Origin: an uncultured Draconibacterium sp.
GTDB taxonomy: Bacteria; Bacteroidota; Bacteroidia; Bacteroidales; Prolixibacteraceae
NCBI RefSeq assembly: GCF_913060805.1
Contig: NZ_CAJXTC010000001.1
Coordinates: forward strand, 1 to 64,000
Direction: 5' to 3'
DNA length: 64,000 bases
In this document: in pieces, positions 1-64,000 of the stretch
How the letters are laid out: every line of letters starts with the position of its first letter
Numbering within the stretch: the stretch's first letter is position 1
Made by a program: the position numbers and the translations under genes
Notes under the pieces: generated by a model
Told to the model about the DNA's origin: nothing
The model's database searches: none
The model's input: only the letters and a program-made list of their open reading frames with translations

Positions 1-183
1 TTCTTTTTAATATCTTGGTTTATACTCAAAATTAATCCTTTCCATTCCATCAAAAAATATCTTCGCAAATCTAAGGTACCAGTAGAGAGGGACGATTGTG
101 TCGAAGGCACAATCAGGGTGAGTCTATAAATTTGAATTCCGTATTGCTATTTATTTTTTAAGGGCCTTTTTGATTTGTTGAAA
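1..183. other. Intergenic left edge with a dispersed repeat copy
   Basis: No gene is seen here. Positions 84-123 carry a 40-base element that recurs without mismatch at 19067-19106. It contains the hairpin GATTGTG-TCGAAGG-CACAATC followed by AGGGTGAGT. It lies downstream of the FemAB-type gene, which is read leftward, so it could act in its 3' untranslated region. The AT-rich remainder shows nothing recognisable. Confidence 0.6.
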
Positions 184-1287
184 CTATTTCTGCGCTTCCT
201 GCAAACGAAAAATATCGTATTGTTTCTGGTCGTAAGGATAATCCCAGCATCCCATTCGGTGGTAAAGATCGCCGCCAAATCCTTTTTTGTAAATATGCAC
301 ACCGTGCAAAGGGTGACTGCGGTCTAAGTTAGGTGCCGAGCCAAACATGTCGTATTCGGTGCAACCCCATTCTTTCGAAATGCGTATCGATTCCCATTGA
401 AGCGCATAGCTTGCCATTAAATTGTCTTTACACGAGGTGGAAGCGCCATACAAATAGGTGCCGCGTTTTCGCGATAGTACCAAAAACATCGACGATAGAA
501 AACGTCCGTCAATATCGGCCATTAACATTTTTACCGTCACTCCGTTTTTGCTGTTGTCCTGGTTTTGCAGAATAGACGAAAAGTACTCCTGACTTTGCAA
601 AGCCATGTTATGGCGTGTTGCCGTATCATAGTACAATTTATACCAGTCGCCAATTTGCTCCAGCCCGTATTCGCGCACCCGTATACCTTTTTTGTTGGCC
701 TTGCGAACGTTGTAGCGCGTATTGTAGCGCATGTTGTACATCAATTCCTGCTCCTCTAAAGTAAGGTCGAGAAAGAAGGTATTTTTGGGCAGGTTGTCCT
801 CAATACTCTTTTTTACATTCCCCTTAACGGTGTTAAAGTTTACACGGTATTCCTGCGTATGGTCGGGTGGTGGGCCAATCCAGTTTCCCTGCTCATCGAA
901 ATAATCATCCTCGGCGGCCCACTGGTTTTCCCAGGTCAGGTCGTAACGAATAAAAATACAATTAGCCGGCAGATGCGGCCGTATCGATTCGGATAACTGC
1001 TCTAAAAGCAGCCCCTGGTTTTCGAAAGTGGGCTCCATTTTTGGGCCGTAAGGAACATAGGCAAAACACGCGTTCGCATTTACATACTTGATGAGTACCA
1101 GCAAGTCTTCCCCTTTTTTCTCGAGCGAATTGGCGCTTGTAACCAATAAATCACGCGAAATGGTGAGCTCAAAACCTTTCGGAATAAAACCCTGGTTCCG
1201 TTTTATGCGGCCCCAAAAAGTGGTTTGCGGTAATACGTTTGTGGTCTGTAGTTCTTCAATGTCTTTCGTCGCCAGCTCGCAGATCAT
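184..1287 (-). CDS. FemAB/FemX-family aminoacyl (peptidoglycan bridge-type) transferase
   Basis: The 367-residue protein resembles FemABX transferases, which add amino acids from aminoacyl-tRNA to peptidoglycan precursors using tandem GNAT-like folds. The family signature is clearest in the second half: YLYGAS at 278-283, an ALQWESI helix, EYDMFG near 310-314 and KKGFGG near 334-339, the usual order in FemX-like proteins. There is no signal peptide, as expected for a cytoplasmic enzyme acting on lipid-linked precursors. Bacteroidota often carry such genes without interpeptide bridges of the staphylococcal type, so the real acceptor is uncertain and could be another amino-acylated metabolite. 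It appears monocistronic. The ATG at 1287 gives the full family length. Confidence 0.8.
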   Translation of the reverse strand: MICELATKDIEELQTTNVLPQTTFWGRIKRNQGFIPKGFELTISRDLLVTSANSLEKKGEDLLVLIKYVNANACFAYVPYGPKMEPTFENQGLLLEQLSESIRPHLPANCIFIRYDLTWENQWAAEDDYFDEQGNWIGPPPDHTQEYRVNFNTVKGNVKKSIEDNLPKNTFFLDLTLEEQELMYNMRYNTRYNVRKANKKGIRVREYGLEQIGDWYKLYYDTATRHNMALQSQEYFSSILQNQDNSKNGVTVKMLMADIDGRFLSSMFLVLSRKRGTYLYGASTSCKDNLMASYALQWESIRISKEWGCTEYDMFGSAPNLDRSHPLHGVHIYKKGFGGDLYHRMGCWDYPYDQKQYDIFRLQEAQK

Positions 1288-1466
1288 ACTTCGCTAATTT
1301 TATTTTCCTTTTGGGCCGCGAAACTATACAAATCATTAGCGAATGAAAATTGTGGAGGGGTGATTTTTAAGAAGTTAAACCAGAGATAACATGCCGGTTA
1401 ATGTTCCAGGTATTCAATAATTTCATAATTGATCTTTCCATTTTTGGCGTTCTGTACAATTTATTC

Positions 1467-1808
1467 CTAGTCCGATTTTTGGATGTACGAAATCCGCTTG
1501 GTGATTTTGTCCCTGATTTTTAAATCGCGTTTGGCCACACTTAATTTTATAAGCGCCTGCGATAGCGAGAAGGTTCCCAGTATCAATAAAAATCCAACCC
1601 AAAAATTATCTGCCACCAGTGAAACGCCAACTGCAGCAAAAAAGCCAATTACCAGTGCCGCACTCGAAATTAGTCTGCTTTTAGGTGTTTCAACGAGTAA
1701 GCTTTTGCATTGTTTACATTCGATAATTTTCTCCCTGTTTCGGAATAATTTTAAGCTGATGGCTGTTTTGCATGTTGGGCATTTGTGCCCGGTTAAGTTG
1801 AGTTTCAT
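1467..1808 (-). CDS. Small membrane protein with N-terminal zinc ribbon
   Basis: A 113-residue protein. It opens with a CPTC...CKQC pair (Cys near 10, 13, 31 and 34), a treble-clef or rubredoxin-like zinc ribbon. Two hydrophobic segments follow, at about 49-66 and 69-86, then a basic tail. The architecture is a cytoplasmic zinc finger anchored by a membrane hairpin. I do not recognise a named family. It is probably single-gene: the upstream cupin gene ends 63 bases before its start. Confidence 0.6.
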   Translation of the reverse strand: MKLNLTGHKCPTCKTAISLKLFRNREKIIECKQCKSLLVETPKSRLISSAALVIGFFAAVGVSLVADNFWVGFLLILGTFSLSQALIKLSVAKRDLKIRDKITKRISYIQKSD

Positions 1809-1870
1809 CTGTTTGGTTTTTGTTTGTATTGGCGGTCACTTATATGTGGCGAACCTGCATAATTAAGGTG

Positions 1871-2332
1871 TTAACGGCCTTTCAGTTTCGATTCATATTC
1901 AACGCGAGTTCCATCATCAGTAGTATGTTCTTCTAACGAATTAACTTTCGACTGAACGCAAATATAAATCATCTCTTCATCCGAAGTATTACTCAGGCTC
2001 CGCACGCCTTCAGGGGCAACACGTATTACACTGCCTTCCTTAACCGGAAAACAATCATCATTCACCTGGTAATAACCGGCTCCTTTAATGATGATATATG
2101 TTTCTTCGTCTTTGTTGTGAATATGAAAATAACCTAACTCGGTTTTTGGTGGTAGGGCAGTAAAAGATATTTCTGTTCCGGTTGCATTAATTAATTCTTT
2201 TAAGAATACTTTTCCCTTCACTTCTTTGCCTGATTTTGGGTGAATTAAGGAATAGTTTTTTATTTCATCTAAACGCCCAATATTTATGGCAGAGTAATCT
2301 TTGTTTTCCGAAATCTTTTCTGATTGTTTCAT
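1871..2332 (-). CDS. Cupin-domain protein
   Basis: A 153-residue single-domain cupin. The first motif is visible as the GYFHIHNKDEETYIIIKG segment (His-x-His and Glu metal ligands), followed by GYYQVNDDCFPVKEGSVIRVAPEGVRSL as the second motif. The His expected in motif 2 is replaced by the EGVRSL stretch, so the metal site may be incomplete. Small cupins of this kind bind sugars, polyketides or metals, and the substrate cannot be told from sequence. There is no signal peptide, so it should be cytoplasmic. Confidence 0.7.
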   Translation of the reverse strand: MKQSEKISENKDYSAINIGRLDEIKNYSLIHPKSGKEVKGKVFLKELINATGTEISFTALPPKTELGYFHIHNKDEETYIIIKGAGYYQVNDDCFPVKEGSVIRVAPEGVRSLSNTSDEEMIYICVQSKVNSLEEHTTDDGTRVEYESKLKGR

Positions 2333-2445
2333 ATTTCTTTTTTTGGTTCTTGTGATATGATTTTTTGAAAGTCGCTATATAGCTCACTTTATTTTCCTTT
2401 TCGGGTTTGCAAACTTTTATGAATGACCCGTGCTGTCTGATTTCT

Positions 2446-3129
2446 CTAAAAAATGCTGCAAATATATTTCAGGCGAGCATTTTTCATTACTATACTTTCT
2501 CCCTTCCAATTGTAAAGCCTGCATTGAAAAGAAATATCGAGGTACTGAGAATACGTGCCAATGATTGCCTGGGCATCTTTTGGTTCTGAATAGTTGATGA
2601 TAAAATAGTTCTCCGAATCTTTGTCCGTATCAATACTTGAATCTTCGCGCGGATAAGGACTGCCCGATGCCCATAGTTCTCCATCGGCATCAATCCATTG
2701 AATGCTAATTCCAGGAAAATCGTTATTGTTTGGTGTATATTCTTTTTCGCCCTCAGACAAAACCTCTTCGAAAAGCGCTCTTGAAATCTTTGCGTCTGCA
2801 AGATATTGCGAACTCACAAAATGATTTACAAAATCAACCGTCAGCCTGGATGAAAGCGATAAGTTAGGACTAAAACTCTTACCTAATCCCAAACTCCATA
2901 TATCAATTGTATAGTCGGGCTCAACATTTCTTATTTGTCTCGAAGGCATCCAAAATATAGCGGTGTCGCTAATAATATCACTTTCAATCAGTGTTATTGG
3001 CACATCATTTATCTCCGCTTCAAAAGTGGCTTTTTCTTCAACGCTATATTCACCGTCGTCATTTGTGCACGACTGAAAAAAACCAATAAATAGGATAAAT
3101 ACCAGGTAGTTTAAAAGTTTGTGATTCAT
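2446..3129 (-). CDS. Putative lipoprotein, unknown function
   Basis: The ATG at 3129 is preferred over a longer frame reaching 3192. It starts a typical lipoprotein signal (hydrophobic stretch ending FFQSC, lipidated Cys near residue 21, then TNDDGE) and avoids overlap with the acetyltransferase gene ending at 3170. The mature part, about 205 residues, is acidic with no repeats or enzyme motifs that I recognise. Asp at the +3/+4 positions after the Cys fits surface-exposed lipoproteins of Bacteroidota, which is an inference. It probably shares a transcript with the acetyltransferase gene, about 40 bases upstream. Confidence 0.65.
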   Translation of the reverse strand: MNHKLLNYLVFILFIGFFQSCTNDDGEYSVEEKATFEAEINDVPITLIESDIISDTAIFWMPSRQIRNVEPDYTIDIWSLGLGKSFSPNLSLSSRLTVDFVNHFVSSQYLADAKISRALFEEVLSEGEKEYTPNNNDFPGISIQWIDADGELWASGSPYPREDSSIDTDKDSENYFIINYSEPKDAQAIIGTYSQYLDISFQCRLYNWKGESIVMKNARLKYICSIF

Positions 3130-3169
3130 GTTTGAATAACTATTTTTTCGAGAATTTAGTGTGTTTAAC

Positions 3170-3634
3170 TTATCCCTTAATCTTTCTGCCAATTAATTTC
3201 ATTCTTAATAGTGGATAGTTTCTACCTTGCTCATCTTTGTCGGTTCTCTCAAACGTTTCAAATCCGAATTTGTGATAGAATTTCAGTGCGTTTACATTCT
3301 GCTCATTTACATCAAGTTTGTTCGCATGAAGTTCTTTAACTGCAAATTCTAACAATTTTCGTCCGAGTCCTTGTCCAAAATATTCCGGGTCTAAAAACAG
3401 CATTTCAATTTTTTTGTCGGCAACACCAATAAAACCTAAAACCATGTTCTCATTTGTCAGGCAAAAGACTTGAAAATCATGAAAATTTATGTTGCTTACC
3501 AGTTCCTTAATTTCTTCAAAATCAGTTGAAGTTAAAAAGTGGTGCGTGGCAAGAACTGATTTCTCCCAAACTGTTAAAATCTGTTGCCGGTATAGGTCGG
3601 TATATGGTTTTATTTCAAAATGGTCTGGCTGCAT
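3170..3634 (-). CDS. GNAT-family N-acetyltransferase
   Basis: A 154-residue single GNAT domain. Motif A, which binds acetyl-CoA pyrophosphate, is the segment LDPEYFGQGLGRKLL (Gln/Arg-x-x-Gly-x-Gly/Ala pattern). The following ALKFYHKFGFETFERT is motif B, typical of the PA4866/YjdJ-like branch. The substrate is unknown; small amines or toxins are common for this branch. It is the first gene of a short reverse-strand pair with the downstream lipoprotein gene. No regulatory site was recognised. Confidence 0.8.
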   Translation of the reverse strand: MQPDHFEIKPYTDLYRQQILTVWEKSVLATHHFLTSTDFEEIKELVSNINFHDFQVFCLTNENMVLGFIGVADKKIEMLFLDPEYFGQGLGRKLLEFAVKELHANKLDVNEQNVNALKFYHKFGFETFERTDKDEQGRNYPLLRMKLIGRKIKG

Positions 3635-3694
3635 AATGTTGTTTTCTTTTTTATGGAGTTGCTGTTGGATAAGGCTGTTCGCTAGCGGGTACCT

Positions 3695-4648
3695 TTATGG
3701 GCGGGCTATTCGATTTGGGTTAGTTTTTAGCCACTTAATTGCACTTTCCGACATTTTTTTATAGTTGTGACCTACATTTTTTACGGTGTCTATTGTCCAG
3801 TTAAATTCCCAATTGTTTTTATTTCCTAATTCCTTATTTGCATTATAAAAATTTGTTCCGCGTTCCAACCTATGTGCTCCTTGTTCCATTGCCAAATCCG
3901 TAGTTCTAAAAGTCCCTAAATTTGGGTCGTTATCCAATTCTCCCAAAAGAATAATCAATCTTTTTTTGTAAGATTTTTGCAAATCTGTGGCTGTGTTTTT
4001 GATTCCGTACGGAAATTTAAGTTTCGGGTTTGGGAAACTGTAAAATCCGGAATTTGCTGCGATGGCTGTACCAATTCTCGATTCGGGCATCAACAGCACC
4101 ATTCTATGTACAAATTGTCCGCCTGCCGAATGACCAAAAATATCGTACTGTTCGTTTGTAATCTGATTAACCGATTTAATGTAGTCGAATATGTTTTCAA
4201 CGACTGTATATGCCCATTCCGTTTTCGGGTTTTTGGTTCCAAAAAAGGTAAATAAATTCCCCTCTTGATAGTCGTTTGTTGTATATTTTGAAAACTTATT
4301 CTCGAATTCAGGCGCAATTATTAGCAGGTTATTTTTATTGGCTAATTCAACCCAGGCGTTTAGATAGTCATCTGCATTTCGTCCGCCACCGTGCATAACG
4401 AAAACGATTTTGTCTTTGTCGTTCCAATTTTCGGGTTTATAAGTCCATACCTTAATCGATTTCCTCTCGCTGTCTTTATAAGCGTGGATAACAAAAGAGT
4501 CTGTTCCTACATTGATTTTACCGGTTGCAGTAATTTCAGGTCCTTTTGGAAGAACATAGAGGTAAACGTAACCTGCAACCGAAAGAAGTAAAAGAATGGA
4601 AAATGTATATAAAATTATCTTTTTAAACACTCTGAAAAGTTGGTTCAT
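3695..4648 (-). CDS. Membrane-anchored alpha/beta hydrolase (esterase-like)
   Basis: The 317-residue protein has one N-terminal transmembrane anchor (about 10-32) followed by an esterase/PHB-depolymerase-like alpha/beta hydrolase domain. The oxyanion segment HGGG is at 86-89 and the nucleophile elbow GHSAGG is at 172-177 (Ser174). A plausible acid is Asp239, and the catalytic His is probably His294 in VGHNYKK. All three catalytic positions are therefore present. It should face the periplasm. A -7-like box, TAGATTTG read on the reverse strand (4670-4677), lies 21 bases upstream of the ATG, but no clear -33 element was seen. The natural substrate cannot be inferred. Confidence 0.75.
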   Translation of the reverse strand: MNQLFRVFKKIILYTFSILLLLSVAGYVYLYVLPKGPEITATGKINVGTDSFVIHAYKDSERKSIKVWTYKPENWNDKDKIVFVMHGGGRNADDYLNAWVELANKNNLLIIAPEFENKFSKYTTNDYQEGNLFTFFGTKNPKTEWAYTVVENIFDYIKSVNQITNEQYDIFGHSAGGQFVHRMVLLMPESRIGTAIAANSGFYSFPNPKLKFPYGIKNTATDLQKSYKKRLIILLGELDNDPNLGTFRTTDLAMEQGAHRLERGTNFYNANKELGNKNNWEFNWTIDTVKNVGHNYKKMSESAIKWLKTNPNRIARP

Positions 4649-4819
4649 TTATTTGCTTTTTTGTTGGCTCAAATCTAAACATCCTTGATTAGCTGCCTGA
4701 TTTTTTGTTTCCGAATTGTGCTTTTTCAAGTACCGAATTGATTTTTGAATTAACTCACTCTTTTTAGCGGAACTTCCGAAAGCTCATGGAAGAGGGGGAG
4801 GGATTTTTAACCCAATGCT

Positions 4820-6973
4820 TTACAACTCTGCCGATAAAACCAGGCGAACAGTAACACCATTCTCGTTATTTTTTAAATTAACACCGCCGTCGTGCGCTTC
4901 TAAAATTAATTTGCTCAAATAAAGCGAAAGCCCGGGATTCATGTCCACATGTTTAAATCCTGTTTTAAAAGGCCTGATCTGAATCTCGTCATTACTTTCG
5001 GGGAAAAGTTCTCCGATATCGGTAATTGAAATTTCGTAGGCATTGTCATTTTTCGATAATCCTACCGTGATTTTAGTTTCGGTGTGCGCAAATTTAATGG
5101 CATTATCCATAATCATACAGAAGGCTTTCTTCAGCAGCGATTCATCGTATGAGACAATCGCATCATCAGCAGTTAACTCGGTTACTACTTCCAGTTTCTT
5201 TTCAGCGAATTGTGCTTGCTTCTCCAGTATACAAATCTGTATTGTGTCTTTTAAGTTCCCTTTGTAAAGGTGAAGTGCTTCTTTAGCTTTTGTGGCTAGC
5301 ATCGATATATCGAGGGCTTTGTAGGAGAAGCTTTCTAAACGGTCGGATGATATCTGGATGATCTTCAGAAACTCTTTCAGGTTGTTGGGTAAATCGCTTG
5401 CCTCAAGTAAGCCAAGCATGCCTACAATCCCGTTTAACGGTGTACGTATTTCGTGACTGATAATATTTAGAAATTCCGTTTTTGCATCATCTAACTGATG
5501 CAACTCGAGGTTGGCTTTTTCCAAATCTTTTGTACGTTCTTTTACCTTTTTTTCCAGTTTCTGATTAAAAAGCCGCAGTGCACCTTCGCTTCGTTTACAG
5601 CGCACGTTTAGCTGTTTATTGCGGAGTAGCTCTATGATAAGAGCAATAACAAGCAGCACAAATACAAGGATCACCAGTTTTTGCCGGCCGGTTAACCTGG
5701 TTAGCTTTTTTATAGTGCCAATATATTCTTCGTTGGCTGCCAATAATTCTTCGCGTTGAGCCGACATTTTTTCAATCTCCTGTTCCACTTCAAGCCGAAT
5801 ATATTCCATTTTCCCTTCTTCAGCCAATCTGGATTGCTTCGCTTCAATCATTTTCTGATAATGAGTTAGTGCAGACTGGTAGTTCCCGGCAATACTATCG
5901 ATTTGATAAAGCGTTTCTAAATTCAATTGAGTTTCTTGCCAACTATTAATTGCCGATGAAAGCTGGTAAGCTTCGGTACTTATCCGTTTAGCCTTGTTGT
6001 AATTTCCTAACTTATAAAGAATTAATCCGTAGTGAGTTACTATAAACGGATAATAGCTGGAAAGACTCTTGATCCGTTCATCGTAATACGCCTTTTCAAA
6101 AAATTGGAGAGCTGAGTTGTAGTCCTCATTCTGAATTTGAGCAGCTGCCAGATATGACTGGGCATAAAGTCGATCTCTCCAGGTTGCGTTAGGTTTGGAG
6201 GCAGCCAACGATTCTTTAAAATATTTTTCGGCGGTGGTGTAGTCATTTAAATTTTCGGAATAAAGCGCACCAATATTGGCTAAAATTAACGGTCTGAACG
6301 ATTGTTCAGGGGTATTGGCCAGACTATCGTAATGCAATGCATAATTAAAAAATTCAAGGGCGAGATCATTTTCCGCGAATATGGAAAAAAATGCACCAAT
6401 ATCGTTGCATATGTATAACAGGTGGGTGGTATCGTTGTATTCCAGTAATACCTGGTACGAATTGTACAGTTTTCTTGCAGCCTCCACAAATTCGCCGCTA
6501 ACCAAATCTTTTGTCGCTGCAAAATGTCGGGCGCGGGCAATAAACAAGGGATCGCCAATGGAGTCGGCCAAAGTGTAGGCATCATCGAAATACTGAAACG
6601 ATTGGGGTAACATCGTAAGGAAAGAGTAACTCATTCCTAAATGAAGGTTAATGGCGTACTTTAAACCTAAATCGTTCACATCATCGATTAATGCATAAGC
6701 TTTTTGCATGGCCTCAAGTGCTTCGTTGTATTGTGCCGATTTTAAAAGTATTTCCCCTTTTTTATGATACAGAGAAGCTACTTGTTCAAGATCATTTTTT
6801 TCTTCTGCCAACAGGATTAATGAGTCCAGTTCGTGAAGAACTTTTGTTTGCTGAAGTGAGTCTGTTGTGGTGTTATTGTTAACAGCGTTTGGCTTACCGC
6901 TGTTTTCTCCTTTGGCTACAAAAGCAATGGAGAAAAATGCATAACACAAAGCAATGAGAAATAATTTTTTCAT
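4820..6973 (-). CDS. TPR-containing membrane sensor histidine kinase
   Basis: A 717-residue protein: signal peptide (1-22), about 350 residues of tetratricopeptide repeats in the periplasm, a coiled coil, one transmembrane helix near 430-448, a second coiled coil, then the kinase core. The phosphoacceptor is His507 in SHEIRTPLNG. The ATP-binding domain has an intact N-box (MDNAIKFA, Asn624), but the G1 box reads DIGEL instead of DxGxG and the G2 region reads GLSLYL instead of GLGLxL, so ATP binding may be weakened. No receiver domain is fused and no response-regulator gene is adjacent, so the partner is encoded elsewhere. Confidence 0.85.
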   Translation of the reverse strand: MKKLFLIALCYAFFSIAFVAKGENSGKPNAVNNNTTTDSLQQTKVLHELDSLILLAEEKNDLEQVASLYHKKGEILLKSAQYNEALEAMQKAYALIDDVNDLGLKYAINLHLGMSYSFLTMLPQSFQYFDDAYTLADSIGDPLFIARARHFAATKDLVSGEFVEAARKLYNSYQVLLEYNDTTHLLYICNDIGAFFSIFAENDLALEFFNYALHYDSLANTPEQSFRPLILANIGALYSENLNDYTTAEKYFKESLAASKPNATWRDRLYAQSYLAAAQIQNEDYNSALQFFEKAYYDERIKSLSSYYPFIVTHYGLILYKLGNYNKAKRISTEAYQLSSAINSWQETQLNLETLYQIDSIAGNYQSALTHYQKMIEAKQSRLAEEGKMEYIRLEVEQEIEKMSAQREELLAANEEYIGTIKKLTRLTGRQKLVILVFVLLVIALIIELLRNKQLNVRCKRSEGALRLFNQKLEKKVKERTKDLEKANLELHQLDDAKTEFLNIISHEIRTPLNGIVGMLGLLEASDLPNNLKEFLKIIQISSDRLESFSYKALDISMLATKAKEALHLYKGNLKDTIQICILEKQAQFAEKKLEVVTELTADDAIVSYDESLLKKAFCMIMDNAIKFAHTETKITVGLSKNDNAYEISITDIGELFPESNDEIQIRPFKTGFKHVDMNPGLSLYLSKLILEAHDGGVNLKNNENGVTVRLVLSAEL

Positions 6974-7289
6974 GTTTTCATGTTTTTTTGAACCGGGGTA
7001 GAAACATAGTAACTATTACTGATTCTCCTAAGTGCTAACAACATACAGAAAAAAACGATTGGTAAAGCTACTTTGTGAAAGAAAAATTTGAATTTTAGCA
7101 CGAAGTTAACCTGGCTGCATATAATGGGGTAAGCAAATGATGCACAGTTATCTGTGTGTTTTGCGAAACATAATCATAGAAAGGAAATGAAAAAGCCCGG
7201 GGCTGTGTAGATGAAATGAATACAGCCAAGGTTGAGGTGAGCTCCCATCGGCTGACGGATGAGGAGTCAGGTATTTTTGTACTGAATCC
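6974..7289. other. Intergenic region left of the DUF559 repeat unit
   Basis: No credible gene. At 7194-7230 there is an imperfect hairpin (CCCGGGGCTGTGTA ... ATACAGCC) that resembles the perfect terminator-like hairpin at 8167-8208 on the other side of the DUF559 unit. At 7241-7264 the segment GCTCCCATCGGCTGACGGAT also occurs, with one change, inside the third repeat copy (8101-8122). The left flank therefore holds a fragment related to the right flank. The 122-residue reverse frame over 7095-7463 simply reads through these repeats. Confidence 0.5.
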
Positions 7290-7410
7290 TTTACCCTTTT
7301 GTCTGTCGACATTTTCCCTTAAAAGGGAAAAAGGCACTGATGTAAAGTTAGAATGTTGCTTGTAACCGGCTCCCCTTTTGAGGGGAGCTCCCGACAGGGT
7401 GAGGGGTAAA
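7290..7410 (+). repeat. DUF559-associated repeat, copy R1
   Basis: It starts TTTACCC and ends GGGTAAA, so the ends are inverted repeats. Inside are two hairpins: TTTTCCCTTAAAAGGGAAAA (7313-7332) and GGCTCCCC...GGGGAGC, followed by CCGACAGGGTGAGGGGT. The roughly 45-base spacer between the hairpins is almost the same in copy R3. It stands 58 bases upstream of the DUF559 start codon. Related two-hairpin modules occur elsewhere in the window (19052-19106; more loosely 84-123 and 56134-56178). Confidence 0.8.
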
Positions 7411-7468
7411 GAATTTAACTCATAAATTAGTAACTTTAACAATGAATTGAAACCCAAAATCAAAACAC

Positions 7469-7834
7469 ATGCTCTACGAACATATTAAACAAACAACCCG
7501 AAATTTAAGATGGAATACAACTTCTGCAGAAAAAAAGTTATGGAGATACTTACGCAGAAAACAACTGAACGGAAGAAAATTTTTGCGACAACATGCAATC
7601 GTTTATGAATCGATTGGTGATGAACATTTCTTTTATGTACCGGACTTTTACTGTTTCAAAGAAAATATAGCGATTGAATTAGATGGAGAAATTCACAAGT
7701 TCAATAAAAGGAGAGATGAACGACGTGATGAAATATTGAAGAATATGGGAATAAAAATATTGCGTTTTAAAAATGAAGACCTCGAAGATATAAATTCTGT
7801 TTTATTGAAGATTATTGCTGAGTTTGTGGAATAA
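7469..7834 (+). CDS. DUF559-domain protein, Vsr-like PD-(D/E)XK nuclease fold
   Basis: A 121-residue protein made of one DUF559 domain. Family signatures are TSAEKKLWRYLRRKQLNGRK (18-37), the putative PD-(D/E)XK core PDF...IAIELDG (Asp59, Glu70, Asp72) and ILKNMGIKILRFKNEDL (89-105). DUF559 is related to very-short-patch-repair endonucleases; its activity is not established. Its context is the striking part. It lies between direct repeats R1 and R2, with only four bases between its stop codon and R2, and R3 follows. It is read against the flanking reverse-strand operons and looks like the passenger of a small repeat-bounded unit. Confidence 0.85.
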   Translation: MLYEHIKQTTRNLRWNTTSAEKKLWRYLRRKQLNGRKFLRQHAIVYESIGDEHFFYVPDFYCFKENIAIELDGEIHKFNKRRDERRDEILKNMGIKILRFKNEDLEDINSVLLKIIAEFVE

Positions 7835-7838
7835 ATGC

Positions 7839-7952
7839 TTTACCCTTTTGTCTGTCGACATTTTCCCTTAAAAAGGGAAAACAGCGCTGAAGTGAAGTTG
7901 CCTGTAACCGGCTCCCCTGATGAGGGGAGCTCCCGACAGGGTGAGGGGTAAG
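7839..7952 (+). repeat. DUF559-associated repeat, copy R2
   Basis: Same orientation and layout as R1: TTTACCC end, hairpin TTTTCCCTT...AAGGGAAAA, a divergent spacer, hairpin GGCTCCCC-TGAT-GGGGAGC, then TCCCGACAGGGTGAGGGGTA. The left end lies four bases after the DUF559 stop codon. Loop bases differ from R1 while the stems are kept, which suggests that the folded form is what is conserved. Confidence 0.8.
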
Positions 7953-7971
7953 GAAATTTTTTCACTGATTT

Positions 7972-8131
7972 GTTACCCTTTTATCCCCGACGTAAAGTAC
8001 GGGATTTCGCAAGCTCAACTATCAACATTTTCCCTTTTAAGGGAAAAAGGCACTGATGTAAAGTTAGAATGTTGCTTGAAACCGGCTCCCCTTGAGAGGG
8101 GAGCTTCCATCGGCTGACGGATGAGGGGTAG
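7972..8131 (+). repeat. DUF559-associated repeat, copy R3 (longer variant)
   Basis: It starts TTACCC and ends GAGGGGTA. The first hairpin is the perfect palindrome TTTTCCCTTTTAAGGGAAAA. The spacer matches R1 almost base for base. In R3 the segment after the second hairpin is CATCGGCTGACGGATG instead of the CGACAGGG of R1 and R2. R3 also has an extra internal segment near 7985-8022. Three direct copies in 840 bases make recombination or copy-number change likely (inference). Confidence 0.75.
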
Positions 8132-8166
8132 GGGATTTAACAGTTATTTTGTTTTTTAAACAATAA

Positions 8167-8208
8167 AGTCCGGGGCTGTATTTGTAAAAATCAATACAGC
8201 CCCGGACT
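8167..8208 (-). terminator. Strong hairpin terminator of the Trx-ApbE-DUF4266-DUF3570 operon
   Basis: A perfect 16-bp stem (AGTCCGGGGCTGTATT against its complement) with a 10-base loop. It lies 23 bases past the DUF3570 stop codon and is followed on the reverse strand by a T-rich stretch. It would also work for transcripts reading rightward from the DUF559 unit. Confidence 0.75.
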
Positions 8209-8231
8209 CTATATTTACTAGACGATAGTGC

Positions 8232-9509
8232 TTAATCAACAACAAACTTCACTCCAAACGAAAACATCGATGCGGAGAACGCTGAATCGCGGTCATATTT
8301 GTGGAATTTGGCGTCGATACTTTTTAAGCCCAGTTTCCAGATGTGCCCTTTCGTAAACACATCGGTGTAGCTAACACCAAATCCGTAATTGTTGGCTGTA
8401 AATTTCGAGAGGTCGTAGTCCGAGGTGTAATATTCTTCGGTAGACAAATGCTCGTTGGCCGGCGCAAAATAGTCGGCTGCCGTTTGGTTGTAAAACCGGT
8501 ACGACGGGTACAGCGTAAACTTATCGGTAATCTTCACCGGAATTTCGAGGCTTGCAGTGTGCGAAGAAATCCCCCAGTCGTCGGTGTAATACCGGTAAAA
8601 GGTTCGCAGCGTTACCCGGTGGTTTACAAAATAGTTAAGGCGGGCACCCAGCGCAATTTTAAAACGCGAGTCGGGCAGCTGCTCAATGTCATCGGCCAGC
8701 TGGAAGTTCTCGTAGAAGTAATCTTCCTTGTCGGCAAAATAAATACGATGAAACGGAGTAGCCAGCAAACCATCCTGCAAAATAAAATCAGCTGAAACGT
8801 ATCCCGTCATTCTGCTCGACAGTATTTGCGACAAACCAATACCGGCCGAGTAGGAATTTCGTCCTTTGCTGGTATGCTCGTTAAACGATGGATCGTAACC
8901 GGGAACTACCTGCTGGAACGAACCTCCTTCAGGCCTTAGTTCGATAGGGTAGAGAAGTTTCCAGGTGTCGAGGTAAATATTACCATTCAACGATAACTCG
9001 GTGTTTTTCTCGTTGAATAGCCAGGTGCGTCCTGCTCCAAAACCAAATGAGGTGTAATCAAATTCAGCCGAAACCGATAAGTTGGCATTCCAAAGTCGGT
9101 TCCGGTCATCGGAACTATGGCTGTAACTTCCAACCACATTTCCCCAAACATCCGATTTTGATGCCCCGCTGCTGGCCACAAAAGGATCGGCCGGCTGCTT
9201 GCCATCAAAAGGATCAATGTTACTCGATGAGGCCGAAGTGTAAGCCGAAATATTGGCGTTAATCGTCAGCACATCGTCATCGTTCAGCGGCATTGCCACA
9301 ACAATTGTTGGCGAAAGATCTTGCAATTCCTCGGTTCCGTAGCCGCCGGTAACAGCGGCATTCTCTCCATCCTGCTGGTAGTAATTTACCAGAAAATCTA
9401 TCTCGGTATGCTCCAGTACACGTTTTTTGTATTCGCCCGCGGTGTTGTTGTCCTGGGCACTTGCCACAAGAACTGAAGCAATCAATAATAAACTAAATAA
9501 GTACTTCAT
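8232..9509 (-). CDS. DUF3570 outer-membrane beta-barrel protein
   Basis: A 425-residue protein with a signal peptide (MKYLFSLLLIASVLVASAQ). It then shows alternating hydrophobic/polar strands with many aromatic residues and ends in a strand of outer-membrane type (SMFSFGVKFVVD). Length and pattern fit DUF3570, a predicted barrel that is consistently encoded with DUF4266, ApbE and thioredoxin-like genes in Gram-negative bacteria. It is the last gene of that operon here, 14 bases after DUF4266. Function is unknown; a pore or outer-membrane anchor for the small Cys-rich DUF4266 protein is a reasonable guess. Confidence 0.85.
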   Translation of the reverse strand: MKYLFSLLLIASVLVASAQDNNTAGEYKKRVLEHTEIDFLVNYYQQDGENAAVTGGYGTEELQDLSPTIVVAMPLNDDDVLTINANISAYTSASSSNIDPFDGKQPADPFVASSGASKSDVWGNVVGSYSHSSDDRNRLWNANLSVSAEFDYTSFGFGAGRTWLFNEKNTELSLNGNIYLDTWKLLYPIELRPEGGSFQQVVPGYDPSFNEHTSKGRNSYSAGIGLSQILSSRMTGYVSADFILQDGLLATPFHRIYFADKEDYFYENFQLADDIEQLPDSRFKIALGARLNYFVNHRVTLRTFYRYYTDDWGISSHTASLEIPVKITDKFTLYPSYRFYNQTAADYFAPANEHLSTEEYYTSDYDLSKFTANNYGFGVSYTDVFTKGHIWKLGLKSIDAKFHKYDRDSAFSASMFSFGVKFVVD

Positions 9510-9523
9510 GTTTTAAATTGGAT

Positions 9524-9739
9524 TTAATTGCAGCCGCATCCGCCACCGGTTTTACCTCCGTTTGCTCCCGAAGCAGCCTCTCTGTACGATTGAAAAGTAG
9601 TTTGGAATTTGTCGATCTTGCGGTCGGCCAGTGCCATATCCGGATCGTTTATATTTACCTTTTCGTACTCCTTAAGCACTGTGCACGAACTGAAAAGCAT
9701 AATGCCCAGTCCGGCCAGTAAAATGATTTTTTTCTTCAT
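9524..9739 (-). CDS. DUF4266 small lipoprotein with C-terminal GGGCGCN
   Basis: A 71-residue protein: lipoprotein signal (GIMLFSSC, Cys near 19), a short charged linker containing YEKVNINDPDMALADRKID, and a Gly-rich tail ending GGGCGCN. The two terminal cysteines and the Gly run are the hallmark of DUF4266 and suggest a thiol or metal site at a flexible end. It is five bases downstream of apbE. The tail holds ASGAN, which recalls the S/T-G-A-T/S flavinylation motif recognised by ApbE, but the acceptor position is Asn, so covalent FMN attachment is not supported. Confidence 0.85.
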   Translation of the reverse strand: MKKKIILLAGLGIMLFSSCTVLKEYEKVNINDPDMALADRKIDKFQTTFQSYREAASGANGGKTGGGCGCN

Positions 9740-9744
9740 TTGTG

Positions 9745-10731
9745 TTAGTCTGTTTTAATTTCAATATTATCCGATTGATGAATATTTCCTTTATCGTCAA
9801 CGATTATACATTCTATTTGTGGCAACTGGTTAATGCGGTCGAGCCCCACATCGATACCCATTACAAAAACTGATGTTGCCAATGCATCGGCCAGTTCGGC
9901 CTTTGGCGCAAATACGGTGGCACTGATAATGCCGTGCGCCGGATAACCGGTTCGCGGATCGATAATATGTGCGTAGCGTATTCCATTGAATTGTACATAT
10001 TTTTCGTAGTCGCCCGATGTTACCACCGCCCCGTTTTTAATAGGTAGTAGCGCAAAAGCTTTGTCTTTGTTCATCGGGTTGGTAATGGCCACTTTCCAGT
10101 ACGAGCCGTCGGGTTGTTTGCCCCAGGTATTCATATCGCCCGATGCGTTGATGATGCCCGCGCTCACGCCTTTGTCCATTAGCAGTGCTTTAGCTTTATC
10201 AGCGGCGTAACCTTTGCCAATGGCACCAAAACCGATCTTCATTCCCTCTTTTTTCAGAAAAACGGTTGAAGCCGCTTTGTCCAACACAATGTTCTGATAT
10301 CCGACTTTTGCCACCGAGGCAGCAATGGTTTCTTCCGAAGGCATGGCTGTCATACTTCCATCAAAATGCCAGATGCGGTCCATCGATGCGTAGCTGATAT
10401 CAAAAGCACCGTCGGTTAACTTCGAAATCTGAATGGCCCGTTCGATCAACGCAAAAAGTTCGGGCGACACTTTTACTGGTTGTATTCCAGCATTTTTATT
10501 TATTGCCGAAGTCTCCGAATTAGGATCCCATGATGAGATCAGCTTCTCGATACGCTGAATTTCTGCAACCGCCAGATCAATATAGCCGTTTGCTTCCTGC
10601 TCGTTGTTGGCAACAACGGTTATGTCGAAACGGCTTCCCATAAGTTTTAGCGTTCGTTTATAAGGTTGCTGGGCAAAAACCTGCAGCCCCAATGTTACTA
10701 AAACCAATAGTATTGCTATTTGGCGAACCAT
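9745..10731 (-). CDS. apbE: FAD:protein FMN transferase, ApbE family
   Basis: A 328-residue exported protein (signal peptide of about 20 residues ending QVFAQ). Family motifs are GAIGKGYAADKAK, the GIINASGDMNTWG loop, VTSGDYEKY and AHIIDPRTGYPA near the C-terminus, where FAD and Mg2+ bind. ApbE transfers FMN from FAD onto Thr/Ser of periplasmic or membrane redox proteins. Its ATG overlaps the thioredoxin stop codon (TAATG), which implies translational coupling. No canonical flavin acceptor (for example NqrC, RnfG or an FMN-binding domain) is seen in the window, so the target is either remote or an unrecognised partner in this operon. Confidence 0.92.
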   Translation of the reverse strand: MVRQIAILLVLVTLGLQVFAQQPYKRTLKLMGSRFDITVVANNEQEANGYIDLAVAEIQRIEKLISSWDPNSETSAINKNAGIQPVKVSPELFALIERAIQISKLTDGAFDISYASMDRIWHFDGSMTAMPSEETIAASVAKVGYQNIVLDKAASTVFLKKEGMKIGFGAIGKGYAADKAKALLMDKGVSAGIINASGDMNTWGKQPDGSYWKVAITNPMNKDKAFALLPIKNGAVVTSGDYEKYVQFNGIRYAHIIDPRTGYPAHGIISATVFAPKAELADALATSVFVMGIDVGLDRINQLPQIECIIVDDKGNIHQSDNIEIKTD

Positions 10732-11189
10732 TAGTTCACGAAAGTTTCAAGATGTTTGATGTATTCGTCGGGCGAGAGTTTTTTGTAGCCCGTTTCGCCC
10801 AGCACTTTGCCGTTCTCATCCAACACTACCACCAGCGGAAAGAAACCTTTTTGGTTGTACTTTTCGGCCAGTTGTTTGTTGGCTTTTACCTGCTCGGTGT
10901 CGGGCTGGTTCTTTTTCTTACGCGGAAAGTCGGCTTTGTAAAGCACAAAATGCTCGGCCGAGTAGTTTATAAATTCATCTGAACTCCAGATCTCGTTCTC
11001 CAGTTTCATACACGGCGCACACCAATCCGACCCGGAAAATACCAGGATGATGGGTTTGTCTTCTGCTTTTGCAGTTTGTAATGATTGCTGAAAATCGGTT
11101 TGCCAGTTTTGACCAAACGCGATACCCGAAAAAATCAGGGTAAGTAGAAAAGTCAATGAGGCAGTTTTGAAAACGGTTTTTTTGCTCAT
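10731..11189 (-). CDS. Exported thioredoxin-family protein
   Basis: A 152-residue protein with a signal peptide (cleavage near SGIAFGQ) and a thioredoxin fold. The active site is CAPC at 57-60 in SGSDWCAPCMKLENEIW, the DUF255/thioredoxin_7-like form. A cis-Pro region is visible as GFFPLVVVLDENGKVL. It is probably periplasmic and reduces or protects thiols; the Cys-tailed DUF4266 product is an obvious candidate client (inference). It is the first gene of the four-gene operon and overlaps apbE by one base. No clear TAnnTTTG promoter box was found upstream. Confidence 0.85.
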   Translation of the reverse strand: MSKKTVFKTASLTFLLTLIFSGIAFGQNWQTDFQQSLQTAKAEDKPIILVFSGSDWCAPCMKLENEIWSSDEFINYSAEHFVLYKADFPRKKKNQPDTEQVKANKQLAEKYNQKGFFPLVVVLDENGKVLGETGYKKLSPDEYIKHLETFVN

Positions 11190-11341
11190 TGTTCTATATT
11201 ATTAAGATTATCGAATCATATAGATTTTTCGATATGTATAACTTAATAGCGTTCAAATTGTTTTGGCATATTGTAAATTTAACAGAATTTAATGGTAGAA
11301 GACCAGTATTTTCGTGTTGTGTTATGTATAAAACATCGCTT

Positions 11342-11408
11342 CGTCATTCCGAATTCATTTCGGAATCTGTTTCATAAATAGAGATGCTGAAATAAATTCA
11401 GCATGACG
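11342..11408. repeat. Dispersed inverted repeat (GTCATTC-type)
   Basis: The element starts CGTCATTCCGAATTCATTTCGG and ends ATTCAGCATGACG, so its ends are inverted. It has two internal hairpins (CCGAATTCATTTCGG; GCTGAAATAAATTCAGC). It is related in layout to 46906-46986. It lies downstream of the lipoprotein gene ending at 11435 and upstream of the thioredoxin operon. Such palindromes can act as terminators or as REP-like elements. Confidence 0.6.
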
Positions 11409-11434
11409 CAAAGGTTAAGCACTATTGACGGACA

Positions 11435-11791
11435 CTAGTCCTCTAAAGGGATGTTATTTTGGTCGTTCACAACCAGATGGAAACCCAGCTGCTCTGCCTT
11501 GTCAACATCTTTTTCGTTAATTCGAATGACGATTAAATTACCCGTAGAACAAAAGCAAGCCAAACAAAACGGTCCTGTGTCGTAAGTAACTTTGTTTATA
11601 GAATAAACTGCAATGTTATTGTCCTCGAGATAGGCTATTACAGCGTGTTTGTAATCGCCGGTGCCTTCGTAAAAATCGTCCCAGCCATTCATACAACCTG
11701 TTTCAACAATATCCATTTCAATGCCTTTTTCATCGTTGCAGGCAGCAATAACAACCAGAAGTAGCGAAAGAAAAAAGATAATACGCTTCAT
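11435..11791 (-). CDS. Putative lipoprotein, Cys-containing, unknown function
   Basis: A 118-residue protein with a lipoprotein signal (LLLVVIAAC, Cys at 18). The mature part contains GCMNGWDDF and a CLACFCSTG cluster, so four or more cysteines are available for disulfides or a metal. The last part, IRINEKDVDKAEQLGFHLV, looks like the end of a small alpha/beta domain. I do not recognise a family. It is probably single-gene: the MscS gene starts 950 bases upstream and ends 33 bases before this ATG, so co-transcription is possible. Confidence 0.6.
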   Translation of the reverse strand: MKRIIFFLSLLLVVIAACNDEKGIEMDIVETGCMNGWDDFYEGTGDYKHAVIAYLEDNNIAVYSINKVTYDTGPFCLACFCSTGNLIVIRINEKDVDKAEQLGFHLVVNDQNNIPLED

Positions 11792-11824
11792 AACAGCAGT
11801 TTGGATTAAGACGGTTTTACAGGA

Positions 11825-12742
11825 TTAAAGGTTGCGTTGCTGTGCTTCTGATCCTTCGCCGGCTTTGTAAAAACGTGTTGTAGGATAAGCGAACTGAATA
11901 TCGGATTCTTTATTAAAAGCGGTAAGAATGTCTTGCCAGATTATATTTTCCGATCCTCGCCGTTGCCGCGGATTGCACAGGTAGCGAATGGTTAAACACA
12001 CACCAAAATCCATCACTTTGGTATACACAATTGGCGTGAGGTGCTTGTAATAGATCATGTAATTTTTACTGGCCTCCTGAATCTCTTTTTGTGCTTTTAC
12101 ATGGATGTCTTTTGAATAATCGTGAATGATGTTATCCAGAATGTCTTTGGCTTTTTGCCAGTTACTTTCAAAGGTGACATTCACTTTTAGTTCGTTCCAT
12201 ATATACTCAAAACCGGTGCTGAAATTGGCCTGCGGTTCAAGAAAAACCTTTCCGTTGGGCAGGTGAATAATGCGGCCTGTACTTTGGTCGGCATCTACCC
12301 AGTTTCCTATCTCTAAAATGGTAAACTGAAATGACCGGATATCGATAACATCGCCGGTGTGCTGGCCAATCTGCACGCGGTCGCCAACATGAAAAGGTTT
12401 CCGTACCAAAATAAAAAACCACCCGGCCAGGTTGGTCAGCGGATCTTTTAGGGCAATGGCAATACCGGCAGTAAATAACCCCAGAAAAGTTCCAAATTCT
12501 TCAAAGGCATGAATCCAAACCGCGCTGATCAAAATTAGTCCGGCAAAAGGAATGATAAACGAAAGGGTGCGTTTCCACGAGTAGCGTATTTTTACGTTTT
12601 GCGTTTGCCGCCAAACAATGCGTAAAATCAGCAGGCGGATGATTGAAAGAAAGATCAGGATGATGATCGAGATAATTATTTTGTGCTGGGTGGTAGCACT
12701 CAATCCTGTTTGATTGGTAATAAATTCATTTATCTCCCTCAT
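11825..12742 (-). CDS. MscS-family mechanosensitive channel
   Basis: A 305-residue protein with membrane helices near 23-40, 60-80 and 85-110. The last is the pore-lining helix (LGLFTAGIAIALKDPLTNLAGWFFIL), matching the Gly/Ala-rich TM3 of MscS. The cytoplasmic beta domain follows (FHVGDRVQIGQHTGDVIDI). MscS channels release solutes on hypo-osmotic shock. The protein is close to E. coli MscS in length. It is followed downstream by a small lipoprotein gene and preceded by an SLC12-like transporter gene, so osmotic or ion homeostasis is a plausible local theme. Confidence 0.9.
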   Translation of the reverse strand: MREINEFITNQTGLSATTQHKIIISIIILIFLSIIRLLILRIVWRQTQNVKIRYSWKRTLSFIIPFAGLILISAVWIHAFEEFGTFLGLFTAGIAIALKDPLTNLAGWFFILVRKPFHVGDRVQIGQHTGDVIDIRSFQFTILEIGNWVDADQSTGRIIHLPNGKVFLEPQANFSTGFEYIWNELKVNVTFESNWQKAKDILDNIIHDYSKDIHVKAQKEIQEASKNYMIYYKHLTPIVYTKVMDFGVCLTIRYLCNPRQRRGSENIIWQDILTAFNKESDIQFAYPTTRFYKAGEGSEAQQRNL

Positions 12743-12813
12743 TAAGATCCGGATTAGCGTTTAGCGGAAGTTACGAAATATTTTGTTTTGTTCAGCAATA
12801 CTGCCCAAATGCA

Positions 12814-15030
12814 TTATTCTATAGCCTTCTGCTCTTTAGAATGAACAAACAAAATAGTACCCAGGTCGTCGTACCCGGCAAAGGTGTTTTCTTTTTCGTG
12901 TTTTATCATTTCTTCGCGCAGCCCGACCAAAATTAAACCGGCATCTTTCGATGTTTTATTGATGATTGCCCGCGTAGAAATTTCATCGGTACGCTGAATG
13001 ATCTTGATATTTTTTTCAGTAATCGGCATCCTGCCCGACAATACCAGCTTTTTCATTTCCTGTTTTGATTGTTGGACTTCGTTTTCGTGACAAACCACAA
13101 AAATTTCGATGCTCGCCTTTTTCAAATCGGGGTGACCAAGAATAATAAAACTCAGCAGAATCATCAGGTTAGCATTCTCGGTATCGAACGAATTGATCCA
13201 AACGTGAATACCATTCTGAATTTTCATTTTTTTAGGCGACGATGCCAGTACACAAATATCAAAATCGCCACTGTTTACCAGCGAGAAATTCTCGATAATT
13301 CGGCCCAGGTTATCAGGATTTTCTTTGTTGTATTCGAAAATAACCATGTTATTCTCCATACCCGCAACACCCGGAATTTGTATGGCCTGTGCAATTGCCG
13401 AAGTGTACGATGGCGAAATAATCGTATCGATGTACACATAGTTTTCTTCATCGGCTTCTTCAAGCATCAGGTTGAGCATGTCATCGGCTTTTTCAACCGT
13501 TTTTGAGGAATAATAGCCTTCAATGAGGTACAGGAAAGTTCCAAATCCATATTTGTGTGAAATCCAGCTTAACAATTGAAAAGCGCGGTTATTGTGGGTG
13601 GTTTTATCTGAAATGCAAATAGCACTTGGGCGCCACTCGTTTTGCTTCACCATCTTTTTGCGTTTCTGTAAATGCACCTGCAATTTCCTGTTTAGCTGGA
13701 AAAGCGAGTTGGCAAACAACGATGCAAAGTCTTTGCGGTGTTTGTGGTAGTGGTTAATGTAGAGGTAAATCAATGTCATTGCCCCGGCAGCCAGCAAAGC
13801 GTAGGAGGTGCTGATTTTAAACATCACCCAGATAGACACCAAAAATCCAACCAGCGAAAGGTACCAGCGCGAGCGGAAAGTGGGGCGGTACGATGGCGAA
13901 GCTCCAAAATGATTCAGAAAGGAGATGAGGCACAACGCTCCGTATGTAACCATAAAAAACATGGAGATGATAGAAGCAACGGCATTTACATCTCCCAATG
14001 CTACAAAAACAAAGGCAATGGCCACGGTAACAATCGATGCATTTTGCGGCTCGTTATCGGCCGGATTTGCTTTCGATAGCCAGCGGTTAATTCGTTTCGA
14101 AGGAAAAGCATGATCGAGTGCCAAGGCCTGCAAGGTACGTGGAGCTACCATTACCGAACCGAGAGCTGACGAAATAGTTGATGCGGCCAGACCAAGCGGT
14201 ACAATTACCGAACCGGCGATGGCAATTTTTCCCATTATTAACTGGTGCTCTGTCAAATCTTCGATAGATGCCGACATGGTGAGTTTATAGACGATAAAAA
14301 CATAAATTATCATGCCGGAAACGGTTGCGAGCACGGTGCCGAGTGGAATGGATTTCGATGGGTTTTTTAAATCGCCCGACAGTCCAACACCGGCCGTCAT
14401 TCCGGTAAAAGCAGGGAATATAATGGCAAAAACAACAAAGAAATTCTCGAAATTCCGAAACTGATCACCTGAAAAAGGCAGGCGTGCTGACTCCGAAAAT
14501 TCTGTCGATCCGAGAAAGAACATAATGATGGAAACAAACAAAATGGCTACCACAAAATAAAGTGCTTTCACGCCCAGGTTGGCCCCTTTTTTTATGATCA
14601 GAAAAGCCAATCCTGCCATAACCGGCAAACTAATTGCCTGTCGCGGCAGAAAAAAGTCGTATTTATCGGCCAGCAGGTTGAAAAAGAATTCGAATGCCTC
14701 GGTAAATGCAATCACATAAAACGCTACACTAATGGCCTGCGAAAAGAAAAGCGCAATACCAATTGTGGCTCCAATATTCAACCCAAACGAACGTGAAATA
14801 ATAAAATATTCGCCGCCTCCTTCAACACGTTTATTGGTTGCAATTTCGGAAATGGCAAGCGCCGTAGGAATGGTTACCAGGTGCCCCAGAAAAATGATGA
14901 GGATAACACCCCAAAAGCCCAGTGTGCCCACTGCGTAACCAAAACGAAGAAATAAAATTGCGCCTAAAATTGTTGAAATAGCGGTGAGAAATACCGGAGC
15001 TGTTCCAAATTTGTTGCTGTGTGTAGTCAT
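12814..15030 (-). CDS. APC-superfamily transporter resembling cation-chloride cotransporters (SLC12)
   Basis: A 738-residue protein: about 12 transmembrane helices in the first 430 residues, then a roughly 300-residue cytoplasmic domain. The N-terminus (ILGAILFLRFGYAVG, TM1 break) and the VEGGGEYFIISRSFG loop match bacterial cation-chloride-cotransporter-like members better than plain amino acid permeases. The long C-terminal domain, with alternating strands and helices, also fits that group. The transported ion is unknown; K+/Cl- or amino acids are alternatives. It is read in the same direction as, and 71 bases before, the MscS gene. Confidence 0.8.
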   Translation of the reverse strand: MTTHSNKFGTAPVFLTAISTILGAILFLRFGYAVGTLGFWGVILIIFLGHLVTIPTALAISEIATNKRVEGGGEYFIISRSFGLNIGATIGIALFFSQAISVAFYVIAFTEAFEFFFNLLADKYDFFLPRQAISLPVMAGLAFLIIKKGANLGVKALYFVVAILFVSIIMFFLGSTEFSESARLPFSGDQFRNFENFFVVFAIIFPAFTGMTAGVGLSGDLKNPSKSIPLGTVLATVSGMIIYVFIVYKLTMSASIEDLTEHQLIMGKIAIAGSVIVPLGLAASTISSALGSVMVAPRTLQALALDHAFPSKRINRWLSKANPADNEPQNASIVTVAIAFVFVALGDVNAVASIISMFFMVTYGALCLISFLNHFGASPSYRPTFRSRWYLSLVGFLVSIWVMFKISTSYALLAAGAMTLIYLYINHYHKHRKDFASLFANSLFQLNRKLQVHLQKRKKMVKQNEWRPSAICISDKTTHNNRAFQLLSWISHKYGFGTFLYLIEGYYSSKTVEKADDMLNLMLEEADEENYVYIDTIISPSYTSAIAQAIQIPGVAGMENNMVIFEYNKENPDNLGRIIENFSLVNSGDFDICVLASSPKKMKIQNGIHVWINSFDTENANLMILLSFIILGHPDLKKASIEIFVVCHENEVQQSKQEMKKLVLSGRMPITEKNIKIIQRTDEISTRAIINKTSKDAGLILVGLREEMIKHEKENTFAGYDDLGTILFVHSKEQKAIE

Positions 15031-15094
15031 AAATGTACTTTACAAATCTGCGATAAAAGATAGAATGTTTTTTTGTTAATTAAGCAAACCGAAA

Positions 15095-15445
15095 TCAATA
15101 TTCTGCATAAACTGCAAAACCTTTCTCCACCAATTCGTCGTTAAGGGGTTGCTCGTTGTCGGCAAGGCGAATTACACCGATGTAGCGGCCAAATTTACCC
15201 ACCTCTTTGCTGGTTTCAACAATCACTTCGTTGTCATTGTTCGCTATTCGTTCAAGTACAAATGCTTTTGCTTTCATGCCATTTTTGTACTCTTCCGAAT
15301 CCTTTTTTACATTATAGGTTTCGGGGGTGTTTATGCCGCGAAGACGAATACGCTGAAAAGTGGTGATTTTAAATCCGAGGTCGATAACCAGGTCGATGGT
15401 GTCGCCGTCAACCACGCGATCAACTGTTGCTTTGTATGTGTACAT
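15095..15445 (-). CDS. Thermonuclease-family (SNase-like) protein
   Basis: A 116-residue protein consisting of one SNase-like OB-fold. Key segments are VDGDTIDLVIDLGF (metal-binding Asp), RIRLRGINTPE (catalytic Arg-region, Glu) and GRYIGVIRL (second Arg). There is no signal peptide, so unlike staphylococcal nuclease it should be cytoplasmic, or it is a binding module. It is shorter than secreted thermonucleases (about 150) but complete for the fold. It appears monocistronic and is divergent from the DASS symporter. Confidence 0.8.
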   Translation of the reverse strand: MYTYKATVDRVVDGDTIDLVIDLGFKITTFQRIRLRGINTPETYNVKKDSEEYKNGMKAKAFVLERIANNDNEVIVETSKEVGKFGRYIGVIRLADNEQPLNDELVEKGFAVYAEY

Positions 15446-15633
15446 GTCTTTAATTTTGTTCCATTCAAGATACGGATTTGAAGTTTAATAAAGTAGTTTA
15501 TTCAGTAGAATTTTAGAATTGGAAATCGCACATCGGGCTTGATTTTACTCGCATTCAGTCGCTTAGTTTCCATAGCTTCTTTTTGTATAAGTCGTTGGGT
15601 TGTACTAAATTCGGAAAAACGAATTAAACTAAT

Positions 15634-17172
15634 ATGCCTAAATTAATACAATCGAAACCGCATGGCGTGCGGCAGTGGGCTTTAATCCTTGCTCCGTTGA
15701 TTAGTTTGTTGGTTATACTTTTCGCCGATCTCGACCCGCAGAACAAAAATGTGACTTACTGTTTTGCAATTGCCTTGCTTATGGCGATTTGGTGGATTAC
15801 AGAAGCCATTCCGCTGGCCGTGACAGCATTGCTTCCTGTTGCACTGTTTCCGTTGTTTGGTGTGGTTGACGGGAAGACGATTTCTGCCATGTATTTTAAC
15901 CACCTGATATTTCTTTTTATAGGCGGATTTTTAATGGCTTTTGCCATGGAACGGTGGAATTTGCACCGGAGAATAGCCTTGCGTATTTTGCTGGTGGTTG
16001 GGATAAGTCCCGGACGAATTTTACTGGGCTTTATGCTCGCTACATCCTTCTTGTCGATGTGGATGTCGAACACGGCAACGGCAATGATGATGGTTCCTAT
16101 AGCGCTTTCAATAATCATAAAACTGGAGGAAAGTCTGGGCGAAAAGAAAATGGGAAAGTATGCGATCGGTTTGCTTTTGGGAATCGCCTATTCTGCATCG
16201 ATTGGTGGTGTTGCAACGCTGGTGGGCACACCTCCGAATTTATCGTTTGCACGAATTGTCAGCATTATCTTCCCCGAGATGACTGAAATATCGTTTGCCG
16301 ACTGGTTTATTTTTGCGCTTCCGGTTACCGTTCTGTTGTTTGTGCTGGCATGGCTGTTATTATATATAATGTATAAACCTCAAAAAAGCTGGAAAAAGAT
16401 TCACATCAACCAGTTTCGCGAAGAATACAAAGCGTTGGGCAAAGCAAAACCGGAGGAGAAGATCGTACTGATATTGTTCGTAATTTTGGCATTTTTATGG
16501 ATATTCCGATCAGGATTTACTATCCAGTCGTTTGAGATTCCCGGCTGGTCGAAACTGTTTAAAAATCCGTCGTACATCAACGATGGTACAGTGGCCATAT
16601 TTATTGCCCTGTTGCTTTTTATACTGCCATCGAAATCAGAAAAAGGGGAGCGGATTATGAACTGGCAAACAGCGCGAAAAATCCCCTGGAATATTGTGCT
16701 TTTATTTGGTGGAGGTTTCGCACTGGCACAAGGATTTGTAGAATCGGGACTTTCGGTTTGGTTTGGCGAGCAAATGGCCGGCCTTGCCGATGTAGAGCCA
16801 ATTGTACTCACTTTTGCCAACGTAACCATGATGTCGTTTTTAACCGAGCTAACATCAAACACCGCAACTACAGAAATGATTTTGCCTATTCTTTCGGGGC
16901 TTTCTACTACTATCAAGGTAAATCCTTTGCTGTTGATGATTCCGGCAACGCTGGCGGCTTCGCTGGCTTTTATGTTACCGGTTGCCACACCTCCCAACGC
17001 TATTATTTTTGGTACCAACCGCATTCGCGTAAAAGACATGGTAAAAACCGGAATACTACTCAACCTGGCCGGAATTATTGTTGCCACGCTGGTTATGTAT
17101 TTCTGGGGCGTTTTGGTATTTGATATTGATGTTACTGTATTTCCTGATTGGGCAGCAGCAGCGGTGGGTTAG
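15634..17172 (+). CDS. DASS-family (SLC13-type) Na+/dicarboxylate or sulfate symporter
   Basis: A 512-residue membrane protein with about 11-12 helices. Both SNT signature motifs of the family are visible: MSNTATAMMM around 148 and TSNTATTEMILP around 407, which bind Na+ and substrate in VcINDY-like structures. The GVATLVGTPPNLSFA loop is also typical. Likely substrates are succinate, fumarate or malate. This fits a fermentative Bacteroidota in a saline habitat (inference). It is a monocistronic gene on the plus strand with an ATG at 15634. Confidence 0.88.
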   Translation: MPKLIQSKPHGVRQWALILAPLISLLVILFADLDPQNKNVTYCFAIALLMAIWWITEAIPLAVTALLPVALFPLFGVVDGKTISAMYFNHLIFLFIGGFLMAFAMERWNLHRRIALRILLVVGISPGRILLGFMLATSFLSMWMSNTATAMMMVPIALSIIIKLEESLGEKKMGKYAIGLLLGIAYSASIGGVATLVGTPPNLSFARIVSIIFPEMTEISFADWFIFALPVTVLLFVLAWLLLYIMYKPQKSWKKIHINQFREEYKALGKAKPEEKIVLILFVILAFLWIFRSGFTIQSFEIPGWSKLFKNPSYINDGTVAIFIALLLFILPSKSEKGERIMNWQTARKIPWNIVLLFGGGFALAQGFVESGLSVWFGEQMAGLADVEPIVLTFANVTMMSFLTELTSNTATTEMILPILSGLSTTIKVNPLLLMIPATLAASLAFMLPVATPPNAIIFGTNRIRVKDMVKTGILLNLAGIIVATLVMYFWGVLVFDIDVTVFPDWAAAAVG

Positions 17173-17483
17173 GATCGTTTTGTTACACGGCTGCAGGAGG
17201 GGTCTAAGAAAAATTTTTTGCCATTTGCAGCGCTGCACCAAGCCATCCACAAAGTTTGCTGGGCAATTACACGGCTGCAAGAACCCAGAAATCAATAAAT
17301 TACAAGAACTACAGAACATTAATCCCTTGCCCAGTGGCCTTACACTGTTCAGCCTGCGAAATGCACCTCAAAAATGCACATTGCCACTCTTGTTCACTTT
17401 TTGTCTACTTAATTATTTAAACTTAAAAGACTGTTTGATTGTAACTTATCGCAATACTCATAACAAAAACTAAAAGTAAACAA
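17173..17483. other. Intergenic region with a 13-base direct repeat
   Basis: No gene is seen. TTACACGGCTGCA occurs at 17183-17195 and again at 17267-17279, 84 bases apart, with GCAGCGCTGC between them. No integrase or excised gene lies between, so it is not treated as an attachment site. The last 80 bases before the porin-like gene are AT-rich and should hold its promoter. Confidence 0.4.
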
Positions 17484-18071
17484 ATGAAAAAATTAACTCT
17501 TATACTGGCACTTGCCATCATTGGATTTACAAGTGCAAAAGCACAGGTTGAAATTAAAGGCCTTGTAGGGATGAACTTTGCCACTTTCCATGGTACCGAC
17601 GCCGATATATCGGCAAAGGCCGGTTACCAATTTGGTGGTGGTGTTTTAATCGGCGACAAATTTTATGTGGAGCCGGGCATTCAGTTCGTTCGGAACTCAC
17701 GCAGCATTTTGGTTAGCGAAGGCAGCACCATTGGCGAAGTTGATTTTAGCCAGAACCTGGTTAAAATTCCGGTGTATGCAGGCTACCATGTATTGGGGCA
17801 CGAAAGCGACATGTTTGCATTACGTCTTTTCGCCGGCCCTTCAGTTTCTATTCCGGGGTCGATAAAAGATGGCGACGAGTTTTTCGATAAAGACAATATC
17901 AACAGTGCCATTTGGGCCATCGACGGAGGTATTGGTTTAGATATTCTTTTTCTGTTTGTTGAAGCAAACTACGAATATTCGTTAAACGATTATTTCTCGG
18001 ATGCTTTTAATGGCGACAATGGCAAACACGGCGCTTTTATTATAAACGCAGGAGTACATATTGATTTTTAA
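17484..18071 (+). CDS. Small outer-membrane beta-barrel protein (PorT/OmpX-like)
   Basis: A 195-residue protein with a signal peptide (ending SAKAQ). Amphipathic strands follow, and the protein ends in a beta-signal-like strand (AFIINAGVHIDF, terminal Phe). Segments such as GMNFATF, GYQFGGGVLIGDKFYVEPGIQF and LRLFAGPSV match the outer-membrane beta-barrel family PF13568. Its function is not predictable. A hairpin follows it before the next gene. Confidence 0.8.
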   Translation: MKKLTLILALAIIGFTSAKAQVEIKGLVGMNFATFHGTDADISAKAGYQFGGGVLIGDKFYVEPGIQFVRNSRSILVSEGSTIGEVDFSQNLVKIPVYAGYHVLGHESDMFALRLFAGPSVSIPGSIKDGDEFFDKDNINSAIWAIDGGIGLDILFLFVEANYEYSLNDYFSDAFNGDNGKHGAFIINAGVHIDF

Positions 18072-18090
18072 TACATACTCCAAATATTCT

Positions 18091-18124
18091 GACAGCCCCT
18101 GTGGAATAATTCGCAGGGGCTGTC
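18091..18124 (+). terminator. Hairpin after the PorT-like gene
   Basis: An 11-bp perfect stem GACAGCCCCTG / CAGGGGCTGTC with a 12-base loop, 20 bases after the stop codon. Only a weak T-run (CTTTAAATT) follows, so it may be a leaky terminator or an mRNA-stabilising stem ahead of the next plus-strand gene. Confidence 0.55.
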
Positions 18125-18148
18125 CTTTAAATTCTAAAATTTAAAATA

Positions 18149-18964
18149 ATGAAGAAACCGATAGTTATATCATTGATATTTTTCGTGGCCACTTTGATGC
18201 TGGCGAATGTTACGGCACAGGCACAGGAAAGTTTCGACAAAGTGACTATGCTAAATGGCGAAGAACACATTGGACAGGTTGTTGCCATGAACGACCAAAG
18301 TATTGAGTTTGTCCATAAAAATGAAAGCTTGAAATACTCGTATTCGAAAGCCGATATTAACAAAATTCAATTTGCAAGCGGACGGATAGAAATACTTAAT
18401 AAAGCGCAGACCGCTTCAGCTTCCGGAGCTGATGTTTCTTTGCAGGATCATCACAACAAGGTGGCGGTTTTGCCTTTTACCTACATGAGCAGCGATGGAG
18501 CGCATGATGATCAAATGGAGAAAAAGGTGCAATCCGACTGTTACACACTGATGACAAAGTTTGCCAGCGAGTTCAATCTGCAAGATCCTACTACCACAAA
18601 CGCAACCTTGATCAAACACAGTATAAATTCGTCGAATATCGACGGGTTTACACCGGCTGAATTGTGTAATATTCTAGGAGTTGAATATGTTGTAATGGGA
18701 ACCGTAAATGTTCGTTATACCAGCACAACCAATTATTCGGGCTCAAGTAAAACCAGCGAGCAAAAGAATGACAAAAAACGCACGTATACCTCAACATCAT
18801 CCAGCTCAACAGATAATTTTCAAACCCAGGTTGATATGAAAATGTATTCCGACCAGGGACAGAATATTTATGCCAATGCGCACACTTCATTCTGGATGAC
18901 AGAAGATGCTTACACTGTAACTTTACAATGGTTAATTAAACGATCGCCATTATACAGGAAATAA
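18149..18964 (+). CDS. Secreted protein with CsgG/TolB-N-like domain
   Basis: A 271-residue exported protein (signal peptide ending ANVTAQAQ). Residues about 28-85 form a small domain (GEEHIGQVVAMNDQSIEFV...YSYSKADINKIQF) resembling secreted beta-rich modules of Bacteroidota. Residues about 105-200 (KVAVLPFTYMS..., then LGVEYVVMGTVNV) look like the CsgG/curli-assembly or TolB N-terminal fold, which senses or assembles in the periplasm. A Ser/Thr-rich linker follows (TSTTNYSGSSKTSEQK). Its role is unknown. It is 78 bases downstream of the PorT-like gene and probably co-transcribed when the hairpin is read through. Confidence 0.55.
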   Translation: MKKPIVISLIFFVATLMLANVTAQAQESFDKVTMLNGEEHIGQVVAMNDQSIEFVHKNESLKYSYSKADINKIQFASGRIEILNKAQTASASGADVSLQDHHNKVAVLPFTYMSSDGAHDDQMEKKVQSDCYTLMTKFASEFNLQDPTTTNATLIKHSINSSNIDGFTPAELCNILGVEYVVMGTVNVRYTSTTNYSGSSKTSEQKNDKKRTYTSTSSSSTDNFQTQVDMKMYSDQGQNIYANAHTSFWMTEDAYTVTLQWLIKRSPLYRK

Positions 18965-19051
18965 TAGTTGCCATCGAACAAAACAATCATGCTTTTCCGG
19001 AATCACCGTTAGCGATGAACGAAAAATTATTTTTAGCGAACTCTCCCTCAC

Positions 19052-19106
19052 TCCCTCTCTTTGCAAAGAGAGGGACGATTGTGTCGAAGGCACAATCAGG
19101 GTGAGT
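19052..19106 (+). repeat. Two-hairpin dispersed repeat (DUF559-type module)
   Basis: It begins with a perfect 24-base palindrome at 19052-19075 (TCCCTCTCTTTG and its complement). The hairpin GATTGTG-TCGAAGG-CACAATC and AGGGTGAGT follow. Bases 19067-19106 match 84-123 exactly. Layout (hairpin, second hairpin, GGGTGAG tail) parallels the 3' half of the repeats around the DUF559 gene. Confidence 0.75.
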
Positions 19107-19237
19107 TAAAATATATTGAACCAAATTTTGCTATTGATTTCTAGAGACTTTCAGAAAACGAGAAATCCATGTTTTAACCGGCATGGATTTTTTTTCACCA
19201 ATTGTTTATCTTTATTGCTTCACCGAAGTTATACTCT

Positions 19238-21019
19238 ATGAACCTTAAATCGATCTATTTTTTCATTATTACTTTTCTGATGGCTGCACATGTTGTTGCT
19301 CAGCCAGATGTAGATAGCCTAAAGACCAAATACACTGCGGAAGTTAGCATCGAAAATAAAGTTTTATTAGTAACAGAAATTGCAAAATCGTATCTCAATA
19401 CCCAGCCCGATTCTGCCCGGTATTATGCAAATGATGGCCTAAAACTGTCAGAAGCGAGTAAAAATTATAGTGGCCTATTCCGATTCTATAATATTTTAGG
19501 CCGAATTGAACTGATGCAACAAAACGAAGAGGCTGCAATTGCCAGTTACGAACAGGCAATTCAGCTGTTAGATAATCTCGATAATAAAACAGAGGCATTT
19601 AGTGTTGTTATCAATTTGGGTTACCTGTATGATTTGCAAAACAAATACGTAAAAGCATTTCAGCTTTATTCCAAAGGTCTGGAATTAGCAGAAGAACTTA
19701 ACGACATTACCTGGCTCTATTCCATTTACAATAATTTCGGATCGCACCTGAAAAGCATTGGAGATTTGGAGGCCAGCAAAAAAATGTTCCACAAAACCAT
19801 TGCAATATCCAAAACGCTTAAGGAAGAGGAGCTGCATTTTTCGCCCGCCAGCGCCTACAGCAATATGGCCTCAATTTACCTTGAGGAACAAAAAACCGAT
19901 AGTGCAATGCTTTATCTCAGACAGGCGTGGAATTATCCGGGTGCGCGCAATGATGCTTACGGCGAACAAATAATGTCGGTAAATTTTGTCGATATTTTTC
20001 TGGAAACACAACAACCCGATAGTGTATCAAAATACTTAAACATTCAAAAAGCCGATCTCGAAATACTTGAGTCCTCTTTCCCGGGTTCAATTAATTTTCA
20101 ATACGCCACTTACTACCGGCAGCTGGGCGAAAACTACTACAACAACAAACAATACAAACCGGCTCTGCTCGCTTTAGAAAAAGCACTTGACTACAGCGAA
20201 AAACTGGATGAATACGACATTAAAACCCAGGTGTTACAACTACTTGCCTCAAGTAACGAGGAAAGTGGAAATATGCAAAAGGCAGCATTTTATTACAAGA
20301 GTTATGCCGAGAGCAGTAATATCCTTAACGAACGTAATTCGGGTGAAGAGATAATAAAATTAAGGGCAAAGCATGAGCTGGATAAAGAATTGACCGAGGC
20401 AAAAAATGAGCTTGCGGTTATAAAATTCAGAAAAGATAAAAAGGATATGGTCTTTATTATCATTCTGTTGTTGTCGGTTTCAGCAGCACTTGTGATTTTA
20501 CTACTGTTCCTGCAACAGCGCAATCGCCACAAGCAACTGCAAACCGAGGAAGCCTTGCACCGTATGGAAAAAGAAAAGGTATCAGAAGAACTGGATCACA
20601 AGAAAAAAGAAATGGCCACCAACGGAATGTACCTCGCCCAGAAAAACAATCTAATTCTACTTGTCTCAAAAAAATTAACAGAAATCCAGAATGACCTGCC
20701 ACAAAAGGATGCAGGGAAAATTAAAGAAATAATTGAAGAACTAGGAAGCAAAGCCCACGATAACTCCTGGGAAGAATTTGAAAAACGCTTTAAGGAAGTA
20801 CATACCGATTTTTACGAGCGCCTGAGTAAAGCCTATCCTAAATTAACGGCGGGCGATTTGCGTTTATGCGGATTCCTGCGGCTAAATATGTCGAACAAAG
20901 AAATAGCCGCCATTACCTATCAGAACGTGGAAAGCTTAAAAACGGCCCGTTATCGTTTACGAAAAAAACTGGGACTTTCGCGGGAAGTTAACCTCATCCA
21001 CTTTTTAACGAAATTTTGA
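19238..21019 (+). CDS. TPR signalling protein with C-terminal LuxR-like helix-turn-helix
   Basis: The ATG at 19238 is chosen over a TTG at 19202 because it begins a clean signal peptide (IIT FLMAAHVVAQ). The 593-residue product has about 350 residues of TPRs in the periplasm, one transmembrane helix around 405-425, a long coiled coil, and a C-terminal helix-turn-helix (LTAGDLRLCGFLRLN...NKEIAAITYQNVESLKTARYR). This layout is common in Bacteroidota for one-component regulators that sense the envelope and bind DNA at the membrane. It lies directly upstream of the giant surface-protein gene, and the gap between them holds four copies of a short motif, so control of that gene is plausible. Confidence 0.8.
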   Translation: MNLKSIYFFIITFLMAAHVVAQPDVDSLKTKYTAEVSIENKVLLVTEIAKSYLNTQPDSARYYANDGLKLSEASKNYSGLFRFYNILGRIELMQQNEEAAIASYEQAIQLLDNLDNKTEAFSVVINLGYLYDLQNKYVKAFQLYSKGLELAEELNDITWLYSIYNNFGSHLKSIGDLEASKKMFHKTIAISKTLKEEELHFSPASAYSNMASIYLEEQKTDSAMLYLRQAWNYPGARNDAYGEQIMSVNFVDIFLETQQPDSVSKYLNIQKADLEILESSFPGSINFQYATYYRQLGENYYNNKQYKPALLALEKALDYSEKLDEYDIKTQVLQLLASSNEESGNMQKAAFYYKSYAESSNILNERNSGEEIIKLRAKHELDKELTEAKNELAVIKFRKDKKDMVFIIILLLSVSAALVILLLFLQQRNRHKQLQTEEALHRMEKEKVSEELDHKKKEMATNGMYLAQKNNLILLVSKKLTEIQNDLPQKDAGKIKEIIEELGSKAHDNSWEEFEKRFKEVHTDFYERLSKAYPKLTAGDLRLCGFLRLNMSNKEIAAITYQNVESLKTARYRLRKKLGLSREVNLIHFLTKF

Positions 21020-21414
21020 ATACCTTCCTTACCCAAAGCTGATCTGGTGACTCCTAATCACCTGATCAGTAAAATGGCAGCCCTTGCTTATTCACCAGAT
21101 GCCTCCAAGTCATCAGGTGAACTTCCCAAAGCTGATCAGCAAGATTGGCATTGTACACTTTTTGTTACCCCCGCATGTTAACATTTCTGCAGCTTACTGA
21201 AGTTAGCTAGCAATGTAATATGTTAAATTTGCAATTTAGTTAAGATTTAAAGCAACTTTCCAAAACCACTTTTAGTTGTATTTGTTTCATATTTTGTATT
21301 TTAAACAAGCTTAATTAACAAACGTAACTAAAGATCGTATTGATCGAATGTAATTTTACCATTCGATACCATTAGACGAACTACTCAATTTAAAAACAAA
21401 AAACACCAAATAGC
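21020..21414. promoter_or_regulatory. Upstream region of the giant surface-protein gene with ATCWGGTGA motif cluster
   Basis: Four copies of ATCWGGTGA occur at 21042-21050 (+), 21058-21066 (-), 21092-21100 (-) and 21112-21120 (+), plus GCTGATCAGC at 21131-21140. They pair into two hairpins (21039-21069 and 21091-21121), each with one mismatch. The rest is AT-rich and must contain the promoter, but no exact TAnnTTTG box was found (TGTATTTG near 21276 differs at one position). The cluster could be an operator array or a terminator for the preceding regulator gene. Confidence 0.45.
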
Positions 21415-24400
21415 ATGCAAAACTTTACCTGCAAAACCAACACTTTGAAAGTATTCCGAATTTCCGGACTTTTTGTTTTACTCCTTTTTATTACAGGGTT
21501 TGGCCAAAATTTAAATGCCCAAAACCGGATAATCGTGAATCCTTCCTTTGAAACGGGTTCGGGGATTCCACACAACGACGTTGCTTATCTTGAATCGCAG
21601 GTTGGCGATAATCCACAGATTGATGGCTGGTACTCAACACATATAACTTATAACGGAGCAGAAGGTGCAATTGAACACTGGAGGACAGGATTTCTGAGCA
21701 CACCCTCGCAGAATGGTGATTATCATGTCGAACTTAACGTGTCTCAGTCGTCCAGGTTGTATCAAATCGTTTTCCTGGTAAATGGCGAAACCATCGATTG
21801 GGAATACTACCACAGGCAACGCGTTGCAACTGCTACTGAAACTGTTCAGTATTCGATATACAGCGAGGATGGAAGCTCGAAATTATACACCATCGACACC
21901 CACACAGCAAGTAGCACAAGCGCGTGGGATCACCGTACCGGGAGTTATACGTTTACCGGTTCAACCGGTGTCTACCAAATTGGCTTTGAATCAACCACTG
22001 GTGGCGGCTCAGGGAATTTTCTGGATAACGTAAACATTGGACTGAAAGGATTAACCGAATTCAGACAGAGTTCAATTACAATAAACGAATCGGAAGCTGC
22101 AGGATTTGATCCACATATTGTGGTGAACGGTGAGGTACAAAGTGCTTCCACCATAACTTTTACGGTTATTTCAGTAGATGCTGATGAAGGTATCGATTAT
22201 ACTTTCCCAACAAAAACACTCAACGTTCCTATTGGAGATTATGGAATTGCAGACTCTCTTTCATTAGGATTTTCGTTGATTAACGATACGAAAGGAAGAG
22301 GCGACCGCACGATTCAGATCAACCTGAGTTCAGCAAGTGGCGATCTGGACGTTAGAGATGCCAATGGCGATGGTTTAAAGCAAACATTGACCATACATGT
22401 TATTGACGACGATCCATCACCCGGCGATGTTCCAAAAGCCGAACTTTGGCTCGATGCTTCCGATCCCGATGCCGATGGCAATCCAGGAAACAACCCGGCT
22501 GATAATACGGATGTTACTACATGGACAGATAAATCAGGAAACGGAAACGATGTTACCACTGCAGGTATTGCAGGAAGTGGTATCAACCCACCATCGTATT
22601 TGAATAATCAGTTTAACGGTCAGGCTGCGCTGCGTTTTGATAAAGGCAACAATGAAGCGCTGGGAAAAGTCCTGGCCTCGGATTATATTGGCGATTTTAC
22701 GCTCTTTATCGTTTTGCAGGGGCAAACCGCAAGTCCTGCTGATTATGATGCCTTTTTCTCTTCCTGGAATAATCCTTCACAGACGAATAGTTTTCAGATT
22801 GATTACCTTGCAAGTTCCCAAAATTTCCAGGTGCGAACCAATCACGGTAACTTAGCATTCGGACCTTTCAACCAGGAACTGGATCTGTTTACCGTCAGGC
22901 AATCGGGAACAACATTAAAAACATTGTCTGATGGCGTGGAACAAAACCAGCAGGATCTTGGAACAGCATTGGGCTTCAACGCATACAGGATAGGTGCAAA
23001 CAGGAATAGTAAACAATTCTATGATTCAAAAATTGCGGAAGTAATCGTTTACGCGCGTGCACTTACTGATTGTGAACTGGAACAGGTAAACGATTATCTT
23101 GGGGCAAAATACGGCCGCGATTATTACGATATTGCTGCAAATTTCGATCATGCAACTGCATTTCCCAACGATGTTACCGGAGTAGGAGCTTTCGGTTCAG
23201 CATGTTCGGGAATCAAGCAAATCAATACCGCAACCTCCAGTATACTTACCATCGATAATCCAAGCTCGAACGATACTCAGGGCGAATTCCTGACGCTGGC
23301 ACACGACGCAGGAACGCTGACAGCAACAGGAGCAAATTTACCGGCTACTCTTTCAGGAAGAACCCGATTGGCAAAATCGTGGAAAGCCGACCGCGATGGC
23401 GATGTCGGAACGGTAGATATGGAGTTCGACTTAAGTGGAATAGCCGGAATTGGAACACAGGCATCAGATTTTAAATTAGTTATTGATACCGATGGCGATG
23501 GAAATTTCCAAACCGGAACCGTTCAGACCATAGATGCAACAGCTTTTGCAAGCAATAAGGTTGAATTTAATGCAGTAACCCTTCCTGATAATGCTGTTTT
23601 TACAATTGTGGTGGGAGCGACCTCTGGACCGGGTGTAAACGGTCCTAATCTTTGGCTAAAAGCAGATAACGGTGCGACAAACAGTGGCGCCAATCTTACC
23701 GGTTGGACAGACCAGACCGGAACAAATACGTTTACCGTTACTGGTACTCCTGGTTTTCAGGCGGATGCCATCAATTTTAACCCAGCTGTTACATTCAATA
23801 ACACCGATCCGGTGACGTCTTTGCCTTCTGATCGGCTTTCGGGTAATACAGATATTACTTATGTCGATGGTTTTGCCGTATACAAGCATACCAGTAACAA
23901 CTCAAACTTTTTAGGAAGTACAGCTCCCGGATTGGCTTATGGCGCAGCAATCTTTGCGAGTTTTGGTGCAAACAGCAGTTATGTAAGCAATGGGACAGGA
24001 ACTTTTTATTCCAATTTCACATCCCCGGGCTTAACAAATAGTTACAATGTGGTGAATATGGATGTGTCTCCAACCACAAATCCGTTCGCTTCAGGCAGAG
24101 TTAATGGAATTGCCCAAACTTTAAGTTCACCAGGTTCCGATTATGCCAACATCGTGTTTACCCCAATGATAGGTGGTACCAACAACGCAGGAAGTGCAGG
24201 TAGTTCAGGTTGGCCTCATGCCGTTGGAGAAGTGACAGAAATCGTGCTTTACCCCTCCGGCCTCTCTGCAACGGAAAAGCTGAAAGTAGAATCTTATCTT
24301 GCCATTAAGTATGGTATTCATTTGGCTGGAAATTACGTTAACAGCGGAGGCACACCGATCTGGGATGCTACCATTAATGCCACATATCACAATGATGTTT

Positions 24401-27400
24401 TCGGTATTGGTAAAGATGACGGCAGTGGCCTGAACCAAGGTTCATCGAACAGTATTAATACCGGAAACGGAAACGGAACAGGGCAGTCAGGAAAATGCAA
24501 TATCCAGATTGCGGGCGCAGCCTCTTTAGACGATGGTGATTTTTTAATGATCGGGAACGATGGCGGCGCATTAAGCGAACAGACTACCGGACTTCCAACG
24601 AGTTTAAGCGGATATCTAAGATTGGGCCGGCAGTGGAAAGTAAAACGCACCGGCGATCTTACCAATAATTTTATTTTTGACCTTAACGGCTTATCACTTG
24701 GCGGAAGCGCTTCATCCGACTTTAAACTTATTGTTGATGTAGATGGCGACGGTGATTTTACCACCGGAACCGTGACTGAATACAGTGGGATATACGTTAA
24801 TAACACTTTGACTTTCCTGGCGCTGGATCTACCTGACGGTTCTGTATTTACCCTTGTCACTGGCCCTGGCAATCCTGACTGGACATTCACTAAAGAAACT
24901 ACATCGACCAGTTATTCCCAGGTTAATGAAGCACTTATTTACAAATTGACTTTATCCAACACCGGGAATGTTGATATTTCAAATATTCAGCTTGACGATC
25001 CCGGATCGCTTAATCCGATAATATTTCCAAATGCAAACGAAGACGCCAACAGTGATGGTTTATTAAATCCCGGAGAAATCTGGACAGCTGTTTATCCTCA
25101 CCCGGTAACACAGGCCGACCTGGATGCCGGAAGTTATACAAACATTGCAACGGCTTCAGGTTCTTCGGCAGCCGGTCCGCCACCAACATTGTCGGATACG
25201 GTTACGGTAGATGCGATTCAAACACCACAAATCTTACTCGAAATATCAGCCGATACACTGGTGTATGGTGCCGTTGGAGAACCGATCGCTTTCAAGCTAA
25301 AAGCAAGTAACACCGGTAATGTAACATTGGATAGTGTATCGCTTGATTTAGTCCTTGAAACCAGAAGCTGGGGAGTTGGTTCCATGGCTCCTGGTTCAGT
25401 CGACAGTATTGAGTTTACATATTTGATAAAGCAAGAAGACCTGGATCGGGGATATATTGCCTATGGAACAACCATATATGGAACCAGCCCAAGCGGAGTT
25501 CGGGTTTCTTATTACGATGAGATCTTTTTAAACGCTAATCAGCGTCCCTCGTTCAGTATCGTTAAAACAGGTCTGGCTCCTGATTTCAGATCGTTGGGAG
25601 ATATACAGTTTGAGATTGTTTCAACCAATACCGGAAACGTTACTATCGGGCAGGTGGCATTGATTGACTCACTTGTTAACCTGGTAAAACCGCTACCGGA
25701 TATGGCGCCCGGAGATATACATACCGACACCATAACGTATTCGTTGACGCAGGCCGATCTGGATGCCCGGGAGGTTATCAATGTTGCCACTATATACGGA
25801 CGAATGGGCAATAACGGTCTGGAAGTAACAGATACCGACAGAGTTGTAATTGACGGTATTCCCAGACCGGAACTGGAATTGATAAAAACCGCCGATGTTA
25901 GCAGTTACGAGCAGTTGGGACATACCATTACCTACACCTTTACTGCAAATAACACAGGGAACGTTACGCTTTCGAATGTAACGCTTGATGATCCGCTAAC
26001 AGGAACAACTGCAAAAGATCTTGGGTCGATCGCTCCGGGGAAATCAGCAAAATTTACGGCAGATTATACTATCACCCAGGTTGATATAGATGCCGGATCA
26101 TTAACGAATATTGCAATGCTTAGTGGCACAGATCCTGCATCAACTGTCGTTTCTGCAAACGATACGCTAACAATTTATGCTAATCAGGCCCCTGAAATTG
26201 TTCTAGAAAAAGCGGCCATTGAGCAAAACTTTGATGCGCCGGGAGATGTAATAAATTATTTGCTGGAATTAAAGAATCCGGGAAATGTGACAATGACGAA
26301 TGTTCATGTTTCGGATCCTCTTGCAGCAATTGATACGGTGTTGAGTACTCCAATAATTCCGGGTGGCCATGCATTCTTGAGTGGAAGCTACACCGTTAAT
26401 CAATCAGACATTGATGCCGGGTATATAACCAACGTGGCAACTGTAACCGCTACTGATCCAAACGTTACAACATGGTCGGATAACGCTACGGTTACAGTTA
26501 ATGCAGATCAACACCCATCAATCGAACTAACCAAAACAGCAGACACTTTAAGCTATTCGGCAGTAGACGACTTAATTACTTATTTTATTGAAGTTGAGAA
26601 TACAGGTAATGTAACAATTACCGATGCTGTTGTTAATGATCCGCTTACCGGATTCACGACAACAATAACAACACTTGGGCCGGGTGCTATTGAGAATTTT
26701 ACTACCACACACACCATAACCCAGGCAGATATCGATACAGCTTATGTTTTGAATACTGCTTTGGTTATCGGCGACGCCAGCGGAACAAGTGTTGAGGCCG
26801 GCGATCAGGTTAAAGTGTTTGCACTTCAGGCTCCGGGTATTGAACTGTCCAAATCGGTTGATTCAACCGTATTCTTTTTGGCCGGCGATATTGCCGAGTA
26901 TAAATTTGAAGTAAATAACACCGGAAACGTTACGCTCACAAATATCCAGTTGGATGATCCTCGGATTCCGTATTCGGAAAATATCGCACAATTACTTCCG
27001 GGAGAGGTTTGGGCTGACTCGGTGCAATACGCACTTACCCAGTCCGATGTCGATAGCAAGGTTATAAAGAATACCGCCACTGTATCGGCAAATACACCTG
27101 AAGGAACTACAGTAAGTGATAGCGACGATGCCTATATTACTATTGATGGTGTTGGCGCATTAGAAGTAATAAAAGTTACGGATACCAAACAATATAGCGC
27201 GCCGGGCGATTCCGTGAAATTCGCACTGGGTATTTTCAATATTGGGAATGTAACATTAGAAAATGTAGTCCTTACTGATTCGCTGACTTCAGAGACCTGG
27301 AACATCGGTAATATGGATCCATTTTCTTATATCATATACGAAGTGGCTTACGAGGCAACGCAGGCCGACATTGATAATGGAACAATCCGGAATGTGGCTT

Positions 27401-30400
27401 CCGCCACCGGAAATACCACTTTGGGAGATCCGGTTACAGCTATGGATGAAGCCATTTCGAAAGCTGTTACTAGCAGTGCAATTGAAATCAGCAAAAAAGC
27501 AAAAACAAAAACATACGAGTCTGTTGGCGATGTCATAAATTACACGATTACCGTTAGTAATGTCGGAAATGTTACCTTAAGTAATGTTGTGGTGACAGAT
27601 ACATTAACCGGCCTGATACAGCCAATCGGAACGATGGCTCCGGGCGACATTCAGACGATAAACACCAGCTATACCATCACCCAGGCTGATATTGACGGTG
27701 GAGTACTTTACAATACTGCTATAATAGATGCCACTAATCCGAAAAGTTCGAGTATCGAAAATCAGGATACCGAAAAAGTCACGGCTTTACAATCTCCATC
27801 GGTAAGTATCACAAAAACGGCGAGCGATACCACTTACAACTCTGTTGCCGATGTTATAACTTATTCCATAACCGTAAAAAATACCGGAAACGTAACCTTA
27901 ACCGATGTTGAAGTTGTAGATGCTTTAATTGCATTGGATCAGACACTTGTAAGCCTGGCGCCGGGAGATTCAAGCGTTTTCACGGGGGATTATGCCATAA
28001 CTCAAACGGATATTGATGCCGGGGAAGTTATCAATGCAGCCATAGCAACGGGAGTTTCGCCAAAGAAAGTTAACGTTTATGATATAGCAGAAGAAACTGT
28101 TGTTGCAGAACAAAATCCATCACTTAGTATAGCTAAAACTGCCGACAAAAGCAGTTTCTCTGTGGTTGGTGAGATAATCAACTACAATCTGCGTGTTCAA
28201 AATACCGGAAACGTGACTTTAACCGCTGTTCAGGTTGAAGATCCGTTAACTGCAACTTCTGTAAACCTGGGGGCTTTGGCTCCGCTGGATGTTCAGGATA
28301 TTCTGGTTTCCTATACCGTAAAACAGTCGGATTTGGATAATGGATACATCGAGAATGAAGCAACTGTTTATGGTTCCGTTCCAGGATTGAATAAAGTGGA
28401 AACAAAAGATCAGCTGACCATTAACGCCATCCAAAAACCGTTAATGAAGCTGACCAAATCTGCCGTTCAGAGTAATTACACTACCATTGGCAACAAAATT
28501 GACTATAAATTGGCTCTTGAAAATACAGGTAATGTTACGCTTTCGAATGTTCAGGTGAGTGATCCGCTAACCGGAGTAAACCAGACTTTCGCCAGTGTTG
28601 CTCCGGCAGAAATAAAAACAATTGATGCGTCTTATTTTATTACTCAGGCCGACCTCGATTCAGGCTCCGTAACAAATGTTGCCAATGCGCAAGCAACAGC
28701 ACCGGATTTGAGCACATTGCAATCAACTGATTCTTTAACGGTGATTGCGTTGCAGGCCCCATCAATAAAAATAGATAAAACCGCCTCACCTCAACTGGTT
28801 GAAAATGTTGGTGACATTATTAAATATACTTTTGTAATTAGCAATTCTGGTAATGTTACTTTAAGAGACGTGAATTTAACTGATCCGAGAATTCCGGTTG
28901 ATCTTGACTTCCCTGTGATTACGCCAGGAGGAGTCTGGACCACTTCTCTGGATTACGACGTTACTCAGGAAGACTTAGATGGATTACTAATTGCGAATAC
29001 GGCTTATGTTTCTGCAGAAGGCCCCAATTCAACGATTACGGATAAAGATCATGCGCTGGTAGCCGTAAAAGACAAAGGAGCAATAGAGGTAGTAAAAACT
29101 ACAAGCGATACAATTTATTCGGCACCGGGAGACCGTTTGCGGTATACGGTTGAAGTTACCAACATCGGAAATATCACCCTCGCAGATGTACTTGTTAGTG
29201 ATTCATTAACCAACGAGACCTGGACAATTGATACGCTGGCACCGGGCGCATCGCAGCAATTCCTGTCGGTTTACAATGTGGTTCAGGATGACATCGACAG
29301 AGGCACCGTATTAAATCAAGGGAAAGCGACAGCTAATGAGGCAACTCCATTGGGAAGATATGTAGAGTCGGTAGATGAAGCCACTTCAACTGCCGCGCGA
29401 AATGCTGCATTCGAATTGAATAAAACTGCAACTGCCAATACGTATTCAAAAGTAGGTGAAGTAATTCGCTACAATCTGGAAGTTAAAAATACAGGTAATG
29501 TTACACTGGAAAATATTACGGTAACAGATCCTCTGACCGGAACAAACCAGACAATAGCAACTTTAGCGCCGGGCACAAGCCAGAGTGTTTCTGCTAATTA
29601 TGCCATCACTCAGGCCGACATTGACAATGATTCTGTGATTAACACAGCAACAATCGATGGCAACGAAATATATAATCCATCAGGAACATTGTCAGATAAC
29701 GATTCATACACTGTTTATGCTGTTCAAAATCCGGGTATCGAAGTTGTTAAAACAGCTGATAAATCAACTTACAATACCGATGGCGAAGTGATTGATTATA
29801 CGCTTGAAGTCAGCAACACAGGAAATGTAACACTCCACGATGTTGTGCTGACAGATACACTAACCGGGACAGTTCAAAACATCGGGATAATGGCTCCAGG
29901 TGATATTCAAACTTATCACGGGCTGTATTCAATCAAGCAATTGGATATGGATGCCGGATCATTGTATAACGAGGCTGCTGTAACGGCACTTACACCTCAG
30001 AATGCGAGTGTAAATGATCTGGATTCACTGACTCTTTCAGCAAACCAGTTCGCAGCAATTTCGCTGAATAAAACTTCTGATGTATCAAGTTTTGATGCAG
30101 TTGGTGACGTTATTACCTACACGATTGAAGTGAGCAATGCCGGTAATGTAACTTTAAATGATGTAACCATTGTTGATCCGCTTACCGGAACAAACATAAA
30201 TATTGGAAGTCTTCTTCCTCGCCAGACAAAAACAGAGACGGCAACTTATACTGCTACCCAATCTGATTTGGATGCCGGGTTGATTCAAAATACTGCTTCG
30301 GTAACAGGAATCGATCCTAAAGGGAAAAATGTTAGGGCAAATGATATAAATACGGTGATCGCTTTGCAAGCACCGGCACTTGATTTTGAAAAAACAGCCA

Positions 30401-33400
30401 GCCCAACGCTCATTGTTCAGGCAGGAGATCCGATTACCTACACCTTCACGGTTACAAATACCGGAAATACAACACTAACTGATCTTAAGCTAAATGATTC
30501 AAAAGTTCCGTTTGGCAAACTGAGAGTCAATCTGATTCCTGGTGAAACCTGGACAGAGACAGTTGTGTACACCACTACCCAGCAGGATATTGACGGTCTT
30601 ATAATCCGGAATGTTGCCGAGGTTTCGGCATTAACACCGATTGGACTCACAATCAGAGAAGAAGATCAGGCGTTGGTAGCTATTTATGGTAAAGGTGGTA
30701 TTGAAGTAATAAAAACCACCAGCGATCCATTGTATAGTCAACCCGGCGATGTTTTGAATTACGAAATACAGGTTACTAACATTGGCAACCTGACGCTTTC
30801 GAATGTTGAACTTACTGATTCATTAACCGGTCAGAACTGGGATTTGGGTACAATGGCTCCGAATGAGGTAACAACATTTACCTCTAGCTACAACGTAACA
30901 CAAGCTGATATCGATAGCGGTCAGGTGATTAATTCGGCAGTAGTTTCAGCAACAGTTCCTTCTGGCAGAACATTGGAAAGCCGCGACGAGGCAATTTCAA
31001 CAGCCGTGCGTGCTGCAGGTGTTAGCATATCCAAAACCGCCGGAACATCAACGTATTCTTCAGTAGGAGAAATAATCACCTATACCATTGAAATAGAAAA
31101 TGCAGGTAATGTAACGTTGAACAACGTTGTGATAACTGACACGCTTACCGGAACAACACAAACCTTTGCCACAATCGCTCCGGGTGGTATTGAAACTATT
31201 ATTGCAAACTACACAATTACCCAGGCTGATCTTGACAACGGGTCGATTATGAATGAAGCCGAAGTAACTGCTGAAAATCCAATCGGAGCGTCAATTCCTA
31301 ATTCTGCAAGCTGTGTTATTCTCGCCGATCAGCAACCTGCGATAGAGCTTACAAAAACAGCTGATCATACGGATTATTCAATGGTTGGCGATGTAGTTAA
31401 CTTTACGATAGGTTTGCAAAATACAGGGAATGTAAGATTAACCAACGTACGAGTAAGTGATCCGTTGACAGGTTTTGTGCATACAATTGACACATTAGCT
31501 GCAGGCGAATCTACACAATACACCACTTCTTATTCCATAGTTCAAAAAGATCTTGACGCCGGAACTTTGGTGAATACAGCTCTGGTTCTATGTATTTCTC
31601 CACGAAAACTGGGCTTAAGCGATCTGGCACGCGTTACACTTACTGCAATTAGTCAGCCGGCCATTGAAATAGAAAAAGTGGCCAACAGAACTAATTACGA
31701 TACTGCCGGCGACCTTATAAATTATTCGCTGACGGTTCGTAACACAGGTAATGTGAGTTTAAATACGGTACAGATAAATGATCCGCTTACCGGAACAAAC
31801 AAACTACTACCTGTCCTCGCCCCTGGAGCTCAAAATGTTACCAATACGGCTTATTTTATTAAGCAGTCGGATATTGATAATGGTTCGCTGACCAACATTG
31901 CGTCTACTCAGGCTTCAAGCCCTGACGGCTTGCAGGTGAACGATGCAGATACGGTAAGGCTGTCAGCTGTTCTAAAACCGTTTATTGATGTTACCAAAAC
32001 TGCAGACAAGACCGATTTTAATGCAGCTGGTGATGTAATCACTTATAATATCTCTGTCAAGAATACGGGTAACGAAACATTGAACAACATTCAGCTGAAC
32101 GACCCATTGACAGGCTTGAGTGAATTTATTGATACATTAAGAGTTGCTCAAACATTACAATTCAGTACGAGCTACACCATCGTTCAGAATGATCTAGATT
32201 ATGGAGAATTGCTTAATGTTGCAACAGCTATTGGCTCTGATCCTCAGAATAAAACAATTACAGATTCTGATTCGCTGATGACACCGGCAGTGCTGAATCC
32301 AGAAATATTCCTGGCGAAAACAGCTGTGGTAGATTGCGATGTTATAAACTATCAATTAATTGTCACGAACTCCGGAAATTTAACACTTAGCAACTTAAGC
32401 CTGGATGATCCACTAATCGGATTAACACAGGCAATGAATGATTTAGCACCTAATGAAAGTGATACAATTCGAGTTCAATACCAGGTAACAATGACAGATT
32501 TCGACGCGGGGCTTGTTACCAACACTGCAACGGTTAACAGCCTGTCTCCACAAGGAGATGTTGTAACTGCCAGTGCAACAATATCAACTCCGGTTCATTT
32601 AGACCGGACAACCGAAACAGTTACCAGCTGCGATTATTACGATTGGCTCGGAAAACGTATATATCTGAGTGGTACCTACGTTGAAACACTGACCAATACA
32701 ATAGGCTGTGATTCAATTGCAACACTTGAACTGACAATCAACAAAAGTACCAACTCTTTACTGGAAATTACAACTTGTGGCAGTTATACCTGGACGGATG
32801 GAAATACCTACGACAAAACAGGTATTTACACGCAACGCAGTACCAATGCTGCCGGCTGCGACCACTTAGACGTTCTTAACCTTGTTATTACTGATGAGGT
32901 TACGACTACAGAAAACGTAACAGCTTGCAACAGTTATACCTGGATTGACGGTAATACTTACACACAGAGCGGAACCTATTCTTTTAGGCAGGCAACAGCA
33001 TCGGGTTGCGATTCGATCTGCATATTGAATTTGATCATCGAAGAAGCCTACAATGTTACTGAATACCGTACTTCATGTGGAGCCTACAGGGGACCGGACG
33101 GCAACACCTATACGCAGAGTGGCACCTATGTGATTACCCAAACGGGCGTCGGAGGTTGCGACAAAGTAACCACGCTTCACCTAACAGTACTGAATGAAGG
33201 AATGACCGCAATCGACACCACAGTCTGTGATAGTTTTATTACCGGTTTAGGACGCCTGATCTACGAATCGGGTACATACGAAGAAGGTTACAGCGAAACA
33301 TCGCTATGCGACTGCAGAATTCAGTACAATGTAACGGTATTACATCCGGTTTATACGCATCTATCTGAAGAAGCTTGTGAAAGTTACACCTGGACAAATG

Positions 33401-35331
33401 GAATGACCTACACTGAAACCGGAATTTACAGCGATACCTTGATTAGTGCGATGGGTTGCGACTCGATTGTAATGCTTGACTTAATCATCAACAAAGCAAC
33501 TTATTCAGGACTGTTTGTTGCGGCTTGCGACAGCTATTTGGCACCAGACGGAAGTGAGTTGACGGAAACAGGCAATTACACCGTAACGATTTTTAACAAT
33601 GCCGGTTGCGACAGCATAATAACTATCGACCTGGTAATGTTAGAACAGGATACAACAGTAATTGACACCACTGTTTGCGATGAACTAGTTACCATTAACG
33701 GACAAACAATAACACAAAGTGGCAGTTATTACGAAAGCATCCAAACAGATGCGAACTGCACGGGAACTGTTCTTTACAATGTGGTAGTAAGTAGTACTTC
33801 AGAGGAAGTTATTCAAATGACAGCCTGCGAAAGTCTGGATTGGATCAATGGCGAAACTTACGACGAATCAGGGGTATACAGCTTTACATTAATGAGTGCT
33901 GGCGGTTGCGATTCAGTGATCATACTTGATTTAACTATACTGAAAGCAACACAAAATACCACTGAAGTTGCGGCTGTGGAAAGTTACACATGGACCGATG
34001 GCAATACCTATACCGAATCGGGAACTTATAGCCAGTTACTCACCAATGCCGCGGGCTGCGATTCGGTAGATATACTGGAACTGGTGATCGTACCAAATGG
34101 CTACTGTGCTCCGACCCTGATTAGTCCGATTGCCGACACCGTGATTTATGCAAACGACACAACAGACACCCTGCTTATAAATCCTAAGGAAATGTTTGAC
34201 GTTTGCGAAAATGGTGAGATTGATGATTTGAACATATATGTTGCGGGAAGTGAAAGCCTGCCTACCTGGATTACTAAAACTGAAAACGAGAGAACAATAG
34301 AACTTGAATTAAATCCAACGCTTAGGGACCTCGGCTGCCACAATTTTATTGTTGAGGCGATTAATCAGCTTGGCACGGTGTCAGATACTTTTGCAATCTG
34401 CGTTGACGGATACAATCCTCATTGCCCACCTTACCTTGCTCGCCCGGTTCCGAATTACGAGATAGAAGCAGAATTTGATACGCTGAATATTGAGTTAAGC
34501 CTGTTCGACGATTATCTGTTTGCTTCGTGTGAGCATCAAAATTTCTCTTGTATGACTGTTCTGCTTGAGGATGGGCGAATACTTCCGGAATGGATCACAC
34601 TTACCAAGACCGACACAGCCTACATTCTGAATGGAATCGCTTCGGTTCAGGACACCGGTTGCATTAGCGTTGTTGTTCAGGTTGGAAATGCTTATGGTAT
34701 TGGTTCCGATACCTTTAATATTTGCGTAACCGATCCTGGATGCTCACCAACTCCGGTAAATCCGATAGCTGATACGACTTTCTATGTTTCATTCACTGAC
34801 CAAAGCGTTGAACTCAGCCTGGAGAACGGAGCTATTTTTGATGCTTGTATTGATGGATACTTTGAAGCTTTCTACATCTACCAGGCTGATGGTAATGAAT
34901 ACCCATTATGGCTAACCGTTACTCCAAACGACACCTCTTATATTATTCAGTGTAATCCAACAGCGGCCGACACCGGATGTGTAGATATTGTGGTGGCATT
35001 GACGAATTCATTCGGCACAGCAACCGATACGTTTATGATATGCAGCGAACTTGGTGTTGGAGCCAACGAAACGGAATTGGCTGATTTTAATATTAACATG
35101 TATCCAAATCCAACGAAAGGGGAAGTTACAGTGGATATTGAATCTCCAAATTTGGGCGATGTGGAAATTAGGGTACACACCATTAACGGGCAGGAAATCT
35201 TCAGAGAACAATACCTGTCCACCGATCGTGTAAACTTTAGTTTAGATGAACACGTGAGCGGCATGTACCTGGTAATTATAAAAAGTAACGACCGGACGGT
35301 GGTGAAGAAGTTGATTCTCGATAGAAAATAA
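21415..35331 (+). CDS. Giant T9SS-exported surface protein with 24 DUF11/DUF7507-like repeats
   Basis: A 4638-residue protein. In order: signal peptide 1-36; a jelly-roll-like region (37-200); a Calx-beta-like domain (205-335); two LamG-like regions beginning ELWLDAS (about 340) and NLWLKADNG (about 744), each followed by a DUF8202-like module; 24 repeats of about 107 residues (1155-3722) centred on NTGNVTL and DPLTG, related to DUF11/DUF7507; 10 Cys-bearing repeats of about 50 residues (3733-4225, GCDSI type); three Ig/cadherin-like units starting C-x-P (4231-4555); and a type A T9SS sorting domain (4557-4638, NMYPNPTKG to KKLILDRK). It is probably an adhesin or stalk protein anchored on the outer surface. 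The frame is intact throughout. A terminator follows. Confidence 0.9.
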   Translation: MQNFTCKTNTLKVFRISGLFVLLLFITGFGQNLNAQNRIIVNPSFETGSGIPHNDVAYLESQVGDNPQIDGWYSTHITYNGAEGAIEHWRTGFLSTPSQNGDYHVELNVSQSSRLYQIVFLVNGETIDWEYYHRQRVATATETVQYSIYSEDGSSKLYTIDTHTASSTSAWDHRTGSYTFTGSTGVYQIGFESTTGGGSGNFLDNVNIGLKGLTEFRQSSITINESEAAGFDPHIVVNGEVQSASTITFTVISVDADEGIDYTFPTKTLNVPIGDYGIADSLSLGFSLINDTKGRGDRTIQINLSSASGDLDVRDANGDGLKQTLTIHVIDDDPSPGDVPKAELWLDASDPDADGNPGNNPADNTDVTTWTDKSGNGNDVTTAGIAGSGINPPSYLNNQFNGQAALRFDKGNNEALGKVLASDYIGDFTLFIVLQGQTASPADYDAFFSSWNNPSQTNSFQIDYLASSQNFQVRTNHGNLAFGPFNQELDLFTVRQSGTTLKTLSDGVEQNQQDLGTALGFNAYRIGANRNSKQFYDSKIAEVIVYARALTDCELEQVNDYLGAKYGRDYYDIAANFDHATAFPNDVTGVGAFGSACSGIKQINTATSSILTIDNPSSNDTQGEFLTLAHDAGTLTATGANLPATLSGRTRLAKSWKADRDGDVGTVDMEFDLSGIAGIGTQASDFKLVIDTDGDGNFQTGTVQTIDATAFASNKVEFNAVTLPDNAVFTIVVGATSGPGVNGPNLWLKADNGATNSGANLTGWTDQTGTNTFTVTGTPGFQADAINFNPAVTFNNTDPVTSLPSDRLSGNTDITYVDGFAVYKHTSNNSNFLGSTAPGLAYGAAIFASFGANSSYVSNGTGTFYSNFTSPGLTNSYNVVNMDVSPTTNPFASGRVNGIAQTLSSPGSDYANIVFTPMIGGTNNAGSAGSSGWPHAVGEVTEIVLYPSGLSATEKLKVESYLAIKYGIHLAGNYVNSGGTPIWDATINATYHNDVFGIGKDDGSGLNQGSSNSINTGNGNGTGQSGKCNIQIAGAASLDDGDFLMIGNDGGALSEQTTGLPTSLSGYLRLGRQWKVKRTGDLTNNFIFDLNGLSLGGSASSDFKLIVDVDGDGDFTTGTVTEYSGIYVNNTLTFLALDLPDGSVFTLVTGPGNPDWTFTKETTSTSYSQVNEALIYKLTLSNTGNVDISNIQLDDPGSLNPIIFPNANEDANSDGLLNPGEIWTAVYPHPVTQADLDAGSYTNIATASGSSAAGPPPTLSDTVTVDAIQTPQILLEISADTLVYGAVGEPIAFKLKASNTGNVTLDSVSLDLVLETRSWGVGSMAPGSVDSIEFTYLIKQEDLDRGYIAYGTTIYGTSPSGVRVSYYDEIFLNANQRPSFSIVKTGLAPDFRSLGDIQFEIVSTNTGNVTIGQVALIDSLVNLVKPLPDMAPGDIHTDTITYSLTQADLDAREVINVATIYGRMGNNGLEVTDTDRVVIDGIPRPELELIKTADVSSYEQLGHTITYTFTANNTGNVTLSNVTLDDPLTGTTAKDLGSIAPGKSAKFTADYTITQVDIDAGSLTNIAMLSGTDPASTVVSANDTLTIYANQAPEIVLEKAAIEQNFDAPGDVINYLLELKNPGNVTMTNVHVSDPLAAIDTVLSTPIIPGGHAFLSGSYTVNQSDIDAGYITNVATVTATDPNVTTWSDNATVTVNADQHPSIELTKTADTLSYSAVDDLITYFIEVENTGNVTITDAVVNDPLTGFTTTITTLGPGAIENFTTTHTITQADIDTAYVLNTALVIGDASGTSVEAGDQVKVFALQAPGIELSKSVDSTVFFLAGDIAEYKFEVNNTGNVTLTNIQLDDPRIPYSENIAQLLPGEVWADSVQYALTQSDVDSKVIKNTATVSANTPEGTTVSDSDDAYITIDGVGALEVIKVTDTKQYSAPGDSVKFALGIFNIGNVTLENVVLTDSLTSETWNIGNMDPFSYIIYEVAYEATQADIDNGTIRNVASATGNTTLGDPVTAMDEAISKAVTSSAIEISKKAKTKTYESVGDVINYTITVSNVGNVTLSNVVVTDTLTGLIQPIGTMAPGDIQTINTSYTITQADIDGGVLYNTAIIDATNPKSSSIENQDTEKVTALQSPSVSITKTASDTTYNSVADVITYSITVKNTGNVTLTDVEVVDALIALDQTLVSLAPGDSSVFTGDYAITQTDIDAGEVINAAIATGVSPKKVNVYDIAEETVVAEQNPSLSIAKTADKSSFSVVGEIINYNLRVQNTGNVTLTAVQVEDPLTATSVNLGALAPLDVQDILVSYTVKQSDLDNGYIENEATVYGSVPGLNKVETKDQLTINAIQKPLMKLTKSAVQSNYTTIGNKIDYKLALENTGNVTLSNVQVSDPLTGVNQTFASVAPAEIKTIDASYFITQADLDSGSVTNVANAQATAPDLSTLQSTDSLTVIALQAPSIKIDKTASPQLVENVGDIIKYTFVISNSGNVTLRDVNLTDPRIPVDLDFPVITPGGVWTTSLDYDVTQEDLDGLLIANTAYVSAEGPNSTITDKDHALVAVKDKGAIEVVKTTSDTIYSAPGDRLRYTVEVTNIGNITLADVLVSDSLTNETWTIDTLAPGASQQFLSVYNVVQDDIDRGTVLNQGKATANEATPLGRYVESVDEATSTAARNAAFELNKTATANTYSKVGEVIRYNLEVKNTGNVTLENITVTDPLTGTNQTIATLAPGTSQSVSANYAITQADIDNDSVINTATIDGNEIYNPSGTLSDNDSYTVYAVQNPGIEVVKTADKSTYNTDGEVIDYTLEVSNTGNVTLHDVVLTDTLTGTVQNIGIMAPGDIQTYHGLYSIKQLDMDAGSLYNEAAVTALTPQNASVNDLDSLTLSANQFAAISLNKTSDVSSFDAVGDVITYTIEVSNAGNVTLNDVTIVDPLTGTNINIGSLLPRQTKTETATYTATQSDLDAGLIQNTASVTGIDPKGKNVRANDINTVIALQAPALDFEKTASPTLIVQAGDPITYTFTVTNTGNTTLTDLKLNDSKVPFGKLRVNLIPGETWTETVVYTTTQQDIDGLIIRNVAEVSALTPIGLTIREEDQALVAIYGKGGIEVIKTTSDPLYSQPGDVLNYEIQVTNIGNLTLSNVELTDSLTGQNWDLGTMAPNEVTTFTSSYNVTQADIDSGQVINSAVVSATVPSGRTLESRDEAISTAVRAAGVSISKTAGTSTYSSVGEIITYTIEIENAGNVTLNNVVITDTLTGTTQTFATIAPGGIETIIANYTITQADLDNGSIMNEAEVTAENPIGASIPNSASCVILADQQPAIELTKTADHTDYSMVGDVVNFTIGLQNTGNVRLTNVRVSDPLTGFVHTIDTLAAGESTQYTTSYSIVQKDLDAGTLVNTALVLCISPRKLGLSDLARVTLTAISQPAIEIEKVANRTNYDTAGDLINYSLTVRNTGNVSLNTVQINDPLTGTNKLLPVLAPGAQNVTNTAYFIKQSDIDNGSLTNIASTQASSPDGLQVNDADTVRLSAVLKPFIDVTKTADKTDFNAAGDVITYNISVKNTGNETLNNIQLNDPLTGLSEFIDTLRVAQTLQFSTSYTIVQNDLDYGELLNVATAIGSDPQNKTITDSDSLMTPAVLNPEIFLAKTAVVDCDVINYQLIVTNSGNLTLSNLSLDDPLIGLTQAMNDLAPNESDTIRVQYQVTMTDFDAGLVTNTATVNSLSPQGDVVTASATISTPVHLDRTTETVTSCDYYDWLGKRIYLSGTYVETLTNTIGCDSIATLELTINKSTNSLLEITTCGSYTWTDGNTYDKTGIYTQRSTNAAGCDHLDVLNLVITDEVTTTENVTACNSYTWIDGNTYTQSGTYSFRQATASGCDSICILNLIIEEAYNVTEYRTSCGAYRGPDGNTYTQSGTYVITQTGVGGCDKVTTLHLTVLNEGMTAIDTTVCDSFITGLGRLIYESGTYEEGYSETSLCDCRIQYNVTVLHPVYTHLSEEACESYTWTNGMTYTETGIYSDTLISAMGCDSIVMLDLIINKATYSGLFVAACDSYLAPDGSELTETGNYTVTIFNNAGCDSIITIDLVMLEQDTTVIDTTVCDELVTINGQTITQSGSYYESIQTDANCTGTVLYNVVVSSTSEEVIQMTACESLDWINGETYDESGVYSFTLMSAGGCDSVIILDLTILKATQNTTEVAAVESYTWTDGNTYTESGTYSQLLTNAAGCDSVDILELVIVPNGYCAPTLISPIADTVIYANDTTDTLLINPKEMFDVCENGEIDDLNIYVAGSESLPTWITKTENERTIELELNPTLRDLGCHNFIVEAINQLGTVSDTFAICVDGYNPHCPPYLARPVPNYEIEAEFDTLNIELSLFDDYLFASCEHQNFSCMTVLLEDGRILPEWITLTKTDTAYILNGIASVQDTGCISVVVQVGNAYGIGSDTFNICVTDPGCSPTPVNPIADTTFYVSFTDQSVELSLENGAIFDACIDGYFEAFYIYQADGNEYPLWLTVTPNDTSYIIQCNPTAADTGCVDIVVALTNSFGTATDTFMICSELGVGANETELADFNINMYPNPTKGEVTVDIESPNLGDVEIRVHTINGQEIFREQYLSTDRVNFSLDEHVSGMYLVIIKSNDRTVVKKLILDRK

Positions 35332-35344
35332 CTTATAAAAGGAG

Positions 35345-35374
35345 AAAGGCAGTCAATTTTTTGGTTGCCTTTTT
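35345..35374 (+). terminator. Terminator of the giant surface-protein gene
   Basis: Stem AAAGGCA / TGCCTTT with a 14-base loop and a run of T, starting 14 bases after the stop codon. It is a standard intrinsic terminator on the plus strand. Confidence 0.7.
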
Positions 35375-35418
35375 CTTTGCCAAAATTGCTGAATACAGTA
35401 GACTTTGAGAGTTGCTGA

Positions 35419-36306
35419 CTAATTTATTGCTTTAACAATAGAACGGATTGTATCTGCAATTTCTTTGTTGCCGGCATACAAAACTCCACGGTGATTCATA
35501 AAGGTCGAATCACTTCGGTTTAGGTCGAGGGGAGTACCTTCGAAACTTGTTGCCGGGGCGCCAATTTCGTTAAAAATACATGCGGTTGCGGCAAAATCCC
35601 AAAGGCTTCCTCCGCCGGGTGTTGGTTTCGGAAGTTTAAAATAACAACCCGGCGCCTGATCGAGTGTCCAGATGGCATTTAAAACTGCACCGGCTTTTTT
35701 TTGAATTTTCAATTCCTTGAAATTTAGCTCCTGTAACTTCTCTTCGAGTGCGAAAATAAATTCATCGAAAGGTTCATATCTCAGAAAAGTGCGGTCCATG
35801 TGCAGCGTAAAGGTTCTTTTGCCTTTCAGTTCCAGATCAGGTTGCCAGCTTTTGTGGTTTTTAAAAGCTCCCTGACCTTTTACTGCATAATACAAATTCT
35901 GGGTAAGCGGATCGAAAACAACGCCAATAACCGGCTCTCCCGATTTTGAAACCAGCGCAATAGATACGGCATAACCAGGCGTTTTTTCAGTAAATGCCAG
36001 TGTTCCGTCCATCGGGTCGATACACCAGAAATAGTCTTTCTCGAAACGACTTTTATCGTCAACGCTTTCTTCAGTAAGCAAAGCCAGGTCGTATTTTGAT
36101 ATGGAGGAAGCAAGTACTTCCAGAATAGTGTTTTGCGCTTTTACATCCACTTCGGTAACCACTTGCGAGGCCAGACTGTCGGCTGCTTCTTTATTGTTTA
36201 CAGCTACATCTTTTGTAGAAAATTCGCTGATTAAAGAACCTGCTTTTTTTGCAGCTTCAATGGCCGTTTCACAAAGTGTTTTTAAGTCGGTGCTTGTTAA
36301 TTGCAT
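35419..36306 (-). CDS. Inositol-monophosphatase-family phosphatase
   Basis: The ATG at 36306 fits the family better than an upstream frame reaching 36363. The 295-residue enzyme has the metal motifs of the IMPase/CysQ/FBPase superfamily: Glu in LLTEES (about 78-80), DPMDGT at 97-102 (two metal-binding Asp), and the C-terminal GGGSLWDFAATACIFNEIG with Asp at the third metal position. Substrates in this family include inositol phosphates, fructose-1,6-bisphosphate and 3'-phosphoadenosine 5'-phosphate. The PAP-phosphatase or sugar-phosphatase branch cannot be told apart here. It is 62 bases downstream of a kinase gene in the same direction, so the two may act on related small molecules. Confidence 0.8.
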   Translation of the reverse strand: MQLTSTDLKTLCETAIEAAKKAGSLISEFSTKDVAVNNKEAADSLASQVVTEVDVKAQNTILEVLASSISKYDLALLTEESVDDKSRFEKDYFWCIDPMDGTLAFTEKTPGYAVSIALVSKSGEPVIGVVFDPLTQNLYYAVKGQGAFKNHKSWQPDLELKGKRTFTLHMDRTFLRYEPFDEFIFALEEKLQELNFKELKIQKKAGAVLNAIWTLDQAPGCYFKLPKPTPGGGSLWDFAATACIFNEIGAPATSFEGTPLDLNRSDSTFMNHRGVLYAGNKEIADTIRSIVKAIN

Positions 36307-36368
36307 AGATTGTAATAATGTTTGCTTCTTAAAATGTGCCCTAAAGTTACACAAAGCAAACACAAAAC

Positions 36369-37349
36369 TTACTTTGAAAGTTTTTCAATGACTTCGCGCG
36401 AAACACGTTCGCTGTACGAGTTGATTTTCCAGTGCCCCGGATGCCAGCCTTTTAAAAAGCGATGAAAATCGGCCCAGGCAATATGGTACAAATTACGCCA
36501 GTCGGCTTCAAGCGCATCCCCATCAATAGAAGAGTTTTTCTTTTTAAGCGCTTCCCGCAAATGAGAAAAATACATATCGAGCAACTTGCCCTCGTATTTT
36601 TCGCAGTCGTTTTCGCTCATGCAACTGCCAATAAAATAGGCCAGGTCTTTCATTCCGCAACCGCCGCCAACGTATTGGAAATCGACAGCTGCAACGCTTT
36701 TTCCATCGTTTGAAAAGCAGAAGTTGGCCAGTTTGGCATCGCCATGCACGAGCGTTTGAAAAGGACTTGCACTCAGTTTTTCGTCAATTGTTTTTGCCGC
36801 ATTTTTTAATGGTAGGTCATCCATTGCTTCCAGTTCTTCGGGGCGGGTTTCAAGGTGCCAGTAGGTTCCGGTTTCCCATAAACCTTGTGGTTTAGTTCCC
36901 ATAAATGTTGCATGAAAATTGGCCAGCCAATGCAAACAAGCTTTAATATTGTCCCAGTTAACAGAAGAACTTAAACGTTGGGCGAATCCGGTGCTGTCGA
37001 GGTCTTCAAAAACCATTAAAACTTCGCTGCCCTTTGTTTCGAGCGCGTAACATTGTGGTGTTTTACAATTATCGTCACAATTTTTATTGAACGATTTGTA
37101 CCACTCCGTTTCCACCTTGTACGATTTTAGTTTCCGCTGATGCGAGAGATCGGTGTTCCAACCTCGGGGATGTGATCCGCCTTCGGGCAGGTTTACATGT
37201 TTTACTACCACACTTTCAAGTTCGCAACCTTCCAGCCCAAAACGTACGATTTCGCCGTAACCGCTCCACAAACTCTGAATAACTTCAATTTGGTGGAGGC
37301 GTTCAGCGCCGGTTGATTGTAAAATAATATCTTGAAAATGTTGATCCAT
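36369..37349 (-). CDS. Aminoglycoside-phosphotransferase/ecdysteroid-kinase-like small-molecule kinase
   Basis: A 326-residue protein with a protein-kinase-like fold of the APH/CHK type. Conserved parts: [10 protein letters not shown] (hinge, about 113-122), the catalytic loop [12 protein letters not shown] (HGD at 202-204) and the metal-binding [10 protein letters not shown] (Asp223), followed by KDLAYF. Relatives phosphorylate choline, ethanolamine, ecdysteroids or antibiotics. No resistance context exists here, so a metabolic substrate is more likely. It is followed by the IMPase-family gene and preceded by a dispersed inverted repeat and the hydrogenase-like gene. Confidence 0.7.
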
Positions 37350-37363
37350 GTTTTCCTATTTTT

Positions 37364-37447
37364 TGTCATTTCGAAGGAGGAACGACTGAGAAATCTGTTT
37401 CAATTGACGGCAGATTTCTCTCTGTCAACCTTCGGATCGAAATGACA
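37364..37447. repeat. Dispersed inverted repeat TGTCATTTCGAAGGAGG type, copy 1
   Basis: It starts TGTCATTTCGAAGGAGG, followed by ACGACTGAGAAATCTGT, and ends CAGATTTCTC ... TCGAAATGACA, so the two ends are complementary. The same element, with a different centre, is at 57606-57685. Both sit between consecutive reverse-strand genes, here starting one base beyond the hydrogenase-like stop codon. Confidence 0.75.
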
Positions 37448-37448
37448 G

Positions 37449-38870
37449 CTATTTTAGGTTACTATTAAACAGTTTGCGGTTACCGGCCATTTCTCCCAAC
37501 GACGCAGGACCGTTAATACAACCACCTTCGCAAACCATAAACTCGATAAAGTTTGCCGGCGCTTTTCCGCGGGCATAAGCTTTCATCATTCCAACCGCTT
37601 TTTTGTCAACACCGTTAATCACCAGCTCTTTAATGTTTGCCTCAGGGCGCTCGGCTTTTACGGCTGCTGTTACACCTCCTGAAAGTGCAAAAGCACGGTC
37701 CACGGTCTTTTTATTGTGTCGGTTTTCGTTGTCAGGAATTCCGCCTAAATCGATATCCAAACCAACAATCAGCGCATTCAATTCTTCGAATGACATTACA
37801 TGATCAACCTTCTCGTTACGTCTGGCTTCTTTACGTTTACCAATACATGGCCCAATGAAAACTACTTTTGTACCCGGATTTTTCTCGCGGGCAATATCGG
37901 CAGCATACATCATTGGCGATGGCGTATCTGATACAAAAGGTTTTAATCCTTTTACGTGTTTTTCAACGGTTTCAACATAACTTGGGCAACAGCTGGTGGT
38001 CATAAATGGTGCACCTTCATCAAGGCGCTCAAGAAATTCTGCTGATTCATGTTCCACTGTTTTGCGAGCTCCGTCGGCAACTTCTACAACTTCGTTGAAA
38101 CCAATTTCTTTCAACAGGTTTTCAATTTGCCCGGTCGACAGGTTAAACTGACCATGAATGGCCGGAGCAAAAATTGCTGTAGTGTGCTCTTCTTTTCGGA
38201 TACACATCAGAATATCGACAAGCTGGCTAACTTCGAAAATACTACCGAACGGACAAGCTACCATACATTTTCCGCAGTAGATACATTTATCGTCGTCGAT
38301 ACGTTCAACACCGTATTCGTCTTTCGAAATAGCTCCAACCGGACAGGCAGCCTCGCATGGGATTGGCACGTGGATAATGGCATGGTACTGACACTGCTTT
38401 TGGCAAATTCCGCAGTTGATACATTTTTCGGTGTTAATTTGTGCCTGACCATTTACCATGCTAATGGCATCTTTCGGGCAGTTCATCATACACGGACGCG
38501 CCACACAGCCACGGCAAAGGTTACTAACCACGTACTGCGCTTTTACACAACTTGTACAGGCCTCGTCAACCACGGTCATAATTTCCTTTTTAACCTGTGT
38601 GCGGTTTTGGGCATTTGCGGCATAGGAACTAAGGGGAGTCAATTCATCTTTTTCGTCGTCAACAGTATAGCCAAGAAGCGGGAACAGCTTGTACTTTATT
38701 ACCGCGCGCTCTTTATGAATACAGCAGCGATTCTGTGCTTCCTGACGTTTTGGTACCATTTGAATAGGAATTCGGTCGATCTCTTCAACCAGTTTTCCTT
38801 CTGCAAATAGTTTAACCATTTGTTTCAGCAAATTTCTTCTAATAATCAGTGTGTTACTTGTGTAGCCCAT
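37449..38870 (-). CDS. [FeFe]-hydrogenase-like ferredoxin-domain protein (group B-like)
   Basis: The ATG at 38870 gives 473 residues and follows a good promoter. The first 240 residues carry several ferredoxin-type clusters (CRGCVARPCMMNCP, CINCGICQKQC, CIYCGKCMVACP). The C-terminal half has the three H-cluster motifs: TSCCPSY (Cys294/295), GPCIGKRKE (Cys342) and EFMVCEGGCING (Cys447/451), so all cluster-ligating cysteines are present. Motif 2 starts G rather than M, and motif 3 reads CEGGC rather than CPGGC, as in the less-studied monomeric group B-type enzymes. It would use reduced ferredoxin to make H2, or act as a redox sensor. No HydEFG maturases or partner subunits are nearby. Confidence 0.8.
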   Translation of the reverse strand: MGYTSNTLIIRRNLLKQMVKLFAEGKLVEEIDRIPIQMVPKRQEAQNRCCIHKERAVIKYKLFPLLGYTVDDEKDELTPLSSYAANAQNRTQVKKEIMTVVDEACTSCVKAQYVVSNLCRGCVARPCMMNCPKDAISMVNGQAQINTEKCINCGICQKQCQYHAIIHVPIPCEAACPVGAISKDEYGVERIDDDKCIYCGKCMVACPFGSIFEVSQLVDILMCIRKEEHTTAIFAPAIHGQFNLSTGQIENLLKEIGFNEVVEVADGARKTVEHESAEFLERLDEGAPFMTTSCCPSYVETVEKHVKGLKPFVSDTPSPMMYAADIAREKNPGTKVVFIGPCIGKRKEARRNEKVDHVMSFEELNALIVGLDIDLGGIPDNENRHNKKTVDRAFALSGGVTAAVKAERPEANIKELVINGVDKKAVGMMKAYARGKAPANFIEFMVCEGGCINGPASLGEMAGNRKLFNSNLK

Positions 38871-38894
38871 GTTGCCTTTGTTTTTTTGACGCCG

Positions 38895-38924
38895 CAAAAG
38901 TACTGCCTTTTTTATGTTCCGCAA
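38895..38924 (-). promoter_or_regulatory. Bacteroidota-type promoter of the hydrogenase-like gene
   Basis: Read on the reverse strand: TTG (38924-38922), 19 bases, then TACTTTTG (38902-38895). This matches the -33 TTG / -7 TAnnTTTG consensus of the phylum exactly, with normal spacing. The start of transcription would be near 38887-38889, giving a leader of fewer than 20 bases before the ATG at 38870. Confidence 0.7.
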
Positions 38925-39112
38925 CACCCTTCTTATGAATACTTGATACTTGTTAAAGCTGGGTTAATACACGGTGCTAAAAGGTTGGAATTCATTGTTG
39001 TAAAGGCAATGTGTGAACGGATAATAAGAGAGGAAAACATACTTTTATCAGTGATTTATGTTTACTTTTAATTAGCTTTGAAAAAAATACTAACAACGAT
39101 CATGAAACGAGC

Positions 39113-39161
39113 ATGAATTTTAATTTGCTAAGATTCACCCAAAAGCAAAATTAAAATTCAT
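39113..39161. promoter_or_regulatory. Long inverted repeat upstream of the DUF1080 gene
   Basis: Arms ATGAATTTTAATTTGC (39113-39128) and its complement with one extra base (39145-39161), separated by 16 bases. It lies 44 bases upstream of the DUF1080 start codon, between divergent genes. It may be an operator or a leader hairpin; the low GC content argues against an efficient terminator. Confidence 0.45.
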
Positions 39162-39205
39162 CGTGAGTTCTATACTATACCTTGAAAACAAACAATTTTA
39201 ATAGT

Positions 39206-40072
39206 ATGAAATATTTTTTTACGCTGCTTTTTGTTACTGCTATTTTTTCGGCTTGCACGACATCGAATGAGTGGGAATCGTTAATGGATAAAGACCTCTC
39301 GAAGTGGGACCGTTATTTGAGTTATAAACACCAGTTGGGTTATAATGGCGATCAGCCGAAAGACGCAAATGGCAATTTAATCGAACCGATCGGATTAAAT
39401 AAAGAGGGGTATAATGTTTTTACGGTTGTTAATGATGACAGCGAAGATGTTTTAAAAATTAGCGGCGAGATTTATGGTTGCCTGATATCAAAGAAAGAAT
39501 ATTCCAATTATCACTTGCGGCTGAAAATGAAATGGGGCGACAAAAAGTTTGATCCGCGTAAAAACCTGTTGAAAGACTCGGGTATTTTGTATCACTCCAT
39601 CGGGCCATATGGAGCTGAATATTGGCGCACGTGGATGTTGTCGCAGGAATTTCAGGTAATGGAAGGCCACCTGGGTGATTACTGGAGCCAAATTACATCG
39701 GCCATCGATATTCGGGCATATCTTCCCGAATATATTATGAATCCGGTTGCCGATGCCAGTCAGCCGTTTTTACCGATGGGGCAGGATGAGGAGATTCCGG
39801 GATTTTGCCTGCGAAGTGGAAATTATGAAAAAGCGCCGGGCGAGTGGAATACGTTGGAACTAATTTGTTATGATGGGAACAGCATACACGTGGTAAATGG
39901 CGAGGTGGTAATGGTTTTGCGTAACTCGCGCTACATTAAAGATGGTGAGACTTTGCCACTGGATAAAGGAAAAATACAGATACAAAGCGAAGCCGCTGAG
40001 GTTTTTTATAAAGAGATTGAGATTAGGGAACTCGATGAATTGCCGGAATATTTTGCGCAGTACTTCAATTAA
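39206..40072 (+). CDS. DUF1080 (3-keto-disaccharide hydrolase-like) lipoprotein
   Basis: The ATG at 39206 starts a lipoprotein signal (FVTAIFSAC) and is preferred to the TTG at 39182. The 288-residue product has the jelly-roll DUF1080 domain: a SKWDRYL start, YSNYHLRLKMKWGDKKFDPR, DSGILYHSIG and EFQVMEGHLGDYW, then GEWNTLELICYDGNSIHVVNGEVV and GKIQIQSEAAEVFYKEIEI. DUF1080 proteins bind or hydrolyse (3-keto-)glycans at the outer surface. Its stop codon overlaps by four bases the end of the convergent DUF4230 gene. Confidence 0.88.
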   Translation: MKYFFTLLFVTAIFSACTTSNEWESLMDKDLSKWDRYLSYKHQLGYNGDQPKDANGNLIEPIGLNKEGYNVFTVVNDDSEDVLKISGEIYGCLISKKEYSNYHLRLKMKWGDKKFDPRKNLLKDSGILYHSIGPYGAEYWRTWMLSQEFQVMEGHLGDYWSQITSAIDIRAYLPEYIMNPVADASQPFLPMGQDEEIPGFCLRSGNYEKAPGEWNTLELICYDGNSIHVVNGEVVMVLRNSRYIKDGETLPLDKGKIQIQSEAAEVFYKEIEIRELDELPEYFAQYFN

Positions 40073-40689
40073 TCTTTCAATAGTTGCTTCACTTTGGTAG
40101 CACTTATTTTACGGTGCTCTGCTTCAAATTCCCAACCCACCGATTCAATTAATTGCTGGACGAGCGCAACGGTATCGTTAGCCTGGTCTTTTGCAATTTG
40201 CACCAGGTGACTTTGCTCCACTTTTTCACGAATAAATTCTTTCGATCGTTTATTCATGTTGGTCAAATCCGATTCTTTTAATTTGTTGATAATGCCCTTT
40301 TGAATGTCGTAATATTCCAGGTCGCTGTCGATACTGAGTATTTCCGGTTCGGGAAATCGCGACAATTCAACACGCTTTTTATGTGGGTTTATATCGATGT
40401 TTATTTTGGTGAGGTCGAAACCGATCATCACTTTCGCTTTAACAATCAGTAAAGCTCTTTTTTCGGTTTGAAAGAGTTTGAAGAACAGCTGTTTTTCGTC
40501 GCGATGCGTATACAGTTCCGAGAATTCTCCTTCAACGGTAATTAGTTTGCAAACCTGTTTGATTTGTTCAAGCAAAATAACCGATTGGTCGTGCAGGTGT
40601 TTTTCGCTCCGGTTTTTGTAAAAATAAATCGTTCCGGCGATTCCGGCAGCAAGGCCAATAATTACTCCCAAAAAAATAAGGGTTTCCAT
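40069..40689 (-). CDS. DUF4230-domain membrane-anchored protein
   Basis: A 206-residue protein with an N-terminal transmembrane helix (LGVIIGLAAGIAGTIYFY) and a DUF4230 domain: VCKLITVEGEFSELY, LIVKAKVMIGFDLTKINIDI and KRVELSRFPEPEILSIDSDLEYYDI. DUF4230 is widespread in Bacteroidota and Firmicutes with unknown function. The C-terminal helix-rich part (KEFIREKVEQSHLVQIAKDQA) is typical. It overlaps the tail of the convergent DUF1080 gene by four bases, so their transcripts would be antisense at the ends. Confidence 0.85.
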   Translation of the reverse strand: METLIFLGVIIGLAAGIAGTIYFYKNRSEKHLHDQSVILLEQIKQVCKLITVEGEFSELYTHRDEKQLFFKLFQTEKRALLIVKAKVMIGFDLTKINIDINPHKKRVELSRFPEPEILSIDSDLEYYDIQKGIINKLKESDLTNMNKRSKEFIREKVEQSHLVQIAKDQANDTVALVQQLIESVGWEFEAEHRKISATKVKQLLKD

Positions 40690-40765
40690 AAAAAGTCTTG
40701 TTTTGAATATCTAAAATAAAACTTTTTATAAAAACCCCGTGTATCGTGGTTCCGAAAAGAAAATT

Positions 40766-41887
40766 CTATTCCTCGCTTTCCTCCGGTTTTGGCAGGAAAA
40801 TGTCGGCCAGTTTAAAGATCGTATTGTTGGGCCGATCCTGCGTAAGGTTCGATGTAAGCGCAATAACCAACTCTTCTTCCGGATAAATAAGTATCGAGGA
40901 ACTACCTCCGCGCACAAAACCATCGCGTCCATAGAACTCATTTCCCCTGCGGTCGTGCATAATGAGCCATCCGTTGGCAATTTGCGACTTATAATCGTTA
41001 GCCAGCAAAACAGGATCAAAAATATGTGCCCGTGTGCTGTCGCTCAGGTAATCCGAATTCATGTAAATATCGGTGAGTTTTACCAAATCTTCGGCAGTTG
41101 ATAAAAGCCCGTCGGATGGAGCCCGCCAGCGCAAATCGATTGATAAGGCGTTAACCACCTGCGAAATAATATTGTGGTCGTAAAAATTAGTGCGTCCTTC
41201 AATCGTTCCATAAACATTATCTGGGCAGGTATTTTCAAAATGTAACGTGTCGGTTACATACTCTTCAAGCAGTTCTCTGAAATTTTTCCCCGATGCTTTT
41301 TCCATAACGGCACCAAGCAGGTTAAAATTTAAACGACTTTCTTTTTGCATGGCTCCCGGAGGTGCCATCAATTCATCATCCTGAAAAGTTTCCAAACCTT
41401 TCTGAAGCGTTATATTTATTGCCTCCCATTCTCTTTCGCGGTTGCTTAATTCACGAATGCCGGAAGTGTGATCTTTTAGATTTTCGACTGTTACAGGAAG
41501 TCTTTTCTCCGGAAAATCGGGCAGGTAATGCTGAATTGTTGAGTCGGGGATGAGCGTGCCGTCTTCCACCATTTTTAGGTAAATAAGCGTGGTGTACAAT
41601 TCGGATAACGACCCGATGCGGAACTTTGTATCGCGGGTGGTTTTTACATTAAGATCTTTCGATGCAAGGCCAATGCCCTCGGAATAAATAAGTTTACCGT
41701 TTTTGGAAATCGCGATTTGCGCCCCCGGAATAAAGTTCGTTCTCATGTAAAATGAGAGTTCTTCTCGAACCTGTTTAATCTCGTCGATGTACTTTTTGTC
41801 GTACAGAATGTCGTTGTTTGCTTTTTTACAGTTTGTTAGCGTTGTCACAACAAAAAACAAAATAAAAATCTGGATTACTCGCTTCAT
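40766..41887 (-). CDS. Beta-lactamase-fold lipoprotein, probably catalytically dead
   Basis: A 373-residue lipoprotein (TTLTNC, Cys at 20) with the serine beta-lactamase/penicillin-binding fold (class C-like, PF00144). The usual SxxK reads SLSE in FRIGSLSELYTTL, so the general-base Lys is Glu. The YxN motif region reads ESRLNFNLLG, without Tyr. The H/K-x-G strand reads FYGRDGF. Serine is kept, but two of the main catalytic groups are gone. The fold is otherwise well preserved and the frame is open, so a binding or sensing role is likelier than decay. A -7-like TATTTTTG lies at 41933-41940 on the reverse strand. Confidence 0.8.
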   Translation of the reverse strand: MKRVIQIFILFFVVTTLTNCKKANNDILYDKKYIDEIKQVREELSFYMRTNFIPGAQIAISKNGKLIYSEGIGLASKDLNVKTTRDTKFRIGSLSELYTTLIYLKMVEDGTLIPDSTIQHYLPDFPEKRLPVTVENLKDHTSGIRELSNREREWEAINITLQKGLETFQDDELMAPPGAMQKESRLNFNLLGAVMEKASGKNFRELLEEYVTDTLHFENTCPDNVYGTIEGRTNFYDHNIISQVVNALSIDLRWRAPSDGLLSTAEDLVKLTDIYMNSDYLSDSTRAHIFDPVLLANDYKSQIANGWLIMHDRRGNEFYGRDGFVRGGSSSILIYPEEELVIALTSNLTQDRPNNTIFKLADIFLPKPEESEE

Positions 41888-42001
41888 TTTTACTGGGTTT
41901 TTAACCTGGTTTAAACTCTAAAAAACAGGTGCAAAAATATAAAAATAGGAAAAGCCTGTGCGTGAAATTTTGTTAAAAAGACCTGAAATTGGTAGCGCTG
42001 A

Positions 42002-42739
42002 TTACAGAAAATTCTTTTTCTGAAGCAGGTTTTGGAAAGCAATTTTGTAGGTGCTGCTAACCGGAATAAGTTTGTCTTTTATTTTAATGGTATTGTTTTC
42101 AATGTAGTCGATCTTATCGATTGAAATAATGTACGATTTATGAACGCGAATAAATTTCTGATCATCAAGTATTTCCTGCATTTTTTTGAAATTAAGGAGC
42201 GTCATAATCCGGCTGTCTTCAGTGTGAATTTGAAGGTAATCGCGTTGTCCTTCAATGTATAATATCCTATCGAAATAAACTTTTACCGTTTTATTCCCCG
42301 ATTTTATGAAGGTGTATTCCGGGTTATCGTTATTTTCAACCACATGCTGTGTTGGCGCTGGAGACTGGTTATTCTGGTCTTTTAAAAAGCGGGCGTAAAC
42401 CTTTTCGGTGGCCTTTACAAAACGCTCAAATGAAATGGGTTTTAAAACATAATCTACCACATCAAGTTCGTAAGCTTTCAGTGCATATTCATCAAAAGCA
42501 GTGGTTAAAATTACGTAGGGCGGATCTTTTAAGGTTTCCAGCAGCTGGATGCCGGTAAATTCATCCATTTGGATATCGAGGAAAATGAGGTCGACTTTGT
42601 TTTCGCGCAGAAATGAAAAGGTGGACAAAGCATTATCGAAAGTACCCAAAAGATTGAGGTAATCAATTTTTTCGGCAAAACGTTCAATCTTTTTTAGGGC
42701 CAAAAGTTCGTCGTCGACAGCTATGCAATTCATTTTCAT
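42002..42739 (-). CDS. LytTR-family response regulator
   Basis: A 245-residue protein: receiver domain (1-120) with phosphoacceptor Asp55 in IFLDIQMDEF, acidic pair Asp9/Asp10 and Lys100 in YVLKP, then a LytTR DNA-binding domain (about 145-245; KSGNKTVKVYFDRILYIEGQ, RVHKSYIISIDKIDYIENN). LytTR regulators bind direct repeats upstream of cell-surface and polysaccharide genes. It follows the LytS-type kinase by 19 bases, forming a classical pair. No target site could be recognised in the window. Confidence 0.92.
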   Translation of the reverse strand: MKMNCIAVDDELLALKKIERFAEKIDYLNLLGTFDNALSTFSFLRENKVDLIFLDIQMDEFTGIQLLETLKDPPYVILTTAFDEYALKAYELDVVDYVLKPISFERFVKATEKVYARFLKDQNNQSPAPTQHVVENNDNPEYTFIKSGNKTVKVYFDRILYIEGQRDYLQIHTEDSRIMTLLNFKKMQEILDDQKFIRVHKSYIISIDKIDYIENNTIKIKDKLIPVSSTYKIAFQNLLQKKNFL

Positions 42740-42758
42740 AATTCCGCTTTCTTATTCG

Positions 42759-43775
42759 TTAAACCGGCACTCTTACGTGCACATCAAATTTATCCATATC
42801 CTTTTTAATATCAAAAGTAAAATTGCTGCCATAAAGTAGTTTTAGGCGCTTTTCAACATTTTTAAGTCCCGTTCCGGTGCCACTGTCGGGCAGTTTAAAA
42901 TTGTTGCGTTTTACAAAGTTCGATGTGCGCAATTCAATACAATCCGAATCAATAGAAAAGTTGATTTTTACACCCGGCGACTCCGATTGTTTATTGCAAT
43001 GTTTTACCGCGTTTTCGATAATTGGAATAAACAAAAGTGGTGGCACAAACTGCGAATTTGGTGCTCCTTTTTGTTCAAATTCAAGAAATTTGGGATCGGC
43101 AAAACTCAGTTTCGCCAATTCCAGGTAGTCTTGAATATAACTGAGTTCCTTATCCAGCTTTACCATTTCGTGCGTTGATTCCTGCAGCATGTAGCGCATA
43201 ATTTTCGACAACAGCACAATGGCATTCGAGGCCTTTTCTTTGTCCTCATAAATTAGCGCATCGATATTATTCAACACATTAAAGAGAAAATGGGGATTTA
43301 CCTGCGAGCGAAGAATGCCCAGTTCCGACTGAACAGTCTTTCGCTCGAGTTCCGATTGTGTTAACTGAATATTGTAAGAATAGCTAAACAGCTTAAAGGC
43401 AGTGGCTGTACCAATAATCATGAAGTTATTCAGCAAGGCTGAAAACATTTCGGCGCTAAACGGTCGGCGTACTACCCAAAATCCCAGCAGGGGTTGGATG
43501 TTCAGTTTTATGTAGTTTGAAATGGCAATATTCAGGGCAATTATTACCGCGGTGCCAAGAATGAAAATGCCAAATTGCCGCTTTTTAAAGACAAAACGCG
43601 GAATGAGGTATTCGATAACAATGTAAACGCCGATAATGTCGATGGGAATGTAGATGATATTTATAAACGCTTCGATTACAAAACCATACGACAACAGGTA
43701 CGGAATGGTGTAAAACGTAAATATAAATATCCAAAATAGTATGTGGTTTAGAACCCGGTACTTAAAGATTTTCAT
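42759..43775 (-). CDS. LytS/YehU-type sensor histidine kinase
   Basis: The ATG at 43775 is chosen; a longer frame to 43814 lacks support. The 338-residue kinase has four predicted membrane helices (about 10-125), a coiled coil and the His_kinase domain with phosphoacceptor His162 in SQVNPHFLFNVLNNIDALI. The ATP-binding part retains PPLLFIPIIENAVKHC (N-box) and GTGTGLKNVEKRL (G2). It pairs with the LytTR regulator downstream. The inducing signal is unknown. Confidence 0.9.
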   Translation of the reverse strand: MKIFKYRVLNHILFWIFIFTFYTIPYLLSYGFVIEAFINIIYIPIDIIGVYIVIEYLIPRFVFKKRQFGIFILGTAVIIALNIAISNYIKLNIQPLLGFWVVRRPFSAEMFSALLNNFMIIGTATAFKLFSYSYNIQLTQSELERKTVQSELGILRSQVNPHFLFNVLNNIDALIYEDKEKASNAIVLLSKIMRYMLQESTHEMVKLDKELSYIQDYLELAKLSFADPKFLEFEQKGAPNSQFVPPLLFIPIIENAVKHCNKQSESPGVKINFSIDSDCIELRTSNFVKRNNFKLPDSGTGTGLKNVEKRLKLLYGSNFTFDIKKDMDKFDVHVRVPV

Positions 43776-43814
43776 TGTAATGTTAAATGCATTTACACTA
43801 CAATGGTAAGCCAT

Positions 43815-44556
43815 TTATTTGAATAATCCATTGATTTTCTGCCAATAAGCCAATAAATTCGTCTAGCTTGGCTATTGGAAAAGAATCCGAATTTAGCAGA
43901 TTGAAAGGTGCTTTTTGCAGATGATCTTGTGTCGTTCACAGATCTATTAAGAATATCATGCTATTGTGAAAATTACGCAGGAGTACAGTAATCTGGCAGA
44001 AGAAACGTAATTTTTGCCTTTTCAGGCGGAATCTACTCTTTGGCTTAGCCCAAACAGTAGACAGAAAACCCAAGGCTGCGCCCACTTCACTCGGAAAAGC
44101 TACGCGATACCGGCTAAAATTCCTGAAACTTCCCGATGCTACGATCGGGACAGGCTGTCGTACCTCCTCAAACATCAGTAATTTTTTACGCTGCCACCGC
44201 TTGTTTTCCGGTTCACTGGCCGAGGCCAAGCTTCGATGTCGCTGAGGTTGCATTAGTGGACCGGCCTCTTTTGGTCTTTGCCCGTAGTTGAAATAAAACC
44301 TTAATGAGAGCGGGAAGCTCCGAGGAATCGAGGAGATCACCCGTCCGAATTTGGGTTTTAGGAAAACGGAGGGTGAAGACCAAAAGCAGTCTTGAATTTT
44401 CTGTTTCGTCTTTGCTTCAAGGCAAAGATGAAAGCCGCCGGCAGGCAGAAATCTAACTAATTAATAGTGTTTTCTATAATTTAGAAACCACCTGTCTTTA
44501 GTTGTTCAGAAAAGCGTTTGATTGTTCAAATAGTTATAGCTATAGAATGTAGTGCC
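43815..44556. other. 742-base gap with probable dispersed element
   Basis: No confident gene. The first 120 bases hold an inverted repeat (CCAATAAGCCAA ... TTGGCTATTGG). The part from about 43936 to 44440 is more GC-rich than its surroundings and includes the perfect hairpin TCCCGAT-GCTACG-ATCGGGA at 44131-44150 and a second one (TTCGTCTTTGCTTCAAGGCA and complement) near 44405-44432. A 134-residue reverse frame (43936-44340) has biased composition and no family resemblance. I read the stretch as a non-coding repeat or degraded insertion. Confidence 0.45.
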
Positions 44557-45783
44557 TTAAATGCCTACACTGGTTGCTTCGTTTTCCGAACGGGCAACTG
44601 TAACAGCTCCGCAACTGTCGCTCCACACATTTACGGCGGTGCGCAACATGTCCAGAATCCGGTCAACAGCTAGAATAAGCCCAATTCCTTCGAGTGGCAA
44701 CCCTACGGCAGTCAGAACAACGGTAATCATAACCAGTCCGGCCATTGGTATTCCGGCAGCACCAATTGATGCCAGCAATGCCGTAACCACAACAAATACT
44801 TGCTGGGTAAACGACAAATCAACGCCATACGCCTGAGCTATAAACATAGCAGCCATACATTCGTAAAGTGCAGTTCCATCCATATTTATGGTAGCTCCCA
44901 AAGGCAGGGTAAAACTTGTAATTTTATTCGATACACCGCTGTTGTGCTCCAGCGCTTCCATGGTTAATGGCAGCGTTGCACTCGACGATGATGTTGAAAA
45001 TGCGGTAAGCAGGGGAGTGGCCATATTTTTTAAGTGTGCGTATGGTTTTGCTTTCCCGACAAAACGTACAATCAATGGTAGAATAATGAGTGCATGAATT
45101 AAAAGACCAACAATTACACACAAGCTGTAAATTGCAAGGCTTCCGGCAATGTTGGCCAGTTGTTCTGAATTGCGCGCTACTTCTCCGGCAACGATACCAA
45201 AAATTCCCAGCGGCGTAAATTTGATGATAAACAAGGTTACTTTCATCATCACCTCAAAAATGGCGTCGAAAAATGTTTTTAAAGAGTTTTTATAAGGTTC
45301 GTCAACCTTGGTAATAAAGTAGCCGAAAATGATAGCAAAAAAGATCACCGACAAAATGGTTCCCTGTGCCATGGCATCAACAATATTATCCGGAATAAGG
45401 CGATAAAGAATATCTTTCACCGATCCTGCTTTTTCAGCCAGACCCTCAACCGATTGGGTAAAACCAAGCTCAACACCAACACCGGGTTTTACCAGGTTAA
45501 CGATAAGTAATCCGGTTAAAATAGCCAGCGTACTTGTTCCCAGGTAATAAAGCAATGTTTTAAAACCCAGCCTTCCGAGGTTGCTGCCTTCACCCATGCT
45601 GGTAACTCCGCTGATGATGGAACTCAGGATAAGCGGAATGATCACCATTTTTAGTGCGCGAAGAAAAATATCGCCCATCCACGAGGTATAATCGGTTGCG
45701 TTTGGTGCAAAATAACCAAACAAAACAGCCAGTACCAGTGCGATTAGAATTTGCCAGTGTAATTTTATTTTCAGAATCTTCAT
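44557..45783 (-). CDS. DAACS-family dicarboxylate/amino acid:cation symporter (GltP-like)
   Basis: The ATG at 45783 begins a normal N-terminus (KIKLHWQILIALVLAVLFGY); a longer frame to 45927 is low-complexity and unlikely. The 408-residue protein has eight membrane helices and the family hallmarks: a Ser-rich loop TAFSTSSSSATLPLTME (HP1), TLPLGATINMDGTALYE with NMDGT in TM7, and IPMAGLVMITVVL (HP2). Such carriers take up glutamate/aspartate or C4-dicarboxylates with Na+ or H+. With the DASS gene at 15.6 kb this is the second potential dicarboxylate importer in the window. Confidence 0.92.
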   Translation of the reverse strand: MKILKIKLHWQILIALVLAVLFGYFAPNATDYTSWMGDIFLRALKMVIIPLILSSIISGVTSMGEGSNLGRLGFKTLLYYLGTSTLAILTGLLIVNLVKPGVGVELGFTQSVEGLAEKAGSVKDILYRLIPDNIVDAMAQGTILSVIFFAIIFGYFITKVDEPYKNSLKTFFDAIFEVMMKVTLFIIKFTPLGIFGIVAGEVARNSEQLANIAGSLAIYSLCVIVGLLIHALIILPLIVRFVGKAKPYAHLKNMATPLLTAFSTSSSSATLPLTMEALEHNSGVSNKITSFTLPLGATINMDGTALYECMAAMFIAQAYGVDLSFTQQVFVVVTALLASIGAAGIPMAGLVMITVVLTAVGLPLEGIGLILAVDRILDMLRTAVNVWSDSCGAVTVARSENEATSVGI

Positions 45784-46170
45784 ACCCTTTTTATTGCCTT
45801 TTATTGGATTGAAAAACCAAATCTTTCTGCAAAGAACCGATTTCGCTTTTCGTGATGGTTTTTTATTTTGATGCAGGTTTAAATTAGGAGTCGCTAATTT
45901 ATTCTTTTTCCCCGATGTAGCAAACAAAACTGACGACTAGCCTCGACAGAAATGTAAAAATGCCAGCATTTATGCTGTTTTGTAGAAATTGATCAAATCA
46001 AAAACTGAAAAAGATCAGGTTTTTGACACCGTCGGTTATTGGGGAGCTGTCTTTTAAATATTTGCTTTTTTCTTTCAATTGCCCTAACTTTTCTAAGCTA
46101 AATGGTTAGATCTTGTTTTTTACTGTTTGGCATTTAAATCTAAATGAATTTCCAAATTAAAAATTAACGT
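45784..46170. other. Divergent intergenic region between symporter and aquaporin genes
   Basis: No gene is supported. A small hairpin CAGCAT-TT-ATGCTG is at 45964-45977. Both promoters should be here; a TACTGTTTG string near 46117-46125 is one base too long for the TAnnTTTG consensus and is not called. Confidence 0.35.
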
Positions 46171-46860
46171 ATGAAAAAATTAGTTGCTGAATTTTTCGGA
46201 ACCATGTGGTTGGTTCTCGGAGGTTGTGGAAGTGCTGTGCTTGCAGCCGCTTTCCCGGAGTTGGGAATTGGTTTTGCCGGTGTGGCCCTGGCCTTTGGTT
46301 TAACCGTTTTAACCATGGTTTATGCAATCGGGCATATTTCCGGTTGCCATTTAAATCCTGCAGTTTCGGTGGGATTATGGATTGGTGGACGTTTCGATGC
46401 CAAAGAGCTTATTCCCTATATTGTAGCGCAGGTATTGGGTGGTATTGCTGGCGCCGCAGTGCTGTACATTATTGCAACAGGTAAACCCGGCGCCGATATC
46501 GGAACTTTTGCTTCCAACGGTTATGGTGCCTACTCGCCCGGAGATTATGGATTGGTAGCAGCCCTGGTTTGCGAAGTGGTGATGACTTTTTTCTTTTTGA
46601 TCGTTATTTTGGGAGCGACACACTCAAAAGCTCCAAAATATCTGGCAGGTGTTGCCATTGGTTTGTGTTTAACGTTGATTCACCTTATAAGTATTCCGGT
46701 TACCAATACCTCGGTAAATCCGGCGCGTAGCACCAGTCAGGCACTTTTTACGGGTAACGGAGAGTTGATCGGACAGTTGTGGCTGTTTTGGGTAGCCCCG
46801 ATAATTGGAGCAATTTTAGCCGGCATCGTTTACAAATACCTTTCTCCTGAAGAAGAATAA
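46171..46860 (+). CDS. aqpZ: Aquaporin (AqpZ-type)
   Basis: A 229-residue protein with six helices and both NPA boxes: [11 protein letters not shown] (62-64) and [14 protein letters not shown] (183-185). The residues around them (His before the second pore turn, Arg after the second NPA) match water-selective AqpZ rather than glycerol facilitators. The N-terminal [22 protein letters not shown] is typical. It is monocistronic, followed by a dispersed inverted repeat that could terminate the transcript. Confidence 0.95.
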
Positions 46861-46905
46861 TCAGGCTGTAATATAGGATAAGAGTTTGTCCAAAAAGTTT
46901 TTGTT

Positions 46906-46986
46906 ACGTCATCCTGAACTTGATTCAGGATCTTCGAGTTGATAAAATCAATTTTAACAGATTCTGAAATGAATTCAGAATGACGT
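46906..46986. repeat. Dispersed inverted repeat (ACGTCATCCTGAA type)
   Basis: Ends ACGTCAT ... ATGACGT are inverted, with internal hairpins CCTGAACTTGATTCAGG and TTCTGAAATGAATTCAGAA. Its layout is like 11342-11408 and it fills the gap between convergent aqpZ and ilvA, where it may serve as a two-way terminator. Confidence 0.65.
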
Positions 46987-47044
46987 TCTTTACCACTTTT
47001 GAGACAAGCTCTTTTTTTATTCTATTGATTTGTTTGAGCAGTAA

Positions 47045-48304
47045 TCAGATCAAAAACTGAAAGAGATCGGCTTTCTCATTCAGGTACTCGTAAATGAACC
47101 CATTTTCGTCCATGCGTTTTACAAGGCCATGAAAATCTTCCGGATTTTGAACTTCGATTCCGATCACAGCCGGACCTTTTTCTCGATTCGTTTTTTTCGA
47201 GTATTCAAAATGCGTAACGTCGTCGGTGGGGCCAAGCACCACATCAACGAATGTGCGCAAAGCACCTGCACGTTGCGGGAAACGAACTATAAAGTAATGT
47301 TTCAGCCCTTCGTAAAGTAACGAGCGCTCTTTTATTTCTTCAGTGCGGGTGATGTCGTTATTACTTCCGCTAACAATACAAACTACATTTTTTCCTTTAA
47401 TTTCTTCGCGGTAAAAATCGAGTGCCGCAATCGATAATGCTCCGGCCGGCTCAATAACAATGGCATCGCGGTTGTAGAGTTCCAGAATTTTAGTACAAAT
47501 CTTTCCTTCAGGAACCGATTGGTATTCGTCAACCACTTTTTTGCAAATCTCGAAAGTAGTATCGCCAACACGTTGAACAGCAGCGCCATCAACAAATTTA
47601 TCTATTTTCTCCAGTTTAATTACATGATCAGCTTCCAGCGACTTTTGCATCGATGGCGCACCCGCAGGTTCTACACCAACAATTTTTGTGTTCGGGCTTA
47701 TCTGTTTAATGCAGGCTCCAACTCCGGCCGCCAAACCACCACCTCCGATAGGCACAAACAAATAGTCGATCGTTTCGGTCGAGTCCTGTAAAATCTCCAG
47801 ACCAACCGTTGCTTGTCCTTCAATAATTTGCGGATCGTCGAACGGATGAATAAAAGACATGCCGGTTTTTTGACAATCTTCCAACGCAGCACGGTGAGCA
47901 TCATCGTAAGTATCACCGGTAATAATAACCTCAACGTGCGTTTTTCCAAACATTTTTACCTGCTTGATTTTTTGCTTTGGTGTTGTGGTGGGCATGTAAA
48001 TTTTGCCTTCAATTCCCAAAAGGCGACACGAGTAAGCAACGCCCTGCGCGTGGTTTCCTGCACTGGCACAAACCACTCCTTTTTCGCGCTCGGCATCCGA
48101 AAGTTGTGCTATTTTATTGTAGGCACCACGAATTTTGTAGGAACGAACGATCTGCAAATCTTCGCGTTTTAAAAATACATTGGCTTCGAATTCTTCCGAT
48201 AAATTCAGGTTCTTCTGAAGCGGTGTGTGCAATACAATTTCGCAGAGGTTGTGCTTTGCGGTGGTTATATCTTTTAATTGAGGAAAATATTTCGTGTCGC
48301 TCAT
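47045..48304 (-). CDS. ilvA: Threonine ammonia-lyase (threonine deaminase)
   Basis: The ATG at 48304 gives 419 residues; an upstream frame to 48352 lacks support. It is a PLP fold-type II enzyme with Lys57 in REDLQIVRSYKIRGAYNKI, the Asn-containing CASAGNHAQGVA and the Gly loop PIGGGGLAAG. A C-terminal ACT-like domain (about 330-419, FIVRFPQRAGALRTF) is of the short kind found in IlvA of Gram-positives and Bacteroidota, compatible with feedback by isoleucine. It converts threonine to 2-oxobutyrate, the first step of isoleucine synthesis. A good promoter lies 16 bases upstream. The neighbouring leu operon includes a citramalate-synthase-like gene that would bypass this step. Confidence 0.9.
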   Translation of the reverse strand: MSDTKYFPQLKDITTAKHNLCEIVLHTPLQKNLNLSEEFEANVFLKREDLQIVRSYKIRGAYNKIAQLSDAEREKGVVCASAGNHAQGVAYSCRLLGIEGKIYMPTTTPKQKIKQVKMFGKTHVEVIITGDTYDDAHRAALEDCQKTGMSFIHPFDDPQIIEGQATVGLEILQDSTETIDYLFVPIGGGGLAAGVGACIKQISPNTKIVGVEPAGAPSMQKSLEADHVIKLEKIDKFVDGAAVQRVGDTTFEICKKVVDEYQSVPEGKICTKILELYNRDAIVIEPAGALSIAALDFYREEIKGKNVVCIVSGSNNDITRTEEIKERSLLYEGLKHYFIVRFPQRAGALRTFVDVVLGPTDDVTHFEYSKKTNREKGPAVIGIEVQNPEDFHGLVKRMDENGFIYEYLNEKADLFQFLI

Positions 48305-48319
48305 TGTGCAATTTTTTTG

Positions 48320-48353
48320 CAAAGATAACCGGAAGCAACTAAAAGTAGACAAA
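48320..48353 (-). promoter_or_regulatory. Bacteroidota-type promoter of ilvA
   Basis: On the reverse strand: TTTG (48353-48350), 22 bases, TATCTTTG (48327-48320). The -7 box is a perfect TAnnTTTG and the spacing is within the accepted 17-23 range. The leader before the ATG would be only about 10 bases, so no attenuator is possible for this gene. Confidence 0.6.
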
Positions 48354-48396
48354 GGCGGGCTATTTCATCCTGAAGTTTTTTATGATATTTGTTGTA

Positions 48397-48431
48397 AATA
48401 CCTCCTCCCGAACTATTCAGAAGGAGGTATT
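48397..48431 (-). terminator. Terminator-like hairpin after creD
   Basis: A 10-bp stem AATACCTCCT / AGGAGGTATT with a 15-base loop, five bases beyond the creD stop codon. The following T-run is weak, so it may be a 3'-stabilising stem. Confidence 0.5.
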
Positions 48432-48435
48432 CAAA

Positions 48436-49776
48436 CTATTCTTTATACCAGTTAACTTTTCGGGTTGAATACATTAAAGCAGCCAGAAGTACGAATAATC
48501 CGATACTACCGGTAAGTAGTGCAAACGACTCGAGCTGTAAGAGTATAAAAATGAAAAGGTAACAGCCGGCCAATCCTAAACTTGTTCCCAGCTGGTTTTT
48601 AAGTTTTGGCATAAAACTTCGCGTGTAAAAGAACACCAGAATAATTACCGCTAAAGCTGCAACCAGGTAAGCCAGATTAAAACCAAGGTGTTCGGAAATA
48701 GACAGCAACAGTAAATAAAAAATGCTGATTGCCGAACCAACCATAATGTACTGAAAAGGGTGGATACGCTGTTTCGATAGCACTTCGAACATAAAGAAAA
48801 CCACAAAAGTGATGATAATAATGAGGATGGCGTATTTGGCACTGCGAATGTTCTTTTGGTAATGATCGGCAAGACTCACCATTTCAACTCCGAATTTCGA
48901 GTTTTCAATGTCGTTTTGGTTGATCGTGTTAATGGTGCTAATCCATTGTTGCGGATAGTTGCGGTTAAAATGCAAGACGCTCCAATCGGCCTGAAAACCT
49001 TTATCGTTCACATTTCTGTTGGCAGGCAGATAGTTGCCTGTAAAACCCGGATCGTTCCATGTTGATTCCAGATGAACAGTAGTTTGCTCGCCCAGCGGAG
49101 TAAACATCAGATTTTGGCTGCCTTTTAACTGCAGCTTAATCGAGAATGCTCCGTTCAGATCGTTGGCCGAAAGCTCTTTCAGCGGAATTGAAACGCCGCT
49201 GTGCCCGATAGGGGATGAGACTTTGCCGGGCGAAAATGTATGGGATTTGTCGTTCCAACTTAGTTCCAGTCCTTTGTTTATGCCTCTCAGGTCGCTAATC
49301 GATAATTGTAACTGGGCATCGTCCCAAATTATATCCGAAGATTCGATATTCAGTTTTCCGAGATCGATGTCCTTAAAATTCCCGGTTATTGAAAGTTCGG
49401 CTTCGTAAACATCAACATTGTAAATGCTGCGTTTTAATTGTTTGGGCAGCAGTTTTCCGTTAACCGACAACTCTTTCGGAAGGAAAGTGGCGTAGCGAGT
49501 TACTTCGTTATAGGTGCCTTCCTCCTCGTTGTAGATTTTCTTTTTAAACGGGACAAAGAGCACGGGGCCGCTGATGAGCTGTTCGTTCGACCATTTGCTC
49601 ATCACTTCGTTCACAACCTGTACCGAGTTAAGCTGGCGCTCGCCAATCAGGTCGAGTATCATAACTTTTGGTATGAGCAGAATTAGGATCAGCATCCCGA
49701 TTACTAACAGTTTGAACGACAATGTCCGGTGGAAGCTGATTCCCAGTCGGTCTAAAATGTTTTCTTGTTTTTCCAT
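48436..49776 (-). CDS. creD: CreD-like inner-membrane protein
   Basis: A 446-residue protein: one N-terminal helix (about 20-40), a large periplasmic domain (about 45-300) and five or six C-terminal helices. CreD motifs include RYATFLPKELSVNGKLLP, GNFKDIDLGKLNI and QADWSVLHFNRNYPQ, then VLSKQRIHPFQYIMVGSAISIFYLLLLSISEHLGF. CreD is a Cre-regulon product linked to envelope integrity and beta-lactam or colicin tolerance; its molecular function is not settled. In this window it is controlled by a copy of the operator that also precedes the regulator operon directly upstream. Confidence 0.9.
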   Translation of the reverse strand: MEKQENILDRLGISFHRTLSFKLLVIGMLILILLIPKVMILDLIGERQLNSVQVVNEVMSKWSNEQLISGPVLFVPFKKKIYNEEEGTYNEVTRYATFLPKELSVNGKLLPKQLKRSIYNVDVYEAELSITGNFKDIDLGKLNIESSDIIWDDAQLQLSISDLRGINKGLELSWNDKSHTFSPGKVSSPIGHSGVSIPLKELSANDLNGAFSIKLQLKGSQNLMFTPLGEQTTVHLESTWNDPGFTGNYLPANRNVNDKGFQADWSVLHFNRNYPQQWISTINTINQNDIENSKFGVEMVSLADHYQKNIRSAKYAILIIIITFVVFFMFEVLSKQRIHPFQYIMVGSAISIFYLLLLSISEHLGFNLAYLVAALAVIILVFFYTRSFMPKLKNQLGTSLGLAGCYLFIFILLQLESFALLTGSIGLFVLLAALMYSTRKVNWYKE

Positions 49777-49795
49777 GATTTAATTGTTTTAAAAG

Positions 49796-49814
49796 TACTT
49801 TGAGTTACAAAGTA
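49796..49814. promoter_or_regulatory. Operator copy 1 (TACTTTG-N5-CAAAGTA) before creD
   Basis: A perfect 7-base inverted repeat with a five-base centre (AGTTA), 19 bases upstream of the creD ATG. Identical arms, with the same spacing, occur at 50769-50787 before the winged-helix operon. Both overlap what would be the -7 promoter box (TTACTTTG on the reverse strand), so binding should block RNA polymerase. Confidence 0.7.
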
Positions 49815-49828
49815 AATGGGTAAAAAAA

Positions 49829-50140
49829 TTATTTATTCAGTATATTTTGATTGTTTATTAAATCTTCCAATGCTTTTAAATGCTGCTCAAAAGCCTTGCT
49901 GCCACTCGTGGTAACGGCGTAAGTAGTGTTGGGTTTTTTGCCAACAAAGGTTTTGTTCACCGAAATGAATTTTTCCTTTTCCAACGCTTTAATGTGGCTG
50001 GCCAGATTGCCATCGGTTAATTCGAGCAAGTCTTTCAGTTCGTTAAAACTCAAGCGCGAATTCACCATCAAAGCCGCCATAACGCCCAGCCTCACTTTGT
50101 TTTCAAAGGCTTTATTCAGATTTTGAATCGGATTCTTCAC
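49829..50140 (-). CDS. Winged-helix transcriptional regulator
   Basis: A 103-residue protein made of one winged helix (about 15-90): VRLGVMAALMVNSRLSFNELKDLLELTDGNLASHIKALEKEKFISVNKTFVGKKPNTTYAVTT, with a two-stranded wing. It matches the small MarR/PadR-like winged-helix family paired with membrane proteins in Bacteroidota. Its ATG overlaps the stop of the upstream membrane-protein gene by four bases (ATGA), so the two are coupled. The shared operator before this operon and before creD makes it the obvious repressor of both. The inducer is unknown. Confidence 0.85.
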   Translation of the reverse strand: MKNPIQNLNKAFENKVRLGVMAALMVNSRLSFNELKDLLELTDGNLASHIKALEKEKFISVNKTFVGKKPNTTYAVTTSGSKAFEQHLKALEDLINNQNILNK

Positions 50141-50760
50141 GCCTCTGAATTTTTGTGTTCACGATTTAAGAACATGAATCCGTAAATTATGTGAACGATG
50201 CCAAAACCGATAGCCCAAAAATAAAGGCCGTAACCCGGAAATATTGCCGCCAGTAATCCTAAAACGATCTCCACCAGACCGAGACTTAAAATTTCGGGGC
50301 GTGTATATTTTGCAGCATTCACCAAAGCAAGTCCGTAAAAAATAAGGAAACACGGACTGATAACACCGTAGTAACCGCGCAAAGCAAGTACTGAGGTTAA
50401 TATTCCACCCGTTGCCAATGGAATAAGCAGATTGATCAGTAGCAGTTTCGAGCCCGGCCCCCAAATGGGTTTTTGCTCCTTTTTGGCCTGTTTAACCGTT
50501 AAAACATAAATGGTGAAAAGCGACAGTACTAATACCGTAATACCGATAACAAAAATGGAGGTGAGTACTTCGTTTAAGTTTTCCTGTGGTATGGCGTAGG
50601 GAAACTGATGTACGATACGGTTGGCAAAAAAGGCACCGATTAGGGCGTAAATGCCCACCAAAATACCTGAAAGTCCGCTAAGTGAAAGGAAACGGCTTGA
50701 GCGCTCCATAATGTTGCGGATGTCTTTTAATTCGTTTAACAGCTTTTCTGAGTCATTCAT
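50137..50760 (-). CDS. Five/six-helix membrane protein co-transcribed with the regulator
   Basis: A 207-residue protein. A short cytoplasmic N-terminal helix (EKLLNELKDIRNIMERSSRF) is followed by about six hydrophobic segments (GILVGIYALIGAFF, ILTSVLALRGYYGVI and others). The C-terminus is polar. It belongs to the uncharacterised membrane family found next to such winged-helix regulators; it may sense or signal from the membrane. It is the first gene of the two-gene operon and has the operator eight bases before its start codon. Confidence 0.7.
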   Translation of the reverse strand: MNDSEKLLNELKDIRNIMERSSRFLSLSGLSGILVGIYALIGAFFANRIVHQFPYAIPQENLNEVLTSIFVIGITVLVLSLFTIYVLTVKQAKKEQKPIWGPGSKLLLINLLIPLATGGILTSVLALRGYYGVISPCFLIFYGLALVNAAKYTRPEILSLGLVEIVLGLLAAIFPGYGLYFWAIGFGIVHIIYGFMFLNREHKNSEA

Positions 50761-50768
50761 TTTAAAAG

Positions 50769-50787
50769 TACTTTGAAATACAAAGTA
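50769..50787. promoter_or_regulatory. Operator copy 2 (TACTTTG-N5-CAAAGTA) before the regulator operon
   Basis: Same arms and same five-base centre length (AAATA) as copy 1. It ends eight bases upstream of the first ATG, implying a nearly leaderless transcript and tight autorepression. A degenerate relative (TACTTTA, six bases, CAAA) is at 50934-50950 before the CPBP gene. Confidence 0.7.
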
Positions 50788-50966
50788 AAAAAATATTTAT
50801 CAGAAATAAAATAGTTGGAGCCATTTTAATTTATTTTTCTGTTCATGGCAGGGAAGTACCGCTCATCTGAAATGGATATTTCAGAAAGACAACTTATGCT
50901 TGACCGTTTAACAAAATGTTTTAACTTCGCTAGTACTTTAAACCTTCAAAAAAAAATTAGAAAGAA

Positions 50967-51899
50967 ATGAAACATTTAACGCGCGCTTTCGACGGCCAAA
51001 ATCAATGGTGGAAATATTTAGTAGTACTTCTTGTGGCCTTTGGAGTAGGGCAAACAGTTGGTGCTCTCCCTCTCATTGTTGTAATGGTAGTAGCGATATC
51101 CATGAATGGTGGTCAGATGGAGACTCCGGAAAATCTGATGGATTTATCGGCGTATGGAATAAATCCCAGTCTTGGCTTAGCACTATTGGTAATACCGTTT
51201 ATTGTAACGTTGGTTTTGTCTATTGTAATGATAAAGTCATTCCATCAGCGGTCTTTAAAAGATGTTATAAACGGAGGACGCCCTTTCCGTAAAAACCGTT
51301 TTTGGCTGGGTGTTGCAGTGTGGGGGGCAATCATGTTGATTTTATTGTTTGTTCAGTTAATCATAAGTCCCGAAGAACTCGAGTTTCGTTTTAATCCGGT
51401 TTCTTTTATTCCTTTGGTTTTTGTCGCAGTTCTGCTAATTCCAATTCAATCGGGTACCGAAGAATTTATCTTCCGTGGTTACCTGGCACAGGGTGTTGCC
51501 GGATGGACAAAACGAGTGTGGTTGGCTATTCTTGTTCCGTCGGTTTTGTTTGCGTTAATGCATGGAATGAATCCCGAAGTGAAAGAACACGGTTTCTGGA
51601 TGATGATGCCATCGTACTTTGTTTTTGGTGTGGCATTCGGAATAACCGCCGTACTTGATGACGGTATTGAATTGGCCATTGGAATACATGCCGTTAATAA
51701 TACGCTGGGCGCACTTTTGGTAACCAGTAAAGAATCAGCGATACAAGTTCCTTCGTTGTTTTTTCAGCAAGAAATTGATCCGGTTAAAGAATCGCTGGTT
51801 TTAGTTCTTTCTTCAATAGTTTTGCTGGTCGTTTTAAAACAGATATTAAACTGGGATTTTTCAATTATTTGGAAGAAGATAGAACCCGAGTCAGTATAA
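50967..51899 (+). CDS. CPBP-family (Abi) intramembrane metalloprotease
   Basis: A 310-residue protein with eight or so helices. The three CPBP motifs are visible: EEFIFRGYL (Glu pair, Arg), FALMHGMNPEV (first His) and GIHAVNNTLGALL (second His and Asn). Bacterial members resemble CAAX prenyl endopeptidases and have been tied to envelope stress or bacteriocin self-immunity. It is divergent from the winged-helix operon. The half-conserved operator upstream hints that it may belong to the same regulon, but that is weak. Confidence 0.85.
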   Translation: MKHLTRAFDGQNQWWKYLVVLLVAFGVGQTVGALPLIVVMVVAISMNGGQMETPENLMDLSAYGINPSLGLALLVIPFIVTLVLSIVMIKSFHQRSLKDVINGGRPFRKNRFWLGVAVWGAIMLILLFVQLIISPEELEFRFNPVSFIPLVFVAVLLIPIQSGTEEFIFRGYLAQGVAGWTKRVWLAILVPSVLFALMHGMNPEVKEHGFWMMMPSYFVFGVAFGITAVLDDGIELAIGIHAVNNTLGALLVTSKESAIQVPSLFFQQEIDPVKESLVLVLSSIVLLVVLKQILNWDFSIIWKKIEPESV

Positions 51900-51926
51900 T
51901 CAGATCCTTTTGATCGCTACCCTTTG

Positions 51927-51979
51927 CCGTCAGCTTTAGCTGACGGATGACATGATGAAGATCTACAGGGCTTTAGCCC
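51927..51979. repeat. REP-like palindromes upstream of the Y1 transposase
   Basis: CCGTCAGCT-TT-AGCTGACGG (51927-51946) and GGGCT-TT-AGCCC (51968-51979). The first is preceded by CCCTTTG, and a nearly identical palindrome (centre TT changed to TA) preceded by CCTTTG occurs downstream at 52554-52573. The second recurs as GGCTAAAGCC at 52452-52461. Confidence 0.8.
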
Positions 51980-52022
51980 AAAACAATTTTGTACATTTGA
52001 CTAAATATTAAATCTCAATCAC

Positions 52023-52442
52023 ATGTCATACACAACAATTTGGCTTCATTGTGTTTGGTCAACAAAAAATCGTGAATGTATCATTTCTAATACCTTTCGA
52101 CCTATTCTTCTTAACCATATTAGGGAAAAGGCAAGTGATAAAGGTATTGTTCTCGATTACATCAATCTTCATAAAGATCATGTGCATGCCCTAATAAATC
52201 TTGGCAGAAAACAGAATATCGCAGATGTGATGCAACAACTGAAAGGAGAGAGCTCGTATTGGATAAATAAAATGAATGTGATGCCGGTAAAATTTTATTG
52301 GCAGGATGATTATTTCGCGGTTTCTGTAAGTCAATCACAATTGGTGAGAGTGAGAGAATATATAAAAAATCAGGATGAACATCACAGAAAATTGACATGG
52401 GAAGAGGAGGTTAAGCAGTTTTTAAAAAGGTATAATTTTTAG
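52023..52442 (+). CDS. IS200/REP-associated Y1 tyrosine transposase (RAYT-like)
   Basis: A 139-residue Y1_Tnp (HUH) protein. The metal-binding HVH is at 53-55 (LHKDHVHALINL) and the nucleophile is Tyr113 (VRVREYIKNQDEHHRK). The start, TTIWLHCVWSTKNRECII, is typical of the family. HUH Y1 enzymes nick single-stranded DNA next to hairpins. The gene has no left/right IS200-type ends but sits among at least six palindromes, some of them paired across it, which is the layout of RAYT genes with REP sequences. All catalytic residues are present. Confidence 0.85.
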   Translation: MSYTTIWLHCVWSTKNRECIISNTFRPILLNHIREKASDKGIVLDYINLHKDHVHALINLGRKQNIADVMQQLKGESSYWINKMNVMPVKFYWQDDYFAVSVSQSQLVRVREYIKNQDEHHRKLTWEEEVKQFLKRYNF

Positions 52443-52451
52443 AAGGTTAAT

Positions 52452-52679
52452 GGCTAAAGCCGGGAATTTGTACATGCTTTTATTCCGTTGGTTAAAACCA
52501 ACGGCAAAGGGTAAATGTGTTTCAATAAATTTCAATTATTTGCATATCCTTTGCCGTCAGCTTAAGCTGACGGATACCGGAAATGTAAAACAAAAAAGAG
52601 GCGTTCTCAAATTATGAGAACGCCTCTTTTGGGTTTGGCGGTTTAAAACTGCCAATTTTAATGCGGTTGGAAACCGCAT
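52452..52679. repeat. Cluster of REP-like palindromes between the Y1 transposase and leuB
   Basis: Palindromes in order: GGCTAAAGCC (52452-52461), CCGTTGGTTAAAACCAACGG (52485-52504), CCGTCAGCTTAAGCTGACGG (52554-52573), the 16-bp terminator stem (52594-52630), TTGGCGGTTTAAAACTGCCAA (near 52635-52655, one mismatch) and ATGCGGTT-GGA-AACCGCAT (52661-52679). Several are flanked by the heptamer GGCAAAG or its complement. No gene fits here. Confidence 0.75.
52594..52630 (-). terminator. Terminator of the leu operon
   Basis: A perfect 16-bp stem (AAAAGAGGCGTTCTCA and complement) with a five-base loop, flanked by A-run and T-run so it works in both directions. It is 54 bases past the leuB stop codon. 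Confidence 0.8.
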
Positions 52680-52683
52680 ATCC

Positions 52684-53748
52684 CTAATTCTTTTCGATCC
52701 AGTCAGCGATCCAGTCACCAACTGCCGATGTACTTTGTGCTTGTCCTTCAGCAATGTCTTCGGTAACAAATCCTTCAGCCATTGATGCCGCAACAGCATC
52801 GCGAATCAATTTACCTTCTTCTTTCAGGTCGAAAGCATATTCGAACATCATTGCAGCCGAAAGAATTGTAGCAATTGGGTTGGCAATGTTTTTACCTGCC
52901 GCCTGTGGGTACGAACCGTGAATTGGCTCGAATACCGAAGTGTGGATACCAACCGACGCTGATGGCAATAACCCAAGCGAGCCGGTGATTACACTGGCTT
53001 CGTCGGTAAGAATATCGCCAAACATATTTTCAGTAACCATTACATCAAAATTCTTAGGCCACTGAATAATTTGCATTGCAGCATTATCCACAAACATGTA
53101 TTCTGTTTGAATTTCAGGATAATTTGGAGCCATTTCCTGTGCAACTTCACGCCACAAACGCGAGCTTTCCAATACGTTGGCTTTGTCAACCACAGTAAGC
53201 TTTTTGTTACGTTTGGCAGCAAATTCATATCCTAATTTCAAAATACGCTCAACTTCTTCACGAGTGTAAATACAAGTGTCATAAGCCGTGTTTCCATCGT
53301 CTTTGCGGCCTTTGTCACCAAAGTACATTCCACCTGTCAATTCGCGGATACACACAAAATCAGCGCCTTCAACCAATTCTCGGCGAAGTGGAGATTTGTG
53401 TAACAAGGATTCGAAAGTTTCTACCGGGCGGATGTTGGCATACAATCCTAACTTTTTACGCATGGTCAGCAATCCCTGCTCAGGACGAACCGGTGCTTTT
53501 GGATTGTTGTCGAATTTTGGATCGCCAATAGCGCCAAAAAGTACAGCATCCGACTGCATACACAATTCGTGTGTTTCTTCCGGATAAGGATCTCCAACAG
53601 CGTCGATGGCACAAGCACCTGTTAATGCCTGCTTGTATTCTAATTCGTGATTAAATTTTTTAGCAACAGCTTTCACTGCTTTCATCGCCTGATCCACAAT
53701 TTCAGGTCCGATCCCGTCGCCGGGCAATAATGCAATGTTCAGTTTCAT
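52684..53748 (-). CDS. leuB: 3-isopropylmalate dehydrogenase
   Basis: The ATG at 53748 begins [17 protein letters not shown], the standard start; 354 residues is the normal length. Diagnostic parts: [23 protein letters not shown] (substrate Arg residues), Lys/Asp of [18 protein letters not shown], and the metal Asp region [25 protein letters not shown], then [18 protein letters not shown] (NAD-binding). It oxidises and decarboxylates 3-isopropylmalate to 4-methyl-2-oxopentanoate. It is the last gene of the operon, 48 bases after the cimA-like gene. Confidence 0.95.
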
Positions 53749-53796
53749 TTTTTTAGAAATTTTCGGACACACAAAACTGCAGGCCCGAGGTCGTTA

Positions 53797-55377
53797 TTAT
53801 TTTTCGTTTTTTAATTCTTCCAATTTTGTTGGGTTGAACTCATTTTCAATCACGTTCAACATTCGGGTTGTTGCCAGAATTGCAGCAGCATTTTGATCCG
53901 GATGCAGACCTTTGGTCTTAAATTCGTGATCGTTGCGCCATGTGATAACCGTTTCAACCAAGGCATTGGTGTTTCCGCCCGGAGGAATAGTCACTACGTA
54001 ATCAACCAGCATCGGGAATACCTTGTCGAGGCGCTTGTAGATTTTGTGCAAAGCCTTTACAAATGCGTCGTACTGACCGTCGCCATCGCTGTATTCCTCG
54101 TAAATTTTTCCGTCAATTTCAAGCGAGACATTCGCCATCGGACGTAATCCCATGGTGTAACTTATCGAGTAATTTACCACTTTTACGCGTTGCTCAAAAA
54201 GTTCGTTTTCCAGCACATCGGCAACAATATATGGAAGTTCGTCGCTAGTGATGGTCTCTTTCTGGTCGGCCAGTTCAATAACCTTATCCGTAACTTTTTT
54301 CAGCGAATCCTTATCCAGCTCAATACCTAGTTCTTCCAGGTTCTTTTTGATATTGGCTTTACCCGAAGTTTTTCCCAAGGCGTACTGGCGCGTGCGGCCA
54401 AAACGTTCCGGTAATAAGTCGTTAAAATACAGGTTGTTTTTGCTGTCGCCATCTGCATGAATTCCGCTACATTGTGTAAACACAAATTCACCAATCAACG
54501 GTTTGTTGGTTGGTATGCGAATTCCTGAGAATGACTCAACCAGTTTCGAAACTTTATTTAGCTGGGCTTCGTTCACCCGGGTTTTCATTTTCAGGTGATC
54601 TTTTATGGTAGCAATAACGCTCGATAGGGGAGCGTTTCCGGCGCGTTCACCAAGCCCGTTTACAGTGGTGTGTACACATCGGATTCCGGCTTTCATTGCA
54701 TGAAAAACATTGGCAATGGCCAGGTCGTAATCGTTGTGCGCATGAAAATCGAATTCAACGTCAGGAAAGCTTTCGATCATTTCGTGACAGAAATCGTAAG
54801 TCTCGTCCGGATCAAGGATTCCCAGCGTATCGGGAAGCATAAAGCGCTCCACTTTTTCATCTTTCAGGCTCGATATCATAAAGTGCACGTAGTCTTTCGA
54901 ACTGCGCATACCATTCGACCAGTCTTCAAGGTAAATGTTAACCTTAATTCCCATTTCGTCGGCATAGTTTAATACCTGCTTAATATCGTCAACGTGTTGT
55001 TCCGGCGTTTTTCGTAACTGCTCGGTAACGTGTTTATACGATCCCTTGCACAGCAGGTTAATCACTTTTCCTCCGGCTTTGGCAATCCATTCCAGCGAAA
55101 TTTTTCCATCAACAAATCCAAGCACCTCAACTTTGTCGAGGTGACCTTTTTGTGCCGCCCACTCCATTACCTTTTGGGTACCTTTGAATTCTCCTTCTGA
55201 TACCCGTGCCGAGGCAATTTCGATGCGGTCTACCTTCACATCCTCAAGCAATACCTTGGCCACACTTAGTTTTTCCTTTTCGCTGAATGAAACTCCCGAA
55301 GTTTGTTCCCCATCGCGAAGGGTGGTATCCATAATGGTCAGGTGCTTACCTGAAATTTCTACTGCTTTGCCTGTCAT
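53797..55377 (-). CDS. Alpha-isopropylmalate/citramalate synthase family protein (CimA-like)
   Basis: A 526-residue DRE-TIM metallolyase with [12 protein letters not shown] at the start, HAHNDYDLA (metal His pair), and a C-terminal LeuA-type regulatory domain (about 375-505). It is clearly different from leuA in the same operon: HAHNDYD instead of HCHNDLG, and longer. Such second copies in Bacteroidota are candidates for citramalate synthase (pyruvate plus acetyl-CoA, leading to 2-oxobutyrate and isoleucine), but 2-isopropylmalate or homocitrate-type activity is possible. LeuCD and LeuB can process citramalate as well, so its place in the operon supports that use. Confidence 0.75.
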   Translation of the reverse strand: MTGKAVEISGKHLTIMDTTLRDGEQTSGVSFSEKEKLSVAKVLLEDVKVDRIEIASARVSEGEFKGTQKVMEWAAQKGHLDKVEVLGFVDGKISLEWIAKAGGKVINLLCKGSYKHVTEQLRKTPEQHVDDIKQVLNYADEMGIKVNIYLEDWSNGMRSSKDYVHFMISSLKDEKVERFMLPDTLGILDPDETYDFCHEMIESFPDVEFDFHAHNDYDLAIANVFHAMKAGIRCVHTTVNGLGERAGNAPLSSVIATIKDHLKMKTRVNEAQLNKVSKLVESFSGIRIPTNKPLIGEFVFTQCSGIHADGDSKNNLYFNDLLPERFGRTRQYALGKTSGKANIKKNLEELGIELDKDSLKKVTDKVIELADQKETITSDELPYIVADVLENELFEQRVKVVNYSISYTMGLRPMANVSLEIDGKIYEEYSDGDGQYDAFVKALHKIYKRLDKVFPMLVDYVVTIPPGGNTNALVETVITWRNDHEFKTKGLHPDQNAAAILATTRMLNVIENEFNPTKLEELKNEK

Positions 55378-55392
55378 TTTTTTTAGTTCTTA

Positions 55393-55486
55393 AGTGAGGA
55401 TTTCACTTCAAGAGAAGTCCTCACTATTGACGTGTCTGTCTGTTTTAATAATGTAGTGAGGCGCTCACTTAAGTGAGAGCCTCACT
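55393..55486. repeat. Two AGTGAGG palindromes in the leuD-cimA gap
   Basis: The first (55393-55425) has stem AGTGAGGA / TCCTCACT with a nested CTTC-AAGA-GAAG. The second (55455-55486) is a 32-base palindrome starting AGTGAGGCGCTCACTT, with one mismatched pair. Four AGTGAGG/CCTCACT ends therefore occur in 94 bases. They fill the gap inside the leu operon and may stabilise or process the transcript. Confidence 0.75.
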
Positions 55487-55493
55487 AACTATC

Positions 55494-56078
55494 TTAAGCC
55501 TCAAATTCTGCTATTTGCTCCTTCATCTCAACGAGGTAGTCGATATCGTCCAATCCGTTTTGCAAACAATGTTTTTTGTATGGATTGATTTCGAAATCAG
55601 ACGATTCACCTGTAGCTGTTATCGTGAATTTTTGATTTGGAAGATCGACTTCGAAAGTTGAATCTGCATCTTTTTCAATCTGAGCAAAGATTTTCTCAAG
55701 GAACTCTGGTGAAACAACAACCGGTAACAGGCCGTTGTTCAAAGCATTTCCTTTAAAGATGTCGGCGAAAAAGCTTGAAACCACTACACGGAAACCATAA
55801 TCGTAGATGGCCCATGCGGCGTGCTCGCGGCTCGATCCGCTACCAAAGTTTTTTCCACCTACAAGGATTTTACCAGAATATTTTGCGTTGTTTAACGGGA
55901 AATCAGCTTTCGGACTTCCGTCGTTTTCATACCGCCAGTCGCGGAAAAGGTTGTCGCCAAATCCTTTACGTTCCACTGCTTTAAGGAAACGGGCCGGAAT
56001 GATCTGGTCGGTATCTACATTTTCGAATGGCAGTGGTACTGCCGAAGTATTTATTACTGAAAATTTATCGTATGCCAT
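55494..56078 (-). CDS. leuD: 3-isopropylmalate dehydratase small subunit
   Basis: A 194-residue swivel domain of the aconitase family, normal length for LeuD. Recognisable parts: [39 protein letters not shown] (substrate loop) and the [17 protein letters not shown] segment. With LeuC it interconverts 2- and 3-isopropylmalate. It follows leuC after 111 bases, which contain a hairpin element. Confidence 0.95.
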
Positions 56079-56133
56079 TTTTTTATTCTTTACTAATTAT
56101 TGATGAACCACCCCGCCAACTTTTTAAGTTGTC

Positions 56134-56178
56134 ACCTCTCCTATAGGAGGAGTACTCCGATAAAATCGGAGGGAGGTG
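56134..56178. repeat. Two-hairpin element in the leuC-leuD gap
   Basis: CACCTC pairs with GAGGTG around two inner hairpins, CTCCTATAGGAG (56138-56149, overlapping) and CTCCGAT-AAA-ATCGGAG (56155-56171). The G-rich end GGGAGGTGG and the two-hairpin plan recall the DUF559-type repeat modules, although the sequence differs. Confidence 0.65.
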
Positions 56179-56189
56179 GTAGAATACAT

Positions 56190-57590
56190 CTACATCATTT
56201 CTCTAGGATCTGCGATTACTCCAGATACAGCAGCAGCTGCTGCAGTAAGCGGGCTGGCCAGCAAGGTGCGTGCACCTGGTCCCTGGCGGCCTTCAAAGTT
56301 CCTGTTCGACGTTGAAACCGAATATTTACCGGTTGGAATTTTATCATCGTTCATTGCCAAACATGCTGAACATCCCGGCTGACGCAATTCAAAACCTGCC
56401 TCTTCCAAAATCGGCACAAGTCCTTCTGCTTCAATTTGGTTTTGTACCTGTTTTGATCCGGGTACCAACCATGCAGTTACGTTGTCGGCTTTTTTCTTGC
56501 CTTTCACAAAAGCGGCAAATTCGCGGAAGTCTTCAATTCTACCGTTAGTACAGCTGCCAAGGAATACGAAATCAACCGGCTTGCCTTTCATAGAATCACC
56601 TTCGTTGTATCCCATGTATTGCAACGATTTTTGGTAAGTCGTTTTATCAGTTCCCGACAAGCCTTCCGATGTTGGAATCGTCTGCGAAACACCAATTCCC
56701 ATTCCCGGGTTTGTTCCGTAGGTGATCATCGGCTCAATGTCAGCAGCATCGAAAGTGTATTCAGTATCGAAAACTGCATCTTCGTCCGATTTTAACTCTG
56801 CCCATTTTTCCATGGCTTTGTCCCAGTCTTCACCTTTTGGTGCAAACTGACGACCTTTTACGTAGTTGAAAGTTGTTTCATCCGGAGCGATCATTCCACC
56901 GCGGGCACCACTTTCAATACTTAGGTTACAAAGTGTCATACGGCCTTCCATCGACAGGCTGGTGATTGCCGAACCTGCATACTCGATAAAGTGACCTGTA
57001 CCACCACTGGTAGAAATTTTAGAGATGATGTACAATGCGATATCTTTTGCAGTTACACCTTTATCTAAAGTTCCGTTAACGGTGATGCGCATTTTCTTTG
57101 GTTTCGGCTGCATAATACACTGGCTGGCCAAAACCATTTCCACTTCGCTGGTACCAATACCGAAAGCAATGGCGCCAAAAGCTCCGTGTGTAGAAGTGTG
57201 GCTGTCGCCACAAACGATGGTCATTCCCGGTTGGGTTAATCCCATTTCAGGGCCAATAATGTGCACCACCCCGTGGCCTTCAGTTCCTAAACCGTGATAA
57301 ACGATACCGTTTTCATCGCAGTTCTTTTTCAGCATGTCAACCTGGTTGCGCGAAAGCTCGTCTTTAATTGACATGTGCTGGTTGATAGTTGGAACGTTAT
57401 GGTCGGGAGTAGCAGTGGTCTGATCCGGACGATAAACTTTCAATCCGCGGTTTTTCAATCCTAAAAAGGCAACCGGACTCGTTACTTCGTGAATAAAGTG
57501 ACGGTCGATATACAATACATTTGGGCCACCTTCGACCTGTTTCACCACGTGTGCATCCCAAATCTTATCAAATAATGTTTTTGCTGTCAT
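56190..57590 (-). CDS. leuC: 3-isopropylmalate dehydratase large subunit
   Basis: The ATG at 57590 starts [15 protein letters not shown], as in LeuC proteins; an upstream frame to 57611 is less likely. At 466 residues it is the standard size. The [4Fe-4S] ligands are in [15 protein letters not shown] and [24 protein letters not shown] is the substrate loop. It needs an oxygen-sensitive cluster, consistent with an anaerobe. Second gene of the operon, after leuA and a dispersed repeat. Confidence 0.95.
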
Positions 57591-57605
57591 ATATTTTTTT
57601 CTTCG

Positions 57606-57685
57606 TGTCATTTCGAAGGAGGGACGACTGAGAAATCTGTAACTAACAGGAAACAGATTTCTCCTCCTACCTCGTCGAAATGACA
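57606..57685. repeat. Dispersed inverted repeat TGTCATTTCGAAGGAGG type, copy 2
   Basis: Same ends as 37364-37447: TGTCATTTCGAAGGAGG with GACGACTGAGAAATCTGT, then ACAGATTTCTCC and TCGAAATGACA. It occupies the leuA-leuC gap, 13 bases beyond the leuA stop codon. Confidence 0.75.
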
Positions 57686-57698
57686 GGTATATTTATTC

Positions 57699-59204
57699 TT
57701 ACACTGCCGCCGGCAATTTATTAATGGCATCCAAAAAGGCCTCTACCGAAGCAGTAATAATGTCGGTATGTGCACCAAATCCGTGGTAGATCGAATTATC
57801 ATATTCTACCTGCATATGTACTTTACCAATATCGTCGCTTCCGCGGGTAATCGCCTGAACAAGGAATTCTTCAATGATTACCTGGCGATGAATGATCTTT
57901 TTAACCGCTTTAATAGCTGCGTCAACCGGACCGTTTCCATCAGAAGTGGCATCGAATTTTTCTCCCGAAATATTCAAAATAACGGTGGCCATTGGTTTTA
58001 AGCTTTTGCCGGTAACCACTTGCAGATATTCCAGCTTAATGCGGTGCTCTTTGCGAGTTGCATCGCCAACCAACAACGCGATATCGTCGTCGCGGATGTC
58101 TTTTTTCTTATCAGCCAGATTCAGGAATTCTTCGTAAACCTCGTCTAATTTTTCTTTATCCAATTCGAAACCCAACAATTCCAAACGGTGTTTCAATGCG
58201 GCGCGTCCACTACGGGCAGTCAGTAAAATTGCCGATTCGTTGATACCCACTTCAACAGGATCCATAATCTCGTAGTTCTCGCGGTTTTTCAATACACCAT
58301 CCTGGTGAATACCCGATGAGTGTGCGAATGCATTACGTCCAACAACTGCTTTGTTCGGCTGAACAGGCATGTTCATTAAAGTTGAAACCAAACGGCTTGT
58401 TCCGAAAATTTTCTTAGTGTTTACACCGGTTTCAATTCCCAGTGCTTTATAATGCGTTTTCAATGTCATTACTACTTCCTCTAACGAAGTGTTACCGGCA
58501 CGTTCGCCAATTCCGTTGATGGTAACCTCTGCCTGACGGGCACCGTTAAGGATTCCTGAAACCGTGTTGGCAGTTGCCATTCCCAAATCGTTATGACAGT
58601 GCGTTGAAATAATCGCTTTATGAATGTTTGGCACGTTGTCCATCAGGTATTTGATTTTTGCACCAAACTCGTGTGGCAAGGTGTAACCTGTAGTATCAGG
58701 AATATTAACAACTGTTGCACCAGCTTTAATTACTGCCTCAACAACGCGGGCCAGGTATTCGTTTTCGGTACGACCTGCATCTTCGGCATAAAACTCTACA
58801 TCTTCAACGTATTTTTTTGCGTATTTCACTGCCTCAACACCGCGCTCGATAATAGCATCGGGATTTGAGTTGAGTTTGTGATAAATATGAAAGTCAGATG
58901 TTCCGATTCCGGTGTGGATACGACCTTTTTTGGCGTACTTGAGTGATTCGGCTGCAACATCAATATCTTTTTGTACTGCGCGGGTTAAGGCTGTAATTGT
59001 TGGCCATGTAACCGCTTTCGAAATCTCTACTACCGATTCAAAATCGCCTGGGCTCGAAATCGGGAATCCTGCTTCAATTACATCAACTCCCAATTCTTGC
59101 AATGCTTTGGCAACTTCAATCTTTTCTACCGTGTTCAACTGGCAACCAGGGACCTGTTCTCCGTCCCTCAAAGTTGTGTCGAAAATGTAAAGTCTGTCGC
59201 TCAT
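57699..59204 (-). CDS. leuA: 2-isopropylmalate synthase
   Basis: A 501-residue enzyme: TIM barrel with [12 protein letters not shown] (metal Asp, Arg), [13 protein letters not shown] (metal His pair) and the [16 protein letters not shown] loop, then linker and the C-terminal allosteric domain (about 390-500, [13 protein letters not shown]), which binds leucine. It condenses acetyl-CoA with 3-methyl-2-oxobutanoate, the committed step of leucine synthesis. It is first in the operon and its 5' leader carries the attenuator. It differs from the CimA-like paralogue three genes downstream. Confidence 0.95.
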
Positions 59205-59259
59205 GATTTATTGTCTATTTATGTTATTTTTCTTTTAAGCTAAGTCCGTATCTATCATG

Positions 59260-59290
59260 AAAAAAGCCATCCTCAATGTGAGAATGGCTT
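59260..59290 (-). terminator. Attenuator terminator in front of leuA
   Basis: A 12-bp stem (AAGCCATTCTCA ... TGAGGATGGCTT on the transcript, one U-G pair) with a three-base loop, followed by a run of six U. It stands 56 bases before the leuA ATG. Its 5' arm contains CCATTCTCA, which can instead pair perfectly with TGAGAATGG at 59327-59319. Confidence 0.85.
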
Positions 59291-59318
59291 CTTTAATCCA
59301 ATATCGTTAATCAACACA

Positions 59319-59327
59319 CCATTCTCA
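59319..59327 (-). promoter_or_regulatory. Antiterminator 5' arm overlapping the leader stop codon
   Basis: TGAGAATGG on the transcript is the exact complement of CCATTCTCA in the terminator's 5' arm (59287-59279). The 9-bp pairing excludes the terminator. Its first three bases are the stop codon of the leader peptide, so a ribosome that finishes the peptide would cover this arm and let the terminator form. Confidence 0.75.
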
Positions 59328-59396
59328 TTTCTTTCTTGTTAGAAGAAGAATACCAATAATGAGGCTAAGAATAGAAATGTTGATATTTTTTGTCAT
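59325..59396 (-). CDS. leuL: leu operon leader peptide (23 residues, Leu/Ile-rich)
   Basis: ATG at 59396, stop TGA at 59327-59325. The peptide has six Ile and five Leu among 23 residues; residues 9-19 read ILSLIIGILLL, directly before the TRKK end. Leu codons are CTT, CTC, CTT, CTT, CTA; Ile codons are ATC and ATT. A GGAAA stretch lies 12 bases before the ATG. Stalling at the Leu run would keep the ribosome off the antiterminator arm and allow read-through into leuA. It is too short for ordinary gene calling. The isoleucines suggest joint sensing of isoleucine. The gene symbol follows usage in other phyla. Confidence 0.8.
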   Translation of the reverse strand: MTKNINISILSLIIGILLLTRKK

Positions 59397-59413
59397 TTGC
59401 TTATGATTTCCTG

Positions 59414-59421
59414 CAAATATG
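59414..59421 (-). promoter_or_regulatory. Possible -7 box of the leu operon promoter
   Basis: CATATTTG on the reverse strand differs from TAnnTTTG by one base and is 17 bases before the leader ATG. No clear TTG was found 17-23 bases further upstream, so this is tentative. Confidence 0.3.
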
Positions 59422-59429
59422 AAAATATT

Positions 59430-60045
59430 ATTTTAAAATGAAAATGAAATGGGGCTTTTTTATTAAAAAAAGAAGAATAATACCGAAATGTCTGTAATCC
59501 GTTAACATTGAAGTAACTTTTGTTTAAGGCAAAAGGAAAAAGTAGAAAGGCAAAAGGCAAAAGGCAAAAGTAGAAAGGAAAAAGTTGCTGTCATCTCGAA
59601 CGCAGTGAGAGATCTGTAGCTGGATGCTGGATGCTAAATGTTGGATACTGGATGCAGATACTTATGGAGCAGGATTTAGTTACCAGTCTAAGTAAATAGT
59701 TTTAGAGATAGAGTATCCTATATCTATGATCAACATTTTAGAACCTAAGATATAATGACGAATAAACAATGTCTAATGCCTAGCGCACAGTAACTTCTTT
59801 TAATTGTTATTAAACATAGGCCCAAAATTATGTTTTAACGCAACCCTTTTTTACCTTTAAACATCTTAATTCCAGAAACATATTAATAAAACCAATCATG
59901 AATACCTCGTAATGCTCAACTAAAACAAAACAAACCGTTTGTACAGTAAACCGACCTTTTTAATGCGCTCTTTTATGGTTCCTAATTCTCATGAACCTTT
60001 TTTAATACTCTGTATTTATTACTCACTACTAAATTCCAAAAAAAT
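59430..60045. other. Gene-poor region with short tandem repeats
   Basis: No gene is supported. Bases 59526-59588 are an A-rich tandem array of AAAGGCA and AGTAGAAAGG units. A GTCATCTCGAACGCAGTGAG fragment of a dispersed repeat follows at 59592-59611. At 59620-59654 are five heptamers of type CTGGATG. The remaining 390 bases are AT-rich with no open frame over 40 codons that looks real; the promoter of the next gene is probably within the last 100 bases. Confidence 0.5.
59620..59654 (+). repeat. Heptanucleotide microsatellite (CTGGATR), left copy
   Basis: Five consecutive 7-mers: CTGGATG, CTGGATG, CTAAATG, TTGGATA, CTGGATG. The same unit appears on the opposite strand at 63118-63152, on the other side of the accessory cluster. 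Confidence 0.8.
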
Positions 60046-60801
60046 ATGAAACCTAAAATTTTAATATTAAGCACCATGAGGAAAATAATCTTATTGTTTT
60101 TGATGACTATCCAATGATTTCGTTTGCCCAGCAAAAAAGTTACTTGGAATTATCCTGTACGCCCCGGGACCGAAGAATGGAAACAACTTAATTCTTTTAA
60201 AGAAAGGTTGGATGCCTTTAATATTCCAGACGATGTTTTACTGGAAATAACAACTGAAGAACTTGTCAAGACTTGTCTCGAATATCCCTGGTGGATATTA
60301 ATTACAAGTCGTGACTATAATCAGGAAGGTTATGATTTCTTAAAATCTGTTTTTAATGGATTTAGAGAGTTGGAAAAGCGTGAAGATGCAGGAAGGGAGC
60401 TTATTAAAGAGTATGAGAAAATGAATCCTGAGGATATTTATAAATTTGATACGTTAGTGAAGCAAGGGGTGTTTAGTTTTAAGTTTACATATATTGAATT
60501 ATTATTGGCACAAAAAGATATTGTTAAAAGTATTAATGATAAAGACCTAGGCTTACTAATTAAAAAATCATCTTCAGTTTATAATGCAAAGTCAGAAGCA
60601 TTCGAAAAGTATTCTTTTTACGGAATAGCAAGTAGCTGTTTAATCTTATCAAGAGTTCTGGAAGTGAAAAGACATGATAATTTTATTATACTAGGGAGCG
60701 AACTTCCTGAAGTAGTAAGTTATAACAAAAAAGGCAATTCAGTAAATAAAGAATTGCTTGACCATATCTGTAATGAAGCTCTAACACTGTTAAAAAACTA
60801 A
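60046..60801 (+). pseudogene. Secreted-protein gene with broken signal peptide (two compensating indels)
   Basis: The body (60124-60801, about 225 codons, opening KVTWNYPVRPGTEEW) is intact but lacks a good start. Upstream, in the same frame, an ATG at 60046 or 60076 opens a hydrophobic signal (RKIILLFLMTIQ) that meets a TGA. Bases 60114-60132 read MISFAQQ in the next frame, the expected end of a signal peptide. Adding one A near 60112 and removing one from the A6 run at 60133-60138 restores a single exported protein. The body is a paralogue of the next gene (EELVKTCLEYPWW; KREDAGRELIKEY). Function is unknown. Sequencing error is a real alternative to true decay. Confidence 0.6.
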
Positions 60802-60805
60802 CATC

Positions 60806-61564
60806 ATGAAAGCCAATATATTTCTACTGTTTATAATAGTCTCTATGATCGCATGTGACAACAATTCTACTCTAATTGAGCTAGAGCCCGAACCCGAGCT
60901 CGATTCGTGTGAGTTTTATGCAACAGGATATTATAACGACACCGTGCCCGGAAAAATACCACAAAAGTATTGGCCTTGTATGAGCACTGAAGTGCTGGTT
61001 GAGGCAGGTTCGTACAACTTTCCCAGTTTGTATATGTTAATGGCAGGGTGTTGTGGTTTACAAAGTGGCTATGACCTGTGCAGAAATAAATATGACTGGT
61101 TTGTTGAGCTCGAAAACCGCGAGGATGCACTGGAATACCTGATTGCCAAATATAAATCGATTGATACGGTTAGTTATGCCATGAATTTATACCCTTTTGA
61201 ATGGCCGGGGTATAAATTTTATACCTATAACCTTGAAGTTTTTATGGCGCAGGAAGCCTATTTAACACGTGCTACCAATTCTCAACTCATGGAACTATTA
61301 AATGAACTTTTTATAAAACAAAATGTAAGAAATGGGAATAGAGGAGACTATGGGATTGAAGGACCATCTTTCACAATGAGCCGCATAATGTATTTTAACA
61401 ATTATGAGCCACTACTTGATAGTATGGAACAGAATTTTAAGATTAAAATGTTGGTTGAGCTTGGTAGCTTCTCAATAAGTTCTGAAGAAGGAAAAGATGC
61501 TCAGACTTCCATATTTAATTTAACAACTGCATTTATGAATGAACTAACAACAGAAGAAGAATGA
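60806..61564 (+). CDS. Putative lipoprotein, paralogue of the preceding gene product
   Basis: A 252-residue protein with a lipoprotein signal (FIIVSMIAC, Cys near 17) and an acidic start (ELEPEPELDSCE). The central part aligns with the preceding product: MSTEVLVEAGSYNFPS against ITTEELVKTCLEYPWW, and FVELENREDALEYLIAKYKSID against FRELEKREDAGRELIKEYEKMN. This helical domain is an uncharacterised secreted family of Bacteroidota. Three extra Cys lie near GCCGLQSGYDLC. Its stop overlaps the next ATG by four bases (ATGA), so the three genes form one operon. Confidence 0.7.
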   Translation: MKANIFLLFIIVSMIACDNNSTLIELEPEPELDSCEFYATGYYNDTVPGKIPQKYWPCMSTEVLVEAGSYNFPSLYMLMAGCCGLQSGYDLCRNKYDWFVELENREDALEYLIAKYKSIDTVSYAMNLYPFEWPGYKFYTYNLEVFMAQEAYLTRATNSQLMELLNELFIKQNVRNGNRGDYGIEGPSFTMSRIMYFNNYEPLLDSMEQNFKIKMLVELGSFSISSEEGKDAQTSIFNLTTAFMNELTTEEE

Positions 61565-61813
61565 AATCAATATTATTTTTTATATTATTTACAATAATTT
61601 GTGCATGGGCATCGGCTCAAGGTACACGAAAGACTCCAACAGGAGTGTCAATATCTGTTGAGTATGGAGAGCAATATTCAGTGCCTCAAATTGTAGCTGG
61701 AGATGCCTTTTGGCAGGATTCTATAATAAGCGCTGGTTGGAGTGCAAACATTATAGGTTCGTGTAAAATACAACGACGAAATACTTACAGGTAAGCTGAT
61801 CGTGAAGAAATAA
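61561..61813 (+). pseudogene. Internally deleted secreted protein with T9SS-tail remnant
   Basis: The first 66 or so codons encode a clean signal peptide (ending WASAQ) and a module beginning GTRKTPTGVSISVEYGEQY. The open frame then runs out in KIQRRNTYR at 61794. In another frame, 61757-61813 read VRVKYNDEILTGKLIVKK and stop, which is the last strand of a type A T9SS sorting domain. The simplest reading is a longer T9SS cargo gene that lost its middle and most of its C-terminal domain, with a frameshift at the junction near 61757-61775. It is translationally coupled to the gene before it. Confidence 0.65.
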
Positions 61814-61843
61814 GATTCAGCTAACAGTCTCAGTTAACAGTTT

Positions 61844-61880
61844 CCAGACCTTCAAGGTTTTTAAAACCTTGAAGGTCTGG
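61844..61880 (+). repeat. Long perfect palindrome (CCAGACCTTCAAGG type)
   Basis: An 18-bp perfect stem beginning CCAGACCTTCAAGGTTTT with a one-base loop, enclosed by CAGCTAA / TTAGCTG at 61818-61824 and 61882-61888. A shorter relative (CCTTCAAG ... CTTGAAG) is at 62721-62746. It may terminate the preceding operon; a near-zero loop is unusual for that, and cruciform extrusion is possible. Confidence 0.75.
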
Positions 61881-61960
61881 ATTAGCTGAAAAACACAAAA
61901 CAACATTAACCGGGCTGTTCAAAGCACGCCCACAAATACTCATATAAAAACCAATAAATT

Positions 61961-62638
61961 ATGATTTTAACTTTCAATCTCTCGGGGCTAACGAATGCCG
62001 AATTGCTGTCGTTTGCACAAAGCCTCGATGCCCTGCTTGCACCGCTGGGCGAAACCATTTCTGTTATTTACGATCCGTTTAAACATGCTCTGGTGGTATG
62101 TGTCGAAACTTCGGCCAGTGCCATTGCCAAGCAGGTGGCACAGCAACAAACCGAAGCCCTGGGGGCTGCCGACCTGAAACGCGATAACCTCTTTCGTGGG
62201 GTAAAATACATAACCCAGGCCTACCTGTTGCACCCCGATGCGGAAAAACAGGAAGCTGCTGTTGAGGTGGAAAAAGTAATTGCCAAAGTGGGCTGGCACC
62301 TTAACCGCGAGGGGTACGATGAACAGTCGGCACTAATGAAAACCCTGTTAAAAGAGCTTACTGGTAAACAAGCTGCACGTGTGGCACTGTTGGGCATGAC
62401 TGAATATGTTGATTTGCTAAATACTTCGCAAACCGAATTTGATGTTTTGCGCCAGGAACAGCTCGACCATAATACCGAAATGGAACAAATTAGTTCGATG
62501 ACAGCCGTGCGCGGTGATTTGGAACAAGCCATAAAAGACCTGCTTGAAATCCTTCCGGGTTACTACCGAATGACCAATAATGAAACGCTTGGAACAGTGC
62601 TTCCGAAAATAAAAGAACTGATCGACCGCACGGTATAG
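61961..62638 (+). CDS. DUF6261-like protein
   Basis: A 225-residue cytoplasmic protein, mostly helical, beginning LTFNLSGLTNAELLSFAQSL. It has no membrane segment or signal peptide. Repeated segments such as QLDALLAPLG, KRDNLFRGVKYITQAYLLHP and EMEQISSMTAVRGDLEQAIKDLLEILPGYYRM suggest a helical-bundle fold. I assign it tentatively to DUF6261, a Bacteroidota family often found near repeats or mobile DNA; its function is unknown. It is a single gene with a terminator directly after it. Confidence 0.55.
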   Translation: MILTFNLSGLTNAELLSFAQSLDALLAPLGETISVIYDPFKHALVVCVETSASAIAKQVAQQQTEALGAADLKRDNLFRGVKYITQAYLLHPDAEKQEAAVEVEKVIAKVGWHLNREGYDEQSALMKTLLKELTGKQAARVALLGMTEYVDLLNTSQTEFDVLRQEQLDHNTEMEQISSMTAVRGDLEQAIKDLLEILPGYYRMTNNETLGTVLPKIKELIDRTV

Positions 62639-62670
62639 TAGGCAGTTGCAGTAATCAGTTTCCAGTAAAA

Positions 62671-62707
62671 AAAAGATTCCATCTCTGCAAAAAAGATGGA
62701 ATCTTTT
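62671..62707 (+). terminator. Terminator of the DUF6261-like gene
   Basis: A 14-bp perfect stem AAAAGATTCCATCT / AGATGGAATCTTTT with a nine-base loop and flanking A and T runs, 33 bases past the stop codon. It works in both directions. Confidence 0.75.
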
Positions 62708-62789
62708 GTTTTTAGTAAAACCTTCAAGTGTCTTAAAGACCTTGAAGCATTAATAAAATGCCAAAAACACGTAAAGCACTGAAATATAA

Positions 62790-63033
62790 GTTCTAGCAGA
62801 TCTGCGGCTAACAACTTTTTCCTCAGAATTGCCAGCCGCAATTCTGCAAGAGCCAACCTTTCGCGTAGGTTTTGCTCCTGCAACTCAGCGAGAGCTTACT
62901 TTTTCCGTAAGAAATGCTCCTGCAAATCAGCGAGAAGGAAACTTTTACAAAAGCTTGGCTCTTGCAGTTCTGCGACTGGCAACTTTTTGAGTCGGGCAGG
63001 TTCGTGCAAAACTGTATTTGGAAACTTTAGTTC
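62790..63033 (-). repeat. Degenerate 42-bp minisatellite
   Basis: Read on the reverse strand, five to six units of 41-43 bases each begin GTTTCC, GTTGCC, GTAAGC or GTTGGC, contain a TTGCAGGAGC-like core and end in GAAAAAG. Units are 55-75% alike by eye. Frames through them give repetitive Leu/Arg- or Ser/Cys-rich peptides without an initiation site that makes sense, so I regard it as non-coding. Confidence 0.65.
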
Positions 63034-63117
63034 GAATAACGATCTACGCAATTTTGTGGGAAGGGATGTTCCGGTGTTACAAAATCTTTACTGCGCTGCA
63101 GAATGACAGCATCCTTG

Positions 63118-63152
63118 CATCCAGTATCTAGTATCCAGTATCCAGCACCCAG
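63118..63152 (-). repeat. Heptanucleotide microsatellite (CTGGATR), right copy
   Basis: Five 7-mers on the reverse strand: CTGGGTG, CTGGATA, CTGGATA, CTAGATA, CTGGATG. It is the inverted counterpart of 59620-59654 and sits next to an AATGACAGC dispersed-repeat fragment, ending three bases before the OstA-like stop codon. Confidence 0.8.
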
Positions 63153-63155
63153 CGA

Positions 63156-64000
63156 CTATTGACCAGTGACTTCTTCTGTTGCCTCTTCCTCAATCACCTC
63201 TTTCTTCTCAGGTCTCCAGAAAATATCTTTTTTCGAAAGCGGACGAAGTTTTATTTTCCATTCGAAACCGGGCAGCGTTTTTTCGCTATCTTCCAGTTTC
63301 AGAATCGGTTTTAACTGTCCTTCGGGTTGTTTTTGGAAAGCAATTGCATCAATCTTTCCGTCTTTAAATCGAATACCAATATTGCTGCTTTCGGCTCTGT
63401 TTAATCCTATAATAGCCTCTTTGTCGCGGGCATAATACAGTGTTTGCCCGTTACCGTCAACATCAATATTTCGTAGTTTGCCGTTAACAATGTAGCCGGT
63501 CATGTCCTTGCCTTTAATCTGGTCGTAGCGCCCTGAATCCTGTTTCGAAATGATGAAACTATTTTTCATCATATGCATTTCGTTGGGAGCAGTGGAATGC
63601 TGAATCATTTCAATATACTCAGCACTCAATTGGTGCTGTTCGCTCCAGATAACCGGATTGCTGTGCAATTGAACCAGCGAATCTTTAGTGAAATACATCA
63701 ATGAATCGCAAAGTCCCTGTATATCTGTTCTGAAAAAGCGTACGCCATAGTAAGCCATTACAATATTTTCGCCGTCAATAGTGTCAGGGATACTTTTTAA
63801 GGTGTCGGCATGCATGAACAGGCTGTCGGTTTCGTTGTACGAAATAAAAACTGCCGAATCGGTGGCCGTTGCTGTTTCTTTTGCTTCGTTGTAGATTACC
63901 TTGTTTCCCTGAATAATGGTGCGGTTCTCATAATCTTCAATGTGAACGTTTCCTTCGGCATAGCCATCGCCATTTTCTTTGTTGTAGCTGATTTGTTTGG
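63156..64000 (-). CDS. OstA/LptA-like periplasmic protein (partial, cut by the window edge)
   Basis: The frame stays open to the right edge, so the true start lies outside; at least 281 residues are visible. Repeating short beta-strands (GNVHIEDYENRTIIQGNKVIYNEAKETATATDSAVFI; IVNGKLRNIDVDGNGQTLYYARD) form the OstA/LptA beta-jelly-roll that carries lipopolysaccharide between the membranes. Bacteroidota encode such OstA-like proteins distinct from classical LptA. The last 30 residues are charged (RPEKKEVIEEEATEEVTGQ). Upstream genes cannot be seen. Confidence 0.8.
   Translation of the reverse strand, partial: KQISYNKENGDGYAEGNVHIEDYENRTIIQGNKVIYNEAKETATATDSAVFISYNETDSLFMHADTLKSIPDTIDGENIVMAYYGVRFFRTDIQGLCDSLMYFTKDSLVQLHSNPVIWSEQHQLSAEYIEMIQHSTAPNEMHMMKNSFIISKQDSGRYDQIKGKDMTGYIVNGKLRNIDVDGNGQTLYYARDKEAIIGLNRAESSNIGIRFKDGKIDAIAFQKQPEGQLKPILKLEDSEKTLPGFEWKIKLRPLSKKDIFWRPEKKEVIEEEATEEVTGQ

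Follow-up and report, generated by a model that had tools for sequence, protein, structure and literature searches.

The DUF559 gene and its flanking modules

The window, the whole stretch of 64,000 nucleotides analyzed here from an uncultured Draconibacterium sp., carries on its forward strand a gene for a 121-residue DUF559 protein (7469–7834; PF04480, E = 6e-27), predicted to be an EDxHD/Vsr-like nuclease. Three modules on the same strand accompany the gene as direct repeats. R1 (7286–7415) lies upstream, R2 (7836–7955) right behind the stop codon, and R3 (about 7971–8135) beyond R2. In BLAST comparisons, R1 is 85% identical to R2 over 129 nt and 91% identical to R3 over 90 nt. The coordinates and identities bear out the initial annotation, which had placed the gene between two direct copies with a third one following and with four bases (7835–7838) between the stop codon and the TTTACCC of R2. 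The inverted ends and the conserved stems with altered loops described there are also present, and R3 carries an extra stretch of ~30 nt. The left part of a copy reads TTTACCC-tail-TTTTCCCTT..AAGGGAAAA, and the right part, when reverse-complemented, is alike (TTTACCCCTC-tail-GCTCCCCT..AGGGGAGC). Because the left part approximates the reverse complement of the right part, a copy consists of two “hairpin + tail” units inverted relative to each other and thus forms a REPIN-like module. Upstream of R1, a forward-strand stretch (7232–7271) may be what is left of the right-hand unit of an earlier copy; its profile match is weak (E = 0.022), and it is 86% similar to the R3 end. The profile built from R1, R2, and R3 gave no further match in the window at E < 0.01.

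The genome (5.48 Mb in 79 contigs) contains two DUF559 genes. A genome-wide BLAST search with R1 gave 17 matches including R1–R3, of which 14 lie elsewhere and two of these are halves of one copy. As there are just two DUF559 genes, the copies outside R1–R3 are gene-less. The second DUF559 gene (L001) has a different unit family at its 3′ end, and two exact forward-strand units of the window, at 87–122 and, gene-less, at 19070–19105, resemble this second family. The gene-less modules previously proposed at 84–123 and 19052–19106 thus do contain units, but these belong to a different family from R1–R3.

The predicted nuclease fold

The AlphaFold2 model of the window protein has a mean pLDDT of 91.8. 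With this model, Foldseek retrieved two PDB structures, the homing endonuclease I-Bth0305I (3r3p, E = 5e-4) and, at E = 1e-6, a putative endonuclease-like protein (3hrl). Both structures were also matched by profile (3hrl, E = 1e-30; 3r3p, E = 2.8e-6), whereas the single sequence reached just E = 0.28 against 3r3p. Both alignments keep E21, D59, E70, D72, H76, and R99 without exception, and the spacings agree with those quoted for VsrA. The modeled DUF559 fold matches the type of the homing endonuclease I-Bth0305I and not that of a REP (Y1) transposase. The initial annotation had put a Vsr-like nuclease in the place of the transposase; the predicted EDxHD/Vsr-like protein resembles a homing endonuclease and not a Y1 enzyme.

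Related statements on DUF559 proteins are already in print. One study assigned YcjD from Escherichia coli to the PD-(D/E)XK nucleases, with the YcjD profile retrieving Vsr (PMC1189080). VsrA from Caulobacter, which has a DUF559 domain, was proposed to be Vsr-like (PMC12907096), and one DUF559 gene has already been called EDxHD (PMC9403480). Segments with transposase/DUF559 were listed among the recombination hot spots of Legionella pneumophila (PMC12308824). The reports on YcjD and VsrA favor a reading in which DUF559 is a repair nuclease, acting in Vsr-like mismatch repair or in the removal of hairpins or triplexes, with the repeats serving as its substrate or shaping its expression and with no spreading at all. 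Such a nuclease would leave unexplained why the gene and the units occur as a joint insert in ValS and IleS (see below) and why a genome can hold several divergent DUF559 genes, and we consider it improbable.

We also considered a defense system and rejected it, as the PADLOC matches were partial or weak: the window protein matched DpdF at 9e-6 and PDC-S69 at 6e-4, and YcjD matched Hhe at 0.04.

Bracketing of DUF559 across bacteria

For a survey of DUF559 loci, a unit was defined by a stem of at least 6 pairs, a loop of 2–10 nt, a C-rich 5′ arm, and a CCC or GGG tail no more than 25 nt away. C-rich units were detected on both flanks of 77 of the 142 distinct DUF559 domains, compared with 3 of 560 control windows drawn from the same stretches as the DUF559 loci, and on at least one flank of 118/142 domains, compared with 32/560 controls. 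The loci behind these counts comprise the best-scoring matches and 80 kept of 521 relatives, rather than a random draw, with 7 of 149 domains near locus ends set aside. Both flanks were occupied in 53/112 stand-alone genes and any flank in 92/112; the corresponding numbers for domains inside long frames are 24/30 and 26/30. We prefer this count to an earlier one of 34/66 against 23/205, which includes some genes twice. DUF559 genes that lack flanking repeats, taken beforehand as an argument against the association, do exist, but they are a minority, with no unit detected on either flank of 24/142 domains.

A separate set from Gammaproteobacteria (the best-scoring 30 loci, one of them set aside) had units on both flanks in 21/29 and on any flank in 27/29 cases, compared with 1/51 and 4/51 control windows, which overlap each other. 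The strict TM motif (see below) was located within 400 nt of 10 of these 29 genes. By eye, we also found bracketing on named contigs of Spirochaetes, Patescibacteria, Chloroflexi, and Gamma- and Alphaproteobacteria, mostly metagenome bins, with some loci lacking it, and a unit on one side of DUF559 on a contig of a cyanobacterium. Similar hairpins in Enterobacter sp. 638 have been read as likely terminators in the excerpted text of PMC2869309, and the flanking hairpins could likewise be ordinary terminators whose bracketing is coincidental. Units also occur upstream of genes and inside reading frames, and control windows are both-sided in just 3/560 and 1/51 cases; coincidental terminators are thus disfavored and, in our judgment, very improbable.

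In a comparison of 92 stand-alone loci, the more alike the proteins, the more alike the flanks (rho = 0.41; none of 500 permutations as high). Such a correlation would follow if every nuclease were paired with units of its own, and shared descent of the loci adds to it.

Several of the long DUF559 frames (L286, L293, L296, L308, and L309) resemble IspE, RecG, HsdM-like methylases, or a 1208-residue Planktothrix protein.

Co-occurrence of DUF559 and units in genomes

PF04480 matches were found in 87 of 149 related genomes. The pattern CCCCYN{4,20}YCCCCN{1,8}GGGGR has a median of 19 matches in these 87 genomes and of 0.5 in the 62 others (Mann–Whitney p = 6e-13, without phylogenetic correction), where matches that overlap each other are counted too, as are the units next to the DUF559 genes. 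The direction is the same within the genus (32 vs. 4 genomes), in the rest of the family (34 vs. 19), and in the rest of the order (20 vs. 39), and the pattern read backwards gave 159 matches in total compared with 2783 forward. Eight of the 87 relatives with DUF559 have no pattern match, and 13 of the 62 without it have at least five, up to 100 in G080 and 119 in G118. In the few stretches of these two unit-rich genomes inspected by eye, we noticed no other nuclease gene.

We searched 274 gammaproteobacterial genomes for the TM motif with the pattern GAGAGGGN{2,5}GGGTGAGGG. When DUF559 matches are required to reach E ≤ 1e-15, the motif occurs in 45 of the 60 genomes that have one and in 30 of the 214 others, again without phylogenetic correction. 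This cut was picked after weak DUF559 matches had turned up in very long proteins; at E ≤ 1e-3 the numbers are 48/85 and 27/189, and without G156, a genome picked for its DUF559, they are 44/59 and 30/214. The weak matches lie in proteins of ~1500–2000 residues (G166, G202, G308, G342, and others), which we take to be perhaps a different, helicase-like family. Fifteen of the 60 genomes with a strong match lack the TM motif, and 14 without a strong match have at least five. Equal repeat density with and without DUF559, which had been named as a refutation, was encountered neither among the relatives nor among the Gammaproteobacteria.

As a separate observation, several stretches of G118 (L197 and L198), which has no DUF559 match, contain single units immediately before start codons.

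Alternative states at orthologous sites

DUF559 domains in long frames include in-frame insertions in aminoacyl-tRNA synthetases, in which the hairpins are translated. The host frames ValS and IleS were confirmed by family searches, and LeuS by eye. At one ValS site, we opened 24 loci from among the ValS genes listed, 23 from the genus and L029 from another genus of the family. Thirteen are empty (e.g., YKIEGEDGFVTIATTRPE), three contain one unit, two contain gene-less two-unit modules, and six carry an in-frame DUF559. The clear filled elements have GCCCCC at the start and GGGGGC at the end. The ValS copy of DUF559 in G029 is out of frame as read. In this one-contig genome (L162/L032), the ValS reading frame is interrupted at the inserted units or close to them, by either a real lesion or an assembly error. 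Downstream of the DUF559 site, the ValS genes of L037 and L032 contain another insert, which resembles a module and has no gene (PLNPPEGGNWG..HPSLGGDGGGF). One IleS site is filled in 10 rows (9 genomes), holds remnants in two, and lacks the insert in 15 rows (14 genomes).

The locus of the window was compared in 17 relatives, none of which has DUF559 there in a profile search extending up to 1500 nt beyond the neighboring gene, and less far at some loci. Six of them (L170, L172, L173, L174, L176, and L192) have one module without DUF559 by profile search, in the position of R3, L169 retains a left-end fragment identified by eye, and ten have no module. The gene-less module L010 of the genome itself is common to G005; the same site is without a module in G013 (gap of 6 nt) and G025 (gap of 42 nt), and other species carry different inserts. 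Varying presence and empty sites at the same loci, which the initial annotation proposed to look for, are seen at ValS, IleS, and the window locus, and for the gene-less module at L010. Judged from the ValS states and from presence and absence at the window locus, the modules behave as insertions. We saw no target-site duplication by eye at the ValS, IleS, and L010 sites, which have diverged.

At the L010 site, G009, G036, and G008 (L321, L329, and L331) have a ~550-bp insert with a small ORF and flanking GCGC-type repeats. The small ORF is presumably similar to the four-helix-bundle/23S rRNA IVP family, and the insert is perhaps another element made of a small gene and repeats. In several species (L320, L323–L327, and L330), the same gap holds an unrelated long hairpin repeat (TTGTCATTTCGAAGGAGG..CGAAATGACA); this repeat is also found in L008.

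The embedded DUF559 copies in ValS and IleS are under purifying selection. The median pN/pS over six loci is 0.16 in ValS (host, 0.19); in IleS it is 0.24 (host, 0.11), also over six loci, out of nine tried, three having been missed by a text pattern. The silent divergence of the embedded DUF559 in ValS (pS = 0.59) is lower than that of the host gene (0.71), which may hint at spread between lineages. The IleS copies (pS = 0.75 vs. 0.76 for the host gene) are no closer at silent sites and less constrained than their host, so there is no sign of homing at IleS.

These inserts bear on another explanation, in which DUF559 is cargo: triplex-forming units would be fragile recombination hot spots that owe their spread to host repair or to a different enzyme, and small genes such as DUF559 would become trapped between copies. 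It is in keeping with the unit-rich genomes without DUF559, with the gap at the L010 site that holds other inserts, including a small unrelated gene, and with the link of TM repeats to instability drawn in excerpts of Holder et al. (2015; PMC4666352). Trapped cargo would not be expected to be one gene family bracketed this often across phyla, with protein and flank similarity going together, nor to have a homing-type nuclease fold and embedded copies under purifying selection. We regard the cargo explanation as unlikely, though less so than that of a repair nuclease. The location of DUF559 inside or between paired hairpin repeats in many kinds of bacteria, including E. coli, makes it a leading candidate for the enzyme spreading these repeats.

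Triplex geometry of the units and ycjD from E. coli

Of the 275 units flanking DUF559, 100 have asymmetric arms, in which the tail can be compared with the purine arm. The mirrored fit was better in 60, worse in 16, and equal in 24 of them; related loci give similar units, so that the p-value of the 60 to 16 comparison is too small. As a group, the DUF559-flanking units have the predicted geometry of an intrastrand triplex, namely a hairpin and a tail mirroring its purine arm.

According to the excerpted text of Holder et al. (2015; PMC4666352), TM repeats are known from >260 genomes, with 23 in E. coli, and are tied to instability. In the same excerpts, the E. coli copies have no mobility gene nearby and are always intergenic, and A and B types form inverted pairs at five E. 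coli sites. The gene ycjD (1,351,407–1,351,760) is annotated as a DUF559 gene, and its stop codon lies 168 nt from TM_ECO 9 (1,351,239–1,351,204). A decayed unit overlaps the stop codon. By a rough hand estimate, the chance of a given gene lying that close to one of 18 sites is ~0.3%. The name “ycjD” does not occur in the accessible text of that report. The gene is present in 3365 of 5426 E. coli genomes. The two ycjD-less loci that we opened offered no clean empty site and contain efflux and regulator genes instead, which fits the replacement of ycjD by the eef operon in other lineages, as described in part of PMC12817139.

A proposed nuclease-driven mobile element

We interpret the locus as probably a gene-carrying copy of a mobile, nuclease-driven REPIN-like element that homes between modules. 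The building block would be an inverted pair of units, each made of a C-rich hairpin and an outer tail mirroring its purine arm, so that one strand could fold into a hairpin-triplex. Gene-less modules would represent the non-autonomous form. Modules bearing DUF559 would be the autonomous form, with the gene inside one module or, as in the window, between direct copies. The DUF559 protein would recognize units of its own family in their folded form and cut or nick there, and repair from another copy would turn an occupied site into the gene-carrying state. Homing between modules of this kind could give the R1–gene–R2 arrangement beside R3. More rarely, repair would seed a module at a new site, and gene-less modules and single units would arise where the gene or one of the ends is lost. 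The bracketing, the co-occurrence, the alternative states at orthologous sites, the purifying selection on embedded copies, the mirror geometry, and the predicted nuclease fold come from the data, whereas we infer the recognition and cutting of units and the movement of the modules by DUF559 through such cutting.

The parallel with REP elements drawn in the initial annotation holds for the inverted unit pairs, the gene-less copies, the gene bracketed by its own unit type, and the presence and absence at orthologous sites, but not for the enzyme, which is not Y1. REPIN/RAYT systems (Bertels and Rainey, 2011; PMC3116915) share with the present element the inverted palindromic unit pairs, the numerous copies without a gene, an enzyme encoded by one gene between repeats of its own type, and several families per genome. 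Their enzyme is a Y1 HUH transposase, whereas here it is DUF559 (EDxHD/Vsr-like); unlike in REPIN/RAYT, the tail mirrors the stem, essential genes also harbor in-frame modules, and DUF559 can sit inside one module. As the bracketed gene encodes a PF04480 protein with a nuclease fold and no Y1, the element would work like REPIN/RAYT without being a member. A GTAG or CGTC tag marks the foot of REPIN/RAYT units. The accessible part of a REP survey (PMC3733652) does not contain “DUF,” and its sole passage with “endonuclease” concerns insertion sequences.

TM_ECO repeats (Holder et al., 2015; PMC4666352) resemble the present units in the hairpin with a mirror tail, the inverted A/B pairs, and the tie to instability. 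They are reported to have no mobility gene and, in E. coli, to lie always between genes, whereas the present units are partnered by a nuclease gene and are in part intragenic. The EDxHD homing endonucleases (I-Bth0305I, 3r3p) are alike in the predicted fold, the profile match, the embedding in conserved genes, and the empty and filled states, as far as the excerpts of PMC3943268 go. Unlike them, DUF559 is flanked here by repeats and apparently not located in a self-splicing intron or intein, and the 121-residue protein is without a separate DNA-binding region.

On a wider scale, we lean slightly toward a single class of mobile elements across bacterial phyla, made up of DUF559 and intrastrand-triplex repeats. 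In this class, a homing-type nuclease would recognize the hairpin-triplex, spread the pairs in trans, and ride inside them, also in frame in essential enzymes without splicing, and YcjD would be the missing mobility enzyme of the E. coli TM repeats. TM repeats, reported from >260 genomes and linked to rearrangement, are not known to have a means of spreading, and DUF559 is a common domain without an assigned function. If the two belong together, a gene of E. coli K-12 gains a role that can be tested directly, genome change driven by repeats gains a candidate engine, and the REPIN/RAYT lifestyle gains a second enzyme unrelated to the first; the odd in-frame inserts in aminoacyl-tRNA synthetases would be accounted for as well. 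The generality of the bracketing, the insertion behavior of the modules, and the triplex-motif geometry of the units go beyond the initial annotation. Among the titles and abstracts found by our literature search, which covered mainly open-access papers, none joined DUF559 to such repeats.

Rickettsia palindromic elements are palindromic repeats kept in frame within protein genes, as here. They are not known to contain a nuclease gene.

Two loci, L067 (G062) and L082 (G034), contain tandem DUF559 genes with equal match scores, ~1.2–1.4 kb apart, which alternate with units.
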